Origin: Sphingomonas caseinilytica
Lineage (GTDB): Bacteria; Pseudomonadota; Alphaproteobacteria; Sphingomonadales; Sphingomonadaceae
Assembly: GCF_023516455.1 (NCBI RefSeq)
Contig: NZ_JAMGBA010000004.1
Span: 62,001-126,000 of the forward strand
Direction: 5' to 3'
Length of the DNA stretch: 64,000 bases
Shown piece after piece: positions 1 through 64,000 of the stretch. Below the pieces are notes generated by a model. That model searched no databases. It was not told where the DNA came from and saw only the letters and a list, made by a program, of their open reading frames with translations. A program made the translations under genes and the position numbers. Each line of letters starts with the position of its first letter. The stretch's first letter is position 1.

Positions 1-764
1 GGAAGCTTCGGTATTCCTGCCGGGAACCCCACGACCAGGTACCGCCCTTCCCAGGAAATGCTCCTCAGCGCCGGCTCGGCATAATCGCCGCCGACCGGAT
101 CGAGGATGACGTCCGCCCCGCCCGGCCCGACGGCTGCCTTGAACTGCTCGGCCAGCGCCTTCTGGCCGTCCTTGTCGAACGGCCCCAGCGGATAGACGAT
201 GGCCAGGTCGGCACCCGCCGCCCTGGCGGCCTCCGCCTTATCCTCGCTGGAGACAGCTGCAATGACTCGCGCTCCTCTCGCCTTCCCAAGCTCGATCGCG
301 GCAAGCCCGATCCCGCCGGCAGCGCCCAACACCAGCAATGTCTCGCCGGACTTCAATCGTCCGCGATCCCACAATGCGTGGATCACGGTCGCGTAGGTTA
401 TCAGCAGCGTGGAGCCTTCCGCGAAACTATGCGCATCCGGCAGCGGAAAGGCATGCGCCGCCGGTACCGCGACCTTCTCGGCCAGCCCGCCATGCCCATG
501 ATAGGCGATCAGCCGGTCGCCGACGCTCCACCCGCTGACGCCATCGCCGACCGCCTCGACGACTCCCGACACCTCGCCGCCCGGAGCGAACGGCCTCGCC
601 GGCCGGAACTGATATTTATCCTCGATGATCAGCACGTCGGGATAGTTGATCGCGCATGCGTGAACCCTGATCAGCAGTTCGCCCGGCCCGGCGACCGGAT
701 CGGCGATTTCCTCAAGCGTGAGCGTCTCGGGCGGTCCAGGTTCGCGGGAAAGCAGCGCCTTCAT
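1..764 (-). CDS. NADPH:quinone oxidoreductase (zinc-independent MDR family), 3'-truncated by window edge
   Basis: The reverse strand reads from an ATG at 764 off the left edge, giving 254 residues with no stop. The N-terminus has the GroES-like fold of medium-chain dehydrogenase/reductases, with a GGEVSG segment near residues 62-67. The Rossmann nucleotide-binding motif GAAGGIG lies near 147-153. The family reduces quinones or enoyl compounds with NADPH in the cytosol. I see none of the cysteine ligands of zinc alcohol dehydrogenases, so the zinc-independent Qor-like branch fits best. Substrate is unknown. The C-terminal catalytic part lies outside the window. It is the upstream neighbour of the small lipoprotein gene that ends at 773. 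Confidence 0.85.
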   Translation of the reverse strand, partial: MKALLSREPGPPETLTLEEIADPVAGPGELLIRVHACAINYPDVLIIEDKYQFRPARPFAPGGEVSGVVEAVGDGVSGWSVGDRLIAYHGHGGLAEKVAVPAAHAFPLPDAHSFAEGSTLLITYATVIHALWDRGRLKSGETLLVLGAAGGIGLAAIELGKARGARVIAAVSSEDKAEAARAAGADLAIVYPLGPFDKDGQKALAEQFKAAVGPGGADVILDPVGGDYAEPALRSISWEGRYLVVGFPAGIPKL

Positions 765-772
765 GACTTCTC

Positions 773-1042
773 CTATTCGATCCCGCGCGCCTTGGCGTCG
801 GCGACCACATCATGAGCGGTCATGCCGTGGTAGGCTTCGCGGGCCAATCCATCGATGTCATTATTGCCGTACCGCCGGCCGCCCGGATTGTGGATGGCGG
901 CGTCGAACGTCAGCCGCTCCTTGATCGGCAGGTCGCGCCGCGCCTTCTCCGTCGTCTTGGCGAAGGTTTCGGCGTTGGTGCCGTCAATGATGGTAGGCGT
1001 GTTGGAACAAGCGGATAGAAACAGGAGAAGGGCAGCAGCCAA
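773..1042 (-). CDS. Small lipoprotein, DUF6694-like
   Basis: A short exported protein whose N-terminal hydrophobic run LLLFLSAC ends in a lipobox (L-S-A-C). The mature part, 'TIIDGTNAETFAKTTEKARRDL', cut here as TIIDGTNAETF and KTTEKARRDL, resembles the DUF6694 lipoprotein family, whose function is unknown. The frame is open upstream to two ATGs at 1096-1099, but that extension is encoded by a palindromic intergenic repeat, giving the odd residues PLIPTFSPTGRR. A TTG at 1042, preceded by a GA-rich stretch, gives a normal short signal peptide, so I place the start there. It ends 9 bases before the quinone oxidoreductase start and may be co-transcribed with it. Confidence 0.6.
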   Translation of the reverse strand: MAAALLLFLSACSNTPTIIDGTNAETFAKTTEKARRDLPIKERLTFDAAIHNPGGRRYGNNDIDGLAREAYHGMTAHDVVADAKARGIE

Positions 1043-1152
1043 GCTCCTTCTCCCCGTGGGGGAGAAGGTTGGGATGAGGGGGCTCGACCGTCTCATCAAA
1101 TCTCCAACCTCGTTCCCCCTTACCCAGCCTCTCCCCCATGGGGAGAGGGGTT
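1043..1152. repeat. Pair of inverted palindromic intergenic repeats (CTCCCC-GGGGAG type)
   Basis: Two hairpin units face each other. One covers 1043-1082 (core TTCTCCCCGTGGGGGAGAA) and the other about 1105-1152 (core CTCTCCCCCATGGGGAGAG). Each carries a conserved side arm (CCCCTCATCCC against CCCCTTACCCA). This is the style of REP-like elements common in high-GC proteobacteria. The pair lies between scoB and the lipoprotein gene and could form a strong stem or end transcription. The left unit touches the lipoprotein start. Confidence 0.75.
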
Positions 1153-1154
1153 AA

Positions 1155-1790
1155 TCATTCGACGTAATTCGCCGTGGTCTTTGCCCGCACCTCTTCGGCG
1201 GTGACGCCCGGCGCTGTCTCGATCAGCCGGAACGGCGAACCATGGTCCGGCCGCTGGAATACGGCGAGGTCGGTGATGATCATGTCGACCACATTCTTGC
1301 CGGTCAGCGGCAAGGTGCAGGCCGGGATGAACTTCGGGTCGCCGTTCTTGGAGGTATGTTCCATCACGACGATGATACGCTTGACCCCGGCGACAAGGTC
1401 CATCGCCCCGCCCATGCCCTTGATCATCTTGCCCGGGATCATCCAGTTGGCGATGTCGCCACCCTCGCTGATCTCCATCGCGCCGAGGACGGTGAGGTCG
1501 ATATGCCCGCCGCGGATCATCGCGAAGCTGTCCGACGAGCTGAAATAGCTTGAGCTCGGAAGCTCGCTGATCGTCTGCTTGCCGGCATTGATCAGGTCGG
1601 CATCGACCTCGTCCGGATAGGGAAACGGCCCGATACCAAGCATCCCGTTCTCGCTCTGCAAGGTGACGGTCATGCCTTCCGGGATGTTATTCGCGACCAG
1701 GGTCGGAATGCCGATGCCGAGGTTGACGTAATAGCCATCCTTCAGCTCCTTCGCGGCCCGCGCCGCCATCTGGTTGCGGTCCCAAGGCAT
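1155..1790 (-). CDS. scoB: Succinyl-CoA:3-ketoacid CoA-transferase, subunit B
   Basis: 211 residues starting [16 protein letters not shown], with the family segments [13 protein letters not shown] and [12 protein letters not shown]. The SENG glutamate is the residue that forms the enzyme-CoA thioester in this family. With subunit A it moves CoA from succinyl-CoA to acetoacetate in ketone-body and acetoacetate use, in the cytosol. Normal length for a B subunit. Its ATG overlaps the stop of the preceding small gene by one base (TAATG), implying translational coupling. Subunit A lies further upstream in the same orientation, with one extra gene between the two subunits. Confidence 0.95.
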
Positions 1791-2377
1791 TAAGCTGTTC
1801 CTCCCTTACGTCCCACGCCGCAGACTTCTCCTTCTGCCTTCATGCGCTGAAGATCCTTGCGGCGTTCGGCCTCGTCGATGCTGGTTCTATCCACACTTCC
1901 CGCCTCGCCCGCCATTTCTGCGAGAACCTCTGCAGTCGCCCTCATCAGGATCGGATCGCTAGCCTGCTTCATCTCCGAGCCAATCGCGGACAAATAGGGG
2001 CTGAGGTCGTCGCGAGCGGCTCGCGGTGATTTTTCAACCGCCTCCGCCAATTCTGCGGCTGGCACATTCTGGCGGTAAGCCCGAATAAGATTTGCCCGCC
2101 ACTTTGGGAGGTTGCGCGCAACAGCTCGATCGGCGGCCTCATCAAAAATGTCGCAACCGCGGTCTAGACCCAGCGCAAAGATCGCTATTGGGCCCGACTG
2201 GGTTCCCATCACTGTCCTACCCAGCATGTACCGCAGCTGCTCTTCGGGTAATGAGATTGCGGCCACTCCATCGTCGGTGGCCTCGCCGTTTGCTACGGCT
2301 GGCGGCCCCGCGCAGGAAGGCACTGGAAGGCCGATAGCCAACAGTCCTGCTACTTTAAGAACGACCGATCTATTCAC
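1790..2377 (-). CDS. Exported protein of unknown function, inserted between scoA and scoB
   Basis: 195 residues with a GTG start at 2377 that overlaps the scoA stop by one base (TAGTG). Its own TAA overlaps the scoB ATG by one base. The N-terminus, [20 protein letters not shown], is a signal peptide, possibly lipoprotein type at the Cys of PSCAG. The mature part is mainly helical and acidic ([36 protein letters not shown]). I do not recognise the family. The coupling to both neighbours makes it a true member of the transcription unit, but an exported protein inside a cytosolic CoA-transferase operon is unexpected. Base composition looks somewhat less GC-rich than the sco genes. Confidence 0.7.
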
Positions 2378-3084
2378 TATGCGTGCTCCCGCTCCCGCAC
2401 CGTCATGAATTCGATCTTTTTGTCATACGGCGCACCTAGAACCAGCCGTTTCACATAGATGCTGGGTACATGGATGCTATCGGGATCTAAGCTCCCGACC
2501 GGAACGATCTCTTCAACTTCCGCGACGCAGATCTTGCCCGACGTCGCCGCCGGCTGGTTGAAGTTGCGTGCGGTCTTGCGGAAGATGAGGTTGCCGCTCT
2601 CGTCCGCCTTCCAGCCCTTGATGATGCTGAGGTCGGCGCGAATGCCGCGTTCGAGAATATAATCCTCGCCGTCGAAATTCTTGACTTCCTTGCCCTCGGC
2701 GACCTGCGTTCCGACACCGGTCTTGGTGTAGAATCCGGGGATGCCGGCGCCGCCCGCGCGCATCCGCTCGGCCAGCGTTCCCTGCGGACAGAATTCCACC
2801 TCCAGCTCGCCGGCCAGATACTGCCGCTCGAACTCCTTGTTCTCGCCGACATAGGAAGAGATCATCTTCTTGACCTGCCGCGTCCGAAGCAGCTTGCCGA
2901 GCCCCTCATTGTCGATCCCGGCATTGTTGGATGCGATCGTGAGGTCCTTCACCCCGGACGCCTGGATCGCGTCGATCAGCCGCTCCGGGATGCCGCAAAG
3001 TCCGAACCCGCCGGCGGCAATCGTCATTCCGTCGAACAGCAGGCCGTCGAGCGCTAGGGCGGCGTCGGAATAGATTTTCTGCAT
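2377..3084 (-). CDS. scoA: Succinyl-CoA:3-ketoacid CoA-transferase, subunit A
   Basis: The protein begins MQKIYSDAALALDGL and carries GGFGLCGIPE near the N-terminus and SYVGENKEFERQYLAGELEVE in the middle (given here in parts: SYVGENKEF, QYLAGELEVE), both typical of CoA-transferase A subunits. I start at 3084 and not at the upstream in-frame ATG at 3132, because family members begin at this methionine and the extra residues look like untranslated leader. It pairs with ScoB, with an extra exported protein encoded between them. Cytosolic heterotetramer in known relatives. Confidence 0.94.
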   Translation of the reverse strand: MQKIYSDAALALDGLLFDGMTIAAGGFGLCGIPERLIDAIQASGVKDLTIASNNAGIDNEGLGKLLRTRQVKKMISSYVGENKEFERQYLAGELEVEFCPQGTLAERMRAGGAGIPGFYTKTGVGTQVAEGKEVKNFDGEDYILERGIRADLSIIKGWKADESGNLIFRKTARNFNQPAATSGKICVAEVEEIVPVGSLDPDSIHVPSIYVKRLVLGAPYDKKIEFMTVREREHA

Positions 3085-3136
3085 CCGAATCTCCTTGGCC
3101 GCGGCTCTGCCGTCCGCGCATGCAAGGGTCAAGCGG

Positions 3137-3487
3137 CTAAGAGCGAAGCGCTTCCATCGCCTCTTCGCGGCGGTCCCAAGGCACGAAGATGTGATCGTGA
3201 TGCAAGGCCGCTACGACGTTCGCGCTTATACCCCGATCAGCGAGGCGCGTCGCAAGTGCGGCGGTGAGGCCAACAGCTTCCAGACTCGAATGGACGCTTA
3301 GGCTGATGCGAGCCCATTCGCCCGACGGATCGGGACGGATTGCCGTCAGTCCCTCCGCTTCGCGGACAATTGCAAAGTCGCCGTCTCCAAGCCTCGCGTC
3401 GGCGGAAGTCGAAAAGCTGTACCGCTCGGAATGAAGTCGCGGATCGAGCGCGGCGAGCAGCCGCGCCAGATCACGCTCTCCCTCCAA
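3137..3487 (-). CDS. ACT domain-containing protein
   Basis: 116 residues. The sequence contains YSFSTSADARLGDGDFAIV, then the segment WARISLSVHSSLEAVGLTAA, and ends in HHDHIFVPWDRREEAMEAL. This fits the small stand-alone ACT-type proteins found in many proteobacteria. ACT domains usually bind amino acids or other small ligands and regulate partners; no ligand can be named from sequence. It sits between scoA and the SCP2 gene, same strand, with short gaps, so it may share their transcript. Short cytosolic protein with no signal or membrane segment. Confidence 0.75.
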   Translation of the reverse strand: MEGERDLARLLAALDPRLHSERYSFSTSADARLGDGDFAIVREAEGLTAIRPDPSGEWARISLSVHSSLEAVGLTAALATRLADRGISANVVAALHHDHIFVPWDRREEAMEALRS

Positions 3488-3492
3488 TGGGA

Positions 3493-3795
3493 TTATCCCC
3501 GAAGCTTGGAGAAAATGCCCTGCAGCTGCATGGCGTTGCCCATGTCGCCTTCGACCTTGAGCTTACCGGTCATGAAGGCGGTCATGCCGTCCAGCGCCCC
3601 GGATGCCAGCGACTGGAAATCGTCCCAGCTGACCTTGATCGTCGTGTCCGCAGCCGCGTCATTGTCGGTGACCAGATTGTTGGCGCCGTCCATGTGGATC
3701 ACGCCATCGTCGCCGCCGAAGTCGATCTTCACGGTCTTGCCCGGGAGCCACGCCCCCGCATCCTGCATCTTCGCGAGCAACTCCGACTTCGTCAT
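3493..3795 (-). CDS. SCP2 sterol-binding domain protein
   Basis: 100 residues made up of a single SCP2 domain: KTVKIDFGGDDGVIHMDG, then DTTIKVSWDDFQSLASG and the end GMTAFMTGKLKVEGDMGNAM. Such proteins bind lipids or acyl-CoA in a hydrophobic tunnel. The gene sits just downstream of the repeat-bounded DUF559 unit and upstream of the ACT and sco genes, in a fatty-acid and acyl-CoA neighbourhood. Starts at ATG 3795, about 40 bases from the left copy of a 17-bp direct repeat. Length is normal for stand-alone members. Confidence 0.85.
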   Translation of the reverse strand: MTKSELLAKMQDAGAWLPGKTVKIDFGGDDGVIHMDGANNLVTDNDAAADTTIKVSWDDFQSLASGALDGMTAFMTGKLKVEGDMGNAMQLQGIFSKLRG

Positions 3796-3836
3796 GGCAT
3801 GTCTCCTTGTCCCTTTCCGTCTCGCCTAGCCATGTG

Positions 3837-4371
3837 ACGGGTTGGCGACAAGCTTGGCATTCATCCTCCCTGCCGCGAAGCGGTGGGGAGGGGGACCGCT
3901 CAGCGAAGCTGAGTGGTGGAGGGGCCAATCAAATCAGCGCACATTCGGATCAGGCTGTCGGCTACTGACGTCGCATCGGCAAACACATCGGCTGCCGCAA
4001 TACGAGTCACTCGAAGGCCAAGCCGTTCCAGATGTTCGCTCCGCTCTTCGTCCAGAAGGGCTCGTTCTTCAAAGTCATGTACCTGACCGTCGATCTCAAT
4101 GACTAGCTTGGCAACAGGGCAGTAAAAGTCGGCTACAAATGGTCCGATAGGATGCTGCCTTCTGAATCGAATTCCCTGCGGTGACCCCCGCAAGCGCAGC
4201 CAAAGCTTGGCCTCGGGTGGAGTCATGGCTCGCCGCAGACGGCGAGCACTCTGCATTGCATTTCGAGTTGCCCGCATCGATTGGCCCCTCCACCGCCTTC
4301 TGCGGTCCCCCTCCCCATCCCGGACAAGTCCGGGACAAGGAGGATGGTAGAAGAACGGGTTGGCGACAAGC
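3837..4371. mobile_element. Putative repeat-bounded DUF559 cassette with inverted ends and a 17-bp flanking direct repeat
   Basis: A perfect 17-bp direct repeat, ACGGGTTGGCGACAAGC, lies at 3837-3853 and 4355-4371. Just inside are imperfect inverted repeats, 3862-3930 and 4279-4346. Both start CATCCTCC and end GGTGGAGGGGCCAATC when read inward, and share TGGGGAGGGGGACCGC. They differ only in small internal hairpins (CCGCGAAGCGG on the left, CCCGGACTTGTCCGGG on the right). The only gene inside is a DUF559 nuclease-like ORF whose last residues are encoded by the left inverted repeat. The design (duplication, inverted ends, one gene) looks like a transposed unit. No known transposase is present, so mobility is inferred. 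Confidence 0.55.
3900..4277 (-). CDS. DUF559 (Vsr-like PD-(D/E)XK fold) protein
   Basis: I start at MRATRNAMQSARRLRRAM (4277); the frame is open further up, but that part is repeat sequence. Family landmarks follow in order: MTPPEAKLWLRLR, then IRFRRQHPIGPFVADFYC, then VIEIDGQVHD. The last two supply the D...E-x-D pattern of the very short patch repair/restriction-endonuclease fold. Function of the family is not established; a DNA nuclease role is inferred from the fold. The C-terminus (IGPSTTQLR) is read from the left inverted repeat, with the stop inside it. A second DUF559 gene lies at 5876-6286, on the other side of the aldehyde dehydrogenase. Confidence 0.85.
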   Translation of the reverse strand: MRATRNAMQSARRLRRAMTPPEAKLWLRLRGSPQGIRFRRQHPIGPFVADFYCPVAKLVIEIDGQVHDFEERALLDEERSEHLERLGLRVTRIAAADVFADATSVADSLIRMCADLIGPSTTQLR

Positions 4372-4395
4372 CGTTGGAAGCCTATCTCGCTCGCC

Positions 4396-5823
4396 ATGAG
4401 CTACGATACCGACCTGCAAATGTTCATCGACGGCGCATGGCGGAGCGGCGAAGGCCGCGACGCGCATCCGGTCGTCAATCCCGTCACCGCCAGCGCAATG
4501 GCCGAAGTGCCCTACGCGACCGCGCATGATCTGGAGGAGGCCCTGGCCGCCGCCGATCGCGCTTGGCCGGAGTGGCGATCGACCGATGTCGAGAAGCGTG
4601 GCGCCATCCTGCACAAGGTAGCTTCCCTGCTTCGGGAGCGCGCAGACCATATCGCCGCGATCCTGACTCAGGAGCAGGGCAAGATCCTCGCCGAGGCCAA
4701 GGCAGAGGTCATGGGCTCGGCGCAGCTGTTCGATTGGTACGCCGAAGAGATCAAGCGCGACTATGGCCGCACTTTGGTCCGCCCCGCCGGCCAGTTGTCG
4801 CGCGTTATCCGCCAGCCGGTCGGCCCGGTCGCGACGTTCAGTCCGTGGAATTTCCCCATCTATCTGCTGGCCAAGAAGGTCGCCGCGGCGCTCGCCGCCG
4901 GCTGCACCGTCATCTCGCGCCCGCCGCACGAAACGCCGGGCTGCGCGACCGAGATGTTCCGCTGCATCGTCGACGCCGGCATTCCCAAGGGCGTGGCCCA
5001 GCTGGTCCACGGCGATGCCCGGATGATCAGCTCGACGCTCATCGCATCGAAGGAAATCCGCAAGGTCAGCTTCACCGGCTCGACCCCGGTCGGAAAGCAT
5101 CTGATGCGCCTTGCCGCCGACAGCATGACGCGCATCACGATGGAGCTTGGCGGCCACGCGCCGGTCCTGATCTTCGACGACTGCGACCTTGAAAAGACCT
5201 TGGACATGGTCGTCCCGCAGAAGTTCCGGAACGCCGGCCAGGTCTGTGTCTCGCCGACCCGCTTCTACGTCCAGGAATCGATCTACGACGCCTTCCTCAA
5301 GGGCTTTGCCGAGCGCACGCAGAAGGTGAAGATCGGCAACGGCCTTGATGCCGACACCCGGATGGGCCCGCTCGCCAACGAGCGTCGTCCAGAAGCGGTC
5401 GGTGCATTGATCGAAGACGCCGTATCCAAAGGCGCCCGCGTCCTCGCCGGCGGATCGAAGGGAGACGGCGGCTTCTTCTTCCAGCCGACCCTGCTCGCCG
5501 ACGTTCCAAACGAAGCGGACATCATGAACGAGGAGCCGTTCGGACCGGTCGCGGTGACCCGCGCCTTCTCAACCTTCGAAGAAGTGATGGAACAGGCCAA
5601 CCGCCTCCCCTTCGGCCTCGCCGCCTTCGCCTTCACCGAAAACGGCCGCCGCGCCAACATGATCGGCGACCTGATCGAAAGTGGAATGGTCGGCATCAAC
5701 ACCTTCGCCATCTCCGTCGCGGATGCACCGTTCGGCGGGGTCAAGGACAGCGGGTTTGGTTCTGAAGGAGGCAAGGAAGGGCTGGAGAGCTATCAGGTCG
5801 TGAAGGCTATTCACCAGGCTTAA
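4396..5823 (+). CDS. NAD(P)-dependent aldehyde dehydrogenase, succinate-semialdehyde dehydrogenase-like
   Basis: 475 residues starting MSYDTDLQMFIDGAW. The nucleotide-binding segment GPVATFSPWNFPIYLLAKK, the catalytic-base motif ITMELGGHAPVLIF and the nucleophile loop FRNAGQVCVSPTRF (Cys) are intact. So is the closing EEPFGPV. Family members oxidise succinate semialdehyde or related aldehydes to acids with NAD(P) in the cytosol. One oddity: the usual 'KP' of the phosphate-binding strand reads VISRPPHETP, with Arg in place of Lys. The start is ATG 4396, 25 bases after the right 17-bp direct repeat. Flanked on both sides by DUF559 cassettes and transcribed away from the SCP2 gene. Confidence 0.9.
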   Translation: MSYDTDLQMFIDGAWRSGEGRDAHPVVNPVTASAMAEVPYATAHDLEEALAAADRAWPEWRSTDVEKRGAILHKVASLLRERADHIAAILTQEQGKILAEAKAEVMGSAQLFDWYAEEIKRDYGRTLVRPAGQLSRVIRQPVGPVATFSPWNFPIYLLAKKVAAALAAGCTVISRPPHETPGCATEMFRCIVDAGIPKGVAQLVHGDARMISSTLIASKEIRKVSFTGSTPVGKHLMRLAADSMTRITMELGGHAPVLIFDDCDLEKTLDMVVPQKFRNAGQVCVSPTRFYVQESIYDAFLKGFAERTQKVKIGNGLDADTRMGPLANERRPEAVGALIEDAVSKGARVLAGGSKGDGGFFFQPTLLADVPNEADIMNEEPFGPVAVTRAFSTFEEVMEQANRLPFGLAAFAFTENGRRANMIGDLIESGMVGINTFAISVADAPFGGVKDSGFGSEGGKEGLESYQVVKAIHQA

Positions 5824-5837
5824 GCTGCTCCACCGTT

Positions 5838-6410
5838 CAACCCACCCCTACCCCTCCCTGCTAGGGAGGGGAGAGTTAGCGAAAACGAGGCCTCCTCTGC
5901 CTCCCCTCCCTGGAAGGGAGGGGCCGGGGGTGGGTTGCGCCGCCAAGGCGCTCCTCGCACTGAGCCAGAACGAATTCCGCAGCGCCGTCAGGATTTTCTT
6001 CGACCTGATTGTTCCATAGCCGCATCACCAGCCAGCCTTGGCCTTCGAGAAATGTCGTCCGCCGATCGTCATAATCAGTGACATTCGCGTGCTGGCCACC
6101 ATCCAGTTCAACTGCCAGCTTCACTTGCCGGCATGCCAAGTCGACAATGTATGGGCCAACGACCAGCTGTCTCGTAAATCGCGGCCGATACTGACGTAGG
6201 CGCAGCCAAAGCAATCGCTCTGCCTTGGTCGAGTTGGTGCGCAAGTCTCGCGCAAAGGTGGTCAATTGTTCGGGAACGCGTTTCATGGCTCTGGCGTAGC
6301 AGGGCTCGCGAAGCTCGCTACCCACCCCTTAATCCCCTCCCTTGCAGGGAGGGGAGAATGTCAGCTTCCATGCCTCCCCTCCCTGCAAGGGAGGGGCCGG
6401 GGGTGGGTAA
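5838..6410. mobile_element. Second repeat-bounded DUF559 unit (repeat units in direct orientation)
   Basis: Two related units of about 95-100 bp bracket the gene: 5838-5937 and 6318-6410. Each opens with ACCCACCCC, contains two hairpins built on CCCCTCCCTG/AGGGAGGGG, and closes with GGGGCCGGGGGTGGGT. Each unit is itself palindromic at its ends. Unlike the first cassette, I see no flanking target duplication, and the two units are direct copies. Copies of the same CCCTCCC/GGGAGGG core occur without DUF559 at 52832-52852 and 57141-57168. That suggests a repeat family that sometimes carries the nuclease-like gene. Confidence 0.55.
5876..6286 (-). CDS. DUF559 (Vsr-like fold) protein, second copy
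   Basis: Starts at MKRVPEQLTTFARDLR (6286), just inside the right repeat unit. Landmarks: STKAERLLWLRLRQYRPRF, then VVGPYIVDLACRQVKLAVEL and DGGQHAN, giving the conserved D and E-x-D-G-x-x-H arrangement; then the strand WLVMRLWNNQVEENPDGAAE. Residues at the C-terminus (THPRPLPSREG and beyond) and the TAA are encoded inside the left repeat unit, so gene and repeat have travelled or evolved together. It shares only the family core with the other DUF559 protein, so it is not a recent duplicate. The biochemical role is unproven; DNA cleavage is inferred from the fold. Confidence 0.85.
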   Translation of the reverse strand: MKRVPEQLTTFARDLRTNSTKAERLLWLRLRQYRPRFTRQLVVGPYIVDLACRQVKLAVELDGGQHANVTDYDDRRTTFLEGQGWLVMRLWNNQVEENPDGAAEFVLAQCEERLGGATHPRPLPSREGRQRRPRFR

Positions 6411-6425
6411 GCGCGAAGCGCTCAA

Positions 6426-7562
6426 TTAACCATCAATATCCCAACCCAGCGCTACCCGTCCCGCCAAGTCGAGCTGCGGCTTTTCCTGTAGCGGATGAAA
6501 GCGCCCAGCCTGCACATCGCGGAAGGATCGCTCCAGCCCAGTCTTGCGATAGAAGGCCGCACCGCCGGCGACTTCCATCGCCTTGGCGACGGTATCGATC
6601 GCCGCCTGGCCGGTCAGCGTACGGCACTGCATCGCCTCGCTGGTCGTCTCCGGACCCGGCGTGCCGGTTTCGGCGATCTCGATCATCCGCTTGTGCGCCA
6701 GGGTCGCGGACAGCAGGGCATTCTCCATCTCGCCGACCAGCTGGGCCAGCATCGGGTCCTGCGGCCGCTTCTTCGCGATCTCCAGCGCCCGGGTCCGCGC
6801 GCCCTCGGCAATCCCGCGATAGGCGGAGTAGATGAGCGCGAAGGCGATCATGCTGATGATGTGGAACAGCATGTGCCACTGGCCCTGCGGCCGCTTGCCC
6901 GAAATCGCGGCGTCGGGGATGAACATGCCGTCGAACACGACATCGTCCGAACCCGTCCCGCGCATGCCCATCGTCTGCCAGGTCGGCTGGATGGAAACGC
7001 CCTCGCCCTTCAACGGCGCGGCGAAGTGAAGCACGGTCGGCCCGTCCGTCGGATCGTCATAAACAGCGCTGGTCATCAGCAGGCTTCCGGTCGGCGATCC
7101 GCTGGCGAAGGCCTTGCGCGCGGTCAGCTTGTAGCCGCCCTCGACCTTCTCCATCGTGCCGGCGCTCTTGAGCCAGTCGGAACCGCCGCTCGAAACCAGC
7201 TTCAGCTTCTCGGCCGCGATGCGCTTCAGCAGGCCGTCGGTCGGTGCGCCCTGGTTCTTCCAGCGCCACGCCGCGACCGCGACGATATGGCTGTGCATCG
7301 CCGCTGCCAGCGCGGTCGACCCGCAGGACCGGCCGACAATGCGGATGACATCGCAAATCTCGCCGACGCTCGCGCCGCCGCCGCCCAGCTCTTCCGGCAC
7401 CAGCGCGGAAAAGAATCCGGCTTCCTCAAGGGCTGCAAAGCCTTCGGCGACAAAGCTGTCGTCCGAGTCATGCTTCGCGGCATGCCCGGCGATCGCTGCT
7501 GCAATTTCCTCGGCCTTATTCGTCCAATCGGTCGTCATCGGCTTCTCAACCAGCGCCAACAT
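6426..7562 (-). CDS. Acyl-CoA dehydrogenase family protein
   Basis: A flavoprotein of the acyl-CoA dehydrogenase fold. It has an N-terminal helical domain with FFSALVPEELGGGGASVGE, a middle beta region (GYKLTARKAFASGS, PTWQTMGMRGTGSDDVVFDG) and a C-terminal four-helix domain (GGAAFYRKTGLERSFRDVQAGRF). The last matches the more distant branch that includes DszC/HsaA-type flavin monooxygenases, so an alternative is a flavin-dependent oxygenase. The usual catalytic Glu cannot be assigned by eye. The start at 7562 has GGAG six bases upstream; MTTDW at 7538 is the alternative. Divergent from the HxlR regulator, with a candidate operator between them. Confidence 0.85.
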   Translation of the reverse strand: MLALVEKPMTTDWTNKAEEIAAAIAGHAAKHDSDDSFVAEGFAALEEAGFFSALVPEELGGGGASVGEICDVIRIVGRSCGSTALAAAMHSHIVAVAAWRWKNQGAPTDGLLKRIAAEKLKLVSSGGSDWLKSAGTMEKVEGGYKLTARKAFASGSPTGSLLMTSAVYDDPTDGPTVLHFAAPLKGEGVSIQPTWQTMGMRGTGSDDVVFDGMFIPDAAISGKRPQGQWHMLFHIISMIAFALIYSAYRGIAEGARTRALEIAKKRPQDPMLAQLVGEMENALLSATLAHKRMIEIAETGTPGPETTSEAMQCRTLTGQAAIDTVAKAMEVAGGAAFYRKTGLERSFRDVQAGRFHPLQEKPQLDLAGRVALGWDIDG

Positions 7563-7631
7563 TCGCTTCTCCATTCTCAGCAATCTTCAGGTGATGGAAG
7601 CGAAATACCGTGACCGGTCGGCAGCCAGCTA

Positions 7632-7646
7632 GTTCAGCAACTGAAC
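7632..7646. promoter_or_regulatory. Candidate operator palindrome GTTCAGCAACTGAAC
   Basis: Perfect 6-bp arms (GTTCAG/CTGAAC) around CAA, located between the divergent acyl-CoA dehydrogenase and the HxlR-family gene. A degenerate half-site, AAACTGAAG, follows at about 7660. The size and the place suit a winged-helix dimer. Inferred, not shown. Confidence 0.45.
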
Positions 7647-7714
7647 CGACCCGGTACAGAAACTGAAGTGGTGAGCTATATTGCGCGGCTGTAAGAGGGT
7701 ATCGGGAGCCCGCA

Positions 7715-8410
7715 ATGGAACGCAGCTACAACCAGTTCTGCCCGGTGGCGATGGCGGCGGAAGTCCTCTGTTCGCGCTGGACCGTCGTCCTGCTCCGCGA
7801 ACTTCTCGCCGGCTCGACCCGCTTCAACGACCTCCGTCGAGGCCTGCCGCGAATGTCGCCCGCCCTTCTGTCCCAGCGCCTGAAGGAACTGGAAGAAGCC
7901 GGCGTCGTCGCCCGCACTCCTGTCCGGGGCGAGCCGACGATCCACGAATATGGGCTGACCGAGGCCGGCCGCGAGCTTCAGCCCCTGGTCGAATCCTTCG
8001 GCAAATGGGGCCAGCGCTGGATCCCCAGCAAGCTGTCGCTCGATCAGCTCGATGCGCAATTGCTGATGTGGGACATGCGCCGCGGCCTCAAGTTCGACCC
8101 GCCTCCGCCGCGCCGCCTCGTCATCCAGTTCCAGTTTCCCGACGCGCCGAAGCGCGATCGCGGCTGGTGGCTGATCGTGGAGCCGGGCCAGCCAGTCGAC
8201 CTCTGCTCGGTCGATCCGGGCCATGACGTCGACCTCTACGTCACGAGCCCGCTCCGGACGATGACGGCCATCTGGATGGGCATCGAAAGCGTCCGCGAGG
8301 CCCGCGCCAGCGACCGCCTGATGCTCACCGGCGACCGCGACCTCATCGAAACGATGGAACGCTGGCTGGGCCTAAGCCCGTTCGCGCCCGTTGAGCGCCA
8401 GGTGGCGTAA
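7715..8410 (+). CDS. HxlR-family winged-helix transcriptional regulator with C-terminal extension
   Basis: 231 residues. The N-terminal half is a canonical HxlR domain: YNQFCPVAMAAEVLCSRW, then LLRELLAGSTRFNDLRRGLP, RMSPALLSQRLKELEEAGVV and YGLTEAGRELQPLV. The second half, from about residue 115, is an additional domain (RRLVIQFQFPD, WWLIVEPGQPVDLC, DVDLYVTSPLRTMTAIW). It resembles SCP2-like domains fused to some HxlR regulators, and could sense a lipid or acyl ligand. Divergent from the acyl-CoA dehydrogenase, which is a likely target. Start at ATG 7715. Confidence 0.88.
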   Translation: MERSYNQFCPVAMAAEVLCSRWTVVLLRELLAGSTRFNDLRRGLPRMSPALLSQRLKELEEAGVVARTPVRGEPTIHEYGLTEAGRELQPLVESFGKWGQRWIPSKLSLDQLDAQLLMWDMRRGLKFDPPPPRRLVIQFQFPDAPKRDRGWWLIVEPGQPVDLCSVDPGHDVDLYVTSPLRTMTAIWMGIESVREARASDRLMLTGDRDLIETMERWLGLSPFAPVERQVA

Positions 8411-8419
8411 AGCCGAATT

Positions 8420-8486
8420 CGTCATTCCCGCGAAGGCGGGAACCTAGCGAAACAAATACTGGGTCCCCGCCTTCGCGGGGATGACG
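8420..8486. repeat. Inverted intergenic repeat (CGTCATTCCCGCGAAGGCGGGAA type)
   Basis: The left unit begins CGTCATTCCCGCGAAGGCGG and the right unit ends CCCCGCCTTCGCGGGGATGACG. Together they form one large palindrome of two hairpins. It lies between the 3' ends of the convergent HxlR and SRPBCC genes, where it may serve as a bidirectional transcription block. Confidence 0.75.
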
Positions 8487-8494
8487 AACGAGGG

Positions 8495-8977
8495 CTATTT
8501 ATAAGCGCCTTCGCGCAGATTGATGCGGTGTTCGACCCACATTTTCAGTGCCGCCAGCATGTGTGACCAGCCCATGCAATTGCCGTAGCTGGCCTGGAGG
8601 CCGCCCTCGGTTTCGCGCCAGCCCTTTTCTTCGATCTCGACCAGGGTGCGGCCGTCGTCGGTCGGCTTGAATGACATGGTGACGGTGGTCTTGTAGCCGG
8701 CCGGCGTGACGTCGTGCGCCCCCTCGCACAGCTGGTCGCCCTCGGCCGCGTCCCAGCGCAGCACGATCTTCTCATTCGGCACCACCTCATCGACCTCGAC
8801 CGGGAAGGCGCCGGGGAAGTCGTGGAAGTCCCAGGTCACTGTCTTGCCCGGCTCCAGCCGGCCGCTGGCACCGCCGGTGGTGAAATAGTTCGACAGCTGC
8901 TTCGGGTCCGCGACCGCCTCGAACACCTCTTCGACCGGGCGCCCGACATGGATCATCACCTTGAATTTCAGGTCCAT
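8495..8977 (-). CDS. SRPBCC (AHSA1-like) domain protein
   Basis: 160 residues starting MDLKFKVMIHVGRPVEEVFEA. It shows the START/AHSA1 pattern of hydrophobic-cavity proteins: VADPKQLSNYFTTGGASG, then a middle KTVTWDFHDFPGAFPVEVDE, and the C-terminal helix TEGGLQASYGNCMGWSHML. The frame is open to 9031, but that would run through the operator-like palindrome of the divergent ArsR gene, so 8977 is the better start. ArsR-AHSA1 pairs are a recurring arrangement in which the ArsR protein represses its neighbour. The ligand is unknown. Cytosolic. Confidence 0.85.
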   Translation of the reverse strand: MDLKFKVMIHVGRPVEEVFEAVADPKQLSNYFTTGGASGRLEPGKTVTWDFHDFPGAFPVEVDEVVPNEKIVLRWDAAEGDQLCEGAHDVTPAGYKTTVTMSFKPTDDGRTLVEIEEKGWRETEGGLQASYGNCMGWSHMLAALKMWVEHRINLREGAYK

Positions 8978-9006
8978 CGACTCGGCTCCTTGAATGCGGA
9001 CTCGAT

Positions 9007-9026
9007 ATGTTATAAATCTATAACAT
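9007..9026. promoter_or_regulatory. Candidate ArsR operator, perfect palindrome ATGTTATA-AATC-TATAACAT
   Basis: Eight-base arms are perfectly complementary around AATC. The last two bases are the first two of the arsR-like ATG (9025). It sits between the divergent SRPBCC and ArsR genes, and is far more AT-rich than its surroundings. A bound dimer would cover the start codon, so autorepression is likely. Confidence 0.65.
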
Positions 9027-9381
9027 GTCAAATTCGCCGCCCTATGTCGCTCGCACTGTCGTCAATCAGCAGCAGGACAAGGTGTTCCGCGCCCTGGCCT
9101 CACAGCATCGCCGCGCCATTCTCGATGCGCTTCGCGATCAGCCGCTGACCACCGGAACGCTTTGCGCCCAATTTTCCGACCTCGACCGCTGCACCGTGAT
9201 GCAGCACCTGAAGGTCCTGGAAAGCGCCGACCTCATCATTGTCGAGCGACGCGGGAGGGAGCGTTGGAACCACCTCAACCCCCTCCCCATCCACGCCATT
9301 CACGAACGCTGGATCGGCCCCCACGCCAAGCGCGCGGTGGCGATGCTGGCCAAGCTGAAACAGGATCTCGAGACGGCCTGA
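9025..9381 (+). CDS. ArsR-family winged-helix regulator
   Basis: 118 residues. The DNA-binding core reads DKVFRALASQHRRAILDALR, then LTTGTLCAQFSDLDRCTVMQ, HLKVLESADLIIVERRGRER and the wing WNHLNP. No cysteine metal site of the ArsR/SmtB kind is visible, so it is probably not a metal sensor. It belongs to the SdpR/AHSA1-linked type. The start codon overlaps a perfect palindrome, leaving no room for a ribosome-binding site unless the promoter lies inside the neighbouring gene; a leaderless or near-leaderless message is possible. Divergent partner is the SRPBCC gene. Confidence 0.88.
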   Translation: MSNSPPYVARTVVNQQQDKVFRALASQHRRAILDALRDQPLTTGTLCAQFSDLDRCTVMQHLKVLESADLIIVERRGRERWNHLNPLPIHAIHERWIGPHAKRAVAMLAKLKQDLETA

Positions 9382-9384
9382 CGG

Positions 9385-11163
9385 TCAGTGCGCGCCATGC
9401 TCCGCCGGCTTGTCGCCATCGGCGGCGATCCGGAGGTTCTGCATCATCCCATGATCGCCATGGAACATGATGTGGCAGTGGATGACGAAATCCCCGGTGA
9501 ACCGCTCGTAGCGCGTTCGAAAGGCGACGCGGACATCCTCTTTCACCAGGACCGTGTCCTTCCACTGTCCGATCAGGCCGCCATAGTCGGGATCATAGGC
9601 GGGGCTGGCGGGATCGGCGAGGTCTCGACCTTGGGCATCCTTGATCGAAATGATCTCAAAGGGATTGACGTGGATATGCAGCGGATGGCCCTCGGCCAGG
9701 GCCGCTGCGCGCCATTCTTCGGCCTTCCCCAGGGGTAGAATTGCGTCGATGCGGTGCTCGTCGTGCGTCAGGCCGTTCATCCGGAACGCCGTAGCTTCAG
9801 GGCCGTCGAGCACGTTGAGGATCGCTTCGCGGTAGCCGCTGATTTCTTCCTTGGCGATCGGCTTATGCCAGACGAAGGATGACAGCTTCAGGCCATTCTG
9901 AAGATCGGTAACAACCTTGTCCCGAATGGCCGGGTCGTCCACGGCCTTGGCCGCAGAGCGAACCAGGGTGGCCTTCAACTGCTCGTCGGCGTTTGCCGAA
10001 GGAGAAGCTTTACCAACCGCTTCGACGACGGCCAGCATACGCTTGGGATTATCCTTTTCCGGATCCTTGCGCCTCGTGTCGTGGAACATGCAGTAGCGGC
10101 CGGCCTCGGGAAGGTTGACCAATATGTCCATCCGTTCCCCGGGAAAGACGCTGGACTCATCGGTCTTGCGAATGTCCGACCGCGTCAGCCCGTCGAGCGC
10201 GATCTGCCACATGGGGAGCGGTGCTCCGGTGCAATAGCGCTGTCGCCAGGCAACCTGATCTTCGGCGCGTACCGTCCGCAACTCCGGCGCCGCAGGGTCG
10301 AGGTGGAATAGTCGCAGCCGCATCGTTCCGCCGGTGCCGGCATTGATCAGCCGCCACCGTTCGAACTGCCCCGCCGCCACTTTTCCAATGACCGGCTGGA
10401 CCTTCCCGTTGATGCCCATGAATCGACCGGTCTTGCTCCATCCCCAGTCGGTCTCGAAATTCTCGATCCTTCCGACCTGACCCTTTTCGCAGGTGAAAGG
10501 GCGGATCGGCTCATTCTGGGCATCGCGCTTGCCTGCCGGAATTCCGCGTTCATCGAGGCAGCCATATTCGATCTGCTGGAAGACCATCGTCCGCTCGGCC
10601 ATCGGCCGGCCCCGCTGATCCTTGAGGAGGATGTCGATGTCCCCAGGTCGATCGGCAGTTGGCTGCCGATTGCCTGTCACGATCAGCGCGCCGGCCATGC
10701 CACTGCCGACCTGGACCAGGCCGTTACCGTGGCGGTGCGGGTGATACCAGAAGGTCCCGGCTGGATGGTCGGTTGGAATGTCATATTCGTAGCGGAATTT
10801 CTCGCCCGGCGCGATCGACACCATGACATTGTCGCTGTTTCCCGACGGCGAGATCCATAGGCCATGGGTGTGCAGATTGGTGTCGTTAAAGCAGAGATGG
10901 TCGCGCTTCTGCGCCGCAGTGCAGGTTTCCAAACGATTGTCGAGGTCGACGGTAAGTTTCTGCCCCGGCACAACCCGGATGGTCGGCGCGACGAAGTCAC
11001 CAGGGTTCGCCCCTGAACCTATGTAAGAGCGGAGCTCGACCCTATCATCGCTGAGCGTCCAGGGATTGTAGATTGTGCCCTCGGCACGGCGTATTTCGTA
11101 CCGATATTCGAGCGGCGCCGGGACGGGCGCACCCGCCAGCATCGCGGCAAATATGATCTGCAT
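9385..11163 (-). CDS. Multicopper oxidase
   Basis: 592 residues with four copper motifs in order: NTNLHTHGLW written here as NLHTHGLW; TFWYHPHRHGNG; HPLHIHVNPFEI; and the type 1 site HCHIMFHGDHGMMQ (Cys, two His, axial Met). A short N-terminal leader, MQIIFAAMLAGAPVPAP, implies export to the periplasm by an atypical signal. Family enzymes oxidise phenols, bilirubin, cuprous or ferrous ions with reduction of oxygen to water. It is longer than CueO and lacks an obvious Met-rich helix, so copper resistance is not assured. Its stop lies next to the ArsR stop (convergent). The ThDP enzyme is transcribed divergently. Confidence 0.9.
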   Translation of the reverse strand: MQIIFAAMLAGAPVPAPLEYRYEIRRAEGTIYNPWTLSDDRVELRSYIGSGANPGDFVAPTIRVVPGQKLTVDLDNRLETCTAAQKRDHLCFNDTNLHTHGLWISPSGNSDNVMVSIAPGEKFRYEYDIPTDHPAGTFWYHPHRHGNGLVQVGSGMAGALIVTGNRQPTADRPGDIDILLKDQRGRPMAERTMVFQQIEYGCLDERGIPAGKRDAQNEPIRPFTCEKGQVGRIENFETDWGWSKTGRFMGINGKVQPVIGKVAAGQFERWRLINAGTGGTMRLRLFHLDPAAPELRTVRAEDQVAWRQRYCTGAPLPMWQIALDGLTRSDIRKTDESSVFPGERMDILVNLPEAGRYCMFHDTRRKDPEKDNPKRMLAVVEAVGKASPSANADEQLKATLVRSAAKAVDDPAIRDKVVTDLQNGLKLSSFVWHKPIAKEEISGYREAILNVLDGPEATAFRMNGLTHDEHRIDAILPLGKAEEWRAAALAEGHPLHIHVNPFEIISIKDAQGRDLADPASPAYDPDYGGLIGQWKDTVLVKEDVRVAFRTRYERFTGDFVIHCHIMFHGDHGMMQNLRIAADGDKPAEHGAH

Positions 11164-11285
11164 TGTTCCGCCCCCCCCTGCCCGGGTGGAACGCGTTACT
11201 GCCCCGCCGCAGATTTGCGCCGATTTCGGCCCTCTTGCAAGCCACCCCTCCCCAAGCGGCTGCCAACCCGCTACAGCGCCGCACC

Positions 11286-12947
11286 ATGTCCCAAACCGCG
11301 CTCCGCACCGGCGGCCAGATCCTTGTCGAGCAGCTCAGGATCCAGGGCTGCGACCGCATTTTCACCGTTCCCGGCGAAAGCTTCCTCGCAGTCCTCGACG
11401 CGCTTCACGACGCGCCGGAGATCGAAACGATCGTCTGCCGCCAGGAAGGCGGGGTCAGCTATATGGCGGATGCCGACGGCAAGATGACCGGCAAGCCCGG
11501 CGTCGCCTTCGTGACCCGCGGCCCCGGCGCGACCAACGCTTCCGCTGGTGTCCACGTCGCTTTCCAGGATTCGACGCCGATGATCCTGTTCGTCGGCGAT
11601 CTCGATCGCGGCGACCGCGACCGCGAAGGATTCCAGGAAATCGACATGGCCGCCTTCTTCGGGCCGATCTGCAAATGGGCGGCGCGGATCGACGATGCGC
11701 GCCGCATTCCGGAATATGTCGCGCGCGCCTTCCGCGTTGCGACCGCGGGCCGTCCGGGACCGGTGGTACTTTCATTGCCTGAAGACATGCTTCGCGATGA
11801 AGTCGAGGCCATCGACCGGCCCAAGATCGCGCCAATCGCCCAGCCCCCCTGCGCCGGCGCGATGGATGCAATGTTCGGCCTTCTGAAAGACGCTACCAAT
11901 CCGGTCGCGATCATCGGCGGCGCGGGCTGGGACCGCGATGCAGCGCACCATTTCGCGACCTTCGCCTGGCGGTACGGCATTCCGACCGCCGCCGCCTTCC
12001 GGCGCCAGGATGCGATCGACAATGATTGCGGCGTCTATGCGGGGCAGTTGGGTTATGGCCCCAATCCGAAGCTTCAGCAGCGTATCCGCGAAGCGGACCT
12101 GCTGCTCGTGGTCGGCGCCCGCCTCGGCGAAGCCACGACTGACGGCTACAAGTTGATCAATCCCGATCATCCCGACCAGATTTTGGTTCATGTCCATCCC
12201 GATCCCAATGAGCTGGGCCGGGTCTTTGGAGCCGAACTGCCGATTTGCGCCGACATGGGCGAGTTCGCGGAGATGGCGGCCGACTGGGCCGATCCCGACC
12301 TGGTCCGCTTCTCCTCCGGCGAGGAAGCGCACCGGGAATGGCTCGCATGGTCCGAACCGGTAGCACGCGAAGGCGTGAAGCTGGACCTTGGCCCTTGCGT
12401 CAAGGCGATGCGCGACGCGCTTCCGGGCAACACCATCATTTGCAACGGCGCAGGCAACTTCTCCGGCTGGTGGCACCGCTACTGGCACTATGGCCCGCTG
12501 CCGACCCAGCTGGCGCCGACATCGGGAACGATGGGCTACGGCCTTCCTGCCGCCGTCGCCGCGGCGCTGCGCTTCAAGGATCGTCCGGTTGTTTGCGTCG
12601 CCGGCGACGGCGATTTCCTGATGAACGGGCAAGAGCTTGCGACCGCAGCCCAATATGGTGCCGACCTGCTCGTCATCCTGGTCGACAATGGCGCCTACGG
12701 CACCATCCGCATGCACCAGGAACGCGACTATCCGAAGCGCATCAGCGCGACGGAACTCGCCAATCCTGATTTCGCCAAATTGGCCGAAGCCTATGGCGGC
12801 TGGTCGGAGCGGGTGGAAAGCACGGAAGCCTTTGGTTCGGCCTTCGGGCGCGCCATGGAGCGCAAGGGCATCCGCCTTCTGCATTGCGTGACCGATGTCG
12901 AGGTGATCACCAACCAGACGACGATCGCTGCACTCCACGCCCGCTGA
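11286..12947 (+). CDS. Thiamine-diphosphate-dependent enzyme, acetolactate synthase-like
   Basis: 553 residues starting MSQTALRTGGQILVEQLRIQ. The three ThDP domains are visible. The N-terminal PYR domain has VPGESFLAVLDAL, with the catalytic Glu in IVCRQEGGVSYMADA. A central Rossmann-like domain has PVAIIGGAGWD. The C-terminal PP domain has VCVAGDGDFLMNGQELATA and later VDNGAYGT, the metal-binding GDG-N pattern. No regulatory subunit gene is adjacent and no isoleucine/valine genes are near. It is therefore more likely a catabolic or specialised member (glyoxylate carboligase- or oxalyl-CoA-decarboxylase-like class) than housekeeping IlvB. Substrate unknown. Confidence 0.88.
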   Translation: MSQTALRTGGQILVEQLRIQGCDRIFTVPGESFLAVLDALHDAPEIETIVCRQEGGVSYMADADGKMTGKPGVAFVTRGPGATNASAGVHVAFQDSTPMILFVGDLDRGDRDREGFQEIDMAAFFGPICKWAARIDDARRIPEYVARAFRVATAGRPGPVVLSLPEDMLRDEVEAIDRPKIAPIAQPPCAGAMDAMFGLLKDATNPVAIIGGAGWDRDAAHHFATFAWRYGIPTAAAFRRQDAIDNDCGVYAGQLGYGPNPKLQQRIREADLLLVVGARLGEATTDGYKLINPDHPDQILVHVHPDPNELGRVFGAELPICADMGEFAEMAADWADPDLVRFSSGEEAHREWLAWSEPVAREGVKLDLGPCVKAMRDALPGNTIICNGAGNFSGWWHRYWHYGPLPTQLAPTSGTMGYGLPAAVAAALRFKDRPVVCVAGDGDFLMNGQELATAAQYGADLLVILVDNGAYGTIRMHQERDYPKRISATELANPDFAKLAEAYGGWSERVESTEAFGSAFGRAMERKGIRLLHCVTDVEVITNQTTIAALHAR

Positions 12948-12949
12948 GG

Positions 12950-13600
12950 CTAACCGGCAAATCCCTCGGCGCCGATCAGCGGGACGAACCGCACGCCACC
13001 GAGGTCTTCGTGGCTCAGCGAGCCGTCACCGTGCTTAGTAACTTTCAGTAAGGTCTGGACCGCATGCGCTTCGCCGATCGGCATGACGATCCGACCGCCA
13101 GGCTTCAGTTGAGCGATCCAGCTTTGCGGAACATGGCTTCCGCTGGCGGCTGCCACGATCGCGTCGAACGGCGCTCCTTCAGGCCAGCCTAACGTGCCGT
13201 CGCCCTCGACGATCCGGACGTTGCCATAGCCAAGCCGCCGCATCCGAAGTTGGGCCAGGTCGACCAACTCGCGGTGCCGCTCAACGGCAATCACATCACC
13301 GGCAATCTGCCCAATGACCGCTGCGGCATAACCGGAACCGGCTCCGACCTCGAGCACCCTGCAACCCGCCGCTATGCCAGCTGCATAGATTGTCAGTGCT
13401 ACGATATAGGGCTGGCTGATCGTCTGCCCGCTTTCGATCGGCAGCGGCGAATCCTGATAGGCATAGTCGGCATAGTCGCCGCTGAGGAAATCCTCTCGCG
13501 GAACGGCGCGAAAAGCGGCGAGCAGCGCCGGATCGTCCAGACCGCGCGCCGCGATCTGCCGTTCGACCATTCGTTCGCGAAGCGTGGCGAAATCGCTCAT
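12950..13600 (-). CDS. pcm: Protein-L-isoaspartate O-methyltransferase family protein
   Basis: 216 residues. It has PREDFLSGDYADYAYQDSPLPI, split here as PREDFLS and YAYQDSPLPI, then GQTISQPYIVALTIY and the SAM motif VLEVGAGSGYAAAVIGQ. These are hallmarks of Pcm repair enzymes, which methylate isoaspartyl residues in damaged proteins. It lacks the usual long C-terminus of E. coli Pcm and ends in GAEGFAG. Its 3' end faces the ThDP gene two bases away (convergent). A second methyltransferase gene starts divergently at 13681. Cytosolic. Confidence 0.9.
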   Translation of the reverse strand: MSDFATLRERMVERQIAARGLDDPALLAAFRAVPREDFLSGDYADYAYQDSPLPIESGQTISQPYIVALTIYAAGIAAGCRVLEVGAGSGYAAAVIGQIAGDVIAVERHRELVDLAQLRMRRLGYGNVRIVEGDGTLGWPEGAPFDAIVAAASGSHVPQSWIAQLKPGGRIVMPIGEAHAVQTLLKVTKHGDGSLSHEDLGGVRFVPLIGAEGFAG

Positions 13601-13680
13601 CGCCTACCTCCAGCCGACCGAACTCATGGGCTTGTCGGCTCGTTCCTGCTAGTCCTCCGCATGACGAAGGGAGTCGCCCG

Positions 13681-14487
13681 ATGACCGCGACAGATACCGT
13701 CTTCGCCGGCTCGATCCCGGCGATCTACGACCAGTATATGGTGCCGCTGATGTTCGCGCCCTATGCGAAGCTGGTCGCGGAGCGCGCGGCCGAACATCGG
13801 CCGAAGCGCATTCTCGAAACGGCTGCCGGTACCGGCATCCTGACCGAGGAGTTGCACCGCGCCCTCCCCGACGCGGAGATCATCGCAACCGACCTCAATG
13901 CGCCCATGCTGGAGCAGGCCGCGCGGCGGATCGGCGCTTCGAACGTCCGCTTCCAGCCCGCCGATGCACAGGCCCTGCCCTTCAACGATAACAGCTTCGA
14001 CCTCGTCGTCTGCCAGTTCGGAGTCATGTTCTATCCCGACAAGGTCCGCGCCAATGCCGAAGCGCGCCGCGTCCTCAGCGGTGGAGGCCGCTACAAGCTC
14101 GTCATCTGGGATCGCATCGAACATAATCTCGCGACAATGGCGGCCGGTCGCGCGGTGGGTGACATGTTCCCGGGTGATTCCATGCGATTTTATGAGCGCG
14201 TACCCTTCGCATATCACGACATCGGACTGATCGAGCGCGACCTGCTCGCTGCCGGTTTTACCGACATTGAATATGAAACGGTCGAGCTCCACAGCCGCGC
14301 CGCCTCGGCGCGCGATGCGGCCCTTGGACTGGTTCAAGGAACGCCGGTCCGCAGCGACATCGAGCAGATCGACCCAACAATGCTGGGCCCCGCTACGGAC
14401 GCGGCTGAGGCGGCACTTCGTCAGTACGAAGGTCCCGGCGGGTTCGACGCGCCGATGTCCGCGCGGCTCGTGACGGCTATAAAATGA
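13681..14487 (+). CDS. Class I SAM-dependent methyltransferase (UbiE/Methyltransf_11 type)
   Basis: 268 residues with motif I ILETAAGTGILTEEL, the acidic ATDLNAPML, then FQPADAQALPFNDNSFDLVV and CQFGVMFYPDK. This is the small-molecule methyltransferase pattern also seen in UbiE. The substrate cannot be inferred. It is divergent from pcm with an 80-bp gap that could hold both promoters. The C-terminus, YEGPGGFDAPMSARLVTAIK, is conserved in relatives that act on small organic acids or lipids, but this is a weak hint. Cytosolic, no signal sequence. Confidence 0.85.
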   Translation: MTATDTVFAGSIPAIYDQYMVPLMFAPYAKLVAERAAEHRPKRILETAAGTGILTEELHRALPDAEIIATDLNAPMLEQAARRIGASNVRFQPADAQALPFNDNSFDLVVCQFGVMFYPDKVRANAEARRVLSGGGRYKLVIWDRIEHNLATMAAGRAVGDMFPGDSMRFYERVPFAYHDIGLIERDLLAAGFTDIEYETVELHSRAASARDAALGLVQGTPVRSDIEQIDPTMLGPATDAAEAALRQYEGPGGFDAPMSARLVTAIK

Positions 14488-14492
14488 TGGTG

Positions 14493-15275
14493 TTATTCGA
14501 TGCGGCGTACCATCGGCATCCGCTCAGATCGAAGCGGCCAAGTCAGCGAATCCCTATCGCAAGCGATCACTCCGGCCCGAATAAGCTCGCGTAGGCGCCA
14601 CAACAAAAAAACGTCGTCGGCATCCTGGCCTGTTTTCCAAATATCACCCAGGGAATAACCGATCACTCGCAGGCATTCTTTCCATTCAGACCCAATGCGC
14701 CGAAGTAGGCGTTCGTCGAAGTGGTTGCTCGGTGCACTTCGAAGTTCGCCATTCTCGATAACTCTCAACATTGCGCTGTCCGCCTTTAATGAACGCCAAT
14801 TTTCGGCAGGAAATCTTGCCTTGTTCCAGCTTGTTCGGGGACATTCATCAAGCAACTGAGACATTTGATCATTCCCAAGCAAGCCGAGGCTTTTTGGCAG
14901 ATCGCCGCGGCAAAAATCGCGCAGCGGATAGTCAGCGATGATCATTTTCAAGTTGGCGCCGCCGAACTGGTCCAGGTACCAATAAAACCCCGCTCTCTCT
15001 TGGGCAGAATATGGCGCTAGCCAAACTAGTCGATCGGGATCTGAGGCAATGTGCGCTCGAAAATCCGAGACATGCTCAACGATCCAGGTCCATCCCCCAA
15101 AATCATTGGGTACATTGTGATCAAGCCACTCCGCGCGGTCCCGAAAGTTTTCGGTTCCCATCGGGCCCCATTCTAGCGATTCCGTTAAATCGACGACCTT
15201 GTCACGGATTTTGCGAGTGCGAAAAACTTGGCGCAGAATCCCAGCAGCTGAGGAACTGAATAGAACGTGGAGCAT
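14493..15275 (-). CDS. DUF1835/DUF3658 domain protein, probably laterally acquired
   Basis: 260 residues starting MLHVLFSSSAAGILRQVF. The N-terminal part fits DUF1835 (MLHVLFSSSAAG, then LVWLAPYSAQERAGFYWYL). The C-terminal half (LRVIGYSLGDIW, DDVFLLWRLRELI) fits the DUF3658 helical domain often fused behind it. The families have no established function. The gene is visibly more AT-rich than both neighbours, with runs such as AACAAAAAAACG, and uses codons its neighbours avoid; this suggests recent transfer. The gaps on both sides are short. Confidence 0.75.
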   Translation of the reverse strand: MLHVLFSSSAAGILRQVFRTRKIRDKVVDLTESLEWGPMGTENFRDRAEWLDHNVPNDFGGWTWIVEHVSDFRAHIASDPDRLVWLAPYSAQERAGFYWYLDQFGGANLKMIIADYPLRDFCRGDLPKSLGLLGNDQMSQLLDECPRTSWNKARFPAENWRSLKADSAMLRVIENGELRSAPSNHFDERLLRRIGSEWKECLRVIGYSLGDIWKTGQDADDVFLLWRLRELIRAGVIACDRDSLTWPLRSERMPMVRRIE

Positions 15276-15314
15276 CGGCTATCCGATTAAATCGGACAGC
15301 GGCTAGGCGCTTTT

Positions 15315-16085
15315 CTAAATTAAACCCGCCAGGGGACTCGACGGATCGGCATAGCGGCGCTTCGCCATCCGGCCCGAAAGATAGGCCAGTCGACCGCTTT
15401 CGACCGCCAGCTTCATCGCCCGCGCCATCATCACCGGATCCTTGGCTTCTGCGATGGCGGTGTTCATCAGCACGCCGTCGCAGCCCAGTTCCATCGCCAC
15501 CGCAGCGTCACTCGCGGTCCCGACACCGGCATCAACCAGCACCGGGACATTGGCGCCCTCGACGATCAGTCGGATCGTGACGAGGTTCTGGATACCGAGA
15601 CCCGAACCGATCGGCGCGCCAAGCGGCATGATCGCCACCGCCCCGGCTTCCTCGAGCTGCTTCGCCGCGATCGGATCGTCGACGCAGTAGACCATCGGCT
15701 TGAAGCCTTCATTGGCCAAGGTCTCGGTCGCCCGAAGCGTCTCCCGCATGTCCGGGTAAAGCGTCTTCGCTTCGCCCAGCACTTCAAGCTTCACGAGGTC
15801 CCAACCGCCCGCCTCGCGCGCAAGGCGCAGCGTCCGGATCGCTTCCTCGGCGGTGAAACAGCCGGCGGTATTGGGAAGGTAGGTGATCTTCTTCGGGTCG
15901 ATATAGTCGACCAGCATCGGCTGATTGGGATCGCTGACATTGACCCGGCGAACCGCGACCGTGACGATCTCGGCGCCCGACGCCTCGACCGCGGCCGCGT
16001 TCTGCTCGAAATCCTTATACTTTCCCGTGCCGACGATAAGCCGCGAGGTGAAGGTGCGGCCGGCAACGGTCCATGTGTCAGTCAA
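15315..16085 (-). CDS. thiG: Thiazole synthase
   Basis: 256 residues starting [21 protein letters not shown]. It has the Schiff-base lysine region [18 protein letters not shown], the phosphate-binding end [20 protein letters not shown] and the closing SSPLAGLI. With ThiS-thiocarboxylate it makes the thiazole of thiamine from deoxyxylulose phosphate and dehydroglycine or iminoacetate. It lies three bases behind thiS in the same operon. No TPP riboswitch motif appears upstream of thiS, so thiamine control, if any, is elsewhere. Cytosolic; normal length. Confidence 0.95.
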
Positions 16086-16088
16086 TTC

Positions 16089-16307
16089 TCAACCCCCGCC
16101 AACGAAGTGGACGATTTCATAAGAGTCGCCGTCCTCGACGATCACCTCGCCAAAGGTAGAGCGCGGCACGATCTCCAGGTTCCGTTCCACCGCGACGCGA
16201 AGCGGGTCCAGCCCCACCTCGGCGATCATCTGCGCGATGCTGGTCCCGCCCGGCAACCGGCGGTGCTCGCCATTGATGGTGACTCCGGCGGTTCCATCGA
16301 GGGACAT
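16089..16307 (-). CDS. thiS: Sulfur carrier protein ThiS
   Basis: 72 residues ending in the diagnostic Gly-Gly tail (HFVGGG), which is adenylated and thiocarboxylated. The ubiquitin-like start VTINGEHRRLPGGTSIAQMI and the RVAVERNLEIVPRS segment match ThiS. It donates sulfur to ThiG, the next gene. A short N-terminal extension (MSLDGTAG) precedes the usual family start. Divergent from aroQ, with only 55 bases between the two start codons. Confidence 0.92.
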   Translation of the reverse strand: MSLDGTAGVTINGEHRRLPGGTSIAQMIAEVGLDPLRVAVERNLEIVPRSTFGEVIVEDGDSYEIVHFVGGG

Positions 16308-16362
16308 GACAACTCACGCTTTCGCTTCACGGATGAACTTGGTGCCCATATAGGGGCTCTCC

Positions 16363-16803
16363 ATGCCGACGCCACCGCTGATCTTCGTGCTCAACGGCCC
16401 GAACCTCAATTTGCTCGGCTCGAGGGAACCCGAAATCTACGGCTCCGACACGCTCGACGACATTGCCGGGCGGCTGAACGAGCAGGCCGAGGGTCTCGGT
16501 GTGCGGCTCGATATTCGCCAGTCCAACCACGAAGGACATTTGATCGACTGGCTTCACGAGGCACAGGCGGAGGGCGCCAAGGCGGTAATCCTCAATCCAG
16601 GCGGCTACAGCCACACGTCGGTAGCGCTTCACGACGCGGTGAAGGCGATCGCGACTCCGGTAATCGAAGTACATCTAAGCGACCCCGAAGCACGTGAATC
16701 CTTCCGTCATGTCGACCTGGTTGCGCTGGCCGCGACGCAGTTGATCAAGGGGGAAGGCGCTCGCGGATATTCTCTGGCACTGGACGCGGCGGCCCGGCTC
16801 TGA
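16363..16803 (+). CDS. aroQ: 3-dehydroquinate dehydratase, type II
   Basis: 146 residues. It has [20 protein letters not shown] (the catalytic Tyr and Asn loop) and [17 protein letters not shown], then [19 protein letters not shown] with the catalytic His region. It dehydrates 3-dehydroquinate in the shikimate pathway as a cytosolic dodecamer. It is followed after 36 bases by accB and accC on the same strand. The aroQ-accB-accC order is common in alphaproteobacteria and suggests a single transcript. Confidence 0.96.
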
Positions 16804-16839
16804 CAGGGAGCGCCGCTACGGCATATAAAGGGATACAAA

Positions 16840-17319
16840 ATGGCCGATTCCAAGGAACAGCAGGCGATGCGCGTCGATACGGCGCTGATTAAGGAACTCG
16901 CCGAGTTGCTGTCCGCCAATGAACTTACCGAGATCGAGGTCGAGGATGGTGACCGCAAGATTCGGGTGAAGCGCGATGCCGCTCCGGTCATGGCCTATGC
17001 CCCGGCGCCGGCAATGGCCGCTGCCCCCGCTTTGGCCGCACCTGCCGCCGCCCCGGTGGCCGATGCCGCGCCAGCCGCCGCTCCCGTAGACGCGGTCAAG
17101 TCGCCGATGGTCGGAACCGCCTATCTGTCTTCCGAACCGGGCGCCAAACCGTTCATCGCGGTCGGTGCATCGGTTAAGCAGGGCGACACCCTGCTCATCA
17201 TCGAAGCGATGAAGGTGATGAACCCGATCCAGGCGCCCAAAGGCGGCAAGGTGACCCAGATCCTCGTCGGCGACTCCCAGCCGGTCGAATTCGACCAGCC
17301 CCTAGTCGTCATCGAGTAG
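16840..17319 (+). CDS. accB: Biotin carboxyl carrier protein of acetyl-CoA carboxylase
   Basis: 159 residues. The C-terminal biotinyl domain carries [15 protein letters not shown], with the acceptor lysine at about residue 125. The N-terminal part ([20 protein letters not shown]) is the usual dimer region, linked by an Ala/Pro-rich tether (about residues 50-90). It carries CO2 from AccC to the carboxyltransferase for malonyl-CoA synthesis. Sits directly before accC, 6 bases from the GTG of that gene. Confidence 0.97.
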
Positions 17320-17325
17320 TCCGAC

Positions 17326-18690
17326 GTGGCAATTCAAAAGCTTCTGATCGCCAACCGCGGCGAGATTGCCTTGCGCATTCATCGCGCCTGCCACGAGCTT
17401 GGCATCAAGACGGTGGCGGTTCACTCGACCGCCGACGCCGATGCCATGCACGTCCGCCTCGCGGACGAGGCGGTCTGCATCGGTCCGGCCCCGGCCAAGG
17501 ACAGCTATCTCAACATCGCGAACATCATCTCGGCGGCGGAAATCACCCACGCCGATGCGGTGCACCCGGGCTATGGCTTCCTCAGCGAGAACGCCCAGTT
17601 CGCCGAGATCGTCGAAAGCCATAATTTGATCTGGGTCGGGCCGAAGCCCGAGCATATCCGGGTCATGGGCGACAAGATCGAGGCCAAGAATTCGGCTGAG
17701 AAGCTTGGCTTGCCCCTCGTCCCCGGATCTCCGGGACCGCTCAACAGCGTCGAGGAAGCCAAGCAGATCGCGGCCGAAATCGGCTATCCCGTGCTGATCA
17801 AGGCGGCTTCGGGTGGCGGCGGACGCGGCATGAAGGTCGTCCCCGACGAAGACCAGCTCGAAAGCCTGATGGGCCAGGCCTCGTCGGAGGCCAATGCGGC
17901 CTTTGGCGACCCAACGGTCTACATGGAAAAATACCTCGGCGACCCGCGTCACATCGAATTCCAGGTATTCGGCGACGGTAATGGCAACGCAATCCACCTG
18001 GGCGAGCGCGACTGCTCGATCCAGCGCCGACACCAGAAGGTGATCGAGGAAGCGCCCTCTCCCGTCATCTCCGCCGAGCAACGCGCGCATATGGGTGGGC
18101 TGGTTGCCAAGGCGATGGCCGAAATGGGCTATCGCGGCGCCGGCACGATCGAGTTCCTGTACGAAGACGGGAAGTTCTACTTCATCGAGATGAATACCCG
18201 GCTTCAGGTCGAGCATCCGGTGACGGAACTGATCAGCGACATCGACCTGGTGGCCGAGCAAATCCGGGTGGCGCAGGGTGACGGACTTTCGGTCACGCAG
18301 GACCAGGTCAATCTTCACGGCCATGCGATCGAATGCCGCATCAATGCCGAGGACCCGCAAACCTTCGCGCCCTCGCCCGGCCTGGTGAAGAATTATGTCG
18401 CCCCCGGCGGCATGCACGTCCGCGTCGATAGCGGGCTGTACGCCGGCTATAAGGTACCGCCCTATTACGACAGCATGATCGGCAAGCTGATCGTCTACGG
18501 AACCGACCGCGAAAGCTGCATTCGCCGTTTGAAACGCGCGCTGGAGGAATTCGTCGTAGACGGCATGAAGACGACCGTTCCGTTGCACCAGCGGATCATC
18601 GCCACCGATGCCTTTCTGTCGGGCGATTACACCATCAAATGGCTGGAACGCTGGCTCGACGAGAATAAGGACCTGCCAGCAGCGGAATAG
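17326..18690 (+). CDS. accC: Biotin carboxylase subunit of acetyl-CoA carboxylase
   Basis: 454 residues from a GTG start (17326). The ATP-grasp fold is complete: [18 protein letters not shown], the glycine-rich loop [44 protein letters not shown] and the metal site [16 protein letters not shown]. It carboxylates biotin on AccB using ATP and bicarbonate. Length matches E. coli AccC. The carboxyltransferase genes are not in the window. The long open frame on the opposite strand is a coding shadow. Confidence 0.97.
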
Positions 18691-18725
18691 CTGCATCCAC
18701 GTCGTTTCAGAAGCGTTCTACCGGC

Positions 18726-19439
18726 ATGCCCGGATACAGCGCTGATCCGACCCGGCCAGACAAGGCGAAGGCGATCGCCGCCGTTGCGCTGGTGTATGCG
18801 ATGATCATCGGTGCTGCGCTGCTGATGCCATCGGATTCGCCGCTTGGCGTCCGCGAAAGCGACCCGACCGTCCTTATCGACGTGAAGGAAATCCCCGAAC
18901 CCCAACCACCACCCCCAGAAGAGCCCGGCAAGGCCGAGCTGGAGGAAGGAGCAGCCGGAAAGAAGGCAGAACCGACACCGGTCGTCGCGCCCAAGCCTGC
19001 GATCGAATTACCCGCCAAGCCTCCGGTCGTCGCAGCGCCTGTTGCGGGAACCGGCAACGCGGCGACTGCGGGCGCGGCGCAAACCGGCGCCGGCCCCGGT
19101 GCAGGCGGATCGGGCACGGGCCGTGGCGGTGGCGGCTCTGGTGGGGGCGGCGGGATCGGCAGCGAGGCACGCCTGCTAGGCGGCAATTCTTCGAAACTGC
19201 CGGCACGGCTGTTGCGCGCATTCTCCGCAGACCGTGGCTACGGCTACCTCATGCTGACCGTCGGGGAGAGCGGCCGGGTGACGGACTGCGGCGTCCTCCA
19301 GTCCACCGGCAATGACGCCGTCGACCAGGCACTATGCAACCTGATGATCCGGCAAAGCCGCTGGCAACCGGCCCGTGACCGGCAAGGAAATGCGATCAGC
19401 GTAAAGGTCCGCTACACCGCCACCTGGTCGAAGAACTAG
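18726..19439 (+). CDS. TonB-family energy transducer
   Basis: 237 residues. One N-terminal membrane anchor lies near residues 16-35 (IAAVALVYAMIIGAALLM). A long Pro/Glu then Gly/Ala-rich periplasmic spacer follows (EIPEPQPPPPEEP, later GRGGGGSGGGGG). The C-terminal TonB domain reads RGYGYLMLTVGESGRVTDC and IRQSRWQPARDRQG. It is likely to span the periplasm and pass ion-gradient energy to outer-membrane receptors; no ExbB/ExbD genes are adjacent. The glycine-rich linker is unusually extended. It follows accC by 35 bases but need not share its transcript. Convergent with the L,D-transpeptidase gene. Confidence 0.85.
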   Translation: MPGYSADPTRPDKAKAIAAVALVYAMIIGAALLMPSDSPLGVRESDPTVLIDVKEIPEPQPPPPEEPGKAELEEGAAGKKAEPTPVVAPKPAIELPAKPPVVAAPVAGTGNAATAGAAQTGAGPGAGGSGTGRGGGGSGGGGGIGSEARLLGGNSSKLPARLLRAFSADRGYGYLMLTVGESGRVTDCGVLQSTGNDAVDQALCNLMIRQSRWQPARDRQGNAISVKVRYTATWSKN

Positions 19440-19443
19440 CCTT

Positions 19444-20772
19444 CTATCGGACCGCGACCTGACTTGCGTTCGATCCAGCCAACAAGGATCGATCCTTGCC
19501 GTAGATGTCCTGATAGAAAGTGACCTGGTCGCCGCTCGCCACGGCTGTTTGATAGATCAAATAGACCGGAAGCGGCTTGGGCAACTCGACCGGCTGTTCG
19601 ACCGCAGCTCCCCTCCACTCCAGGGGTCTTCCATAAATCCACTGGGCAAGGCGCGGCGCGTCTTCCAACCTGACGCAGCCGCCACTGAACAGCCGCGCAT
19701 CCTCGTTGAGCAGCTCCTTGTTCGGCGTGTCGTGCAAATAAATGCCCTGCGGATTGGGGAACATGAACTTCATCCGGCCCATCGCATTATGCGGCCCGGG
19801 ATCCTGGCGCAGGCGGACGAGTATCTTGCCGTCCGCCACCGCTTGCCAGTCGATCATCGACGGGTCGACAGGCTGGGCACGCTCGCCCCAGTCCGACAGC
19901 ACCACATATCCATTGTCGGCGAGGTAGCTCAGGCCCTGCTTGACCACATGAGGCGCGACCCTTTCCGCAGCTAGGTCCGACGGAATCTGCCAATATGGAT
20001 TGAGCGCCGTGAACTTGATCGTCGCGGCCATCATTGGGGTCGGCTGGTGTGCCTTCCCAACCACGACCTTCATTTCGTCGACGACCTTGCCGTCTTCGTA
20101 CATGTAAAGTTTCTGGGCGGCAGTGTTCACCATCACGTAGCGGCCGCCGGCCGGAAGCAAGCGGACCCGCTGAAGGTTGATCCTGATGAGGTCGGCGGAC
20201 TGGCGATTTCCTACCGTATCCGCTTGCGCAAGCGCGCGCCGCAACTCGGCATATTCGGGATGCATGAACGGCATCGCCCGTAGCCACGTCTCAAGCGATG
20301 GAGCCCTTGCAGCGTCGGCGAGCAACTCTTCCGCCGTGGGCGGAGCGGGCACCGCGCCCCGATCGTTGATGATCCAGTCGCCGGTCGGCGCATTCCGAAG
20401 GGCAGTGACATAGGAAACTAGTGCTGCGTCCAACAATGCATTGGCTTTGTCGGCCGCAGCAAAGCCGCCGTTCTCGGCCGCCGCCACTGCCCGCTTGAGC
20501 TTGTCGGTATTGAACCGCTGAGGATCGAGGCCATCGAGGTTGGAACTTTGAAGCAGCCCGATCAGAAGTTGGGCAGGACGCTCGCCTTCACTGCTGATCC
20601 ATTGAGGTCCGCCTGAAGCTTCGGAGATCTGTATCGCCGTTACCGCAGCCGCAACCGGTTGCGCGGGAAGCGCGAATAGCAGCGTGCTCGCGACAATAAC
20701 GGCGAAACCCGCCGGGCGCCTGTGGCGTCCGACGGGCTCCGGCAAAGATCGCAAACGGATCCTTGCGCTCAT
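19444..20772 (-). CDS. L,D-transpeptidase (YcbB/LdtD type)
   Basis: 442 residues. An N-terminal signal or anchor is followed by a scaffold domain and a C-terminal YkuD catalytic domain. The domain has KLYMYEDGKVVDEMKVVVGK, then LHDTPNKELL and the active-site motif FSGGCVRLEDA (Cys near 365). These enzymes make 3-3 crosslinks in peptidoglycan or attach proteins to it, in the periplasm. The ATG overlaps the stop of the glycine-zipper lipoprotein gene by one base (TAATG), so the two are translationally coupled. Two further YkuD proteins are encoded at 35094 and 47811. Confidence 0.92.
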   Translation of the reverse strand: MSARIRLRSLPEPVGRHRRPAGFAVIVASTLLFALPAQPVAAAVTAIQISEASGGPQWISSEGERPAQLLIGLLQSSNLDGLDPQRFNTDKLKRAVAAAENGGFAAADKANALLDAALVSYVTALRNAPTGDWIINDRGAVPAPPTAEELLADAARAPSLETWLRAMPFMHPEYAELRRALAQADTVGNRQSADLIRINLQRVRLLPAGGRYVMVNTAAQKLYMYEDGKVVDEMKVVVGKAHQPTPMMAATIKFTALNPYWQIPSDLAAERVAPHVVKQGLSYLADNGYVVLSDWGERAQPVDPSMIDWQAVADGKILVRLRQDPGPHNAMGRMKFMFPNPQGIYLHDTPNKELLNEDARLFSGGCVRLEDAPRLAQWIYGRPLEWRGAAVEQPVELPKPLPVYLIYQTAVASGDQVTFYQDIYGKDRSLLAGSNASQVAVR

Positions 20773-21323
20773 TAGCCACGCTCACCCGAAGACATTGCGG
20801 GTGCTGGTTCGGCGTAACCGGCCGGCTGGCCCTGGTAATATTGGCCATTGTAGACATAGCCATCGGCCTGTCCGTCACGGTCGTTATCGGCCCAAACGGC
20901 GCCGGCAAGACCACCAACGGCCGCACCAATCACCGCGCCGGTGATCGGGCTCAGCCCAGGAATGACGGCACCAGCCACGCCACCGATGACAGCGCCGCCA
21001 ATGGCGCCGGTCGCGACACGGCGAAGCGTCGGATCATAGCCCTGGGGAGTGCCGCTGTAATATTGGCCATTCTGAACATAGCCATCGGCATAGCCGTCAT
21101 TGTTGTTGTCGGCCCAAACAGCGCCGGCGAGACCGCCGACAGCCGCACCGATAGCGGCGCCTTCAATTACGCTGACGCCCGGAATCACCGCACCGGCAAC
21201 AACGCCACCGGTCGCGCCGATCGCTGCGCCCTGCGCAATGTCACCGGCTTGTTCGCTGCTCGTTGCACATGCACTGAGCGAAACGGTACCGGCGAGCAGG
21301 ATCGCGATCATAGATTTACGCAT
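20772..21323 (-). CDS. Glycine-zipper lipoprotein with duplicated zipper and calcium-loop-like modules
   Basis: 183 residues from MRKSMIAILLAGTVSLSAC (lipobox LSAC). The mature part is an internal duplication. Each half has a glycine-zipper membrane segment (GAAIGAAVGGLAGAVWADN and GAVIGAAVGGLAGAVWADN), then an aspartate-rich loop (DNNNDGYADG, DNDRDGQADG) like those of EF-hand or thrombospondin type 3 repeats, then GQYYSGTPQGY or GQYYQGQPAGY. Glycine-zipper proteins insert in the outer membrane or form oligomers; calcium binding is inferred from the loops. Coupled by a one-base overlap to the L,D-transpeptidase, hinting at a shared envelope task. The in-frame sequence before 21323 lacks signal character. 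Confidence 0.8.
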   Translation of the reverse strand: MRKSMIAILLAGTVSLSACATSSEQAGDIAQGAAIGATGGVVAGAVIPGVSVIEGAAIGAAVGGLAGAVWADNNNDGYADGYVQNGQYYSGTPQGYDPTLRRVATGAIGGAVIGGVAGAVIPGLSPITGAVIGAAVGGLAGAVWADNDRDGQADGYVYNGQYYQGQPAGYAEPAPAMSSGERG

Positions 21324-21529
21324 ATTCTGACTCCCTTTTGCTTTGTTACCTTGGACCGTGCTCCAGGACCCGACGCCCCCGGCAGCGGTGCACAAGCCAC
21401 GCTCGCCAAACGAGACAATGATAAGGAGGTTCCGCTAATCTAACGATCTAGGCCTTCGCTTGGGCGTTACCGCTGTTATGCGCGGCCTCTCTGTGGCAGC
21501 ATTGGAAACCTCGAATGAACGAGTAAGCG

Positions 21530-21877
21530 ATGAAAGCGACAATCTACCATAATCCGATGTGCGGAACGTCCCGCAAGACCTTGGAAATCCTGCGCAATGA
21601 GGGCGCAGATGTGACCGTCGTTGAGTATCTGAAAGCACCGCCCAGCCGCCAGGAATTGGAACGGCTGTACGAGCGTGCCGGAATCAGCCCTCGCGAAGGC
21701 CTTCGCGCCAAGGAACCGCTCGCCGAAGAACTTGGCCTTACCGGCGAAGAAGCAACCGACGATGAAATTCTCGACGCGATGATGGAACATCCGATCCTCA
21801 TCCAGCGTCCTTTGGTGGAGACGGAAAAAGGTGCGGGGCTGTGCCGCCCGCAAGAGGAAGTGCGTAAACTGCTATGA
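21530..21877 (+). CDS. arsC: Arsenate reductase, glutaredoxin-coupled (ArsC/Spx fold)
   Basis: 115 residues starting MKATIYHNPMCGTSRKTLEIL, with the catalytic Cys11 in CGTSRK. The later part has MEHPILIQRPLVETEKGAGLCRPQEEV, given here as MEHPILIQRPLV, where the arginine of QRP helps bind arsenate. It reduces arsenate to arsenite with glutathione and glutaredoxin. No ars transporter or regulator lies nearby, so it may have a general thiol role like YffB. Its stop overlaps the aat start by four bases (ATGA), indicating coupling. Confidence 0.92.
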   Translation: MKATIYHNPMCGTSRKTLEILRNEGADVTVVEYLKAPPSRQELERLYERAGISPREGLRAKEPLAEELGLTGEEATDDEILDAMMEHPILIQRPLVETEKGAGLCRPQEEVRKLL

Positions 21878-22638
21878 GCGAGGGCCTGGATCCGCGGATG
21901 CTGTTGAGGGGCTATGCCGCGGGCATATTCCCGATGGCCGACAGCCGCGATGCAGGCGACATCTTCTGGGTCGAACCGCGCAATCGCGCGATCATCCCGC
22001 TCGACGACTTCCATTTGTCGCACTCGCTTGCGAAGCGGGTCAGGTCGGACCGCTATACCGTCACCCGCGATCGCGCCTTCCACCAGGTTCTCCTGGCTTG
22101 CGCCGACCGTTCGGAAACCTGGATCAACTCGATCATCGAGCGGGCCACTCTCGGCCTTCACGCCGTCGGTCACGCCCATTCGATCGAATGCTGGCACGAT
22201 GGCGAACTGGTGGGCGGCCTCTATGGCGTGAAGCTTGGCCGGGCCTTCTTCGGCGAATCCATGTTCAGCCTAATGACCGATGCCTCAAAGGTCGCGCTGG
22301 CCTGGCTCGTCGCCCGACTTCGGGTCGGCAATTTCACACTGCTCGATTGCCAGTTCATCACACCCCACCTCGCGTCGCTAGGTGCGACGACGGTCGATCG
22401 CGGGCATTATGTCGGATTGCTGGGCGCCGCATTATCCTCGGCGGGCGTGGCAGGCGGAGGAGGTGCGCTATCCTCGTTTGGCGCCGGCGCAGCTTCCGAC
22501 GTCGGATCGGTGGCCTCCACCGAGTTGCCGCCGCCGGAATTCGAAGCGCTGGACCGGCTGCTCGAGCGCGCCGGCGCTGATGGCGCCGCCGGCCCGCCGG
22601 GCCAGCTCATCGCACAGCTTTTGGGCCATACGTCGTAA
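21874..22638 (+). CDS. aat: Leucyl/phenylalanyl-tRNA--protein transferase, with low-complexity C-terminal tail
   Basis: 254 residues. LRGYAAGIFPMADSRDAGDI and WVEPRNRAIIPLDDFHLSHS, then HAHSIECWHDGELVGGLYG, FGESMFSLMTDASKVALA and FTLLDCQFITPHLASLGA are the Aat signature blocks. The enzyme adds Leu or Phe to N-terminal Arg/Lys of proteins, marking them for ClpS/ClpAP. After the catalytic domain (about residue 185) comes an Ala/Gly/Ser-rich tail ending LLGHTS. The 3' end (22407-22638) runs antiparallel over the 3' end of the DUF2155 gene, a 232-base tail-to-tail overlap. Starts inside the arsC stop. Confidence 0.93.
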   Translation: MSEGLDPRMLLRGYAAGIFPMADSRDAGDIFWVEPRNRAIIPLDDFHLSHSLAKRVRSDRYTVTRDRAFHQVLLACADRSETWINSIIERATLGLHAVGHAHSIECWHDGELVGGLYGVKLGRAFFGESMFSLMTDASKVALAWLVARLRVGNFTLLDCQFITPHLASLGATTVDRGHYVGLLGAALSSAGVAGGGGALSSFGAGAASDVGSVASTELPPPEFEALDRLLERAGADGAAGPPGQLIAQLLGHTS

Positions 22639-23072
22639 ACCGCGTCTTCAACCACGTTGAGCGACGGGCTCTCCTTGTAGAGCCAGCCCGAGAATTTCCT
22701 GACCCACTGGCCGTCCGACCGTAGCCGGTCGACCTGGACATAGGCACCGGTCAGCTTTTCGACTTCCCACGGTGCCGTTGCCTCGCAAGCGCGCAGGCGG
22801 ACAACAACGTCCTTCACACGCATCGCCTGGCCGGGCCGCAAGGTAAGGTCGCGGACGATGCCGTTTCGCTTGTTCAAGAGGCCGATGACCGCGACCCGCT
22901 GGGCCATCGGCGTTACGCCGGGCTGCTCGCCCGATGCCCGCGGAACGTCGATGGTGACCGGCTGATTGCCTTCCGGTTCGGCTTGCTGGGCGCGATCGCA
23001 CCCTGCCGCAGCGAACGCCATTACAACTGGCAGGAGGGCACGGTGCCAAGTCACGCCTATTCGGGCTTCCAC
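22407..23072 (-). CDS. DUF2155 lipoprotein
   Basis: 221 residues. Signal ALLPVVMAFAAAGC suggests a lipoprotein (Cys25). The conserved block reads VAVIGLLNKRNGIVRDLTLR, then VVRLRACEATAPWEVEKLTG and FSGWLYKESPSLNVVEDAVYD (the last given from FSGWLYKESP), which define DUF2155; its role is unknown. From about residue 155 the sequence turns into a Ser/Pro/Ala-rich tail that overlaps the aat 3' end on the other strand. Its start overlaps the NDUFA12 stop by 16 bases, so the two are probably co-transcribed. That pairing is frequent in alphaproteobacteria. Confidence 0.88.
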   Translation of the reverse strand: MEARIGVTWHRALLPVVMAFAAAGCDRAQQAEPEGNQPVTIDVPRASGEQPGVTPMAQRVAVIGLLNKRNGIVRDLTLRPGQAMRVKDVVVRLRACEATAPWEVEKLTGAYVQVDRLRSDGQWVRKFSGWLYKESPSLNVVEDAVYDVWPKSCAMSWPGGPAAPSAPARSSSRSSASNSGGGNSVEATDPTSEAAPAPNEDSAPPPPATPAEDNAAPSNPT

Positions 23073-23440
23073 GCCTCATAGTCGCCTGTCGAAGCAGGCC
23101 GAACACCCTTGGCTGCCAGCGATCCGCCCGGCCGATAAGCCGCCATCGTGCCGGTAAGGTTCGGCTCTGGCGTCAGTTCGAAATTGCGGCGCGAGGGAAG
23201 CGATTTTTCAGGCAGGTCGTCGATCGTGCCGCGAAGCCATGCATTCCACCCCGGCGGAACGCGGCTGCTGTCATTCGAACCGTCGTAGATCACCCAGCGC
23301 CGTGCCGGGTCCTTGCGATGGCGGAAATAGATGTTTCCAGCCTCATCGCGGCCGACCTCTTCGCCATTGCGGCGTGATGTGATTGTCGTGCCGAGCGAGG
23401 CACCTTCCCACCAGGTGAAGAGGTTCTTGAACATACCCAT
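23057..23440 (-). CDS. NADH:ubiquinone oxidoreductase accessory subunit NDUFA12-like
   Basis: 127 residues starting MGMFKNLFTWWEGASLGTTI, then GRDEAGNIYFRHRKDPARRWVIYD (given from GNIYFRHRKDPARRWVIYD) and PPGWNAWLRGTIDDLP. These are the landmarks of the alphaproteobacterial and mitochondrial B17.2/NDUFA12 subunit of complex I, which sits on the peripheral arm. MFKNL two codons later is an alternative start. The core nuo genes are elsewhere. Overlaps DUF2155 by 16 bases. Confidence 0.93.
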   Translation of the reverse strand: MGMFKNLFTWWEGASLGTTITSRRNGEEVGRDEAGNIYFRHRKDPARRWVIYDGSNDSSRVPPGWNAWLRGTIDDLPEKSLPSRRNFELTPEPNLTGTMAAYRPGGSLAAKGVRPASTGDYEAWKPE

Positions 23441-23487
23441 GGCCGCGCCTTTGCCGCGTTACTTCGACCTAGGCAAGGAGCATATTG

Positions 23488-23952
23488 TCACCACTCGACC
23501 TTGTCGCCGGGCTTGATGCCCAGTTCGGCCGATCGACCACCGGCGATTTCCAGCACGGCAGCGACCGGTCCGTCGGATGGTACAGGCTCTTCCGAATAGG
23601 GCACGGTGTTGGCCGCGATGTTCGCGATGCTCCCGTCCGCCCGGACGAAGATCATGTCGAGCGGGATCAGCGTGTTCCTCATCCAGAAGCTGGCGTCCCG
23701 CGGCGGATCGAACGGGAAGATCATGCCCCGGTCCGGGGCAAGCTTGTTGCGATACATGAGACCCATCGCCTGTTCCTCGGAGGTCTTGGCAACTTCGACG
23801 GTAAAGCGGTGCTTGCCTGTGGACGATGTGACTGTCAGCGGAACCTGTTCCAGGCCGGCAGGCGACTGGCTCACTTCAACGGCGTTTGATGCGGACGGCT
23901 GGCAAGCGGCGAGGCTGGCGACCATGCCGAGGGCAACCGCCCGGGCGATCAG
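23488..23952 (-). CDS. DUF192 family exported protein (likely lipoprotein), start uncertain
   Basis: The conserved DUF192 core is clear: HRFTVEVAKTSEEQAMGLMY, then DRGMIFPFDPPRDASFWMRN, TLIPLDMIFVRADGSI and VLEIAGGRSAELGIKPGD. A hydrophobic leader, LIARAVALGMVASLAAC, with a lipobox precedes it. No ATG, GTG or TTG gives a full leader. The best candidate is CTG at 23952, overlapping the stop of the cold-shock gene (CTGA). ATG 23925 would leave only seven residues before the Cys. Family function is poorly known. Probably translated by coupling from the upstream cold-shock gene. Confidence 0.8.
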   Translation of the reverse strand: MIARAVALGMVASLAACQPSASNAVEVSQSPAGLEQVPLTVTSSTGKHRFTVEVAKTSEEQAMGLMYRNKLAPDRGMIFPFDPPRDASFWMRNTLIPLDMIFVRADGSIANIAANTVPYSEEPVPSDGPVAAVLEIAGGRSAELGIKPGDKVEW

Positions 23953-24491
23953 GATTCGCGGAGTTCGACTGCGGTCAGGCCCTTGCGGCCCTCCGCGATC
24001 CGTGCCTGCAATTGCTGGCCCGGCTGAAGGTCGATGATCTGCGACTGCCGAACCGTCTCCATGTGGACGAAGATGTCCTCTCCATCCGCTCCGTCGACCA
24101 CCCGGTTCAGGAAGCCGTAGCCTTTCACGCGATTGAACCATTTGACCTCCACCGACTCATACTCGCCCGCGGCGTCCGACAATGCCTTGCGGTCCGCGCG
24201 CTCGGCCGATGAATGGACCGGGCGGGGCGGTAACGGCAAGGCCGTCGAAAGGTCGATGGAAAGAATCTTGCGCGCCTGGAAGCCGCGATCCTGATGCGCG
24301 GCGATGCATTCGACCGTGGCGCCTTCCGGAAGCGACCGGCGGCCATGCTCTTTCAGGACGCTGAAATGGACGAGGATGTCGCCCTCGCAATCGTCGGAAA
24401 CCAGGAATCCGAATCCACGCGTCGCGTCGAACCATTTGACGCGACCCGTACATTGCTGACCTTCAGGAAGCGGATCAGTAGCCGTGGACAT
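23949..24491 (-). CDS. Two-domain cold-shock protein
   Basis: About 180 residues starting MSTATDPLPEGQQCTG. Two CspA-type domains are arranged in tandem. The first has GRVKWFDATRGFGFLVSDD and DILVHFSVLKEHG; the second has VEVKWFNRVKGYGFLNRVVD and DIFVHMETVRQSQI. Both keep the RNP-like aromatic motifs that bind single-stranded RNA or DNA. A linker of about 40 residues separates them. Double-CSD proteins are typical of alphaproteobacteria and act in stress and stationary phase. It is longer than E. coli CspA (70 residues). MPEEIM at 24506 is another possible start. The DUF192 gene follows with overlap. Confidence 0.93.
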   Translation of the reverse strand: MSTATDPLPEGQQCTGRVKWFDATRGFGFLVSDDCEGDILVHFSVLKEHGRRSLPEGATVECIAAHQDRGFQARKILSIDLSTALPLPPRPVHSSAERADRKALSDAAGEYESVEVKWFNRVKGYGFLNRVVDGADGEDIFVHMETVRQSQIIDLQPGQQLQARIAEGRKGLTAVELRES

Positions 24492-24591
24492 AATCTCCTC
24501 CGGCATTCCTTCCTGAGTCGTTTCGTAACTCAAACGCTGCACATTCGCCCCTTAACACTATCCGCTGTGTCGTGGAACCGACATAACTTGA

Positions 24592-25128
24592 TTAACGCAT
24601 GTTAAACAAGCTGGTGAAATCCGGATTTTCCCCGGGATTCAAGTCAGTAATAGCTTTGGCCAGCGCAAAGCGATGACCGGCGCGAACCATTGCGGCAATT
24701 GCCTTTTCTCGTTCCTGGGGCGTCGGCTTGATTGCGCGAAAAGGTCCGATCGATCGCCGGCTTGCGAACTTGAGCGCGGCTGCGACCGCCCCCTCCTCGG
24801 CAAGCTGGCGCGCGTCCGCGCCCTTCTCCTCGTCTATCCCGGCGATCGTCAGCGCCTGGCGAACCCGCCGTTCGCCATAGCCTCGTCCGGTCAGTGAGCG
24901 GGCCTTGGACAGAGCATACGCCCGGTCATCGATGTAACCCAGGCTCACCATCCGGTCCGCCAACTCTTCGACACCGGGTTCATGGGCACCGTCCCACCCC
25001 CGCTCGCGCAGCTTTCGGTGCAGGTAGACGAGGAGTTTCGACCGGCTGGTGGCGAACCTGCCGACGTAGTTTAGCGCCATTTCCTCTAGCTTTCCCGGCG
25101 TCAGCGGAGGACGGGTTTTGCGAGGCAT
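24592..25128 (-). CDS. recX: RecX-family regulatory protein
   Basis: I start at MPRKTRPPLTPGKLEEMAL (25128), as in relatives; in-frame starts exist upstream to 25224. The three-helix repeats are visible: NYVGRFATSRSKLLVYLHRK, then RMVSLGYIDDRAYALSKARS and GYGERRVRQALTIAGID. RecX proteins bind RecA filaments and damp recombination. recA is not in the window. The gene is divergent from the fatty acyl-AMP ligase. The C-terminal part, RFALAKAITDLNPGENPD, is typical of the longer alphaproteobacterial form. Confidence 0.85.
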   Translation of the reverse strand: MPRKTRPPLTPGKLEEMALNYVGRFATSRSKLLVYLHRKLRERGWDGAHEPGVEELADRMVSLGYIDDRAYALSKARSLTGRGYGERRVRQALTIAGIDEEKGADARQLAEEGAVAAALKFASRRSIGPFRAIKPTPQEREKAIAAMVRAGHRFALAKAITDLNPGENPDFTSLFNMR

Positions 25129-25222
25129 TTGGGCGGGCATGGCCATGTTTGTGCCACAGTCCCGCACCATCAGGCAAAAAGGCCCGCGGTAAGACGGGTC
25201 CGCCGGCGTGTGCGCCGGGTTC

Positions 25223-27016
25223 ATGAACTTAAACTACAGGATTTGCCGCGTGCTCGACCGGAACGTGAGGATCGACACCAGCCTTGCACTTGAAGGCTAT
25301 ACGCCCACGCTGGATCGCCATCCTCGCCGCATTGCGGATTTCGCGACGCTTGGCGAGGCGCTCGACTATGCGGCGGAAGGCAGCCGCGGCATGAATTTCC
25401 ATGACGCTCGCGGGAACCTGCTCCGCGCCTATCCCTATTCCGAGCTTCGCCAGGATGCGCTCGGCCATGCACGCCGGTTCATCTCGCTTGGCCTGAAGAA
25501 GGGTGATCGGCTGGCCCTGATCGCCGAAACCGGACCCGAGTTCGCTGCCTGTTTCTTCGGCGCCATATATGCCGGGCTGTGGCCGGTCCCGCTGCCCCTG
25601 CCGACAAGCTTCGGCGGTCGCGACGCCTATGTCGATCAGTTGGTCGTCATGCTGTCGAGCAGCGACCCGCAGCTATTCCTCTTCCCGGAAGAGCTCGCCG
25701 AATTCGCTACCGCCGCAGCCGAGAAGCAAGGCGTTGCGGCTCGCAACTGGGAAAGCCTTTCCGAAATCGAACCGGCAGGAGCCTTGGCTCTTCCGGAATC
25801 CGGTCAGGACGAGATCGCCTATCTCCAATATTCGAGCGGCTCGACCCGCTTCCCGCATGGCGTCGCCGTCACGCACCGGGCCTTGCTCGACAACCTTCAT
25901 TCGCATGGCGTCGCGACCGAGATCCAGGACACGGACCGCTGCATCAGCTGGCTGCCCTGGTACCATGACATGGGCCTCGTCGGCTGCATGTTGTCGCCAC
26001 TCGCGCTGCAGGTTTCGTCCGATTATCTGAAGACCGAGGATTTCGCTCGCCGTCCGTTGGCGTGGCTTGACCTCATCAGCCGCAACCCCGGTACTTCGCT
26101 CTCCTATTCGCCGACCTTCGGCTACGACATCTGCTCGCGCCGGATGAGCTCGCAGACCCGCGCTGCCGACCGGTTCGACCTGTCGCGCTGGCGGCTGGCT
26201 GGAAACGGCGCCGACATGATCCGCCCGGACGTGATGCAGGCGTTCGTCGACAGCTTTGCCGATGCAGGCTTCAAGGCCGGCGCCTTCTGCCCCAGCTACG
26301 GCCTCGCGGAAGCGACCCTCGCCGTGTCGATCATGCCGCCGGGCGAAGGCATCCGCCTCGAACTGGTGGAGGAAAGCGAGCTGTCGGGCGCCGGAACGCC
26401 GGCACAGGAACGTCCACGCCGCTACCGCGCGATCGTCAATTGCGGAAAGCCGGTGAAGGGCATGGAAATCGAGATCCGCGGAAACGACGGCGAATTGCTG
26501 CCGGATCGCGGCATCGGCAAGGTGTGGGTGCGCGGCAGCGCTGTCATGGTCGGCTATTACCGGGATCCGGAAGCGACCGAGGCGTGCATGAAGGACGGTT
26601 GGCTGGACACCGGCGACATGGGCTACATGTCCGGCGGTTACATTTTCATCGTCGGCCGCGCCAAGGACATGATCATCATCAACGGCAAGAACCACTGGCC
26701 GCAGGATATTGAGTGGGCCGTCGAGCAGCTTCCCGGATTCAAGTCGGGCGATATCGCCGCCTTCGCGATCACCGGCCCGTCCGGCGAGGAAACGCCGGCG
26801 GTGCTGGTCCACTGCCGCGTCAGCGATCCCGAGGAGCGCGGCCGCCTTCGCGACGACATCAAGGAACGCGTCCGCGCCATCACCGGCATCACCCCGGTGG
26901 TCGAGCTGGTGCCGCCGCGCACCCTGCCCCGCACTTCGTCGGGCAAGCTGTCGCGGACCAAGGCGCGTAACCTGTATCTGACCGGTGAAATCGTTCCGTA
27001 CGATATCGCCGCTTAA
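25223..27016 (+). CDS. Fatty acyl-AMP ligase (FadD32-like)
   Basis: Adenylate-forming enzyme with all core motifs: A3 IAYLQYSSGSTRFPHGVAVT, LPWYHDMGLVGCM, CPSYGLAEATLAVS, WLDTGDMGYMSGGYIFIVGR and the hinge MIIINGKNHWPQDIE. The GLAEATLAVS and KNHWPQDIE segments match fatty acyl-AMP ligases, which make acyl-adenylates for carrier proteins and not free acyl-CoA. No acyl carrier protein or polyketide synthase is adjacent. A GTG at 25265 (RIDTSLALEGYTP) is an alternative start and looks closer to relatives. It ends just before the repeat and tRNA-Trp. Divergent from recX. Confidence 0.9.
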   Translation: MNLNYRICRVLDRNVRIDTSLALEGYTPTLDRHPRRIADFATLGEALDYAAEGSRGMNFHDARGNLLRAYPYSELRQDALGHARRFISLGLKKGDRLALIAETGPEFAACFFGAIYAGLWPVPLPLPTSFGGRDAYVDQLVVMLSSSDPQLFLFPEELAEFATAAAEKQGVAARNWESLSEIEPAGALALPESGQDEIAYLQYSSGSTRFPHGVAVTHRALLDNLHSHGVATEIQDTDRCISWLPWYHDMGLVGCMLSPLALQVSSDYLKTEDFARRPLAWLDLISRNPGTSLSYSPTFGYDICSRRMSSQTRAADRFDLSRWRLAGNGADMIRPDVMQAFVDSFADAGFKAGAFCPSYGLAEATLAVSIMPPGEGIRLELVEESELSGAGTPAQERPRRYRAIVNCGKPVKGMEIEIRGNDGELLPDRGIGKVWVRGSAVMVGYYRDPEATEACMKDGWLDTGDMGYMSGGYIFIVGRAKDMIIINGKNHWPQDIEWAVEQLPGFKSGDIAAFAITGPSGEETPAVLVHCRVSDPEERGRLRDDIKERVRAITGITPVVELVPPRTLPRTSSGKLSRTKARNLYLTGEIVPYDIAA

Positions 27017-27018
27017 GC

Positions 27019-27085
27019 CGTCATTGCGAGGAGCGTAGCGACGCGGCAATCCAGACTGGATTGTTTCGCTTCGCTCGCAATGACG
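27019..27085. repeat. Inverted intergenic repeat (CGTCATTGCGAGGAGCG type)
   Basis: Begins CGTCATTGCGAGGAGCGTAG and ends CTTCGCTCGCAATGACG, with CAATCCAG/CTGGATTG in the centre, so the full 67 bases fold into one long imperfect hairpin. This is a widespread repeat type in proteobacterial genomes. It lies three bases after the acyl-AMP ligase stop and may act as its 3' end. Confidence 0.8.
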
Positions 27086-27138
27086 AAATGCGGCCCTTGC
27101 GCCGTTCGACAAGGCACATTAGGTCGCGGCCACGGCCT

Positions 27139-27214
27139 AGGGGTATAGCTCAGTTGGTAGAGCATCGGTCTCCAAAACCGAGGGTCGTGGGTTCGAGTCC
27201 CTCTGCCCCTGCCA
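27139..27214 (+). tRNA. tRNA-Trp (anticodon CCA)
   Basis: A 76-base cloverleaf. Acceptor AGGGGTA pairs with TGCCCCT (one G-T), followed by G and encoded CCA. The D-arm has GCTCAGTTGGTAGAGC. The anticodon loop CTCCAAA has anticodon CCA at 27172-27174, and the T-arm has GGGTTCGAGTCCC. tRNA-Trp just before secE-nusG is a conserved bacterial arrangement. Confidence 0.97.
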
Positions 27215-27314
27215 GGTCAAAGCAAGGCGCGTAGCTGAGCGAAGCGAAGCAGCGTCGCCGGTCCACGAAGTGGATGCGGAGCTACCCGGCCAGCCTCGCG
27301 GTGCGAGGACTGAC

Positions 27315-27337
27315 GTCATGGGATTTACTCCCATGAC
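27315..27337. other. Perfect hairpin between tRNA-Trp and secE
   Basis: GTCATGGGA and TCCCATGAC form nine perfect pairs around TTTAC. No T-run follows, so it is more likely an RNA-processing or structural element of the tRNA-secE leader than a terminator. The rest of 27215-27363 shows no open frame or recognised RNA. Confidence 0.5.
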
Positions 27338-27363
27338 GGGCTGGTTTAATGCGCTCCCACGAT

Positions 27364-27399
27364 CGAGGTCCGGCGGGGTGTCCGCGGACCTCGTTTTTC
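27364..27399 (+). terminator. Rho-independent terminator upstream of secE
   Basis: CGAGGTCCG (27364-27372) pairs with CGGACCTCG (27385-27393), followed directly by TTTTTCT. It would end tRNA-Trp transcription, or attenuate read-through into secE, whose start is only about 25 bases further on. Confidence 0.8.
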
Positions 27400-27423
27400 T
27401 ATCTGTTTTTGAAGGCTCGAGCA

Positions 27424-27621
27424 TTGGCAAAGGTAACTCCCGGCGAATTCATCCGGCAGGTGCGCGCTGAAGGCGCCAAGGTTGTCTGGCCGTCGATGAA
27501 GGAGACGCGGACGACGGCGATCATGGTTCTCATCATGACCTCGCTGCTCGCCATCTTCTTCCTGGGCGTCGATTCGGCGTTCAGCGCGATCGTCCAGTTC
27601 CTCCTCGGCCTGCTCGGCTAA
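27424..27621 (+). CDS. secE: Preprotein translocase subunit SecE
   Basis: 65 residues from a TTG start (27424): LAKVTPGEFIRQVRAEGAKV, then VWPSMKETRTTAIMVLIMTS and one membrane helix to LLGLLG. This is the short single-helix SecE form that clamps SecY. The frame is open upstream to 27349, but that covers the terminator hairpin, so the TTG is chosen; it fits the family N-terminus and has an AAGG motif upstream. nusG follows after 18 bases. Confidence 0.93.
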   Translation: MAKVTPGEFIRQVRAEGAKVVWPSMKETRTTAIMVLIMTSLLAIFFLGVDSAFSAIVQFLLGLLG

Positions 27622-27639
27622 AGACTTACAGGAATTCCA

Positions 27640-28176
27640 ATGTCCCGCTGGTACATCATTCACGCCTACTCCGGTTTCGAGAACAAGGTTCGCGACGCGA
27701 TCATGTCCGAAGCCAAGCGCCTCGGCCTGGAAAGCCTGGTCGAGGCCGTCGAGGTCCCGACCGAAACGGTGACCGAGATCAAGCGCGGCAAGAAGGTGCA
27801 GGCGGAACGCAAGTTCATGCCCGGCTACGTCCTCGCCAAGCTGGCGATGAACGACGACGTCTATCACCTGGTGAAGAACACGCCGAAGGTGACGGGTTTC
27901 CTCGGCCCCAACGGCAAACCGCAGGCGATCCCCGACGCGCAGGCGCACCGCATGCTCGACACCAAGGAAGAGGCTGCTGCGGCGCCCAAGACCAAGATCA
28001 AGGTCGACTATGAGATCGGCGATGCGGTCAAGGTACTCGACGGCCCGTTCGCAAGCTTCAACGGCGTGGTGGAAGAGCTCGATTTCGACCGCGCCCGTGT
28101 GAAGGTCAGCGTCTCGATCTTCGGCCGCGCAACGCCGGTCGAGCTCGAATTCGAGCAGGTCGAACGCGTCAAGTAA
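27640..28176 (+). CDS. nusG: Transcription termination/antitermination protein NusG
   Basis: 178 residues. The N-terminal NGN domain starts MSRWYIIHAYSGFENKVRDA and includes GKKVQAERKFMPGYVLAKLA and KVTGFLGPNGKPQAIP. The C-terminal KOW domain reads GDAVKVLDGPFASFNGVVEE. It binds RNA polymerase and links it to Rho or ribosomal S10. Follows secE, as in most bacteria. Here the ribosomal rplK gene does not follow; about 11 kb of other genes separate them. Confidence 0.97.
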   Translation: MSRWYIIHAYSGFENKVRDAIMSEAKRLGLESLVEAVEVPTETVTEIKRGKKVQAERKFMPGYVLAKLAMNDDVYHLVKNTPKVTGFLGPNGKPQAIPDAQAHRMLDTKEEAAAAPKTKIKVDYEIGDAVKVLDGPFASFNGVVEELDFDRARVKVSVSIFGRATPVELEFEQVERVK

Positions 28177-28184
28177 GCTTGGCC

Positions 28185-28206
28185 GCCGGAGCTATTGTGC
28201 TCCGGC
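28185..28206. terminator. Terminator-like hairpin at the nusG / exported-protein junction
   Basis: GCCGGAGC and GCTCCGGC form eight pairs around TATTGT, just after the nusG stop and across the 3' end of the convergent gene. There is no T-run on either side, so intrinsic termination is doubtful; Rho dependence or a coincidental stem is possible. Confidence 0.35.
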
Positions 28207-28677
28207 TCCCGGTCTGTCCGTCCTGCGATAGACCACCGTCCGGTTCATCGAAGGCATCTGGATCGATGAGGTAATGGCCTCATAGGCATCCGTGCCCTTT
28301 CGCTGCCAATGGGTGGCTATGCTGGCTTCGCTGCCGTCGGGACTCCGGTACTTTTCCTCGCCGAAGTCGAGCTTGTCGCCCACGGGCTTCATCGATCCGC
28401 GGCTGACTCCGCCCAGCGAATTCCAATAGGTATAGCTGACCGCCTGGCCTTCGCGGCTGTAGATGGTTTCGCCCCGATAAACGCCCTTCGTGCCCGTAAC
28501 CTCATGGCGGTCGCGGATGTGCTGCCCGTCGTAGACGGTCTCGAAACAGTGCCGGTCGGTTTCCCCGCCCTGGAACCTTCCTTCCCAGCAATGTCCGATC
28601 AGGAACGCCATCGGCTCGAATGCCGGCTGGAGCGCTGGAGCATTTGCCGCAATCGCGGCTGCGAACAGGATTAGCAT
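28192..28677 (-). CDS. Exported protein of unknown function (lipocalin/DUF1579-like beta protein)
   Basis: 161 residues with signal MLILFAAAIAANAPALQPA. The mature part reads like a small beta barrel: IGHCWEGRFQGGETDRHCFE, GVYRGETIYSREGQAVSYTY, then KYRSPDGSEASIATHWQRKG. I recognise the general pattern of DUF1579- or lipocalin-like secreted proteins but not a specific family. Two cysteines could form a disulfide in the periplasm. It precedes nothing and follows the TetR gene (28682) on the same strand with a 4-base gap, so it is probably in that gene's transcript. Confidence 0.7.
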   Translation of the reverse strand: MLILFAAAIAANAPALQPAFEPMAFLIGHCWEGRFQGGETDRHCFETVYDGQHIRDRHEVTGTKGVYRGETIYSREGQAVSYTYWNSLGGVSRGSMKPVGDKLDFGEEKYRSPDGSEASIATHWQRKGTDAYEAITSSIQMPSMNRTVVYRRTDRPGAGAQ

Positions 28678-28681
28678 CGGC

Positions 28682-29266
28682 CTACTCCTTCCTCAGTTGA
28701 TCAATGTGCTGGCGAAGCTGCGCGACGGCACGGTCGAAATAGGCGACGTCGCGAAATGTGCGGGTCTGCATCACCGCGCCTTCCATCACGGTCAGCGTCA
28801 ATTCGGCCAGCGCCCGTACATCGGTTTCCGGCCGCAAATCCGCCTGCTCCAGGCATTCGCGAACGGCATCGGTCCAGGCGGTGAAGTTGGCGGCCATCAG
28901 CTCCCGGACCTCGGGATCGGGCTCGTGAAGTTCCAGCGCCAGGCTGCCGATCGGACAGCCGTAGAAACAATCCGTGTCGACCAATGCACGGCGATAGCCT
29001 GCCAGCAAGGCGAATATCTTCTCGATTGGATCGTCGACGCCGTTCCAGGCGGGATTGAGCAAGGCCGGGCCTATCCCGTCGCGATAGGCTTCGAGCACCG
29101 CGACCAGCAGCTCCTGCTTACCCTTGAAGAAATAGTAGAGGCTGCCGCTGTTGACCTTGGCGGTTTCGAGGATGTCCGAAATTGAGGTCGAGCCGTAACC
29201 CTTGCGCCAGAACAGCTCCATCGCCGCCTGGACGATCCGATCGCGAGTTGTCGGCGGCGAGTCCAT
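28682..29266 (-). CDS. TetR/AcrR-family regulator
   Basis: I start at MDSPPTTRDRIVQAAMELF (29266). The helix-turn-helix domain, GYGSTSISDILETAKVNSGS followed by LYYFFKGKQELLVAVLEAY, is complete; the C-terminal ligand domain has LVDTDCFYGCPIGSLALELH. An upstream in-frame TTG at 29296 would read through the TTGAACGTTCAA palindrome, which is better seen as the operator. It is divergent from a second TetR gene that heads the efflux operon. The ligand is unknown. The exported-protein gene follows directly. Confidence 0.88.
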   Translation of the reverse strand: MDSPPTTRDRIVQAAMELFWRKGYGSTSISDILETAKVNSGSLYYFFKGKQELLVAVLEAYRDGIGPALLNPAWNGVDDPIEKIFALLAGYRRALVDTDCFYGCPIGSLALELHEPDPEVRELMAANFTAWTDAVRECLEQADLRPETDVRALAELTLTVMEGAVMQTRTFRDVAYFDRAVAQLRQHIDQLRKE

Positions 29267-29280
29267 TTCGTCATTGTTAG

Positions 29281-29292
29281 TTGAACGTTCAA
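29281..29292. promoter_or_regulatory. Candidate TetR operator TTGAACGTTCAA
   Basis: A perfect 12-bp palindrome 14 bases upstream of the start of the leftward TetR gene. The place is typical for autorepression. It differs from the palindrome serving the rightward TetR gene 72 bases away, so the two regulators probably have separate sites. Confidence 0.55.
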
Positions 29293-29363
29293 TCAAGTCA
29301 ATCCGCCCGGCCGTTCCGTGGCCGAATCATTTTCTGCTTTTCCAGCGACGCCTCATGAGTTAA

Positions 29364-29381
29364 TAACTGACCGGTCAGTTA
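29364..29381. promoter_or_regulatory. Candidate TetR operator TAACTGACC-GGTCAGTTA
   Basis: A perfect 18-bp palindrome ten bases before the GTG start of the rightward TetR gene. The TGACCGGTCA core is a known form of AcrR-type operators. A bound dimer would block the promoter or ribosome-binding site (AGGAG at 29381-29385 touches its edge) of the whole efflux operon. Confidence 0.72.
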
Positions 29382-29391
29382 GGAGCGACTC

Positions 29392-30021
29392 GTGAAATCA
29401 CCACGTTGGCAGAGACGAGCAGAAGATCGGCCGCGCGAAATTTGCGCGGCGGCGCTGGAAGTCTTTGCCGAAAAGGGATTTGCCGCCGCCAAGCTGGAGG
29501 AAATCGCCAAGCGCGCCGGCGTGTCGAAGGGCACGCTCTACCTCTATTTCGAGGATAAGGAGCAGCTGTTCCGCGCCGTGGTGCGCAATACTGTCGTGCC
29601 GAATGTGGAGAACCTCCAGGCGGCCCTCATCCAGACCGGCCTGCCCTTCGCCGACCTCATCCGCCTGTTCCTGTCGCAGTTCGTCGCAATGACCGGCCAG
29701 GTCCCGGTCGGCGCAGTCGCCAAGATGGTCATCAGCGAATCCCGCAACTTCCCGAAGCTCGCCAAGGTCTGGCATGACGAGGTGGTGTCCAAGGGCCTCG
29801 GCACGATCCGGGCTCTCATCGAGATGGCCCAGGCCAAGGGAGAGGTGCGCCAAGGCGATGCCCGCCTGTACACCTTCACCTTGATGGGGCCGATGCTGAT
29901 GGGGGTAATCTATCGCGAGACGTTGGAGCCGATCGGCGGCGAACCGCTCGATCTGGCCGCGCTCGCCAGCCAGCATGCGGACGCCGTCCTGGCTGGGCTA
30001 CTGACGGAGGAAGCGCGATGA
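29392..30021 (+). CDS. TetR/AcrR-family regulator heading the efflux operon
   Basis: 209 residues from a GTG (29392) with AGGAG seven bases upstream. The HTH reads FAEKGFAAAKLEEIAKRAGV and SKGTLYLYFEDKEQLFRAVV. The C-terminal part (VPVGAVAKMVISESRNFPKL) matches the AcrR-type regulators found with drug exporters. Its stop overlaps the start of the outer-membrane factor gene (ATGA), so regulator and exporter are one transcript. A perfect 18-bp palindrome precedes it. Ligand unknown. Confidence 0.92.
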   Translation: MKSPRWQRRAEDRPREICAAALEVFAEKGFAAAKLEEIAKRAGVSKGTLYLYFEDKEQLFRAVVRNTVVPNVENLQAALIQTGLPFADLIRLFLSQFVAMTGQVPVGAVAKMVISESRNFPKLAKVWHDEVVSKGLGTIRALIEMAQAKGEVRQGDARLYTFTLMGPMLMGVIYRETLEPIGGEPLDLAALASQHADAVLAGLLTEEAR

Positions 30022-31454
30022 AGCGCTCCATTATTCTCGCCAGCTTGCTGCTCGGCGCATGCACCGTCGGTCCCGACTATGCGGAGCCGCAGGTCGCCGT
30101 GCCCGCCAACTACCTCGAAGCGCCGGCCAGCGAAGCAGCAACCCTCGACCGCTGGTGGCAGGGCTTTGGCGATGGCGAGCTGACCGCGCTCATCGATCGC
30201 GCTCTTTCCGGCAACCTCGACATCGAACTGGCGACCGCCCGCATCCGCGAGGCGCGCGCAATGGAACGTGTTGCCGGCGCCAGCTCGTCCCCACAGGTCG
30301 CGGCCCAGGGGTCGGTTACGCGTCAGCGGATCAGCGAAAATGCCTTCCCCGTCCCGCCTGTACCCGGCGGCAGCGGAGCCGGCGGCGGCCTTGTTCTCGG
30401 CGAGGAATTCACAACCTGGCGCGCCGGCTTCGACGCGAGTTGGGAGCTCGACCTGTTCGGACGCAACCGCCGCGAACGCGAGGCGGCCGCGGCCCGCACC
30501 GGCAGCGCCGTCTGGAGCCGCCGCGACGCGGAAGTGACGGTCGCCGCCGAGGTCGCCGACGCCTACGTCCGCCTGCGCGCCTACCAGGCGCTGAAGGCCA
30601 ATGCCGAAGCCGAACTCGCCCGCCTCCAACGTTTCGAACAGTTGGTCGATGCCCGCACACGCGGAGGGCTGGTCACCGGCCAGGACCTCGAGCAGCAGAA
30701 GTCGGAACGCGCAGCCGCGGCCGCCGCGATCCCGGTCCTTGAGGCTCAAGCGAAGGCGGAGATCCACGCGCTCGGCGTCCTGACCGGACAGTCCCCGGAC
30801 GCCTTGGCCGCCGAGCTCGCACCGACCGCAGCGCTCCCTACCCCACCAGTCATTCCGGCCGGCGTTCCATCCGACCTGCTCCGCCGCCGCCCCGATATTC
30901 GCGCGGCCGAACGCGACCTTGCCGCCTCGACCGCCGACATCGGCGTCGCCGTCGCCGACTTCTACCCCCGCTTCTCGCTAACCGCCGCTCCGGCGATGGT
31001 CAGCACAGCGCTGGGCGCCTTGCTCGAGTGGGGCAGCCGCAGCTTCAGTGCGGGCGCGGCGCTCGATTGGCCGATCTTCGACGGCGGCCGTCGCAAGGCC
31101 AATATCGAGGTCCAGAACGCCCGCCAGGAACAGGCGATGATTGCCTATCGGCGGACGGTCCTCACCGGCCTTCAGGACGTCGAGGATAGCTTGAGCCGCA
31201 TCGCGGGGAACCGGAGCCAACTGGCCGAGCTGGAACAGGCCGTCGTAAACGCTACCCGCGCCGAGGACATCGCCCGCACCCGCTATCGCGGCGGCCTCGT
31301 CACCTTCTCGGATGTTCTCGTGGCGCAATCGCGCCGGCTCTCGCTCGAAGAGCAAGTGATCAACACGAAATCCGCGATGGCACGCGACACGGTGGCGCTA
31401 GTGAAGGCGCTCGGCGGCGGCTGGTCGGACGAAAATACGGAGAATGTTCAATGA
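30018..31454 (+). CDS. Outer-membrane efflux lipoprotein, NodT/OprM-like
   Basis: 478 residues. Lipobox LLLGAC (Cys15), followed by TVGPDYAEPQVAVPANY, the standard start of RND-type outer-membrane factors. Paired OEP repeats are visible: DRWWQGFGDGELTALIDRAL with NLDIELATARIREARA, and later LLRRRPDIRAAERDLAAS with YRRTVLTGLQDVEDSLSRIA. It forms the trimeric exit duct across the outer membrane. The next genes encode a HlyD-type adaptor and an ABC pump, not an RND pump. Overlaps both neighbours by four bases. Confidence 0.94.
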   Translation: MKRSIILASLLLGACTVGPDYAEPQVAVPANYLEAPASEAATLDRWWQGFGDGELTALIDRALSGNLDIELATARIREARAMERVAGASSSPQVAAQGSVTRQRISENAFPVPPVPGGSGAGGGLVLGEEFTTWRAGFDASWELDLFGRNRREREAAAARTGSAVWSRRDAEVTVAAEVADAYVRLRAYQALKANAEAELARLQRFEQLVDARTRGGLVTGQDLEQQKSERAAAAAAIPVLEAQAKAEIHALGVLTGQSPDALAAELAPTAALPTPPVIPAGVPSDLLRRRPDIRAAERDLAASTADIGVAVADFYPRFSLTAAPAMVSTALGALLEWGSRSFSAGAALDWPIFDGGRRKANIEVQNARQEQAMIAYRRTVLTGLQDVEDSLSRIAGNRSQLAELEQAVVNATRAEDIARTRYRGGLVTFSDVLVAQSRRLSLEEQVINTKSAMARDTVALVKALGGGWSDENTENVQ

Positions 31455-32398
31455 CCCGGGGGCCAAAGATCCTCATCCTGCTCGTGGTGATCGCCGGCGC
31501 GGCGTTCCTCGCCTGGCGGCTGTTCGGCCCCGGTCCGCGCGAGCGCTATCTGTCCGGCTACATCGAGGGCGAAAGTCTGTTCCTTGCCGCGCCGGTAGCC
31601 GGCACCATCAGCGCGATCCGCGCCGAGGAAGGGCAGCGCGTCGCCGCCGGTGCGCAGCTGTTCGCGATCGACCCCGCGACCCTCTCCGCGCAAGGCGATC
31701 AGGCCCAGGCCCAGATCGCCGAAGCGCGCACCCAGATCGCTTCGGCACAGGCCAACGCACAGCAGGCCGAAGCCGAAGCCACCGCTGCCGCAACCGACGT
31801 CGACAAGGCGCAGCGCGACCTTAATCGCCTGCTGTCGGTCCGCCGCGACGATGCCGCCGCCGTGGCCGGAACCGACATCGACGCCGCCCAGGCTGCCCTT
31901 CGTGAAGCTTCCGCACGCCTCCGCGCCGCCCGGGAAACCGCGTCCGCCCGCCGTTCCCAGATCGCTGCCGCCCGCGCCCAGGAAAGCCAGGCGCGCGGCG
32001 GTTCGCGCGAGGTGGATATCCGCGTCGGCCAATTGTCGCCCCCCGCACCTTCCGCCGGCCGCGTCGAGGAAGTCTATTTCCGCCCCGGCGAATGGGCCGC
32101 TGCCAATCAGCCGGTCGTCAGCCTTCTCCCCGACGACCGCATCAAGGTCCGCTTCTTCGTCCCCGAAAAGGAAGTCGCCCGATATCGCCCCGGCACCAGC
32201 GTCCGCTTCTCCTGCGACGGCTGCGCTTCCGGTCTGTCGGCGAAGATCAGCTACGTTAGCCCCCGGCCGGAATTCACGCCGCCGGTCATCTTCAGCCGCG
32301 ACAGCCGCGACCGGCTGGTGTTTATGGTCGAGGCGCTTCCTGCCAAGCCCGCCAACCTGATGCCGGGCCTGCCGGTCGACGTGGTGCCGCTGCCGTGA
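31451..32398 (+). CDS. HlyD/YbhG-type periplasmic adaptor
   Basis: 315 residues. N-terminal membrane anchor at about residues 6-22 (ILILLVVIAGAAFLAWRLF). Lipoyl-like half: SLFLAAPVAGTISAIRAEEG. A long Ala/Gln/Arg-rich coiled coil follows (about 75-195), then the second lipoyl half PSAGRVEEVYFRPGEWAAAN and a beta-barrel domain with FFVPEKEVARYRPGTSVRFS. It bridges the inner-membrane pump to the outer-membrane factor. Its order within the operon and its size match YbhG of the YbhGFSR exporter. ATGA overlap upstream, GTGA overlap downstream. Confidence 0.93.
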   Translation: MTRGPKILILLVVIAGAAFLAWRLFGPGPRERYLSGYIEGESLFLAAPVAGTISAIRAEEGQRVAAGAQLFAIDPATLSAQGDQAQAQIAEARTQIASAQANAQQAEAEATAAATDVDKAQRDLNRLLSVRRDDAAAVAGTDIDAAQAALREASARLRAARETASARRSQIAAARAQESQARGGSREVDIRVGQLSPPAPSAGRVEEVYFRPGEWAAANQPVVSLLPDDRIKVRFFVPEKEVARYRPGTSVRFSCDGCASGLSAKISYVSPRPEFTPPVIFSRDSRDRLVFMVEALPAKPANLMPGLPVDVVPLP

Positions 32399-33321
32399 CG
32401 TTCGCGATCGATGTCCAGGGCCTGAGCAAGCGCTTCGGCGACCATCAGGCGGTCGACAATGTCTCGCTGCAGATCAAGCAGGGCCATATCACCGGCTTCC
32501 TCGGTCCCAACGGCTCCGGCAAGACGACCAGCTTGCGCATGCTCTGCGGCCTACTGACCCCTGACAGCGGAACCGGCCAGGTGCTGGGCCTGGACTTCCC
32601 GCGCGAAGCCGAAGCGATCAAGCGCCAGACCGGCTACATGACCCAGAAATTCTCCCTCTACGAAGACCTCACGATCGAGGAGAATCTCGCGTTCATCGCC
32701 CGGGTCTACGAGCTGGACCGAATGTCGGCCCGGGTTGACGAAACCCTCGAAACCATCGGCCTCACCCATCGCCGCAAACAGCTTGCCGGACAGCTTTCAG
32801 GCGGCTGGAAGCAGCGCCTCGCACTTGCGGCCGCGGTGATGCACGAACCCAAACTATTGCTGCTCGATGAGCCGACCGCAGGCGTCGATCCACAGGCCCG
32901 CCGCGGTTTCTGGGACAATATTCACCGGCTCGCCGACGAAGGCATGACCGTCCTCGTTTCGACCCACTATATGGATGAAGCCGAGCGCTGCCACGAGATC
33001 GCATACATCTTCAACGGCAAGCTCATCGCGCGAGGCACGGGGGACTCGGTCATCGCCGAATCCGGCCTCATCACCTATGAAGCCGAAGGCCCTCGGGCCG
33101 ACCGGCTGGGCCGCGAATTTACCGGCAAGCCGGGCGTTGAAATGGTCGCCCCGTTCGGGACGGCCCTTCATGTCAGCGGCACCGACCGTGCCAAGCTCGA
33201 AGCCGCGATCCAGCCATTCCGGCGCGATCCCTATGTCTGGACCGAAGTCCAGCCGACCCTCGAAGATGTGTTCATCAACCTGATGCGCATCCATGCCCCT
33301 GCCGAGGTTCGGGCAGCATGA
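32395..33321 (+). CDS. ABC transporter ATP-binding protein (YbhF/CcmA-like)
   Basis: 308 residues from a GTG that overlaps the previous stop (GTGA). Walker A GPNGSGKTT at about residues 37-45, Q-loop GYMTQKFSLYEDLT, signature QLSGGWKQRLALAAA, Walker B LLLLDEPTAGVD and H-loop VSTHYMDEAE are intact. A C-terminal part of about 80 residues follows, as in drug-export ABC ATPases. E. coli YbhF carries two ATPase domains; this protein has one, so it probably works as a homodimer. Powers the permease encoded next (ATGA overlap). Confidence 0.94.
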   Translation: MTFAIDVQGLSKRFGDHQAVDNVSLQIKQGHITGFLGPNGSGKTTSLRMLCGLLTPDSGTGQVLGLDFPREAEAIKRQTGYMTQKFSLYEDLTIEENLAFIARVYELDRMSARVDETLETIGLTHRRKQLAGQLSGGWKQRLALAAAVMHEPKLLLLDEPTAGVDPQARRGFWDNIHRLADEGMTVLVSTHYMDEAERCHEIAYIFNGKLIARGTGDSVIAESGLITYEAEGPRADRLGREFTGKPGVEMVAPFGTALHVSGTDRAKLEAAIQPFRRDPYVWTEVQPTLEDVFINLMRIHAPAEVRAA

Positions 33322-34451
33322 TGGGCCTTTCCCTTTCGCGCATGGTCGCGGTGCTGGCCAAGGAGTTTACCCAGCTGGTCCGCGACCGGCTGACCTATGC
33401 CATGATCATCGGCATCCCCGTCGTCCAGCTGCTGCTGTTCGGCTATGCGATCAACACCGATCCAAAGCATCTGCCGACCGCCGTCCTTGTCCAGGACCAG
33501 GGCCAGTTCTCACGCTCCATCCTCGGCTCGCTCCAGCGCAGCGACTATTTCAGCATCGATCATGTCGCCCGCACGCCTGAGGAGATGAACAAGCTTATCG
33601 AACGCGGCGAGGTCCAGTTCGCGATCACCATTCCCGGCGATTTCACGCGCCGCGTCGTCCGCCGGGACAAGGCCCAGATCCTGGTCGAGGCGGACGCTTC
33701 GGACCCGGCCGCCACCGGCGCCGCCGTTGCCGCGCTTGCATCGCTTCCGGCGGAAGGATTGAAACATGTTTTGAAGGGCTCGCTGGCGACGATCAATCCG
33801 GCCGCCGACCCGTTCGAGGTCGTTGTCCAGCGGCGCTACAATCCGGAGAGCATCACCAGCTACAACATCGTCCCCGGATTGGTGGCGATGGTCCTCACCA
33901 TGACCCTCGTCATGATGACCTCGCTCGCCATGACGCGGGAAACGGAGCGCGGGACGATGGAAACCTTGCTCTCCACGCCGCTCCGACCGCTCGAAGTCAT
34001 GGTCGGCAAGCTCACGCCTTTCGTGGTCGTCGGAATCATCCAGGCGACGCTGGTCATCACCCTCGCGCGCCTGCTGTTCGGCGTGCCGATGGCGGGCGGC
34101 TGGGCCGCGCTGATCCTCGGCCTGTTCCTGTTCATCGTCGGCAGCCTTTCGCTCGGCTTCCTCGTCTCCACGCTGGCCCGCAACCAGCTCCAGGCGATGC
34201 AGATGAGCTTCTTCTACTTCCTGCCGTCGATCCTGCTGTCGGGCTTCCTGTTCCCCTTCCGCGGGATGCCCGAATGGGCCCAATGGCTGGGCTCGATCCT
34301 GCCGGTCACCCACATGCTCCGCGTCGTCCGCGGCGCCATGCTGAAGGGCGTCGGCATCGCCGAAGCCGCCCCCAGCCTCGGCGCGCTGGCCCTGTTCGTT
34401 GTCATCGTGGCGGGGATTGCGGTGAAGAAGTACCGGACGACCCTGGACTAG
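33318..34451 (+). CDS. ABC-2 type transporter permease (YbhS/YbhR-like)
   Basis: 377 residues. One N-terminal helix (YAMIIGIPVVQLLLFGYAI), a large periplasmic domain (about 50-170), then five helices including IVPGLVAMVLTMTLVMMTSL, FVVVGIIQATLVITLARLLF and FFYFLPSILLSGFLFPFRGM. The ABC-2 signature region reads RETERGTMETLLSTPLRPLE. It forms the inner-membrane channel. Only one permease gene is present, where the E. coli system has two (ybhS, ybhR), so the pump is likely a homodimer. Last gene of the operon. Confidence 0.94.
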   Translation: MMGLSLSRMVAVLAKEFTQLVRDRLTYAMIIGIPVVQLLLFGYAINTDPKHLPTAVLVQDQGQFSRSILGSLQRSDYFSIDHVARTPEEMNKLIERGEVQFAITIPGDFTRRVVRRDKAQILVEADASDPAATGAAVAALASLPAEGLKHVLKGSLATINPAADPFEVVVQRRYNPESITSYNIVPGLVAMVLTMTLVMMTSLAMTRETERGTMETLLSTPLRPLEVMVGKLTPFVVVGIIQATLVITLARLLFGVPMAGGWAALILGLFLFIVGSLSLGFLVSTLARNQLQAMQMSFFYFLPSILLSGFLFPFRGMPEWAQWLGSILPVTHMLRVVRGAMLKGVGIAEAAPSLGALALFVVIVAGIAVKKYRTTLD

Positions 34452-34504
34452 CTCGCCAGGCTCCACGATCTAATGACCGCATTCCTCACATCGCGGCCAT
34501 TTGG

Positions 34505-34699
34505 TCAGGGTTGGGATGGTCGAGTAGGATTCTCGGATTTGCGCTCCTCCAGCTCGGCATTTTCCGCGAGCAGGCGATACCAGTCCGCCAGTGAAAGATA
34601 GATTTTCCGAATGTCTTCCGCGGAAGCAAGATCGGCAAGTGCGCGCTCCTTCGCTTCGCGTTCGCGAAAATAGTCCGATGAATGACATTCGATCGTCAT
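34505..34699 (-). CDS. Small helical protein of unknown function
   Basis: 64 residues: MTIECHSSDYFREREAKERA, then LADLASAEDIRKIYLSLADW and YRLLAENAELEERK. It is predicted to be one or two charged helices. I have the impression that short proteins of this kind (YFRERE-x-x-ERAL, LADWYR) recur in sphingomonads, but I cannot name a family. No signal or membrane segment. It is convergent with the efflux operon and separated from it by 53 bases. Confidence 0.55.
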   Translation of the reverse strand: MTIECHSSDYFREREAKERALADLASAEDIRKIYLSLADWYRLLAENAELEERKSENPTRPSQP

Positions 34700-35093
34700 G
34701 ATTTCTTCTTCCGCTTGGTTCGGCGGAGGACAAAGAAGCGGCCGGCGACTGCCAACCGCTTCCTCGTCTTCATAAAACCTAATACAAATTAATATGCTAA
34801 GTGAGTCAATTCAGGCATTTCCTGAGACCGTCCCATTCCGGAGCCCCAATCCGAGGGATGGCCGCCGTCGGACTTTCCCCGGCTGCGAACCGCAAGCCAG
34901 CACGTTACCCATCGGGAACTTCGACGAGTAGCAGTCTGCATGCCCTCGCTTCCCCAGGAAGAAGCAGGCAGACCAGACCAAGAGTGACATCGGGGCCACA
35001 CTCGGAATTTTGGTGGACGTGTCGTTGACTACGATGCAGCACAGGTTCAGCCAATGCGGTATAGTCGCCACTGGCCAACATCGGGGAATTCTC
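34700..35093. other. 394-base intergenic region without a supported gene
   Basis: An AT-rich patch at about 34768-34805 (AAACCTAATACAAATTAATA) stands out and could hold promoters for the flanking divergent genes. A leftward open frame of 70 codons in 34789-35001 has a composition unlike a real protein (Trp, Ser and Arg-rich), and I do not accept it. No repeat or RNA was recognised. Confidence 0.5.
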
Positions 35094-36431
35094 GTGATTT
35101 CAAAGACCTGCGGGCTTGCCGTTATCGCCGCCTTGATTGCTTCAACGCCGGGTTACGCCAAGAAGAAGAAGGCGGAGCCTGTGCCTGTGGTCGCCGTCCC
35201 TACGATCCTGCGCGCTTTCACGCCGATCGATCGCTTCTATTCGGCGCGGAAGGACGCGCCGCTGTGGATATCGAACCGCGAGGCCCAGGCCGCGCTGCTC
35301 CAATTGCTGCGAGATGCGCCGATCGACGGCTTCGCCCGCGGACCGGCGCTCGCGACCCAGATCGAAGCTGCGATCGCCACTGCCCAGGCCGGCGACGCGG
35401 CAGCTGCGACTAGCGCCGACCGCCTGATGTCGCAGTCGCTGATCGATTATGTCCAGTCGCTCTACACGCCAATCCCGGGCATGACTTATGGTGACAATTG
35501 GGTGCGCGTGAAGGTCCCAACCGGTGAATCGATCCTCGCCACCGCTGCCCGTGCCCCGTCGCTCGCTGCGCACATGAATGAGGTGTGGAACCTCAACCCG
35601 GTGTATGCGCAGCTTCGTCGGGCTGCCTTGGAAGAGGCCAAGCTTCCGGACGGTGGCCAATCGGCACGTTTGGCACTCAACATGACGCGCGCGCGGTTCA
35701 AGTCGCCGTCGAGCAAGTTCGTGCTGATCGACATCGCGTCTGCTCGGATGTGGATGTATGAAAACGGCGCTCCGGTGGATTCGATGAAGGTCGTCGTCGG
35801 CAAGAATGAGATCGATCCAAAGAGCGGCGACAGCCTACGGACACCGATGCTTGCCGGCGTCATGTATTACGCCATTTACAACCCCTATTGGCACGTGCCG
35901 GATCATCTCGTGCGACTCAACATCGCGCCCGCAGCGGCGAAGCTCGGACCGGGCGCGCTCAAGGGCAACAAATATGAGGTGGTCGATGCATGGTCGGCCA
36001 ATCCGACTATCCTCGACCCGGCCACCGTCGACTGGAAGGCAGTTGCCGCCGGCACTGCTCACGCCCTGCTTCGGCAAAAGCCGACCGGCGCGAACTCCAT
36101 GGGCAAAATGAAGTTTCCGTTCGAAAACGGCCTCGGCATCTATCTCCACGACACGCCGCACAAGGAATATTTCAAGGAAGCGAAGCGGACGCTCAGCAAT
36201 GGCTGTATCCGCCTGGAACGGGCAGCCGATTTCGGAACCTGGATGATGGGCCGACCGGCGAGGCCGGAAGATACTTCGGCGGAGCTGACCGTTCCATTCC
36301 CGCAGGGAGTGCCGATCTACGTCACTTATCTGACGGCGCTGCCCGATACCGGCAAGATCGCCTATAACAAGGACGTATACGGCTGGGACACGACGCCGCC
36401 GACCAAGGCGGCGGCGCTCGGCGCGCAGTAA
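35094..36431 (+). CDS. L,D-transpeptidase, second paralogue
   Basis: I start at GTG 35094, which has GGGGAA upstream and opens a proper signal peptide (ISKTCGLAVIAALIASTPGYA, given from GLAVIAALIASTPGYA). The frame is open to 35010. A scaffold domain (RLMSQSLIDYVQSLYTPIPG) is followed by the YkuD domain: FVLIDIASARMWMYENGAPV, then GIYLHDTPHKEYF and the active site LSNGCIRLERA (Cys near 371). It shares the domain plan of the protein at 19444, with divergent sequence, so it is an old paralogue. Periplasmic peptidoglycan crosslinking or protein anchoring is expected. Confidence 0.9.
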   Translation: MISKTCGLAVIAALIASTPGYAKKKKAEPVPVVAVPTILRAFTPIDRFYSARKDAPLWISNREAQAALLQLLRDAPIDGFARGPALATQIEAAIATAQAGDAAAATSADRLMSQSLIDYVQSLYTPIPGMTYGDNWVRVKVPTGESILATAARAPSLAAHMNEVWNLNPVYAQLRRAALEEAKLPDGGQSARLALNMTRARFKSPSSKFVLIDIASARMWMYENGAPVDSMKVVVGKNEIDPKSGDSLRTPMLAGVMYYAIYNPYWHVPDHLVRLNIAPAAAKLGPGALKGNKYEVVDAWSANPTILDPATVDWKAVAAGTAHALLRQKPTGANSMGKMKFPFENGLGIYLHDTPHKEYFKEAKRTLSNGCIRLERAADFGTWMMGRPARPEDTSAELTVPFPQGVPIYVTYLTALPDTGKIAYNKDVYGWDTTPPTKAAALGAQ

Positions 36432-36494
36432 CTCGCGGCCCGGTTCAGCCTATCGGCGCCAGCCGCTCATCCTCGGAGACGGACGGCCGCTAAC

Positions 36495-36523
36495 GTCCGC
36501 TTTCCACCCATTGCGGCCATAAG
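36495..36523. repeat. Intergenic repeat CCGCTTTCCACCCATT...GGCCATAAG, copy 1
   Basis: GTCCGCTTTCCACCCATTGC is followed by GGCCATAAG. A near-identical copy lies at 39067-39094, and degenerate pieces at about 38452-38468 and 38530-38572. All are intergenic and border the TIR-TPR and small lipoprotein genes. The rest of 36432-36656 holds no gene. Confidence 0.6.
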
Positions 36524-36656
36524 CGTTTCGATAGATCCGCGCGCTATCGGAAAACCATGTGAGGTCGCCGAGCTGGCGATTAGCTTCCCGTTAACTGTCG
36601 CGCTTGCACCGGTCGGTCGAACGGCGCAGACTAGCTTCTCCGATGGTGGAGGAACC

Positions 36657-38423
36657 GTGGCTCGGGTTTTTCTCAGCTATGCACGGGACGACGTCGACGC
36701 GGCCAAGGAACTGGCCGAGGGCATTGGTCAGGCCGGCCATGATGTCTGGTGGGACCGGCACCTCCATGGCGGATCGCGCTTCTCCGACGAAATTGACCGG
36801 GCCCTGAAGGATGCCGAGGCTGTCGTGGTGCTGTGGTCGAAAACCTCGGTCCAATCCGCCTGGGTCCAGGACGAAGCCGCGGAAGGCCGCGATTCAGGCC
36901 GGTTAGTCCCGATCGCTCTCGGTTCCATCAAGCCGCCCCTCGGCTTTCGCCAGTTCCATACGATCGATCTGGCTGCCTGGAACGGACAGGGCTGCCCCGA
37001 AGCGCTCGGCGATGTCATCGATGCGATCGGCCGCATCGGTGGATCGCACGGGCGCAGTGAACAAATCAGCAAGATCGAACTGGCCGAGCCTGCGCAGAAA
37101 AAAGCGTCCGTTTGCGTGCTGCCGTTCGTCAACATGAGCGGCGAACCCGAACAGGAATATTTCAGCGACGGAATCAGCGAAGATATCATCACCGACTTGT
37201 CGAACGTGTCGGCACTGTCCGTTGTCGCCCGAAATACGTCATTCACCTTCAAGGGCCAGTCGCTCGATGTGAAGGAAGTCGCCCAAAAACTTGGCGTTAC
37301 CCATGTGCTGGAAGGCAGTGTCCGAAAAGCGGGCAATCGCGTCCGCATCAATGCGCAGCTGATCGACGGTGCCAAAGGCGATCATGTCTGGGCCGCTCGC
37401 TACGATCGCGATCTCACCGACATCTTCGAAATCCAGGATGAGATTTCGAAGGCGATCGTCGATGCCTTGCAAGTCAAGCTCTTGCCACGGGAAAAAAGCG
37501 CCATCGAAAGCCGCGGCACGTCCAACGTCGATGCCTACAATTTGTACCTGATGGCCCGGCAGCAATGGATCAGCGGCACCTATGGCGACCCACGTCGCGA
37601 CGAGGCAATTGTCCGGCTATGCCGGCAGGCGACGCTCCTCGACCCGGATTATGCTGAAGCTTGGGCGCTTATCGCACTGGCCCAGGCAGAGCTCCGCTTC
37701 TGGCACGGCAAGGAAGAGGAAAATGCGCTTCCGGCCGCCGAACGCGCCCTGAAAATCAATCCAGACATGCCGGAGGCCTTGTGCATCAAGGCCCGCTATC
37801 TGGAAGAGGAAGGAAGGCGCGAAGAAGCGGAAAAGCAAATCCGAACCGCGCTCCAGATCGGACCGGATTCATGGGAGGTGAACCGTGAAGCTGGGCGAAT
37901 GTTCTTCCGCCACGGCCAGATAATGGAGGCAATTCCCTTCTTCGAGAAGGCTGCCTCACTGATGGATACTGACTATTCCAATCCTGGTTTGCTGATGAGC
38001 TGCTACTATTCGATCCACGACCGCGAAGGGGTAAAGCGAGCGGCTAAAATCTGCCTTGAACGCGCGGAACGGGCGATCGCGAAAGAGCCTACAAACGGCC
38101 CGGCCCTCGCCATGGGAGCCAATGCCTTGTCTTTGTTCGGCGAAAAGGATCGAGCGCGCGAATGGGTAAACCGGGCTTTGCTGTTAGATCCTGACAATCT
38201 CTCGATGCGTTACAATCTTGCCTGCTCGCTGGCGCTGGAGCTGGACGATCCGGATGGCGCGCTGGATGCGCTTCAACCCTATTTCGAGCGGGTGCAGAGT
38301 AAGACCCATATTCGCCACCTTGAGGCCGATCCGGACTTCAATTCGATCCGCGACCATCCGCGTTTCAAGAAAATGTTCGCGGCGGCGAAAGAACGGCTCG
38401 GGATGCTCGCGGCGGCAAAGTAA
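36657..38423 (+). CDS. TIR domain - TolB_N-like domain - TPR protein
   Basis: 588 residues from a GTG with GGAGG five bases upstream. Residues 1-110 are a TIR domain: VFLSYARDDVDAAKELAEGI, then VVVLWSKTSVQSAWVQDEAA, where SxWVxxE places Glu73 at the position of the catalytic glutamate of TIR NADases. Residues 150-270 resemble the TolB N-terminal/FlgO-like domain seen in adenylate-cyclase-type TPR proteins (SVCVLPFVNMSGEPEQEYFS, GISEDIITDLSNVSALSVVA). TPR repeats follow to the end (ERALKINPDMPEALCIKARY, NRALLLDPDNLSMRYNLACS). No clear membrane helix. NAD cleavage, signalling scaffold or defence are all possible; none is shown. Confidence 0.9.
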   Translation: MARVFLSYARDDVDAAKELAEGIGQAGHDVWWDRHLHGGSRFSDEIDRALKDAEAVVVLWSKTSVQSAWVQDEAAEGRDSGRLVPIALGSIKPPLGFRQFHTIDLAAWNGQGCPEALGDVIDAIGRIGGSHGRSEQISKIELAEPAQKKASVCVLPFVNMSGEPEQEYFSDGISEDIITDLSNVSALSVVARNTSFTFKGQSLDVKEVAQKLGVTHVLEGSVRKAGNRVRINAQLIDGAKGDHVWAARYDRDLTDIFEIQDEISKAIVDALQVKLLPREKSAIESRGTSNVDAYNLYLMARQQWISGTYGDPRRDEAIVRLCRQATLLDPDYAEAWALIALAQAELRFWHGKEEENALPAAERALKINPDMPEALCIKARYLEEEGRREEAEKQIRTALQIGPDSWEVNREAGRMFFRHGQIMEAIPFFEKAASLMDTDYSNPGLLMSCYYSIHDREGVKRAAKICLERAERAIAKEPTNGPALAMGANALSLFGEKDRAREWVNRALLLDPDNLSMRYNLACSLALELDDPDGALDALQPYFERVQSKTHIRHLEADPDFNSIRDHPRFKKMFAAAKERLGMLAAAK

Positions 38424-38590
38424 AAATAATTCGGTCGGGCTCACTACTGAGTTTCCGCTTTCCACCCTCCTCGGCAATAACAGGATGCGCTGTATCGAAA
38501 CCGGGGTGACGGCTCATGGCCGACAGCGGACCGTCCGCTTATGGCGGGTTCCGACCCATTCCGGTCATTAGGTTCCGATGAGATTGTCTG

Positions 38591-39064
38591 GTGATGAAAG
38601 TGACCTGCTTAATCGCCTTAGCCTTGGTTCTAGGCGCATGCGGAAACAGCCAGTCTGACGCCGAGCAGATTGCGAACCTCCAAACAAAGTCTGCGCTCGG
38701 GCCTACTGCCGGATGGAAGCTCGACCCCGCGCTACTACAGACCGAGGTCCAGGGCATGCGCGACCGGGCCTATCGCTATTGCTTGAACGAGCGGGCATCA
38801 GACCAGAGCTGTCTTGGCGAACAAGACCATTCATTGTTTGCGTATGCGAACTCATTCCGGCTCGTCCGCATCTTCCGTTCTGAGAGCGAGCCGACGTTTC
38901 CTTTTGCGATAGCTCATAAGCAGGACCCCGCCGCATTTGAGCGCGTCCACCGATACTGCCGTTCCGTTTATGAGGGCCAAGGCTCGAATGACGCTCGCGA
39001 CCTTGGCCCATGCATGTCAGCGGGCATTGGTGCCGACTTCTTCGGCGTCCTGCCTGTTTCGTAA
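38591..39064 (+). CDS. Small lipoprotein of unknown function
   Basis: 157 residues with signal VTCLIALALVLGAC (lipobox LGAC). The mature part has five cysteines (YRYCLNERASDQSCLGEQD, HRYCRSVYEG, GPCMSAGIG), likely disulfide-bonded in the periplasm or outer membrane. Contains AERIHRY-like EAFERVHRYC segments; I do not recognise a family. The translation start is either of two adjacent ATGs at 38591 and 38594 (the first is used here). It lies 167 bases behind the TIR-TPR gene on the same strand, between repeat copies. A functional link to that gene is unproven. Confidence 0.7.
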   Translation: MMKVTCLIALALVLGACGNSQSDAEQIANLQTKSALGPTAGWKLDPALLQTEVQGMRDRAYRYCLNERASDQSCLGEQDHSLFAYANSFRLVRIFRSESEPTFPFAIAHKQDPAAFERVHRYCRSVYEGQGSNDARDLGPCMSAGIGADFFGVLPVS

Positions 39065-39066
39065 TG

Positions 39067-39094
39067 ACCGCTTTCCACCCATTCCGGCCATAAG
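39067..39094. repeat. Intergenic repeat CCGCTTTCCACCCATT...GGCCATAAG, copy 2
   Basis: ACCGCTTTCCACCCATTCCG followed by GCCATAAG. It matches copy 1 at 36495-36523 except for two or three bases, in the same orientation, and starts three bases after the lipoprotein stop. Together the two copies bracket the TIR-TPR and lipoprotein genes. Confidence 0.6.
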
Positions 39095-39367
39095 AAACTT
39101 CTGTCCTACAGCTTGTCTCTTGTGCCAACGAACCCTTGGCTCTTTGGCAATTGAATCCACGATTGATCCATGGCGGCGGACCCATGGCCCGCACCGGCCG
39201 TGGTGACTGTGAAGATTGGTGAAGATTCGATCGGGAATCTCCATCACGGCAGGCCGCCAAACCTGCCCTAACCTCACCAAAAACTCTCATCCTCCAGGAA
39301 AATAGTGTAATTAGATCACGCGCGGATCGTCCGAGGGACGAGTAAGCCTGGCCTACCCCGCTCAACC

Positions 39368-39395
39368 TTGCTTCTGCCCGGCTTTCTGCTAAAGG
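39368..39395 (+). promoter_or_regulatory. Candidate promoter for rplK-rplA
   Basis: TTGCTT (39368-39373) and TAAAGG (39390-39395) are separated by 16 bases. It is a moderate sigma-70-like match, about 125 bases before the rplK start. Since rplK has been separated from nusG, it needs a promoter of its own here. Confidence 0.4.
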
Positions 39396-39519
39396 CGCCC
39401 GCTTCCAAGGCACAGCATTGGAAATTGCGGGAGGGTTCCTTCGGGCATCCGCTTGTACCGCTAAACTTGAACGGACGCGTGCAGGTTTCCCTGCGCAACT
39501 CCACTACAGAGTGAGAAAA

Positions 39520-39951
39520 ATGGCTAAGAAAATCACGGGCTACATCAAGCTCCAGGTGCCGGCTGGCATCGCCAATCCTTCCCCGCCGATCGGCCCTGCG
39601 CTGGGTCAGCGCGGTGTCAACATCATGGAATTCTGCAAGGCGTTCAACGCCTCGACGCAGGACCTTGAGAAGGGCGCTCCGATCCCGACGGTCATCACTG
39701 TCTATGCGGACCGCAGCTTCTCCTTCGTGACCAAGACCCCGCCGGCAAGCTTCCTCATCAAGAAGGCCGCCAACCTGAAGTCGGGCTCCAAGGAGCCGGG
39801 CAAGGTTTCCGCGGGCACCATCAAGCGTTCGAAGCTCGCCGAGATCGCGACGACCAAGATGAAGGACCTCAATGCCAACGACATTGAGGCCGCTACCCGT
39901 ATTATCGAAGGCTCCGCCCGCGCGATGGGCCTCCAGGTTGTGGAGGGCTAA
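39520..39951 (+). CDS. rplK: 50S ribosomal protein L11
   Basis: 143 residues starting [20 protein letters not shown], then [40 protein letters not shown] and [20 protein letters not shown]. All are L11 hallmarks; the proline-rich N-terminal region contacts elongation factors and the stringent factor. The upstream frame is open to 39418, but MAKK with GTGAG upstream is the family start. rplA follows after 4 bases. Confidence 0.98.
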
Positions 39952-39955
39952 GGAC

Positions 39956-40654
39956 ATGGCGAAGCTCACGAAGAAGCAGAAGGCCCTCGAGGGCAAGATC
40001 GAAGCGATGAAGCACTACGGCGTCGATGAAGCCATCGGCCTGGTGAAGAGCCTCGCAACGTCGAAGTTCGACGAGACCGTCGAAGTCGCGATCAACCTCG
40101 GCGTCGATCCGCGCCACGCCGACCAGATGGTCCGCGGCGTCGTCAACCTGCCCAAGGGCACCGGCAAGGACGTCCGCGTCGCCGTGTTCGCCAAGGGCGA
40201 CAAGGCCGAGGAAGCCAAGAAGGCGGGCGCCGAGACCGTTGGCGCCGAAGACTTGATGGAAGCCATGCAGAATGGCGACACCAACTATGACCGCGTCATC
40301 GCGACGCCGGACATGATGGGCGTCGTCGGCCGCCTCGGTAAGGTACTTGGTCCGAAGGGCCTGATGCCGAACCCGAAGCTCGGCACCGTCACCCCCAACG
40401 TCGGACAGGCCGTCAAGGACGCCAAGTCGGGCCAGGTTGAGTTCCGCGTCGAAAAGGCCGGCATCATCCACGCCGGCATCGGCAAGGCGAGCTTCCCTGA
40501 AGCCGACCTCAAGGCGAACTTCGACGCTTTCGTCGAGGCGATCGTCAAGGCGAAGCCGACCGGCGCCAAGGGCAAATATGTCAAGAAGGTCGCCCTCTCG
40601 TCGTCCATGGGTCCGGGCGTCAAGCTCGACCTGGCCGAGATTGCCGGCGCTTAA
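39956..40654 (+). CDS. rplA: 50S ribosomal protein L1
   Basis: 232 residues starting [20 protein letters not shown]. The L1 core is complete: [40 protein letters not shown], and [21 protein letters not shown]1 forms the mobile stalk next to the E site and represses its own operon in many bacteria. It lies 4 bases behind rplK, with a strong terminator behind. In the usual arrangement rplJ-rplL would follow; here they lie 4.5 kb further on. Confidence 0.98.
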
Positions 40655-40678
40655 GCGTCCGCATTAGCGAACCAGATC

Positions 40679-40712
40679 AAGGGCTGGAGCGGCGACGCTC
40701 TGGCCCTTTTTC
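40679..40712 (+). terminator. Rho-independent terminator of rplK-rplA
   Basis: AAGGGC-TG-GAGC pairs with GCTC-TG-GCCCTT (two central G-T pairs) around GGCGAC, followed by TTTTTC. It closes the rplKA unit before the PPK2 gene. Confidence 0.85.
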
Positions 40713-40764
40713 TTGTCATGTTGGATATCGTCTGCCAGCCTTGGGACAGCAAAGGGGGCATCCG

Positions 40765-41556
40765 ATGGGGGGAATGAGCCAAAAGGAATATGAGGAGGCG
40801 CTGGAGCCGCTGCTTCATGAACTGAGCGATGCGGCCCGCTGGATCCAGGAAACCAAGCAGCGCGTAGTGGTGGTCTTCGAGGGGCGCGACACCGCCGGCA
40901 AGGGCGGCTCGATCCATATGTTCGCCAGCACCCTCAATCCGCGCCAGTGCCATGTCGTCGCCCTGCCCGCCCCGTCCGAACGGGAAAAGGGCCAATGGTA
41001 TTTCCAGCGATATGTTCAACACATGCCGGCACGTGGCGAAATCAGCCTGTTCGACCGCAGCTGGTACAACCGCGCCGGCGTCGAGACGGTCATGGGATTT
41101 GCGACCGCCGAAGAGGTTACCGCATTCCTGAAGGCGGTCCCGGACTTCGAGCGTCAGCTGGTCGACGACGGCGTCTATCTTTATAAATATTGGCTGTGCT
41201 GCGATCAGGAGAAGCAGGAAGAGCGCTTCGCCGATCGCCTCAACAATCCGCTCCGCCGGTGGAAGCTGTCACCGGTCGATCGCCAGGCCCGCTATTTGTA
41301 CCAGGCCTATACCGACGCCCGCGAGCGGATGCTGAAAGAGACGCATACGCCAACTGCACCCTGGACGCTGATCGACTTCAACGACCAGCGGAAGGGTCGG
41401 TTGACCTTGCTTCGCGACCTTCTCGACCGGTTGCCCGACACCAAGCTGCCGCTGGAGAATATTCCATGGCCGCCGCTGGATCATGAGCCGATCGAAGAGC
41501 GCTATGGCGTCCTCAAACCGATCAAACCGTACCGCTGGCGCGACAAGAACGATTAG
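40765..41556 (+). CDS. Polyphosphate kinase 2 family protein
   Basis: 263 residues from ATG 40765, with AAAGGGGG upstream; MSQKEY at 40774 is an alternative. The P-loop kinase fold is complete: Walker A VVFEGRDTAGKGGSIHMFAS (core GRDTAGKGG at about 40-48), the lid region PSEREKGQWYFQRYVQHMPA and the Walker B part GEISLFDRSWYNRAGVE. PPK2 enzymes phosphorylate nucleotides from polyphosphate, or the reverse. Single-domain length fits the class that makes NDP/NTP. It leads a neighbourhood with DUF4956, a CotH-like protein and a phosphoesterase. Confidence 0.93.
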   Translation: MGGMSQKEYEEALEPLLHELSDAARWIQETKQRVVVVFEGRDTAGKGGSIHMFASTLNPRQCHVVALPAPSEREKGQWYFQRYVQHMPARGEISLFDRSWYNRAGVETVMGFATAEEVTAFLKAVPDFERQLVDDGVYLYKYWLCCDQEKQEERFADRLNNPLRRWKLSPVDRQARYLYQAYTDARERMLKETHTPTAPWTLIDFNDQRKGRLTLLRDLLDRLPDTKLPLENIPWPPLDHEPIEERYGVLKPIKPYRWRDKND

Positions 41557-41591
41557 CTTAAGCTCAATTTGCATTGGTTGGGGGGTCGATC

Positions 41592-42290
41592 ATGCGTGCC
41601 GTGAAATTACTGGTGCAGCTCAGCATCTATTATCTGATCTTGTTCGGAGGAGCATGGCTCCTCATCCACAATAATCCGGAAATGCAGTCCTACCTGCCGA
41701 TCGGCGGCGCCGAAGCGCTGATCAATTCGGGAGGCGGCAAATCCAGTACCCTTGAGGCCGTAGCCCAATCGCAGGAGGTCAAGACGCTTGGCCAGAGCCT
41801 GGGATGGATGGCCGTCGCGATCCTCGGCGCGCTGATCACCTCATTCCCGGTGACCTGGGTCTATATGGCGACCCGGACTTCCGATGAGTATGATCAGTCG
41901 ATCATCAGCACCATCTTGATCCTGCCGTCGGTGGTGACGTCGATCGTCGTCGTCGTTCAGCACAGCCTGGCGCTCGCCTTCGCGCTCGGCGGCATCGCGG
42001 GCGCGGTTCGCTTCAAGAACAGCCTGAAGAGTAGCGGCGATGCCCTCTACATCCTGCTGTCAGTCGGCATCGGCCTCGCATCGGGGATCGGCGCGGTCGA
42101 GCTGGCGCTGGTGATGAGCCTTGCCTTCAACTACTGCTTCGTGGCGCTATGGATCAGCGAATATGGCGAGCGCGAAGGGATGAAGCGCTACATGAGCGAC
42201 TTCAACCCGCACAGCGGCCCTGCAAGTGCCGCAGCCGTCAACCCGGCGCCGGACGTTCCGCCGCCGCCGCCAGCACCTCCCCAGTCCTAG
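41592..42290 (+). CDS. DUF4956-like membrane protein
   Basis: 232 residues from MRAVKLLVQLSIYYLILFGG. Helices lie at about 5-24, 73-95 and 110-190 (ILILPSVVTSIVVVVQHSLA, ALYILLSVGIGLASGIGAVE). The polar GGIAGAVRFKNSLKSSGDAL between them matches the conserved R-F-x-N motif of DUF4956. The C-terminus is a cytosolic or periplasmic Pro/Ala tail ending PPPPPAPPQS. In other bacteria DUF4956 genes are repeatedly found next to VTC-type polyphosphate polymerases and CotH kinases. Here the neighbours are PPK2 (35 bases upstream, same strand) and a CotH-like gene (convergent, 4-base overlap of stops). A role in polyphosphate or acidocalcisome-like membranes is inference. Confidence 0.72.
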   Translation: MRAVKLLVQLSIYYLILFGGAWLLIHNNPEMQSYLPIGGAEALINSGGGKSSTLEAVAQSQEVKTLGQSLGWMAVAILGALITSFPVTWVYMATRTSDEYDQSIISTILILPSVVTSIVVVVQHSLALAFALGGIAGAVRFKNSLKSSGDALYILLSVGIGLASGIGAVELALVMSLAFNYCFVALWISEYGEREGMKRYMSDFNPHSGPASAAAVNPAPDVPPPPPAPPQS

Positions 42291-43318
42291 CCCCCAAGGC
42301 AGGTCTTGAGGAGATTGGTGCGGACCGCCTCGTCCGTGGCGATGTCTTCATAAAAGGTGGCCAGGTAGGCTAGTGCCTTGGCCTTGGTCCGTTCCGACAT
42401 CGGCTGAATCTGGTTGAAAACCGCCTCGATCTCGCCGCGCTTGTTCCTGAACTCCGCCGCGGCGGCTAGCGCCTGCTGATTGTGCCGGCAATGTCCACGG
42501 TACATTCGCTGCCGAACGCTCCGAACCTTAATACCTTCCGGCGGGATTGCGTATGGGCGATCGACCATCCCGGAATAATCGAAATCGTAGATCACCGGGG
42601 TGAGGCTGGGGCCATTCCCAGTGAGCAGCTTGGCATTGTGGCAGCAAACCTCGCCTTCCGGTCCGGCGCGCAACGACCAGTCGAGATTGCCGATCATATA
42701 TTCAAACATCGCGGCAAGTCCTGCCTGGCGCGGCTCCAGCTGCGGAACGGTGATGCGGGCGCCAACCTTCGCCTCGGTTAGCCCGTTGCGTTTGGCGACA
42801 TCGTCCAAATCCTCAATGAAAAATCCCCATTTCGTCTGCGAAAATTTGCCGCTGGGTTCAGTATATTCGACCGACAAGAGCCGCGCCCTGAAGCTGAGCG
42901 GGGTCAGCACGTTCAGCATCGGATATGCCGCATATTCAACCAGGAGCTGCTGCTCGAACGTGCCGGCCGACTTGCAATGGGTAACAAGCTTCAGCCGTTT
43001 CTGCCCATCGAACAGCGAGCTGGCCGCCGGCTTCTGGGTGAATTCCACCCGCAGCGGGGGGAAATCGCAAATGCCGCCCGTCCGTCGTGACAAACCTCGC
43101 GCCGACAGTTGGATAGGGTGGGTTTCTGCAGGCGCCACCAATGTAAGCGTAGCCGGCTGGGGCTCTACGGATCGTTCGGCGTTGCGCGCGATTGATCCGA
43201 TCGGGCCCTGAATCGTGATGCGAAGTGGCGCATCACTGGCGAACAACGGCGTTGGCGAAGACTGCGCGGAAGCAACGGACGATACAGCCAAAAGCGAAAG
43301 TGCAAGCAAATCCCTCAT
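42287..43318 (-). CDS. Secreted CotH-kinase-like protein
   Basis: 343 residues. Signal MRDLLALSLLAVSSVASAQS. After a beta-rich N-terminal part (RGLSRRTGGICDFPPLRVEF) come segments that recall the CotH/HipA-type atypical kinases: EYMIGNLDWSLRAG (N-x-D-W), the nearby CCHNAKLL, and PVIYDFDYSGMVD, a possible metal-binding Asp strand. The assignment is by pattern, so moderate. Four or more cysteines suit a periplasmic protein. Its ATG overlaps the stop of the metallophosphoesterase gene (ATGA), so the two form one operon. An alternative is an unrelated secreted protein. Confidence 0.6.
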   Translation of the reverse strand: MRDLLALSLLAVSSVASAQSSPTPLFASDAPLRITIQGPIGSIARNAERSVEPQPATLTLVAPAETHPIQLSARGLSRRTGGICDFPPLRVEFTQKPAASSLFDGQKRLKLVTHCKSAGTFEQQLLVEYAAYPMLNVLTPLSFRARLLSVEYTEPSGKFSQTKWGFFIEDLDDVAKRNGLTEAKVGARITVPQLEPRQAGLAAMFEYMIGNLDWSLRAGPEGEVCCHNAKLLTGNGPSLTPVIYDFDYSGMVDRPYAIPPEGIKVRSVRQRMYRGHCRHNQQALAAAAEFRNKRGEIEAVFNQIQPMSERTKAKALAYLATFYEDIATDEAVRTNLLKTCLGG

Positions 43319-44379
43319 TGCGTGCTCCATGGTTTTGACGCGGGCCGAGGCACCTCATGTGCCGTTACCCGGTCGCCGATGATTTCAAGGTAGGTAAGCT
43401 TCCCTCCATAGGCTCGGCTAATTGCGCTATCGGTACGCCACAGCTTTCCGCCTGCGCCCTCGATAATCCCTTCACGCGTTGGCGTGTGGCCAACCACGAT
43501 GCGTTTCACTCCGTAATTCCTGAGAACCATGTCGATTTCTTCGAGGATCGTAGGAGCAACGGTCGAGCCAGGAGGAACAGGTGCAACAGTGGCGGCGTCG
43601 CTGTCGTTGCGGACCACCAGGCCGCGATACCAAAGCGGCCCTTGCGGATCGTTGATGATCGCTGTCGGCGCGGCATTTCTCGTCTTCAAGGCGGTAGACA
43701 CCTTTCGGTTGATGTCCTCGACGGATTGGCTCGCATAGGCGGAACTGATCCCACCGTGAACGAACAGGCTGTCGCCCAACTTCACCACCGCCGGGTTATC
43801 CAGTGCCCACCTGCCCAATTCGCCATCGGGCCTCCATGCAAGCGTATATTCGATCTTCCCGAGCGGCGTGATCTTCATCCACTCTTCCTTAATCGCTGCG
43901 GCTGACATGTCGGGCGTCCTCGCCCGGTACGCCGCCTCGATCGCGGTCTTGTTGATCTCGTAATTTCGATCCCGGCGCCCCTTTGAATCGCGATCGGCGA
44001 AGGCCGCATACTCCCCCGGGTGCACGTAGCGCATGTCGTCGGTCATCATCATCGCTTCATGATTGCCCAACAACGCGACGACGCGGCCTCCCCGCCTTGG
44101 CGCTTCCTTCTGTAACCTCATCAAGTCCTGGATGATCTTGAGGCTATCCGGCCCGCGATCGACCACATCGCCCACCTGGACGAGTGTCGCATTGCCTCCG
44201 GTCCATTGCCCCTTCGCATCGGCTATCCCGGCAGCGGCGGCGATGGCCCGCCAGGCTTCAAAGTCCCCGTGGAGATCGCCAATTGCCACAATGCGCTGCG
44301 GCGCTGGTTGAGGAACCGCCGCACTCGGGATGAGAGCGGCGGCGATAACCATCAGGTGCCAAACCAATAGCCTCAGCAT
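43315..44379 (-). CDS. Secreted calcineurin-like metallophosphoesterase
   Basis: 354 residues with signal LLVWHLMVIAAALIPSAAVP. All five metal-binding motifs are present: IVAIGDLHGDFEAW, VQVGDVVDRGPDS, VALLGNHEAM, SLFVHGG and IVVGHTP. The layout resembles the Shewanella-type or bis(5'-nucleosyl)-tetraphosphatase group, located in the periplasm. An insert between the GNHE and HGG motifs (about 125-200) is larger than in ApaH. Substrate is unknown: phosphoprotein, nucleotide polyphosphate or polyphosphate. Co-transcribed with the CotH-like gene (4-base overlap), so it may reverse that kinase's action. Confidence 0.9.
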   Translation of the reverse strand: MLRLLVWHLMVIAAALIPSAAVPQPAPQRIVAIGDLHGDFEAWRAIAAAAGIADAKGQWTGGNATLVQVGDVVDRGPDSLKIIQDLMRLQKEAPRRGGRVVALLGNHEAMMMTDDMRYVHPGEYAAFADRDSKGRRDRNYEINKTAIEAAYRARTPDMSAAAIKEEWMKITPLGKIEYTLAWRPDGELGRWALDNPAVVKLGDSLFVHGGISSAYASQSVEDINRKVSTALKTRNAAPTAIINDPQGPLWYRGLVVRNDSDAATVAPVPPGSTVAPTILEEIDMVLRNYGVKRIVVGHTPTREGIIEGAGGKLWRTDSAISRAYGGKLTYLEIIGDRVTAHEVPRPASKPWSTQ

Positions 44380-44483
44380 CGGCGCTCCCCGGCAGCGGTG
44401 GCCGCAAGGGGCGCTACTGCGGCGATTTTGTCAAGCAACGCCGCTTCCTGCTATGCGTTGTGGGGTCAAAAGGAGCAGCCGCC

Positions 44484-44873
44484 ATGCGTTTTGCTGCCTT
44501 GTCTGCGATCCCGATTGCCATTCTTGCGGCTCAGCCCGCGGCGACCCAAGCGCCATCGGTGATCAGCGTCCAACTCGCGAACTTCAGCTTTACGCCGAAG
44601 ACCATCGTCCTGGATCATGGGCACGAATATGTACTCCACCTGGCGAACGTCGCCGATGGTGGCCATGATTTCACGGCACCTGAGTTCTTCGCGGCCTCGG
44701 CAATCGTTGCGGACGACCGGCGCTTCGTGAGCGAGGGCGAAGTGGAAGTGCCTCCCGGTCAGGTAAGGGAGATTCATCTGACGGCGCCGGCAGCCGCGGG
44801 GACATATCACCTGAAATGCTCCCACAGCTTCCACAAGATGTTTGGCATGTCGGGATCGATCGTCGTCCGGTAG
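44484..44873 (+). CDS. Periplasmic cupredoxin
   Basis: 129 residues from MRFAALSAIPIAILAAQPAA (signal peptide). The cupredoxin fold reads VQLANFSFTPKTIVLDHGHE and VADGGHDFTAPEF, with the copper-binding end YHLKCSHSFHKMFGM (Cys, His, Met) and the first His in GGHDF. Type 1 copper electron carrier or copper chaperone. No partner oxidase is adjacent; the multicopper oxidase at 9385 is far away. An upstream in-frame ATG at 44460 lacks a good signal peptide and is less likely. Confidence 0.85.
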   Translation: MRFAALSAIPIAILAAQPAATQAPSVISVQLANFSFTPKTIVLDHGHEYVLHLANVADGGHDFTAPEFFAASAIVADDRRFVSEGEVEVPPGQVREIHLTAPAAAGTYHLKCSHSFHKMFGMSGSIVVR

Positions 44874-44886
44874 CGCCTTCAAAGTC

Positions 44887-44914
44887 TTGACTTTCCCCGC
44901 TCCGTCTGTAGAGG
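44887..44914 (+). promoter_or_regulatory. Candidate promoter for rplJ-rplL
   Basis: TTGACT (44887-44892) and TAGAGG (44909-44914) with a 16-base spacer, about 240 bases before rplJ. A long leader is normal for the L10 operon. The -35 is strong and the -10 weak. Confidence 0.4.
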
Positions 44915-45113
44915 CCGCGCGGTCGCGACCTTCGGGTCAAGACGCTCGTCCGAGACAGTTGGTGGGGCTCGCCCCTTAATTTCCAGCCTAGACGGGGATA
45001 AGGAATTCTAGAACGGGTCGCCAAGTCGTCCCGGTCGTGCGCTGGTCTGCAGCGCCTCTCGATCCATCCCCCGGACATCTCGGAGACGTGGGTTTACCCG
45101 CGCCTCCAACTCT

Positions 45114-45132
45114 TTGCCGGATGGTCCGGCAA
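45114..45132 (+). promoter_or_regulatory. Perfect hairpin in the rplJ leader
   Basis: TTGCCGGA and TCCGGCAA pair over eight bases around TGG, just before the ribosome-binding site (AGGAG at 45144-45148). L10-L12 complexes repress their own mRNA through leader structure in known bacteria. This stem is a candidate part of such a site, but the rest of the fold was not computed. Confidence 0.45.
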
Positions 45133-45154
45133 GGGGAACGTTTAGGAGTATGGC

Positions 45155-45661
45155 ATGGATCGTTCGCAAAAAGCCGATCTGGTTGCCGAGCTGAAGAACG
45201 TCTTCAACGAGACCAGCGTGGTGGTGATCACCCGCAATCTCGGCCTGTCGGTCGCGCAGTCGACCGACCTGCGCTTGAAGATGCGCGATGCCGGTGCCCA
45301 GTTCAAAGTTGCGAAGAACCGGCTTGCCAAGATCGCGCTCGAGGGCACGAAGTACGGACCGATCGGCGACATGCTGACCGGCCCGACCGCTTTGGCTACC
45401 TCGATCGATCCCGTCGCGGCTGCAAAGATCGCGGTGGAGTTCGCCAAGACCAACGATCGTCTCGAGATCGTCGGTGGCGCGATGGGCGACACGCTGCTCG
45501 ATTTGAACGGGATCAAGGCACTCGCCGCGCTTCCGTCGCTCGATCAGCTGCGCGGCACTATCGTGGGCCTCATCCAGGCGCCCGCGACCAAGATTGCCCG
45601 CATCGCCAAGGAGCCGGGTGGCCAGCTGGCGCGCGTTCTCGCCGCCAAGGCCGCAGCTTAA
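45155..45661 (+). CDS. rplJ: 50S ribosomal protein L10
   Basis: 168 residues starting MDRSQKADLVAELKNVFNET, then VVVITRNLGLSVAQSTDLRL, FKVAKNRLAKIALEGTKYGP and IGDMLTGPTALATSIDPVAA. These are canonical L10 segments; the C-terminal helix that carries L7/L12 dimers follows (QLARVLAAKAAA). ATG 45155 with AGGAG seven bases upstream. rplL follows after 56 bases. Together they form the ribosomal stalk. Confidence 0.98.
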   Translation: MDRSQKADLVAELKNVFNETSVVVITRNLGLSVAQSTDLRLKMRDAGAQFKVAKNRLAKIALEGTKYGPIGDMLTGPTALATSIDPVAAAKIAVEFAKTNDRLEIVGGAMGDTLLDLNGIKALAALPSLDQLRGTIVGLIQAPATKIARIAKEPGGQLARVLAAKAAA

Positions 45662-45717
45662 GTTTTTCATTCAACCACGCACGACATTTGGGGCCAATGG
45701 CCCATTAGGAGATTAAA

Positions 45718-46092
45718 ATGGCTGACCTGAACAAGATCGTCGACGACCTGTCGGCTCTGACCGTCCTCGAAGCTGCCGAGCTGGCCAAGCTTCTTGAAGA
45801 GAAGTGGGGCGTTTCGGCCGCCGCTGCTGTTGCCGTTGCTGGCCCGGCCGCTGCTGCTGCTGGCCCGGCTGCTGAAGAGCAGACCGAGTTCGACGTGATC
45901 CTCACCGGCGACGGTGGCAAGAAGATCAACGTCATCAAGGAAGTCCGCGCCATCACCGGCCTGGGCCTCGGCGAAGCCAAGGCTCTCGTTGAATCGGCTC
46001 CGAAGTCGATCAAGGAAGGCGTCAACAAGGACGAAGCCGAGAAGATCAAGAAGCAGATCGAGGAAGCCGGCGGCACCGTCGAGCTCAAGTAA
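45718..46092 (+). CDS. rplL: 50S ribosomal protein L7/L12
   Basis: 124 residues. The N-terminal dimer domain [20 protein letters not shown] is followed by an Ala/Pro hinge ([18 protein letters not shown]) and the C-terminal factor-binding domain ([40 protein letters not shown]). Highly expressed stalk protein that recruits translation factors. A terminator lies about 100 bases behind; rpoB does not follow directly, as it would in the standard arrangement. Confidence 0.98.
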
Positions 46093-46117
46093 CCGAGCAG
46101 CCCGCAAGGGCTGCGTA

Positions 46118-46147
46118 GAGTTATCCCCGCGCAGGCGGGGATCCAGC
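46118..46147. repeat. Half of a CCCCGC-GCGGGG intergenic repeat
   Basis: TTATCCCCGCGCAGGCGGGG followed by ATCCAG. It resembles one half of the two-hairpin elements elsewhere in the window (for example 8420-8486), without its partner. It lies between rplL and its terminator. Confidence 0.5.
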
Positions 46148-46190
46148 TCTGCTAGCAATTTCGTGGGTGTCTTGAAGCGCCTGCGGACGG

Positions 46191-46223
46191 AAGGGGCGGC
46201 CTCGCAAGGGGCCGCCCCTTTTC
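46191..46223. terminator. Rho-independent terminator between rplL and the SnoaL-like gene
   Basis: GGGGCGGCC (46193-46201) pairs with GGCCGCCCC (46210-46218), flanked by AA on the left and TTTTC on the right. The flanks let it serve both the rightward rplL transcript and, more weakly, the leftward one. It ends 8 bases before the stop of the convergent gene. Confidence 0.85.
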
Positions 46224-46230
46224 ATTTCCG

Positions 46231-46692
46231 CTACTTGCCGCCGAGCTGCTTCATCAAGGTCATCCAGTCGGTGACGCTCCATTCCTCGATGATCCGGCCA
46301 GATTCGAACCGGAAGAAGGTCATGCCTTCGACATCGAAGGGCTTGCCGTTGCCCGGCATACCGGCGGAAGCTGCGGTGTTGGAGCCGACGGCCCGCCAGT
46401 GAACCGCGACCAGGTCGCCATCGCCCGCCATCCGCTCGACACTGACTTTGACATCGGGCGCCGCGGCGCGGAGCGCCTTTCCTGACTCATTATCCTCATC
46501 GAGCGTGAAGCTCTTTCCGCCGGAATGGACCGCGAAGCCTGGCGCATAAATGCGGTCCAGGCCGCTGAAATCGCCCTTCCCCATTTTCACCAGGAAAACA
46601 TGGGCGGCGACCTGCTGATTGGTCGTAACGGCCGATAAAGGCGCCGAAAATGCCACAAGCGACGACAGTGCAAGCACCATATGGCGCAACAT
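46231..46692 (-). CDS. Exported SnoaL-like (NTF2-fold) protein
   Basis: 153 residues with signal MLRHMVLALSSLVAFSAPLS. The mature domain shows the NTF2/SnoaL pattern: LDRIYAPGFAVHSGGKSFTL, VSVERMAGDGDLVAVHWRAV and the closing GMTFFRFESGRIIEEWSVTD. Family members are ester cyclases, isomerases or ligand binders; most have unknown substrates. An exported member is less common. Divergent from a TetR gene, with two tandem palindromic sites in the 60-bp gap, so it is very likely under that regulator. Confidence 0.85.
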   Translation of the reverse strand: MLRHMVLALSSLVAFSAPLSAVTTNQQVAAHVFLVKMGKGDFSGLDRIYAPGFAVHSGGKSFTLDEDNESGKALRAAAPDVKVSVERMAGDGDLVAVHWRAVGSNTAASAGMPGNGKPFDVEGMTFFRFESGRIIEEWSVTDWMTLMKQLGGK

Positions 46693-46702
46693 TTGACTTC
46701 TC

Positions 46703-46744
46703 CCTTACGATGTAAGGTTGACGGATAATCCTTACAGTGTAAGC
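46703..46744. promoter_or_regulatory. Two tandem TetR operator candidates (CTTAC-N3-GTAAG)
   Basis: CCTTACGATGTAAGG (46703-46717) and CCTTACAGTGTAAGC (46730-46744) are near-identical palindromes whose centres are 27 bases apart. They lie in the divergent gap between the SnoaL-like and TetR genes. Two dimers could sit on nearly the same face and shut both promoters. Confidence 0.75.
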
Positions 46745-46752
46745 TTGTCAAT

Positions 46753-47346
46753 ATGAAATCCAGATCGACATCCTCGCGAACGGCCAAAGCAGCGAAGCAG
46801 CGGGCGAAGCTGGATCGCGAGACCATCGTCGACGCCGCGATCGCTCGGGCCGAGGCGGAAGGGCTGGACGAGCTTAGCGCACGCAAGTTGGGCCAGGACC
46901 TCAGGTGCGAGGCAATGTCGCTTTATCACCATGTGGGCAGCATGGAGGCGCTGAAGGACCTGATTGTCGATCGGCTGCTCGGATCGATTGCGCGAGCGGA
47001 AGGAAACGACCCTGCCGAAGCACTAGCCCGGGAGTCGCGCGCCTATCTCAACCTTGCGGAGGCACATGCGCGGATCTTCGTGCTGATCGCGACGCGGCGG
47101 TGGAAGGGAGATCGTGCGGTGGCGACGGCAATGCGGTCGATCGGATACTTCGGGGCCTTGGGATTTGGCACGCAAGAAGCCGTGGCGCGCGCCCGGGCGC
47201 TGGGTGCCTATTTGAATGGTGCCGGGCTGGCACTAGCCGCGTGGGCGACGGATCCCGACAATCCGAGGCTTAGCGACGGCGCGCAAGTCAGGGACGATCT
47301 GCTGCAGGGGCTGGACCTGCTCCTCGCCTCGTTGGCCAAGGCCTAA
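46753..47346 (+). CDS. TetR/AcrR-family regulator
   Basis: 197 residues. Lys/Arg-rich leader, then the HTH domain RETIVDAAIARAEAEGLDEL and LSARKLGQDLRCEAMSLYHH, VGSMEALKDLIVDRL. The C-terminal ligand domain (ARIFVLIATRRWKGDRAVAT, YLNGAGLALAAWATDPDN) is of the TetR_C type. It starts nine bases after a pair of palindromic sites and is divergent from the SnoaL-like gene, a probable target. Stop overlaps that of the dioxygenase-like gene by three bases (convergent). Confidence 0.9.
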   Translation: MKSRSTSSRTAKAAKQRAKLDRETIVDAAIARAEAEGLDELSARKLGQDLRCEAMSLYHHVGSMEALKDLIVDRLLGSIARAEGNDPAEALARESRAYLNLAEAHARIFVLIATRRWKGDRAVATAMRSIGYFGALGFGTQEAVARARALGAYLNGAGLALAAWATDPDNPRLSDGAQVRDDLLQGLDLLLASLAKA

Positions 47347-47678
47347 TCGAAGATCGACAGGTCGAGCGGCTCGCTCGGCCCGAACCAGACGACGTTGCGA
47401 CTATGGTCGGCGAGATGATCGCCGGTCGATGCGTGCGCGAAAATGGTGAGGTTGGCGCGATTGACCGACAACCAGGTAGCGACCTCGCCGAACCGATCGA
47501 CTGGCACCGTCATCTGGACCGAGCCGCGCGGGTGCGGGCCGACGGGGCGGACATGGAAATGACCGACGGGAACGCCGAACCGCTGCTGGACCGCGGCAGC
47601 AAGGGCCTGCGCCTGCGGCAGCTCCGCCGGGTCGAAGTAGATATGTGCGTGAAAATCAGTGATTTCGGTCTGGGTCAT
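47343..47678 (-). CDS. DOPA 4,5-dioxygenase family protein
   Basis: 111 residues from MTQTEITDFHAHIYFDPAEL. The conserved histidines are seen in FHAHIYFD, PVGHFHVRPVGPHPRGSVQM and IFAHASTGDHLADHSRNVVW. This matches the small DOPA-dioxygenase family that opens aromatic rings in plants and fungi and is of unknown use in bacteria. The upstream frame is open to 47726, but the MTQTEI start fits the family. Convergent with the TetR gene. Probably cytosolic. Confidence 0.88.
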   Translation of the reverse strand: MTQTEITDFHAHIYFDPAELPQAQALAAAVQQRFGVPVGHFHVRPVGPHPRGSVQMTVPVDRFGEVATWLSVNRANLTIFAHASTGDHLADHSRNVVWFGPSEPLDLSIFD

Positions 47679-47810
47679 TCGAAGCTCCTCGCCGACTAAG
47701 CTCGTCATCCCGAAGCCCGGATTCAATGCCGGTCCTGCGCCAAGTCGAGGAACCGCGAGGCGGCCTAGAGCATTATCGCAACAAACCTAGATTAGTTAGT
47801 GAGATGTAAA

Positions 47811-48356
47811 ATGATGAAGCTAGCGCTTGCGCTGGTGGCCGCGGGGGCGTTTGCCCTAGCGCCGGCCGCCCCGGCATTGGCCTCGATGGAGACCCCCGAG
47901 GCCAAGGCTGAAGCCGCGGACGCTGCCATGATGGCGCGCCTGCATATGGACGAAGTGTTCGGACCCAAGGAGCTGAAGCCCGGGCAATATGTCTGGCGCA
48001 AGGGCAGCTTCACCGGAGAACCGATGGTGGTAGTCAGCCTCACCGACCAGCTTGCCTATCTCTACCGTGGCGACCAGCTGGTAGCGGTTTCGACCGTGTC
48101 GACCGGAAAGGAGACGAACCCTACACCTAAGGGCATCTTCTCGGTGCTCGCCAAGAAGCCGATGCACCGCAGCATCAAATATGACAACGCGCCAATGCCG
48201 TTCATGCAGCGTATCGACGAATATGGCGTGGCGCTCCACGCCGGGCACCTGCCCGGCCGTCCCGCCAGCCATGGCTGCATCCGCCTGCCGGCCGAGTTCG
48301 CCAAGCGGCTCTATGGAGTCACGGACCTTGGCGCGACGGTAATGATCGGCGCCTAG
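47811..48356 (+). CDS. Small L,D-transpeptidase (ErfK/YbiS-like), third paralogue
   Basis: 181 residues from MMKLALALVAAGAFALAPAA, a signal peptide. A single YkuD domain: PMVVVSLTDQLAYLYRGDQL, then TVSTGKETNPTPKGIFSVLA and the active site PASHGCIRLPAEFA (His and Cys near 154-156). Much shorter than the two other YkuD proteins in the window, with no scaffold domain. It probably links peptidoglycan stems or attaches lipoprotein. Stands just upstream of the rpoB leader, with a strong terminator behind. The GTG at 47799 is a less likely start. Confidence 0.9.
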   Translation: MMKLALALVAAGAFALAPAAPALASMETPEAKAEAADAAMMARLHMDEVFGPKELKPGQYVWRKGSFTGEPMVVVSLTDQLAYLYRGDQLVAVSTVSTGKETNPTPKGIFSVLAKKPMHRSIKYDNAPMPFMQRIDEYGVALHAGHLPGRPASHGCIRLPAEFAKRLYGVTDLGATVMIGA

Positions 48357-48383
48357 GCAGGCCAACGCAAAAGGTCACTCCCA

Positions 48384-48419
48384 GCCGGCGAGGTCTTCCC
48401 CTACCTCGCCGGCATTTTT
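48384..48419 (+). terminator. Strong rho-independent terminator before the rpoB leader
   Basis: GCCGGCGAGGT (48384-48394) pairs perfectly with ACCTCGCCGGC (48403-48413) around CTTCCCCT, then ATTTTTC. It isolates the L,D-transpeptidase transcript from rpoBC. Confidence 0.9.
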
Positions 48420-48435
48420 CTGTCCTGGCCACCCC

Positions 48436-48463
48436 TTGCAATAGCGCCGGGAAGGCGTATATC
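48436..48463 (+). promoter_or_regulatory. Candidate rpoB-rpoC promoter
   Basis: TTGCAA (48436-48441) and TATATC (48458-48463) are 16 bases apart, about 185 bases before the rpoB start. The leader after it contains a hairpin with GGACCG/CGGTCC at about 48538-48560. The place right behind a terminator supports an independent rpoBC transcript. Confidence 0.5.
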
Positions 48464-48648
48464 GGCTCAATCCAACAAATACCGGCTCCGCCGCACATAT
48501 TCGTGCGCCCGGAGCTTTACCTGTCCTCACCGGGACACGGACCGATCCGCGCAGCGGTCCGCACGTATGGTGAGGAATTCACAGGTGCCGCGCCGGACTT
48601 CAAATGGGCCCGCGTGCCTCGACGCGTGCCCTGAGCGCAGGGAATAAG

Positions 48649-52812
<4,164 letters not shown>

Positions 52813-52817
52813 CCGAC

Positions 52818-52860
52818 ATTCCCTCCCCTAGCCCCTCCCCAAGCGGGAGGGGATTGGAGA
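52818..52860. repeat. CCCCTCCC-GGGAGGGG palindrome between rpoB and rpoC
   Basis: CCCCTCCC (52832-52839) and GGGAGGGG (52845-52852) form eight perfect pairs around CAAGC. The core matches the repeat units around the second DUF559 gene. It fills most of the 58-base rpoB-rpoC gap and ends near the rpoC ribosome-binding site (GGAG at 52856-52859). No T-run, so it is not a terminator, but it could alter RNA stability or rpoC translation. Confidence 0.7.
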
Positions 52861-52870
52861 AAAAGATATT

Positions 52871-57136
<4,266 letters not shown>

Positions 57137-57140
57137 AAGC

Positions 57141-57175
57141 CAAGTCCCCTCCCACTTAGGGAGGGGAGAGTGGGC
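57141..57175. repeat. CCCCTCCC-AGGGAGGGG repeat copy after rpoC
   Basis: AGTCCCCTCCCACTTAGGGA followed by GGGGAGAGTGGG. It shares the hairpin core with the units at 5838-5937, 6318-6410 and 52832-52852. It lies directly between the rpoC stop and its terminator. Confidence 0.6.
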
Positions 57176-57183
57176 AACAAAAA

Positions 57184-57220
57184 AGCCCCGCCGGATCATC
57201 TCCGGCGGGGCTATTTTTTT
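57184..57220 (+). terminator. Strong rho-independent terminator of rpoBC
   Basis: AGCCCCGCCGGA (57184-57195) pairs perfectly with TCCGGCGGGGCT (57201-57212) around TCATC, then A and seven T. Ends the rpoBC transcript before the convergent lipoprotein genes. Confidence 0.93.
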
Positions 57221-57238
57221 GCTTTGTGGGGCGTTTGC

Positions 57239-57379
57239 TTAGCAGCGGCCGCCGTTGATCGCATTCTCCGTGCAGTTCGCGGCTGAACCCAGGTCCTCGC
57301 CGGCGCCGCGCACCGTGTTGCAGGCTGCAATGGCCAGCGCGCCTGCGATCACCAACAAAGACGTCACCTTACGAACCAT
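57239..57379 (-). CDS. Entericidin-like small lipoprotein, copy A
   Basis: 46 residues: MVRKVTSLLVIAGALAIAAC, then NTVRGAGEDLGSAANCTENA and INGGRC. The lipobox (IAAC) and the CNTVRGAGEDLGSAA core are diagnostic of the entericidin A/B family of tiny membrane lipoproteins; in E. coli these act as a toxin-antidote pair. AAGGAG lies eight bases before the ATG. It carries two extra cysteines at the C-terminus, absent from the upstream copy. The gene lies between the rpoC terminator and copy B, in the same orientation as copy B. Confidence 0.9.
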   Translation of the reverse strand: MVRKVTSLLVIAGALAIAACNTVRGAGEDLGSAANCTENAINGGRC

Positions 57380-57420
57380 GGTCGAAACTCCTTAGTTTAG
57401 CGTAACGACCATGGCCTAGA

Positions 57421-57546
57421 TCAGGTGGCGTTGTCGACAGCGTTCGCAGCCGACTTCACATCGTCACCCGCACCGCGAACCGTATTGCAGGCGGCAATCG
57501 CAATGCTGCCGCCAATCAGCACCATGGTCATTATCTTCCGAAACAT
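57421..57546 (-). CDS. Entericidin-like small lipoprotein, copy B
   Basis: 41 residues: MFRKIMTMVLIGGSIAIAAC, then NTVRGAGDDVKSAANAVDNA and T. Same family core as copy A, with the lipobox IAAC. AGGAG lies nine bases upstream of the ATG. The two genes are 41 bases apart, head to tail, B first, and likely share one transcript. Sequence alone does not tell which is toxin and which antidote, if either. Confidence 0.9.
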   Translation of the reverse strand: MFRKIMTMVLIGGSIAIAACNTVRGAGDDVKSAANAVDNAT

Positions 57547-57621
57547 GAGCTAATCTCCTGTCTATGTGCTGAACGAACGCACATGACGGGCCAAAGGTGC
57601 CAAAACGGGGCCGGAACGGTC

Positions 57622-58416
57622 CTAGACGGCGACGGGCGCCGAAATATGCGGGTGCGGGTCGTAAGCCTCGAACGCGAAATCTTCCGCTTCGTAATTGAAA
57701 AGGTCCTGCCCGCGGTACTTCATGACCAGTTGGGGGAGCGGGCGCGGGTCGCGCGAAAGCTGCAGCCGGGCCTGTTCGAGATGGTTCGAGTAGAGATGGA
57801 CGTCCCCGCCCGTCCAGACGAAGGTTCCCGGCTCCAGCCCGCATTCCCGCGCCAGCATGTGGGTCAGAACCGCGTAGGAAGCGATGTTGAACGGCACCCC
57901 AAGGAAGAAATCGGCGCTGCGCTGGTAAAGCTGCAGGTTCAACCGCCCGGCCGCTACCTGGGTCTGGAACAGGCAATGGCAAGGCGCCAGCGCCATTCGC
58001 GAAATCTCGCCGGGATTCCACGCCGTGACGATCTGCCGCCGCGAGCCCGGATCCTTGCGAATGAGGCCGACGAGGTCCTTGATCTGATCGATGTGGCGCC
58101 CGTCGGCAGCCTCCCAATCGCGCCATTGCTTGCCGTAGACCGGGCCCAGGTCGCCCTGTTCATCCGCCCACTCGTTCCAGATGCTGACCTTGCGTTCCTG
58201 CAGCCAGCGCACGTTGGTGTCGCCGCGCAGGAACCACAGCAATTCGACGATGATTGATCGCAAATGGAGCTTTTTCGTCGTCAGCAGCGGGAACCCTTTT
58301 GCAAGGTCGAAGCGCATCTGCGCACCGAACAGCGAGAGGGTGCCGGTTCCGGTGCGGTCCATCTGCTCGACGCCTTCGTCGAGGATCCGCTGCATGAGAT
58401 CGAGATACTGCTGCAT
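57622..58416 (-). CDS. thyA: Thymidylate synthase
   Basis: 264 residues, the same length as E. coli ThyA. The folate- and dUMP-binding parts [20 protein letters not shown], then [12 protein letters not shown] with the catalytic Cys146 and the dUMP site [20 protein letters not shown] are intact. It methylates dUMP to dTMP using methylene-tetrahydrofolate. Folate reductase (folA), often adjacent, is not seen downstream; the next genes are the entericidin-like lipoproteins. Start ATG 58416. Confidence 0.97.
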
Positions 58417-58532
58417 GCCCCTACCCTAGCTCGCCCACCGGTTACGTCCAGCGTGTGTTGAGGGAACAAACTCGATCCGGATCGGTTCGGGTTTACCTAG
58501 GTCGGCCACCATTCCAATCATAGGTAGGGCAC

Positions 58533-58937
58533 ATGCGGCACCAGCGTATTGAGCCTCCTGCGATCCTCAACGGCCAGGAAGCGGCGAAGAGCTTCTTCGC
58601 CTCTTGCTTCGACGCCGGAAGGGATGCCCAGGAGCGGCTTTGGGTCGCCCATGTCGACTCCTCCGCCCGTTGCCTCCACGTCGAATGTTATGACGGCCAA
58701 CTGGAATCCATCGAGCTTCCAGTGCGCAACATCATTGTCGATGCGGCAAAGCTGGGAAGTGCCGGCGTCGTCCTGGCGCATAATCATCCGGGCGGGGACG
58801 CAACCCCGAGCAAGGCAGACTGTGCGGCGACGCGAAAACTGATCCGCGTTAGCGAGGCAATCGATCTTACGATCCTCGATCATCTGATCTTTGCCGGCAA
58901 CGATTGCACCAGCATGCGGCGGATGGGCCTGCTCTAA
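58533..58937 (+). CDS. RadC-like JAB domain protein
   Basis: 134 residues with a single JAB/MPN domain. The metal site is VVLAHNHPGGDATPSKAD (His83, His85, Asp96 by count from the ATG), followed by LDHLIFAGND. The N-terminal helix-hairpin-helix half of full RadC is missing, so this is the short type. Function of RadC proteins remains unclear; a metal-dependent hydrolase is inferred. Divergent from thyA. Its stop overlaps the stop of the exported methyltransferase gene by three bases (convergent). Confidence 0.88.
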   Translation: MRHQRIEPPAILNGQEAAKSFFASCFDAGRDAQERLWVAHVDSSARCLHVECYDGQLESIELPVRNIIVDAAKLGSAGVVLAHNHPGGDATPSKADCAATRKLIRVSEAIDLTILDHLIFAGNDCTSMRRMGLL

Positions 58938-59653
58938 GAGCCCTGCGCGGCTGGTTCGAGCTGCTGCTGGGAATCCGAGTGCTTTTCGTCAGGGCAAGGC
59001 TTGATGTCGCCCGGCCGAGGCCGCGGAGAGGCCAGGCGGAACGCAGTGAAATATGCATCGCTTCCGGCCAGGCGAACCGCCTTTGTGGGCGCAAGGCCAA
59101 GCGCCGCGAACTCACACATCAGTTGGCGCGGCGGCATCCCGTGGCGCTTCACGGGCCGATTGGAGTCGACCACGATGACCAGCCCGTCGGGCTTCAGGCT
59201 TTCCCGAAGATTCCAGAGGAATTCATAAGGCTGGGTCACCTCATGGTACATGTGAACGAGGAAGATGCGGTCGAAGGAATGCGCCGGCAGCATCGGGTTG
59301 GCCGGCACGCCAAGGCTGACCGCCACATTGTCCAGCCGCTCGCGCTGGACCCGCTGCGCGAGCCGGTCACGCGTCGCTCGGACAATGTCCTGGGCCAGCA
59401 CCCTGCCGCGGCGCCCAACAATGGGTGACAGGCGGACGGTATAATAGCCTTCACCCGCCCCGACATCCGCAACAGACATGCCAGGCGCGATCTCGGCAAG
59501 CCGCATGACTTCTTCGGCCTCCCCTGTCCGGTCGCGGACGTCCTCCGTCGAGAAGCTGTCGTTGACGATGGGCGCTACGGCGCGGCCGGTCTTTGGAAAC
59601 TCATTGGGCTGGGGTTCCGCCCGGCAGCCGGCAATGGCGGCGCAAGCGAACAA
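58934..59653 (-). CDS. Exported SAM-dependent methyltransferase, likely lipoprotein, start disturbed by a repeat
   Basis: 239 residues from a TTG (59653). The N-terminus FACAAIAGC looks like the end of a lipoprotein signal. A class I methyltransferase follows: VADVGAGEGYYTVRLSPIVG, LAQDIVRATRDRLAQRVQRE and FDRIFLVHMYHEVTQPYEFL. Reading further upstream gives a plausible signal (RTIGLLFACAAIAGC) but no start codon, because a palindromic repeat begins there. The real start is therefore doubtful. Periplasmic methyltransferase-fold proteins of this kind occur in several proteobacteria; SAM is not expected in the periplasm, so the role is unclear. Confidence 0.75.
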   Translation of the reverse strand: MFACAAIAGCRAEPQPNEFPKTGRAVAPIVNDSFSTEDVRDRTGEAEEVMRLAEIAPGMSVADVGAGEGYYTVRLSPIVGRRGRVLAQDIVRATRDRLAQRVQRERLDNVAVSLGVPANPMLPAHSFDRIFLVHMYHEVTQPYEFLWNLRESLKPDGLVIVVDSNRPVKRHGMPPRQLMCEFAALGLAPTKAVRLAGSDAYFTAFRLASPRPRPGDIKPCPDEKHSDSQQQLEPAAQGS

Positions 59654-59663
59654 TAATCCGATC

Positions 59664-59745
59664 GTCCTGAGCGAAGCGCGAAGCGCGTAGTCGAAGGGCG
59701 CCTGGCACGACCCTGGTGCCCGCGCCCTTCGACTACGCTCAGGAC
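59664..59745. repeat. Inverted repeat GTCCTGAGCG...CGCCCTTCGACTACGCTCAGGAC
   Basis: The right arm CGCCCTTCGACTACGCTCAG-GAC (59723-59745) is the reverse complement of the left arm (59664-59700), except that the left arm has about 12 extra bases (AAGCGCGAAGCG-type tandem). The 82-base element falls at the 5' end of the exported methyltransferase gene and fills the gap to prfB. Confidence 0.8.
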
Positions 59746-59773
59746 GAGCGGACGCTATTTCAAGGCTCCCGCG

Positions 59774-60901
59774 CTATTCGACATCCTCGACTTCCACCTT
59801 TTCGCCGGTCACGCGCTGTGACAGCGCGGCGGCCATGAACCGGTCCAGGTCGCCGTCGAGCACGTCGGTTGGAGCCGTCGACGTGACGCCGGTGCGAAGA
59901 TCCTTCACCAGCTGATAGGGCTGCAAGACATAAGAGCGGATCTGGTGGCCCCAACCGATGTCGGTCTTGGCAGCATTGGCGGCATTTGCCTCCGCTTCGC
60001 GTTTCTGAAGCTCCGCCTCATAAAGACGCGCCTTCAACTGCTTATAGGCCTGTGCCCGGTTCTTGTGCTGTGAGCGCTCGTTCTGACAGGCGACCACGAT
60101 CCCGGTTGGAATATGCGTGATCCGAACGGCGCTATCGGTGGTGTTAACGTGCTGGCCGCCGGCGCCGGACGCGCGATAGGTGTCGATGCGCAGCTCGGAC
60201 TCGTTGATCTCGATATCGATATCGTCGTCGACTTCCGGGTAGACCCAGACCGATGCGAAACTGGTGTGGCGCCTTGCGGAGCTGTCGTAGGGGCTGATGC
60301 GAACCAGGCGGTGGACGCCGCCCTCGACCTTCAGATTGCCGTAGGCATTCTCGCCCTTGATGAGCAATGTCGCGGACTTGATCCCGGCCTGCTCGCCGGC
60401 GTGGAAATCGACAAGCTCCACCTTCATCCCGTGACGCTCGGCCCAGCGGCTGTACATCCGCTGCAGCATCCCGGCCCAGTCATTGCTTTCCGTGCCGCCA
60501 GCACCGGCGTTGATTTCGATGTAGCTGTTGTTGGCGTCCGCCTCCCCGGCGAGCAGCGCAGCGACCTTATCCCTCTCGGCCCGCTCGGCCAGTTCGCCAA
60601 GGGCGGCCACGCCGTCGTCGACCAGGCCTTGGTCGCCTTCCAGCTCCGCCATCTCTATGAGCTCGACCGTGTCCTTGAGCTCGGTCTCGATCTTCTGGGT
60701 TGCGCCGATGGCTTCTTCCAGCCGGCGGCGTTCGCGCATCACTTCCTGAGCCGCCTTGGGGTCGTCCCACAAGGTCGGATCTTCGACCTTGGCATTAAGA
60801 TCCTGCAGCCGGCGGTTCGCCTTGTCCCAATCGAGGAAGCGGCGAAGCAGTGCGGTTGCTGCATTGATCTGGTCGATATGGCCTTGCGCTTCGGCGCGCA
60901 T
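59774..60901 (-). CDS. prfB: Peptide chain release factor 2
   Basis: 375 residues from [20 protein letters not shown]. The GGQ loop [20 protein letters not shown] and the recognition part ([20 protein letters not shown]) place it as RF2, releasing at UAA/UGA. The usual UGA programmed frameshift early in the gene is absent: the reading frame is continuous through the CTCGATTGG region. The ATG at 60901 with AGAGGA eight bases upstream is preferred; an open extension to 60991 is repeat sequence. It follows the PBP1A gene in the same direction. Confidence 0.97.
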
Positions 60902-60921
60902 TTCAATGTTCCTCTGGTAAT

Positions 60922-61017
60922 CGTCATGCCAGCGGAGGCTGGCATCCATGTCGCCCAGCCCGTTTGCAAACACGAAACCGGCCAACGACATGGACCCCAG
61001 CCTGCGCTGGGGTGACG
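60922..61017. repeat. Facing pair of intergenic repeats (CGTCATGCCAGCGGAGGCTGGCAT type)
   Basis: CGTCATGCCAGCGGAGGCTG at 60922 and CCCCAGCCTGCGCTGGGGTG-ACG ending at 61017 are hairpins facing each other around CATGTCG...CGACATG. It fills the PBP1A-prfB gap and, read as codons, would make a false extension to PrfB. Confidence 0.75.
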
Positions 61018-61032
61018 GGATTTGAGCGGCAG

Positions 61033-63627
61033 TTAGTAGATGCCACCCTGCCTTTGCAAGAATTCGGCGCTGTCAGCGGGCGCGCGCGGCTGGGCCGGGG
61101 CTGCACGGCGGGCCGCGACCTGGCGCACCGGCTTGCCAGTGGCAGGCTGGTCGCTCGCCCGGGCCAGGTCGAGGCTTCGCCGGAACGCCCGTCGCGGTTC
61201 CGTTTCGGGCTGGAAGGCCTCCCAGATCACGGACGATTTCGGGTCGACCTCTGTCGGGAAGCTGCCGAACACCCGCTTTCCACTGGCGCGGTCGATCCGG
61301 ACCATTCGAATGCCCGGCGGCGCTACGAAGGGAACCTTTGGCATGTCCTTGAAGGCCACCTGTGCGAATTGCTTGAAGATCGGTGCCGCCACGCGCCCGC
61401 CCTGCGCGGCATGGCCCATCGGCCGTGGCTGATCATATCCGATATAAACGCCGGCCACGACTTCGGGCGTGCCGCCGATGAACCAGACGTTGGTCGGGCC
61501 GGATGTGGTGCCCGTCTTGCCGAACAACGGCCGATCCAGGTCCCGCAGGACCGTTGCGGTCCCCCGTTCGATCACGCCTTCCATGATATGAACCATCTGG
61601 TAGGCGGCCTGGGCGTCGAGAAGCTGCTTCTGCCGGGACGGCGGGCGCGGCATCGCCTTGCGATCCCAGTCCACGGAGTTGCAGGCGCCGCCATTGTCCG
61701 GCTCCATCACCTGGCAACGATTGTCCGAACGGAAGATCACCTTGCCGTTCCGGTCCTGAACATAGTCGATCAGGGTCGGGGTTACCGACCGACCGTTGTT
61801 GGCGAGGATGGCATAAGCGTTGGTCAGTTTCAGGACCGTCGTGTCGCCAGCGCCCAGCGCGATCGACAGGTAGCGGTCGTAATCCCCAACCCCAAGCTTC
61901 GAGGCATTGGTCACGACGCGTTCCATTCCCGTCTGCGCGGCGGCGCGGATCGTCATCAGGTTGCGCGATTGCTCCACGCCCCAGCGCATCGTCTTGGGGC
62001 CTGAATATTTGCCATCGAAGTTTCGGAAGCATTTGTTGCCAAGTCCCGCGCCCTGCCAGACGCAGAAGGGCGCATCGACGATGATCGATGCTGGGGTCAT
62101 GCCATTTTCAAGCGCGGTCACATAGACGATCGGCTTGAACGCCGAACCCGGCTGCCGATTGGCCTGGGTGGCGCGATTGTAGGACGAGCCGACGACGTCG
62201 AAGCCACCCTGCATTGCCAGGACCCGGCCAGTATGCACTTCCTCCGCGACGAAGCCGCCGCCGACTTCGGGAATCGAGCGGATTGCGTAGCTGTTCAGGC
62301 CCATTTGCTTGACGATGATGATCATGCCCGGGCGGATGTTCTCGTAGGCTGTTCCGCCGCCGCCGCGCTTGGGCATGCGGGCGGCGGATTCGGCCAAGGT
62401 GCCTGTCGAACCGTCCGCAAAACCGATCCGTGCGCTGGTGCTGGACTTGGACAGGACCACCGCTTTCTTCCAGTCGGGGAAGCCCGTTCCCAGGGCCGCG
62501 ACCCGGAGCTGGGTCTGCCAGTCATTGTCGACATCGATGCTGAGGCCGGTATCGCGCCAGCCGCGGCCGCCGTCGAATGTCGCAAGACCTTCGCGGAGCG
62601 CTTCGGCAGCGGCATCCTGCATCTTCGGCACCATCGAGGTCCGAACCCATAGTCCGCCGGCATAAACGCTGTTGGCGCCGTCATCGGCGGTCTCGCCAAA
62701 GCGCTTCATCAGGTCGCGGCGGACCTCTTCCATGAAATAGCCGCCCTGGTCGCGGAACTTGGCGCTGCTGCCATAACGGATCGTGCCGAGCGGGGTCGCG
62801 GCGGCGGCGGCGCGTTGTTCCTCGGTGATGTAGCCGTTCTTGACCATCTCGCGCAGAACATAGTTGCGGCGGCCGAGGGCACGCTCGGTGGCGCGAACCG
62901 GGTCGTAATTGCTTGGCGCCTTGGGCAGCACCGCGAGATAGGCGGCCTCGGGAAGCGTCAGATCGGCCACGTCCTTGTCGAAATAGGCGCGGCTGGCGGC
63001 CTGCACGCCATAGGCGTTGCGGCCAAGGAAGATGGAGTTGAGGTAAAGCTCCAGGATCTGCTGCTTGCTGAGCGTGTCCTCGAGCCGGAAAGCAAGGATC
63101 ATCTCCCGGACTTTCCGGCTGACCGCATATGCATCGTCCTGAAGCAGATATTTGGCGACCTGCTGGGTGATGGTCGACCCGCCCTTGGCGCGTCCGCCAG
63201 TTACCGACTTTGTCGTATAGTCGAAGACGGCCCCGACCAGGCCCGGATAGTCGATTCCCCCATGGCTGAAGAAGGTCTTGTCTTCGGCGGAGATGAAGGC
63301 GTTGACGACCAGCGGCGGATATTCGTCGAATGCCAGTTCGACACGGCGTTCGCGTGCGAACGTCTGGACCGGGTTGCCTTCATAGCCCCGGACATTGGTC
63401 GGGAGCGGCGGCTGATAGGCCAGCAGCTTCTCCGAACTGGGAAGGCCAGTCGCGAACCAGACGAACACCAGCGCCATGAACAACAGGCCGCCAATGGCCG
63501 CCCATGCGCCCCGGCGCACCCATTTGTCATCGAACCACGGGTCGAAGCGCCGATGGACGCGGTGGTTGAATGCGACCAGGTCGGGGAGACGGAAGCGGTC
63601 GGGAATCTGGAACTTGGCGAACTGCAT
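61033..63627 (-). CDS. Penicillin-binding protein 1A (bifunctional transglycosylase/transpeptidase)
   Basis: 864 residues. Cytosolic tail and one membrane helix (about 41-61). Glycosyltransferase domain: [20 protein letters not shown] with Glu115, then [17 protein letters not shown] and [24 protein letters not shown] segment, here [20 protein letters not shown]. Transpeptidase domain: SxxK in [13 protein letters not shown] (near 495), SxN in [11 protein letters not shown] and KTG in [14 protein letters not shown] (near 700). Builds and crosslinks peptidoglycan in the periplasm. The amidase gene lies just upstream on the same strand, and prfB downstream. Confidence 0.97.
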
Positions 63628-63675
63628 TGCTGCCGGTGATCTAGCCCCTTCCTGCCGCCAGCGGAAGCCGCGAAG

Positions 63676-64000
63676 TTATCGCTGATTGCGCAAGGCGAGA
63701 TCGGCCTCGACCGCCTGTGCCAACGCCAAGACGAGTGGCGCCCGTCCCTCCTTCGTCATCAGCCTGGCTTCGTCGTCCGCATTGCTGATGTAGCCGGCTT
63801 CGATGAGGACCGCGGGCGTTTCGGCGCGGCGCAGGACGTGGAAGGCCGCGAACTGGTGCGGCCTTGGACGCAGTTCGAGGCGGCCAGAGGCGCGGCGCAG
63901 GAGGCGTTCGGCGAGGCCCGCCGACGCTTCCATCTGTTCGCGCAAGGCTACGTCGGCGAGCAGCGCTCGGACGCTGTCGTCGGTTTCGGTGGAAAGCGCG
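63676..64000 (-). CDS. N-acetylmuramoyl-L-alanine amidase (AmiC-type catalytic domain), 5'-truncated by window edge
   Basis: The reverse strand is open from the right edge to a stop at 63676, leaving the last 107 residues. The Amidase_3 end is recognisable: FAAFHVLRRAETPAVLIEAG and YISNADDEARLMTKEGRAPL, with the conserved Glu of the zinc site in VLIEAGYISN. The protein cleaves the bond between muramic acid and the peptide stem during cell division. The N-terminal part, with signal and any AMIN domain, lies outside the window. Followed by PBP1A after about 50 bases, same strand. Confidence 0.9.
   Translation of the reverse strand, partial: ALSTETDDSVRALLADVALREQMEASAGLAERLLRRASGRLELRPRPHQFAAFHVLRRAETPAVLIEAGYISNADDEARLMTKEGRAPLVLALAQAVEADLALRNQR

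Follow-up and report, generated by a model that had tools for sequence, protein, structure and literature searches.

The 64,000-bp stretch analysed here (the window; positions 62001-126000 of contig 4 in the 2.78-Mb focal genome, G000) carries, between an SCP2 gene and an aldehyde dehydrogenase gene, a nested unit in which a 17-bp perfect direct repeat encloses imperfect inverted arms, 69 and 68 bp long, with a single minus-strand gene of the DUF559 family between them (Table 1). The last codons and stop of this gene (3900-3902) lie inside the left arm, and translation, as judged from the reading frame, probably begins with an ATG (4277) immediately on the inner side of the right arm; a longer frame of 165 residues reads back through that arm. 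Folded as single strands, the arms form two hairpins each (z -4.6 and -3.5), in which the bases of the outer stems agree between the two sides while the inner hairpin sequences differ. The direct repeat, the inverted arms with agreeing stems and differing inner hairpins, and the single gene that draws its C-terminus and stop from the left repeat had all been described in a sequence-only reading of this DNA, and each is confirmed by direct inspection and folding.

Table 1. Features of the two DUF559 units and of the genes flanking the first, in window coordinates
Feature	Positions	Strand	Basis
SCP2 gene, flank of unit 1	3493..3795	-	profile search
Left copy of the 17-bp direct repeat, target-site duplication at the SCP2/aldehyde dehydrogenase junction	3837..3853	+	exact repeat
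Left inverted arm of unit 1, REP-like: two hairpins, C-rich stem and G-rich tail	3862..3930	+	folding
DUF559 gene 1, nuclease with a Vsr-like fold, 125 aa; 3' end within left arm	3900..4277	-	Pfam, fold
Right inverted arm of unit 1	4279..4346	-	folding
Right copy of the 17-bp direct repeat, unit 1	4355..4371	+	exact repeat
Promoter-like TTGGCG-N17-TATCTC before aldehyde dehydrogenase; -35 box inside right 17-mer	4360..4388	+	
Aldehyde dehydrogenase gene, flank of unit 1; start read from sequence	4396..5823	+	
Left double palindrome of the second unit	5840..5935	+	z -6.4
DUF559 gene 2, 136 aa with the ATG at 6286 as probable start; left repeat encodes the C-terminal end	5876..6286	-	
Right double palindrome of the second unit	6320..6408	+	z -9.8

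Within the window the 17-mer has only two matches at up to three mismatches, an outcome also reached in 2 of 100 shuffles. Exact direct repeats of at least 15 bp within 1 kb number five, one being that of unit 1 and two belonging to a second DUF559 unit, and a script search for exact 16-bp inverted pairs 100-600 bp apart recovered only the two pairs from the arms of these units. The exact 17-mer occurs in 5 of the 399 loci examined, always in the SCP2/aldehyde dehydrogenase region, and is thus not a frequent repeat among them; membership of a frequent repeat was an outcome that the sequence-only reading had named as speaking against a cassette. A whole-genome blastn search with an arm of unit 1 matched only the partner arm, with no solo copies in the focal genome. 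The -35 box of a promoter-like sequence, for which an equivalent spacing was read by eye at two further loci (L112 and L123), falls within the 17-mer, so that duplication of the 17-mer may have been kept by selection.

The second unit (5840-6408), overlooked by the sequence-only reading, carries a DUF559 gene 2 kb from the first one, with a match to the Pfam DUF559 profile (PF04480) of 112.3 bits, as compared with 88.9 bits for gene 1 and a curated cut-off of 20.6. Its repeats are two copies of a double palindrome other than that of unit 1, and in the focal genome its arm matches the partner and a few partial sequences only. Four DUF559 genes were found in this genome, and all four are boxed by inverted repeats as defined below, with scores of 45-49; the remaining two lie between yebC and ruvC and before lpd (gene names read from sequence), each between inverted C-rich/G-rich hairpins. 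Profile searches detected no DDE or HUH domain in the two DUF559 proteins of the window, Rfam returned no match at gathering score, and PADLOC gave weak partial matches for two of the four proteins.

In an alignment of 16 sequences the invariant columns of the DUF559 domain include D44, E55, D57 and H61, for which a catalytic role appears likely. A structure model (pLDDT 87.5) retrieved an endonuclease-like protein (3hrl, E 2.8e-6), the catalytic domain of the homing endonuclease I-Bth0305I (3r3p, 2e-4), which shows distant sequence similarity as well, and E. coli Vsr (1vsr, 0.054), and the predicted fold is accordingly of the Vsr-like PD-(D/E)XK type. The family is under purifying selection, with dN below dS in all eight pairs compared (dS saturated in two). 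Among 119 same-genome pairs of boxed loci we found no near-identical DUF559 pair, the highest similarity being 0.65 of the self score; recent gene jumping is therefore not seen, and this maximum is what one would expect of a partner gene, not of an insertion sequence that amplifies.

We scored a DUF559 locus as boxed when the sequences on either side of the domain matched each other in inverted orientation with a best score of at least 30. By this measure 41 of 61 loci in a first set are boxed, against none of 183 outward-shifted windows, and 39 of 40 in a further set from the focal family, for which windows slid at matched spacing gave 8 of 1119, which brings the total for Pseudomonadota to 80 of 101 (controls 0/183 and 8/1119). 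The first set comprises the four loci of the focal genome and the best-scoring matches, mostly one per genome, and the second was picked from nine multi-copy focal-family genomes, so that neither is random. A third, likewise non-random set of named loci from many phyla, consisting of the best 80 of 560 with five dropped for short flanks, gave 48 boxed of 75 against 12 of 2445 control windows. At a score of at least 40 the counts are 34 of 40 focal-family and 42 of 75 named loci, with no control window in either case; at the threshold of 30, 21 of 101 Pseudomonadota and 27 of 75 named loci are unboxed. The association extends across phyla: the boxed named loci include some from proteobacteria, Bacteroidota, Bacillota, relatives of cyanobacteria and of Verrucomicrobia, and candidate phyla, as well as a single contig assigned to an archaeal bin, these taxa being those of the record titles, many of them metagenome bins and possibly misassigned. 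ParE toxin genes, by comparison, are boxed in 0 of 26 loci (4 of the 30 chosen were cut by contig ends and dropped).

Most arms, read by eye, follow a common theme of a hairpin with a C-rich 5' stem followed by a G-rich tail, and the commonest arm 7-mer, AGGGGGG or its complement, is found in 20 of the 48 arm pairs, as compared with 0.3 of 48 for control windows. Because of this shared theme, flanks taken from different DUF559 loci also reach 30 in 28% of 561 mismatched pairs. The sequence-only reading had suggested tabulating whether the repeat found here flanks DUF559 genes in other genomes; this holds for the repeat class, which flanks them far above control, but not for the exact CATCCTCC...GGCCAATC sequence, which is not universal.

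Arm pairs are nevertheless mostly locus-specific within the shared theme. In the 10 genomes with at least three DUF559 loci examined, the best partner of a left flank is the right flank of the same unit, and not any flank of that genome's other DUF559 loci examined, in 46 of 53 cases (median scores 62 for own and 24.5 for other partners). Arms also covary with the protein: over 79 boxed loci with an open domain (L017, with a stop inside, was left out of protein comparisons), arm similarity follows protein similarity with a Mantel r of 0.39 (highest permutation 0.15), and with r 0.31 once same-genome pairs and pairs with homologous flanking genes are removed (highest of 2000 permutations 0.18). 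The median arm similarity is 0.43 for similar proteins in different genomes (191 pairs), 0.31 for pairs within a genome (118) and 0.31 for all others (2630), so that arms go with the protein and not with the host genome.

Solo hairpins, counted by a strict pattern in 118 genomes of the order, reach up to 207 per genome (high in G005, G033, G023 and others), whereas a reversed-pattern control gave 0-2. Across 57 focal-family genomes, which are related and do not constitute independent samples, hairpin number correlates with DUF559 number (Spearman 0.68): the 7 genomes without DUF559 have 0-4 hairpins, the 13 with one gene a median of 0, and the 18 with at least four a median of 29.5. In one hairpin-rich genome (G023) each of the 11 doublets inspected consists of two inverted REPs around a short spacer, and its gene-less inverted pairs share the arms of one of its own DUF559 units.

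Comparison with relatives reveals presence/absence differences at four junctions. A search found SCP2 in 58 of 61 genomes, the focal one among them, and of 30 SCP2 loci examined, all from the same genus, 21 had a readable aldehyde dehydrogenase gene (the other nine, with no match to it in the stretch, were dropped). The junction is short and empty in 17, with 71-102 bp from the SCP2 start to dehydrogenase residue 13; it is filled by DUF559 in two, the focal genome and G423, whose proteins are 61% identical, and it holds an inverted hairpin pair without a gene in G403 and another repeat type in G407. The empty site with a single 17-mer for which the sequence-only reading had suggested searching does exist as a near-copy, with one mismatch in the nearest relative, G098 (L112), and two in G425 (L120); in most other empty junctions the 17-mer has diverged and is unrecognisable at four mismatches. 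The 17-bp direct repeats at the two filled junctions differ, each being similar to the region in which it lies, and because G098 and G422 are empty, though nearer to the focal genome by protein identity than G423 is, two separate insertions at nearly one spot are the simplest reading. The gene-less allele of G403 seems, by eye, to be without the 17-bp segment.

At yebC-ruvC, 30 loci (27 from the same genus) comprise 22 gaps of at most 55 bp, two DUF559 genes (G000 and G403), a gene-less hairpin pair in G402 with a 7-bp direct repeat (by eye), a single hairpin in G421 and four with 354-369 bp of gene-like sequence. DUF559 precedes lpd in 2 of 30 loci (G000 and G410), while in 12 of the 30, including G098 with an Lpd 95% identical, a thioesterase gene lies 13 bp from lpd; the remaining loci have other upstream sequence, apart from one that was not read. 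The second unit, 3' of the aldehyde dehydrogenase gene, is found in none of nine relatives with a readable gene end (10 fetched), G098 having a lone degenerate hairpin at this place. A 17-bp duplication was seen at the SCP2 junction only, in two genomes. Target duplication as a general feature was considered and rejected, direct repeats outside the arms being near chance at the 80 boxed loci: at least eight matching positions occur in 7 (6.4 expected), and at least ten in four, namely unit 1, two repeat copies and one 10-bp match.

Our preferred reading, to which we assign a probability of roughly two in three, is that unit 1 represents the autonomous form of a mobile, REP-like repeat system partnered by a DUF559 nuclease. 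The finding is real and larger than the sequence-only reading stated: its interpretation of the unit as a mobile cassette is supported, and none of the outcomes that it had set against itself (no empty alleles, DUF559 genes with no tie to the repeats, a frequent 17-mer) appeared; moreover, the boxing of DUF559 by palindromes in many bacteria suggests an overlooked class of mobile repeat systems. The DUF559 protein would move or maintain the REP-like repeats, and for its cutting of them, the chemistry involved and the route of insertion we infer the following scheme. The non-autonomous form would be an inverted REP pair, each a C-rich hairpin with a G-rich tail, around a short spacer, and the autonomous form the same pair with the DUF559 gene as spacer. 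The Vsr-like nuclease would recognise its own G-tailed hairpins, either extruded or formed on single-stranded DNA, and make nicks there or close by, as well as at intergenic targets, and repair of the break might then copy or insert the repeat. Fill-in of a staggered break could leave a duplication (17 bp at unit 1, about 7 bp by eye at one solo insertion), and trimming of the break could leave none. In favour of this reading are the boxing across phyla, the own-partner matches, the covariation of arms and protein, the copy-number correlation, the empty, gene-less and filled alleles, the purifying selection, the fold and the unboxed ParE genes. Counting against it are the unboxed loci, including ycjD of E. 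coli and three Azospirillum copies (see below), the median of 0 hairpins in genomes with a single DUF559 gene, direct repeats near chance and the lack of near-identical gene pairs.

An alternative in which DUF559 is a passenger, riding as cargo between two G-tailed repeats whose mobility depends on a different enzyme, for instance a RAYT- or TIRYT-type Y1 tyrosine transposase, is in our judgement unlikely, though more probable than the other rivals. The GGGGWSAS-motif ends reported around some Y1 transposases resemble some of the G-rich tails seen here (Di Nocera 2013, PMC3733652, from the available part of that text), and in one genome (L381; G113:C1:1116570-1117041) a frame between two C-rich hairpins is, by eye, unlike DUF559. 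E. coli K-12 provides a further case: its DUF559 gene ycjD, between fabI and sapF (L400), is unboxed with a score of 18 and has two C-rich/G-rich hairpins, by eye, on the 3' side only. Of 5426 E. coli genomes, 5100 contain matches to the hairpin stretch, at a median of 4 places, as compared with 3333 that carry at least 80% of the ycjD stretch; hairpins therefore persist without ycjD, and this leads us to place slightly less confidence in DUF559 as the partner and slightly more in its being a passenger. Against cargo status, arm similarity follows the DUF559 protein more closely than co-residence in a genome, hairpin number is still predicted by DUF559 number when GIY-YIG and CGTC counts are held (partial rank correlation 0.52, 57 genomes), DUF559 is boxed across many phyla, and the ParE toxins are not boxed at all. 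We also considered ycjD as a source of empty sites and rejected it, since two strains without the gene carry TetR/efflux genes beside fabI rather than a clean gap.

Among eight DUF559 loci from the plasmid collection, five are boxed (L384-L388, scores 41-208) and three are not, the latter all from Azospirillum (the copies of A. brasilense/argentinense, L382, L383 and L389). The A. brasilense/argentinense locus is whole in all seven matching Azospirillum records, and the copy of A. lipoferum 4B is boxed. The highest score (208) belongs to a Sinorhizobium meliloti Ak57 locus (L387) with 114-bp inverted arms that adjoins an IS4-family element, and of its 152 matching records most of the 30 listed match only the IS4 element beside DUF559; no clean strain-level empty site was found in the plasmid records. 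On a Sphingomonas parapaucimobilis plasmid (L385), the boxed DUF559 gene lies between sufB and sufC, within the suf gene cluster.

It is improbable that DUF559 is simply an ordinary Vsr-like mismatch-repair nuclease beside which repeats collect for unrelated reasons. Such a role is proposed for the DUF559 protein VsrA of Caulobacter (CCNA_02930), which, in the part of the report available, is needed for SOS after loss of a cytosine methyltransferase (PMC12907096), but it leaves unexplained the matched arms on both sides, their covariation with the protein, the patchy multi-copy distribution and the empty sites; repair and repeat-partner roles could also coexist. Very little weight attaches to chance, by which abundant intergenic repeats (up to 207 hairpins in some genomes) would flank any recently acquired gene, given that the unit 1 arm matches only its partner in the focal genome, slid controls are near zero, ParE toxins are unboxed in 26 of 26 cases and own partners win in 46 of 53. 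As improbable is a role of the hairpins as transcription terminators or insulators of the gene: they do lie near stop and start codons at the loci inspected by eye, but no T-run adjoins the unit 1 arms (by eye), gene-less pairs and empty sites occur at the same junctions, and the arms covary with the protein.

The system thus interpreted, a DUF559 nuclease with its repeats, has counterparts among known elements. It is closest to the RAYT/REP systems (REPtron, REPIN), with which it shares a gene between two inverted palindromes, gene-less inverted doublets elsewhere in some genomes, and the coexistence of diverged genes within a genome, most of them with a repeat type of their own. According to the available text, RAYT genes have two inverted REPs at their flanks in every case (PMC2817692), the same architecture as that of boxed DUF559. 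It works like RAYT/REP but is not a member, as the defining enzyme is absent: DUF559 is Vsr-like rather than a Y1 (HUH) tyrosine transposase (Pfam 01797), and its repeats, from arms read by eye, are C-rich hairpins with a G-rich tail and without the GTAG tag. Insertion sequences and MITEs likewise have one gene between inverted ends, gene-less versions and, as at one junction here, a target duplication, whereas no DDE or HUH domain was detected in the two window proteins, and DUF559 units show neither a constant duplication nor near-identical copies within a genome and have internally palindromic ends. I-Bth0305I resembles DUF559 in fold, in distant sequence similarity and as a selfish nuclease gene; its PDB chain, however, is named as a mobile intron protein, while the DUF559 gene has palindromic ends and no intron was noticed. 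A homing endonuclease would cut alleles that lack the element and be copied into them; for DUF559, empty and filled alleles exist. Caulobacter VsrA is itself a DUF559 protein with an in vivo link to the DNA damage response, although studied, in the portion of the report at hand, as a mismatch-repair nuclease (PMC12907096).

GIY-YIG genes had been meant as a negative control, a use that failed, many of them being boxed by other repeats; ParE toxins then took their place. In a first set 11 of 30 are boxed, by repeats that to the eye are in no case C-rich hairpins, against none among 85 shifted windows, and in a focal-family set, picked non-randomly from focal-family matches, 20 of 20 are boxed against 5 of 560 slid controls. 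The arms of 17 of these 20 fit a loose CGTC regular expression, although two of the 17 (L337 and L348) look like other types. At the GIY-YIG genes of L302, L316, L317, L322, L323 and L325-L350, the inverted repeats are mostly of the CGTC or the CTTCGA/GCTCAG type. After subtraction of one GIY-YIG match per genome, which we take to be UvrC, the partial rank correlation of GIY-YIG with the CGTC pattern is 0.40 over the 57 genomes, with cross terms of 0.14-0.18; the plain cross correlations of DUF559 and GIY-YIG with the other's repeat are 0.50-0.52. One genome (G006) is a counter-example, with 352 and 360 matches to the CGTC pattern on the two strands and one GIY-YIG match, and is either an exception or a repeat population without a partner. 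CGTC-tagged REPs resemble the DUF559 repeats as tagged palindromes, common in alphaproteobacteria and often in inverted pairs, but form another sequence class, such repeats surrounding GIY-YIG genes here; the available part of their description reports no transposase partner (Di Nocera 2013, PMC3733652).

We lean, by a small degree, towards several parallel nuclease-driven REP systems, DUF559 with C-rich/G-tail repeats and GIY-YIG with CGTC repeats beside Y1 RAYT with GTAG, in which each small solitary nuclease family would have its own palindrome superfamily. REP-like repeats are among the commonest non-coding elements of bacteria, and the GTAG class and certain related ends have a known partner enzyme. 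If our reading is right, much intergenic repeat DNA has an identified mover that is not a transposase, unrelated nucleases gave rise to REP systems on more than one occasion, and repeat spread becomes testable in E. coli K-12, which carries ycjD; assigning one repeat class to DUF559 and another to GIY-YIG would give both a function. In the open-licence PMC literature, to the extent of the text available, we found no link of DUF559 or GIY-YIG to REP-like repeats, and one may stand there under other gene names. Such a pairing would bear on the reported need for a DUF559 protein in a DNA damage response (PMC12907096) and on a Legionella evolution experiment whose accessible text places recombination hotspots beside GIY-YIG genes and at a transposase/DUF559 segment (PMC12308824). 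The window itself also holds, at 8418-8488, an inverted CGTC-type hairpin pair with 30-bp arms and an 11-bp spacer.
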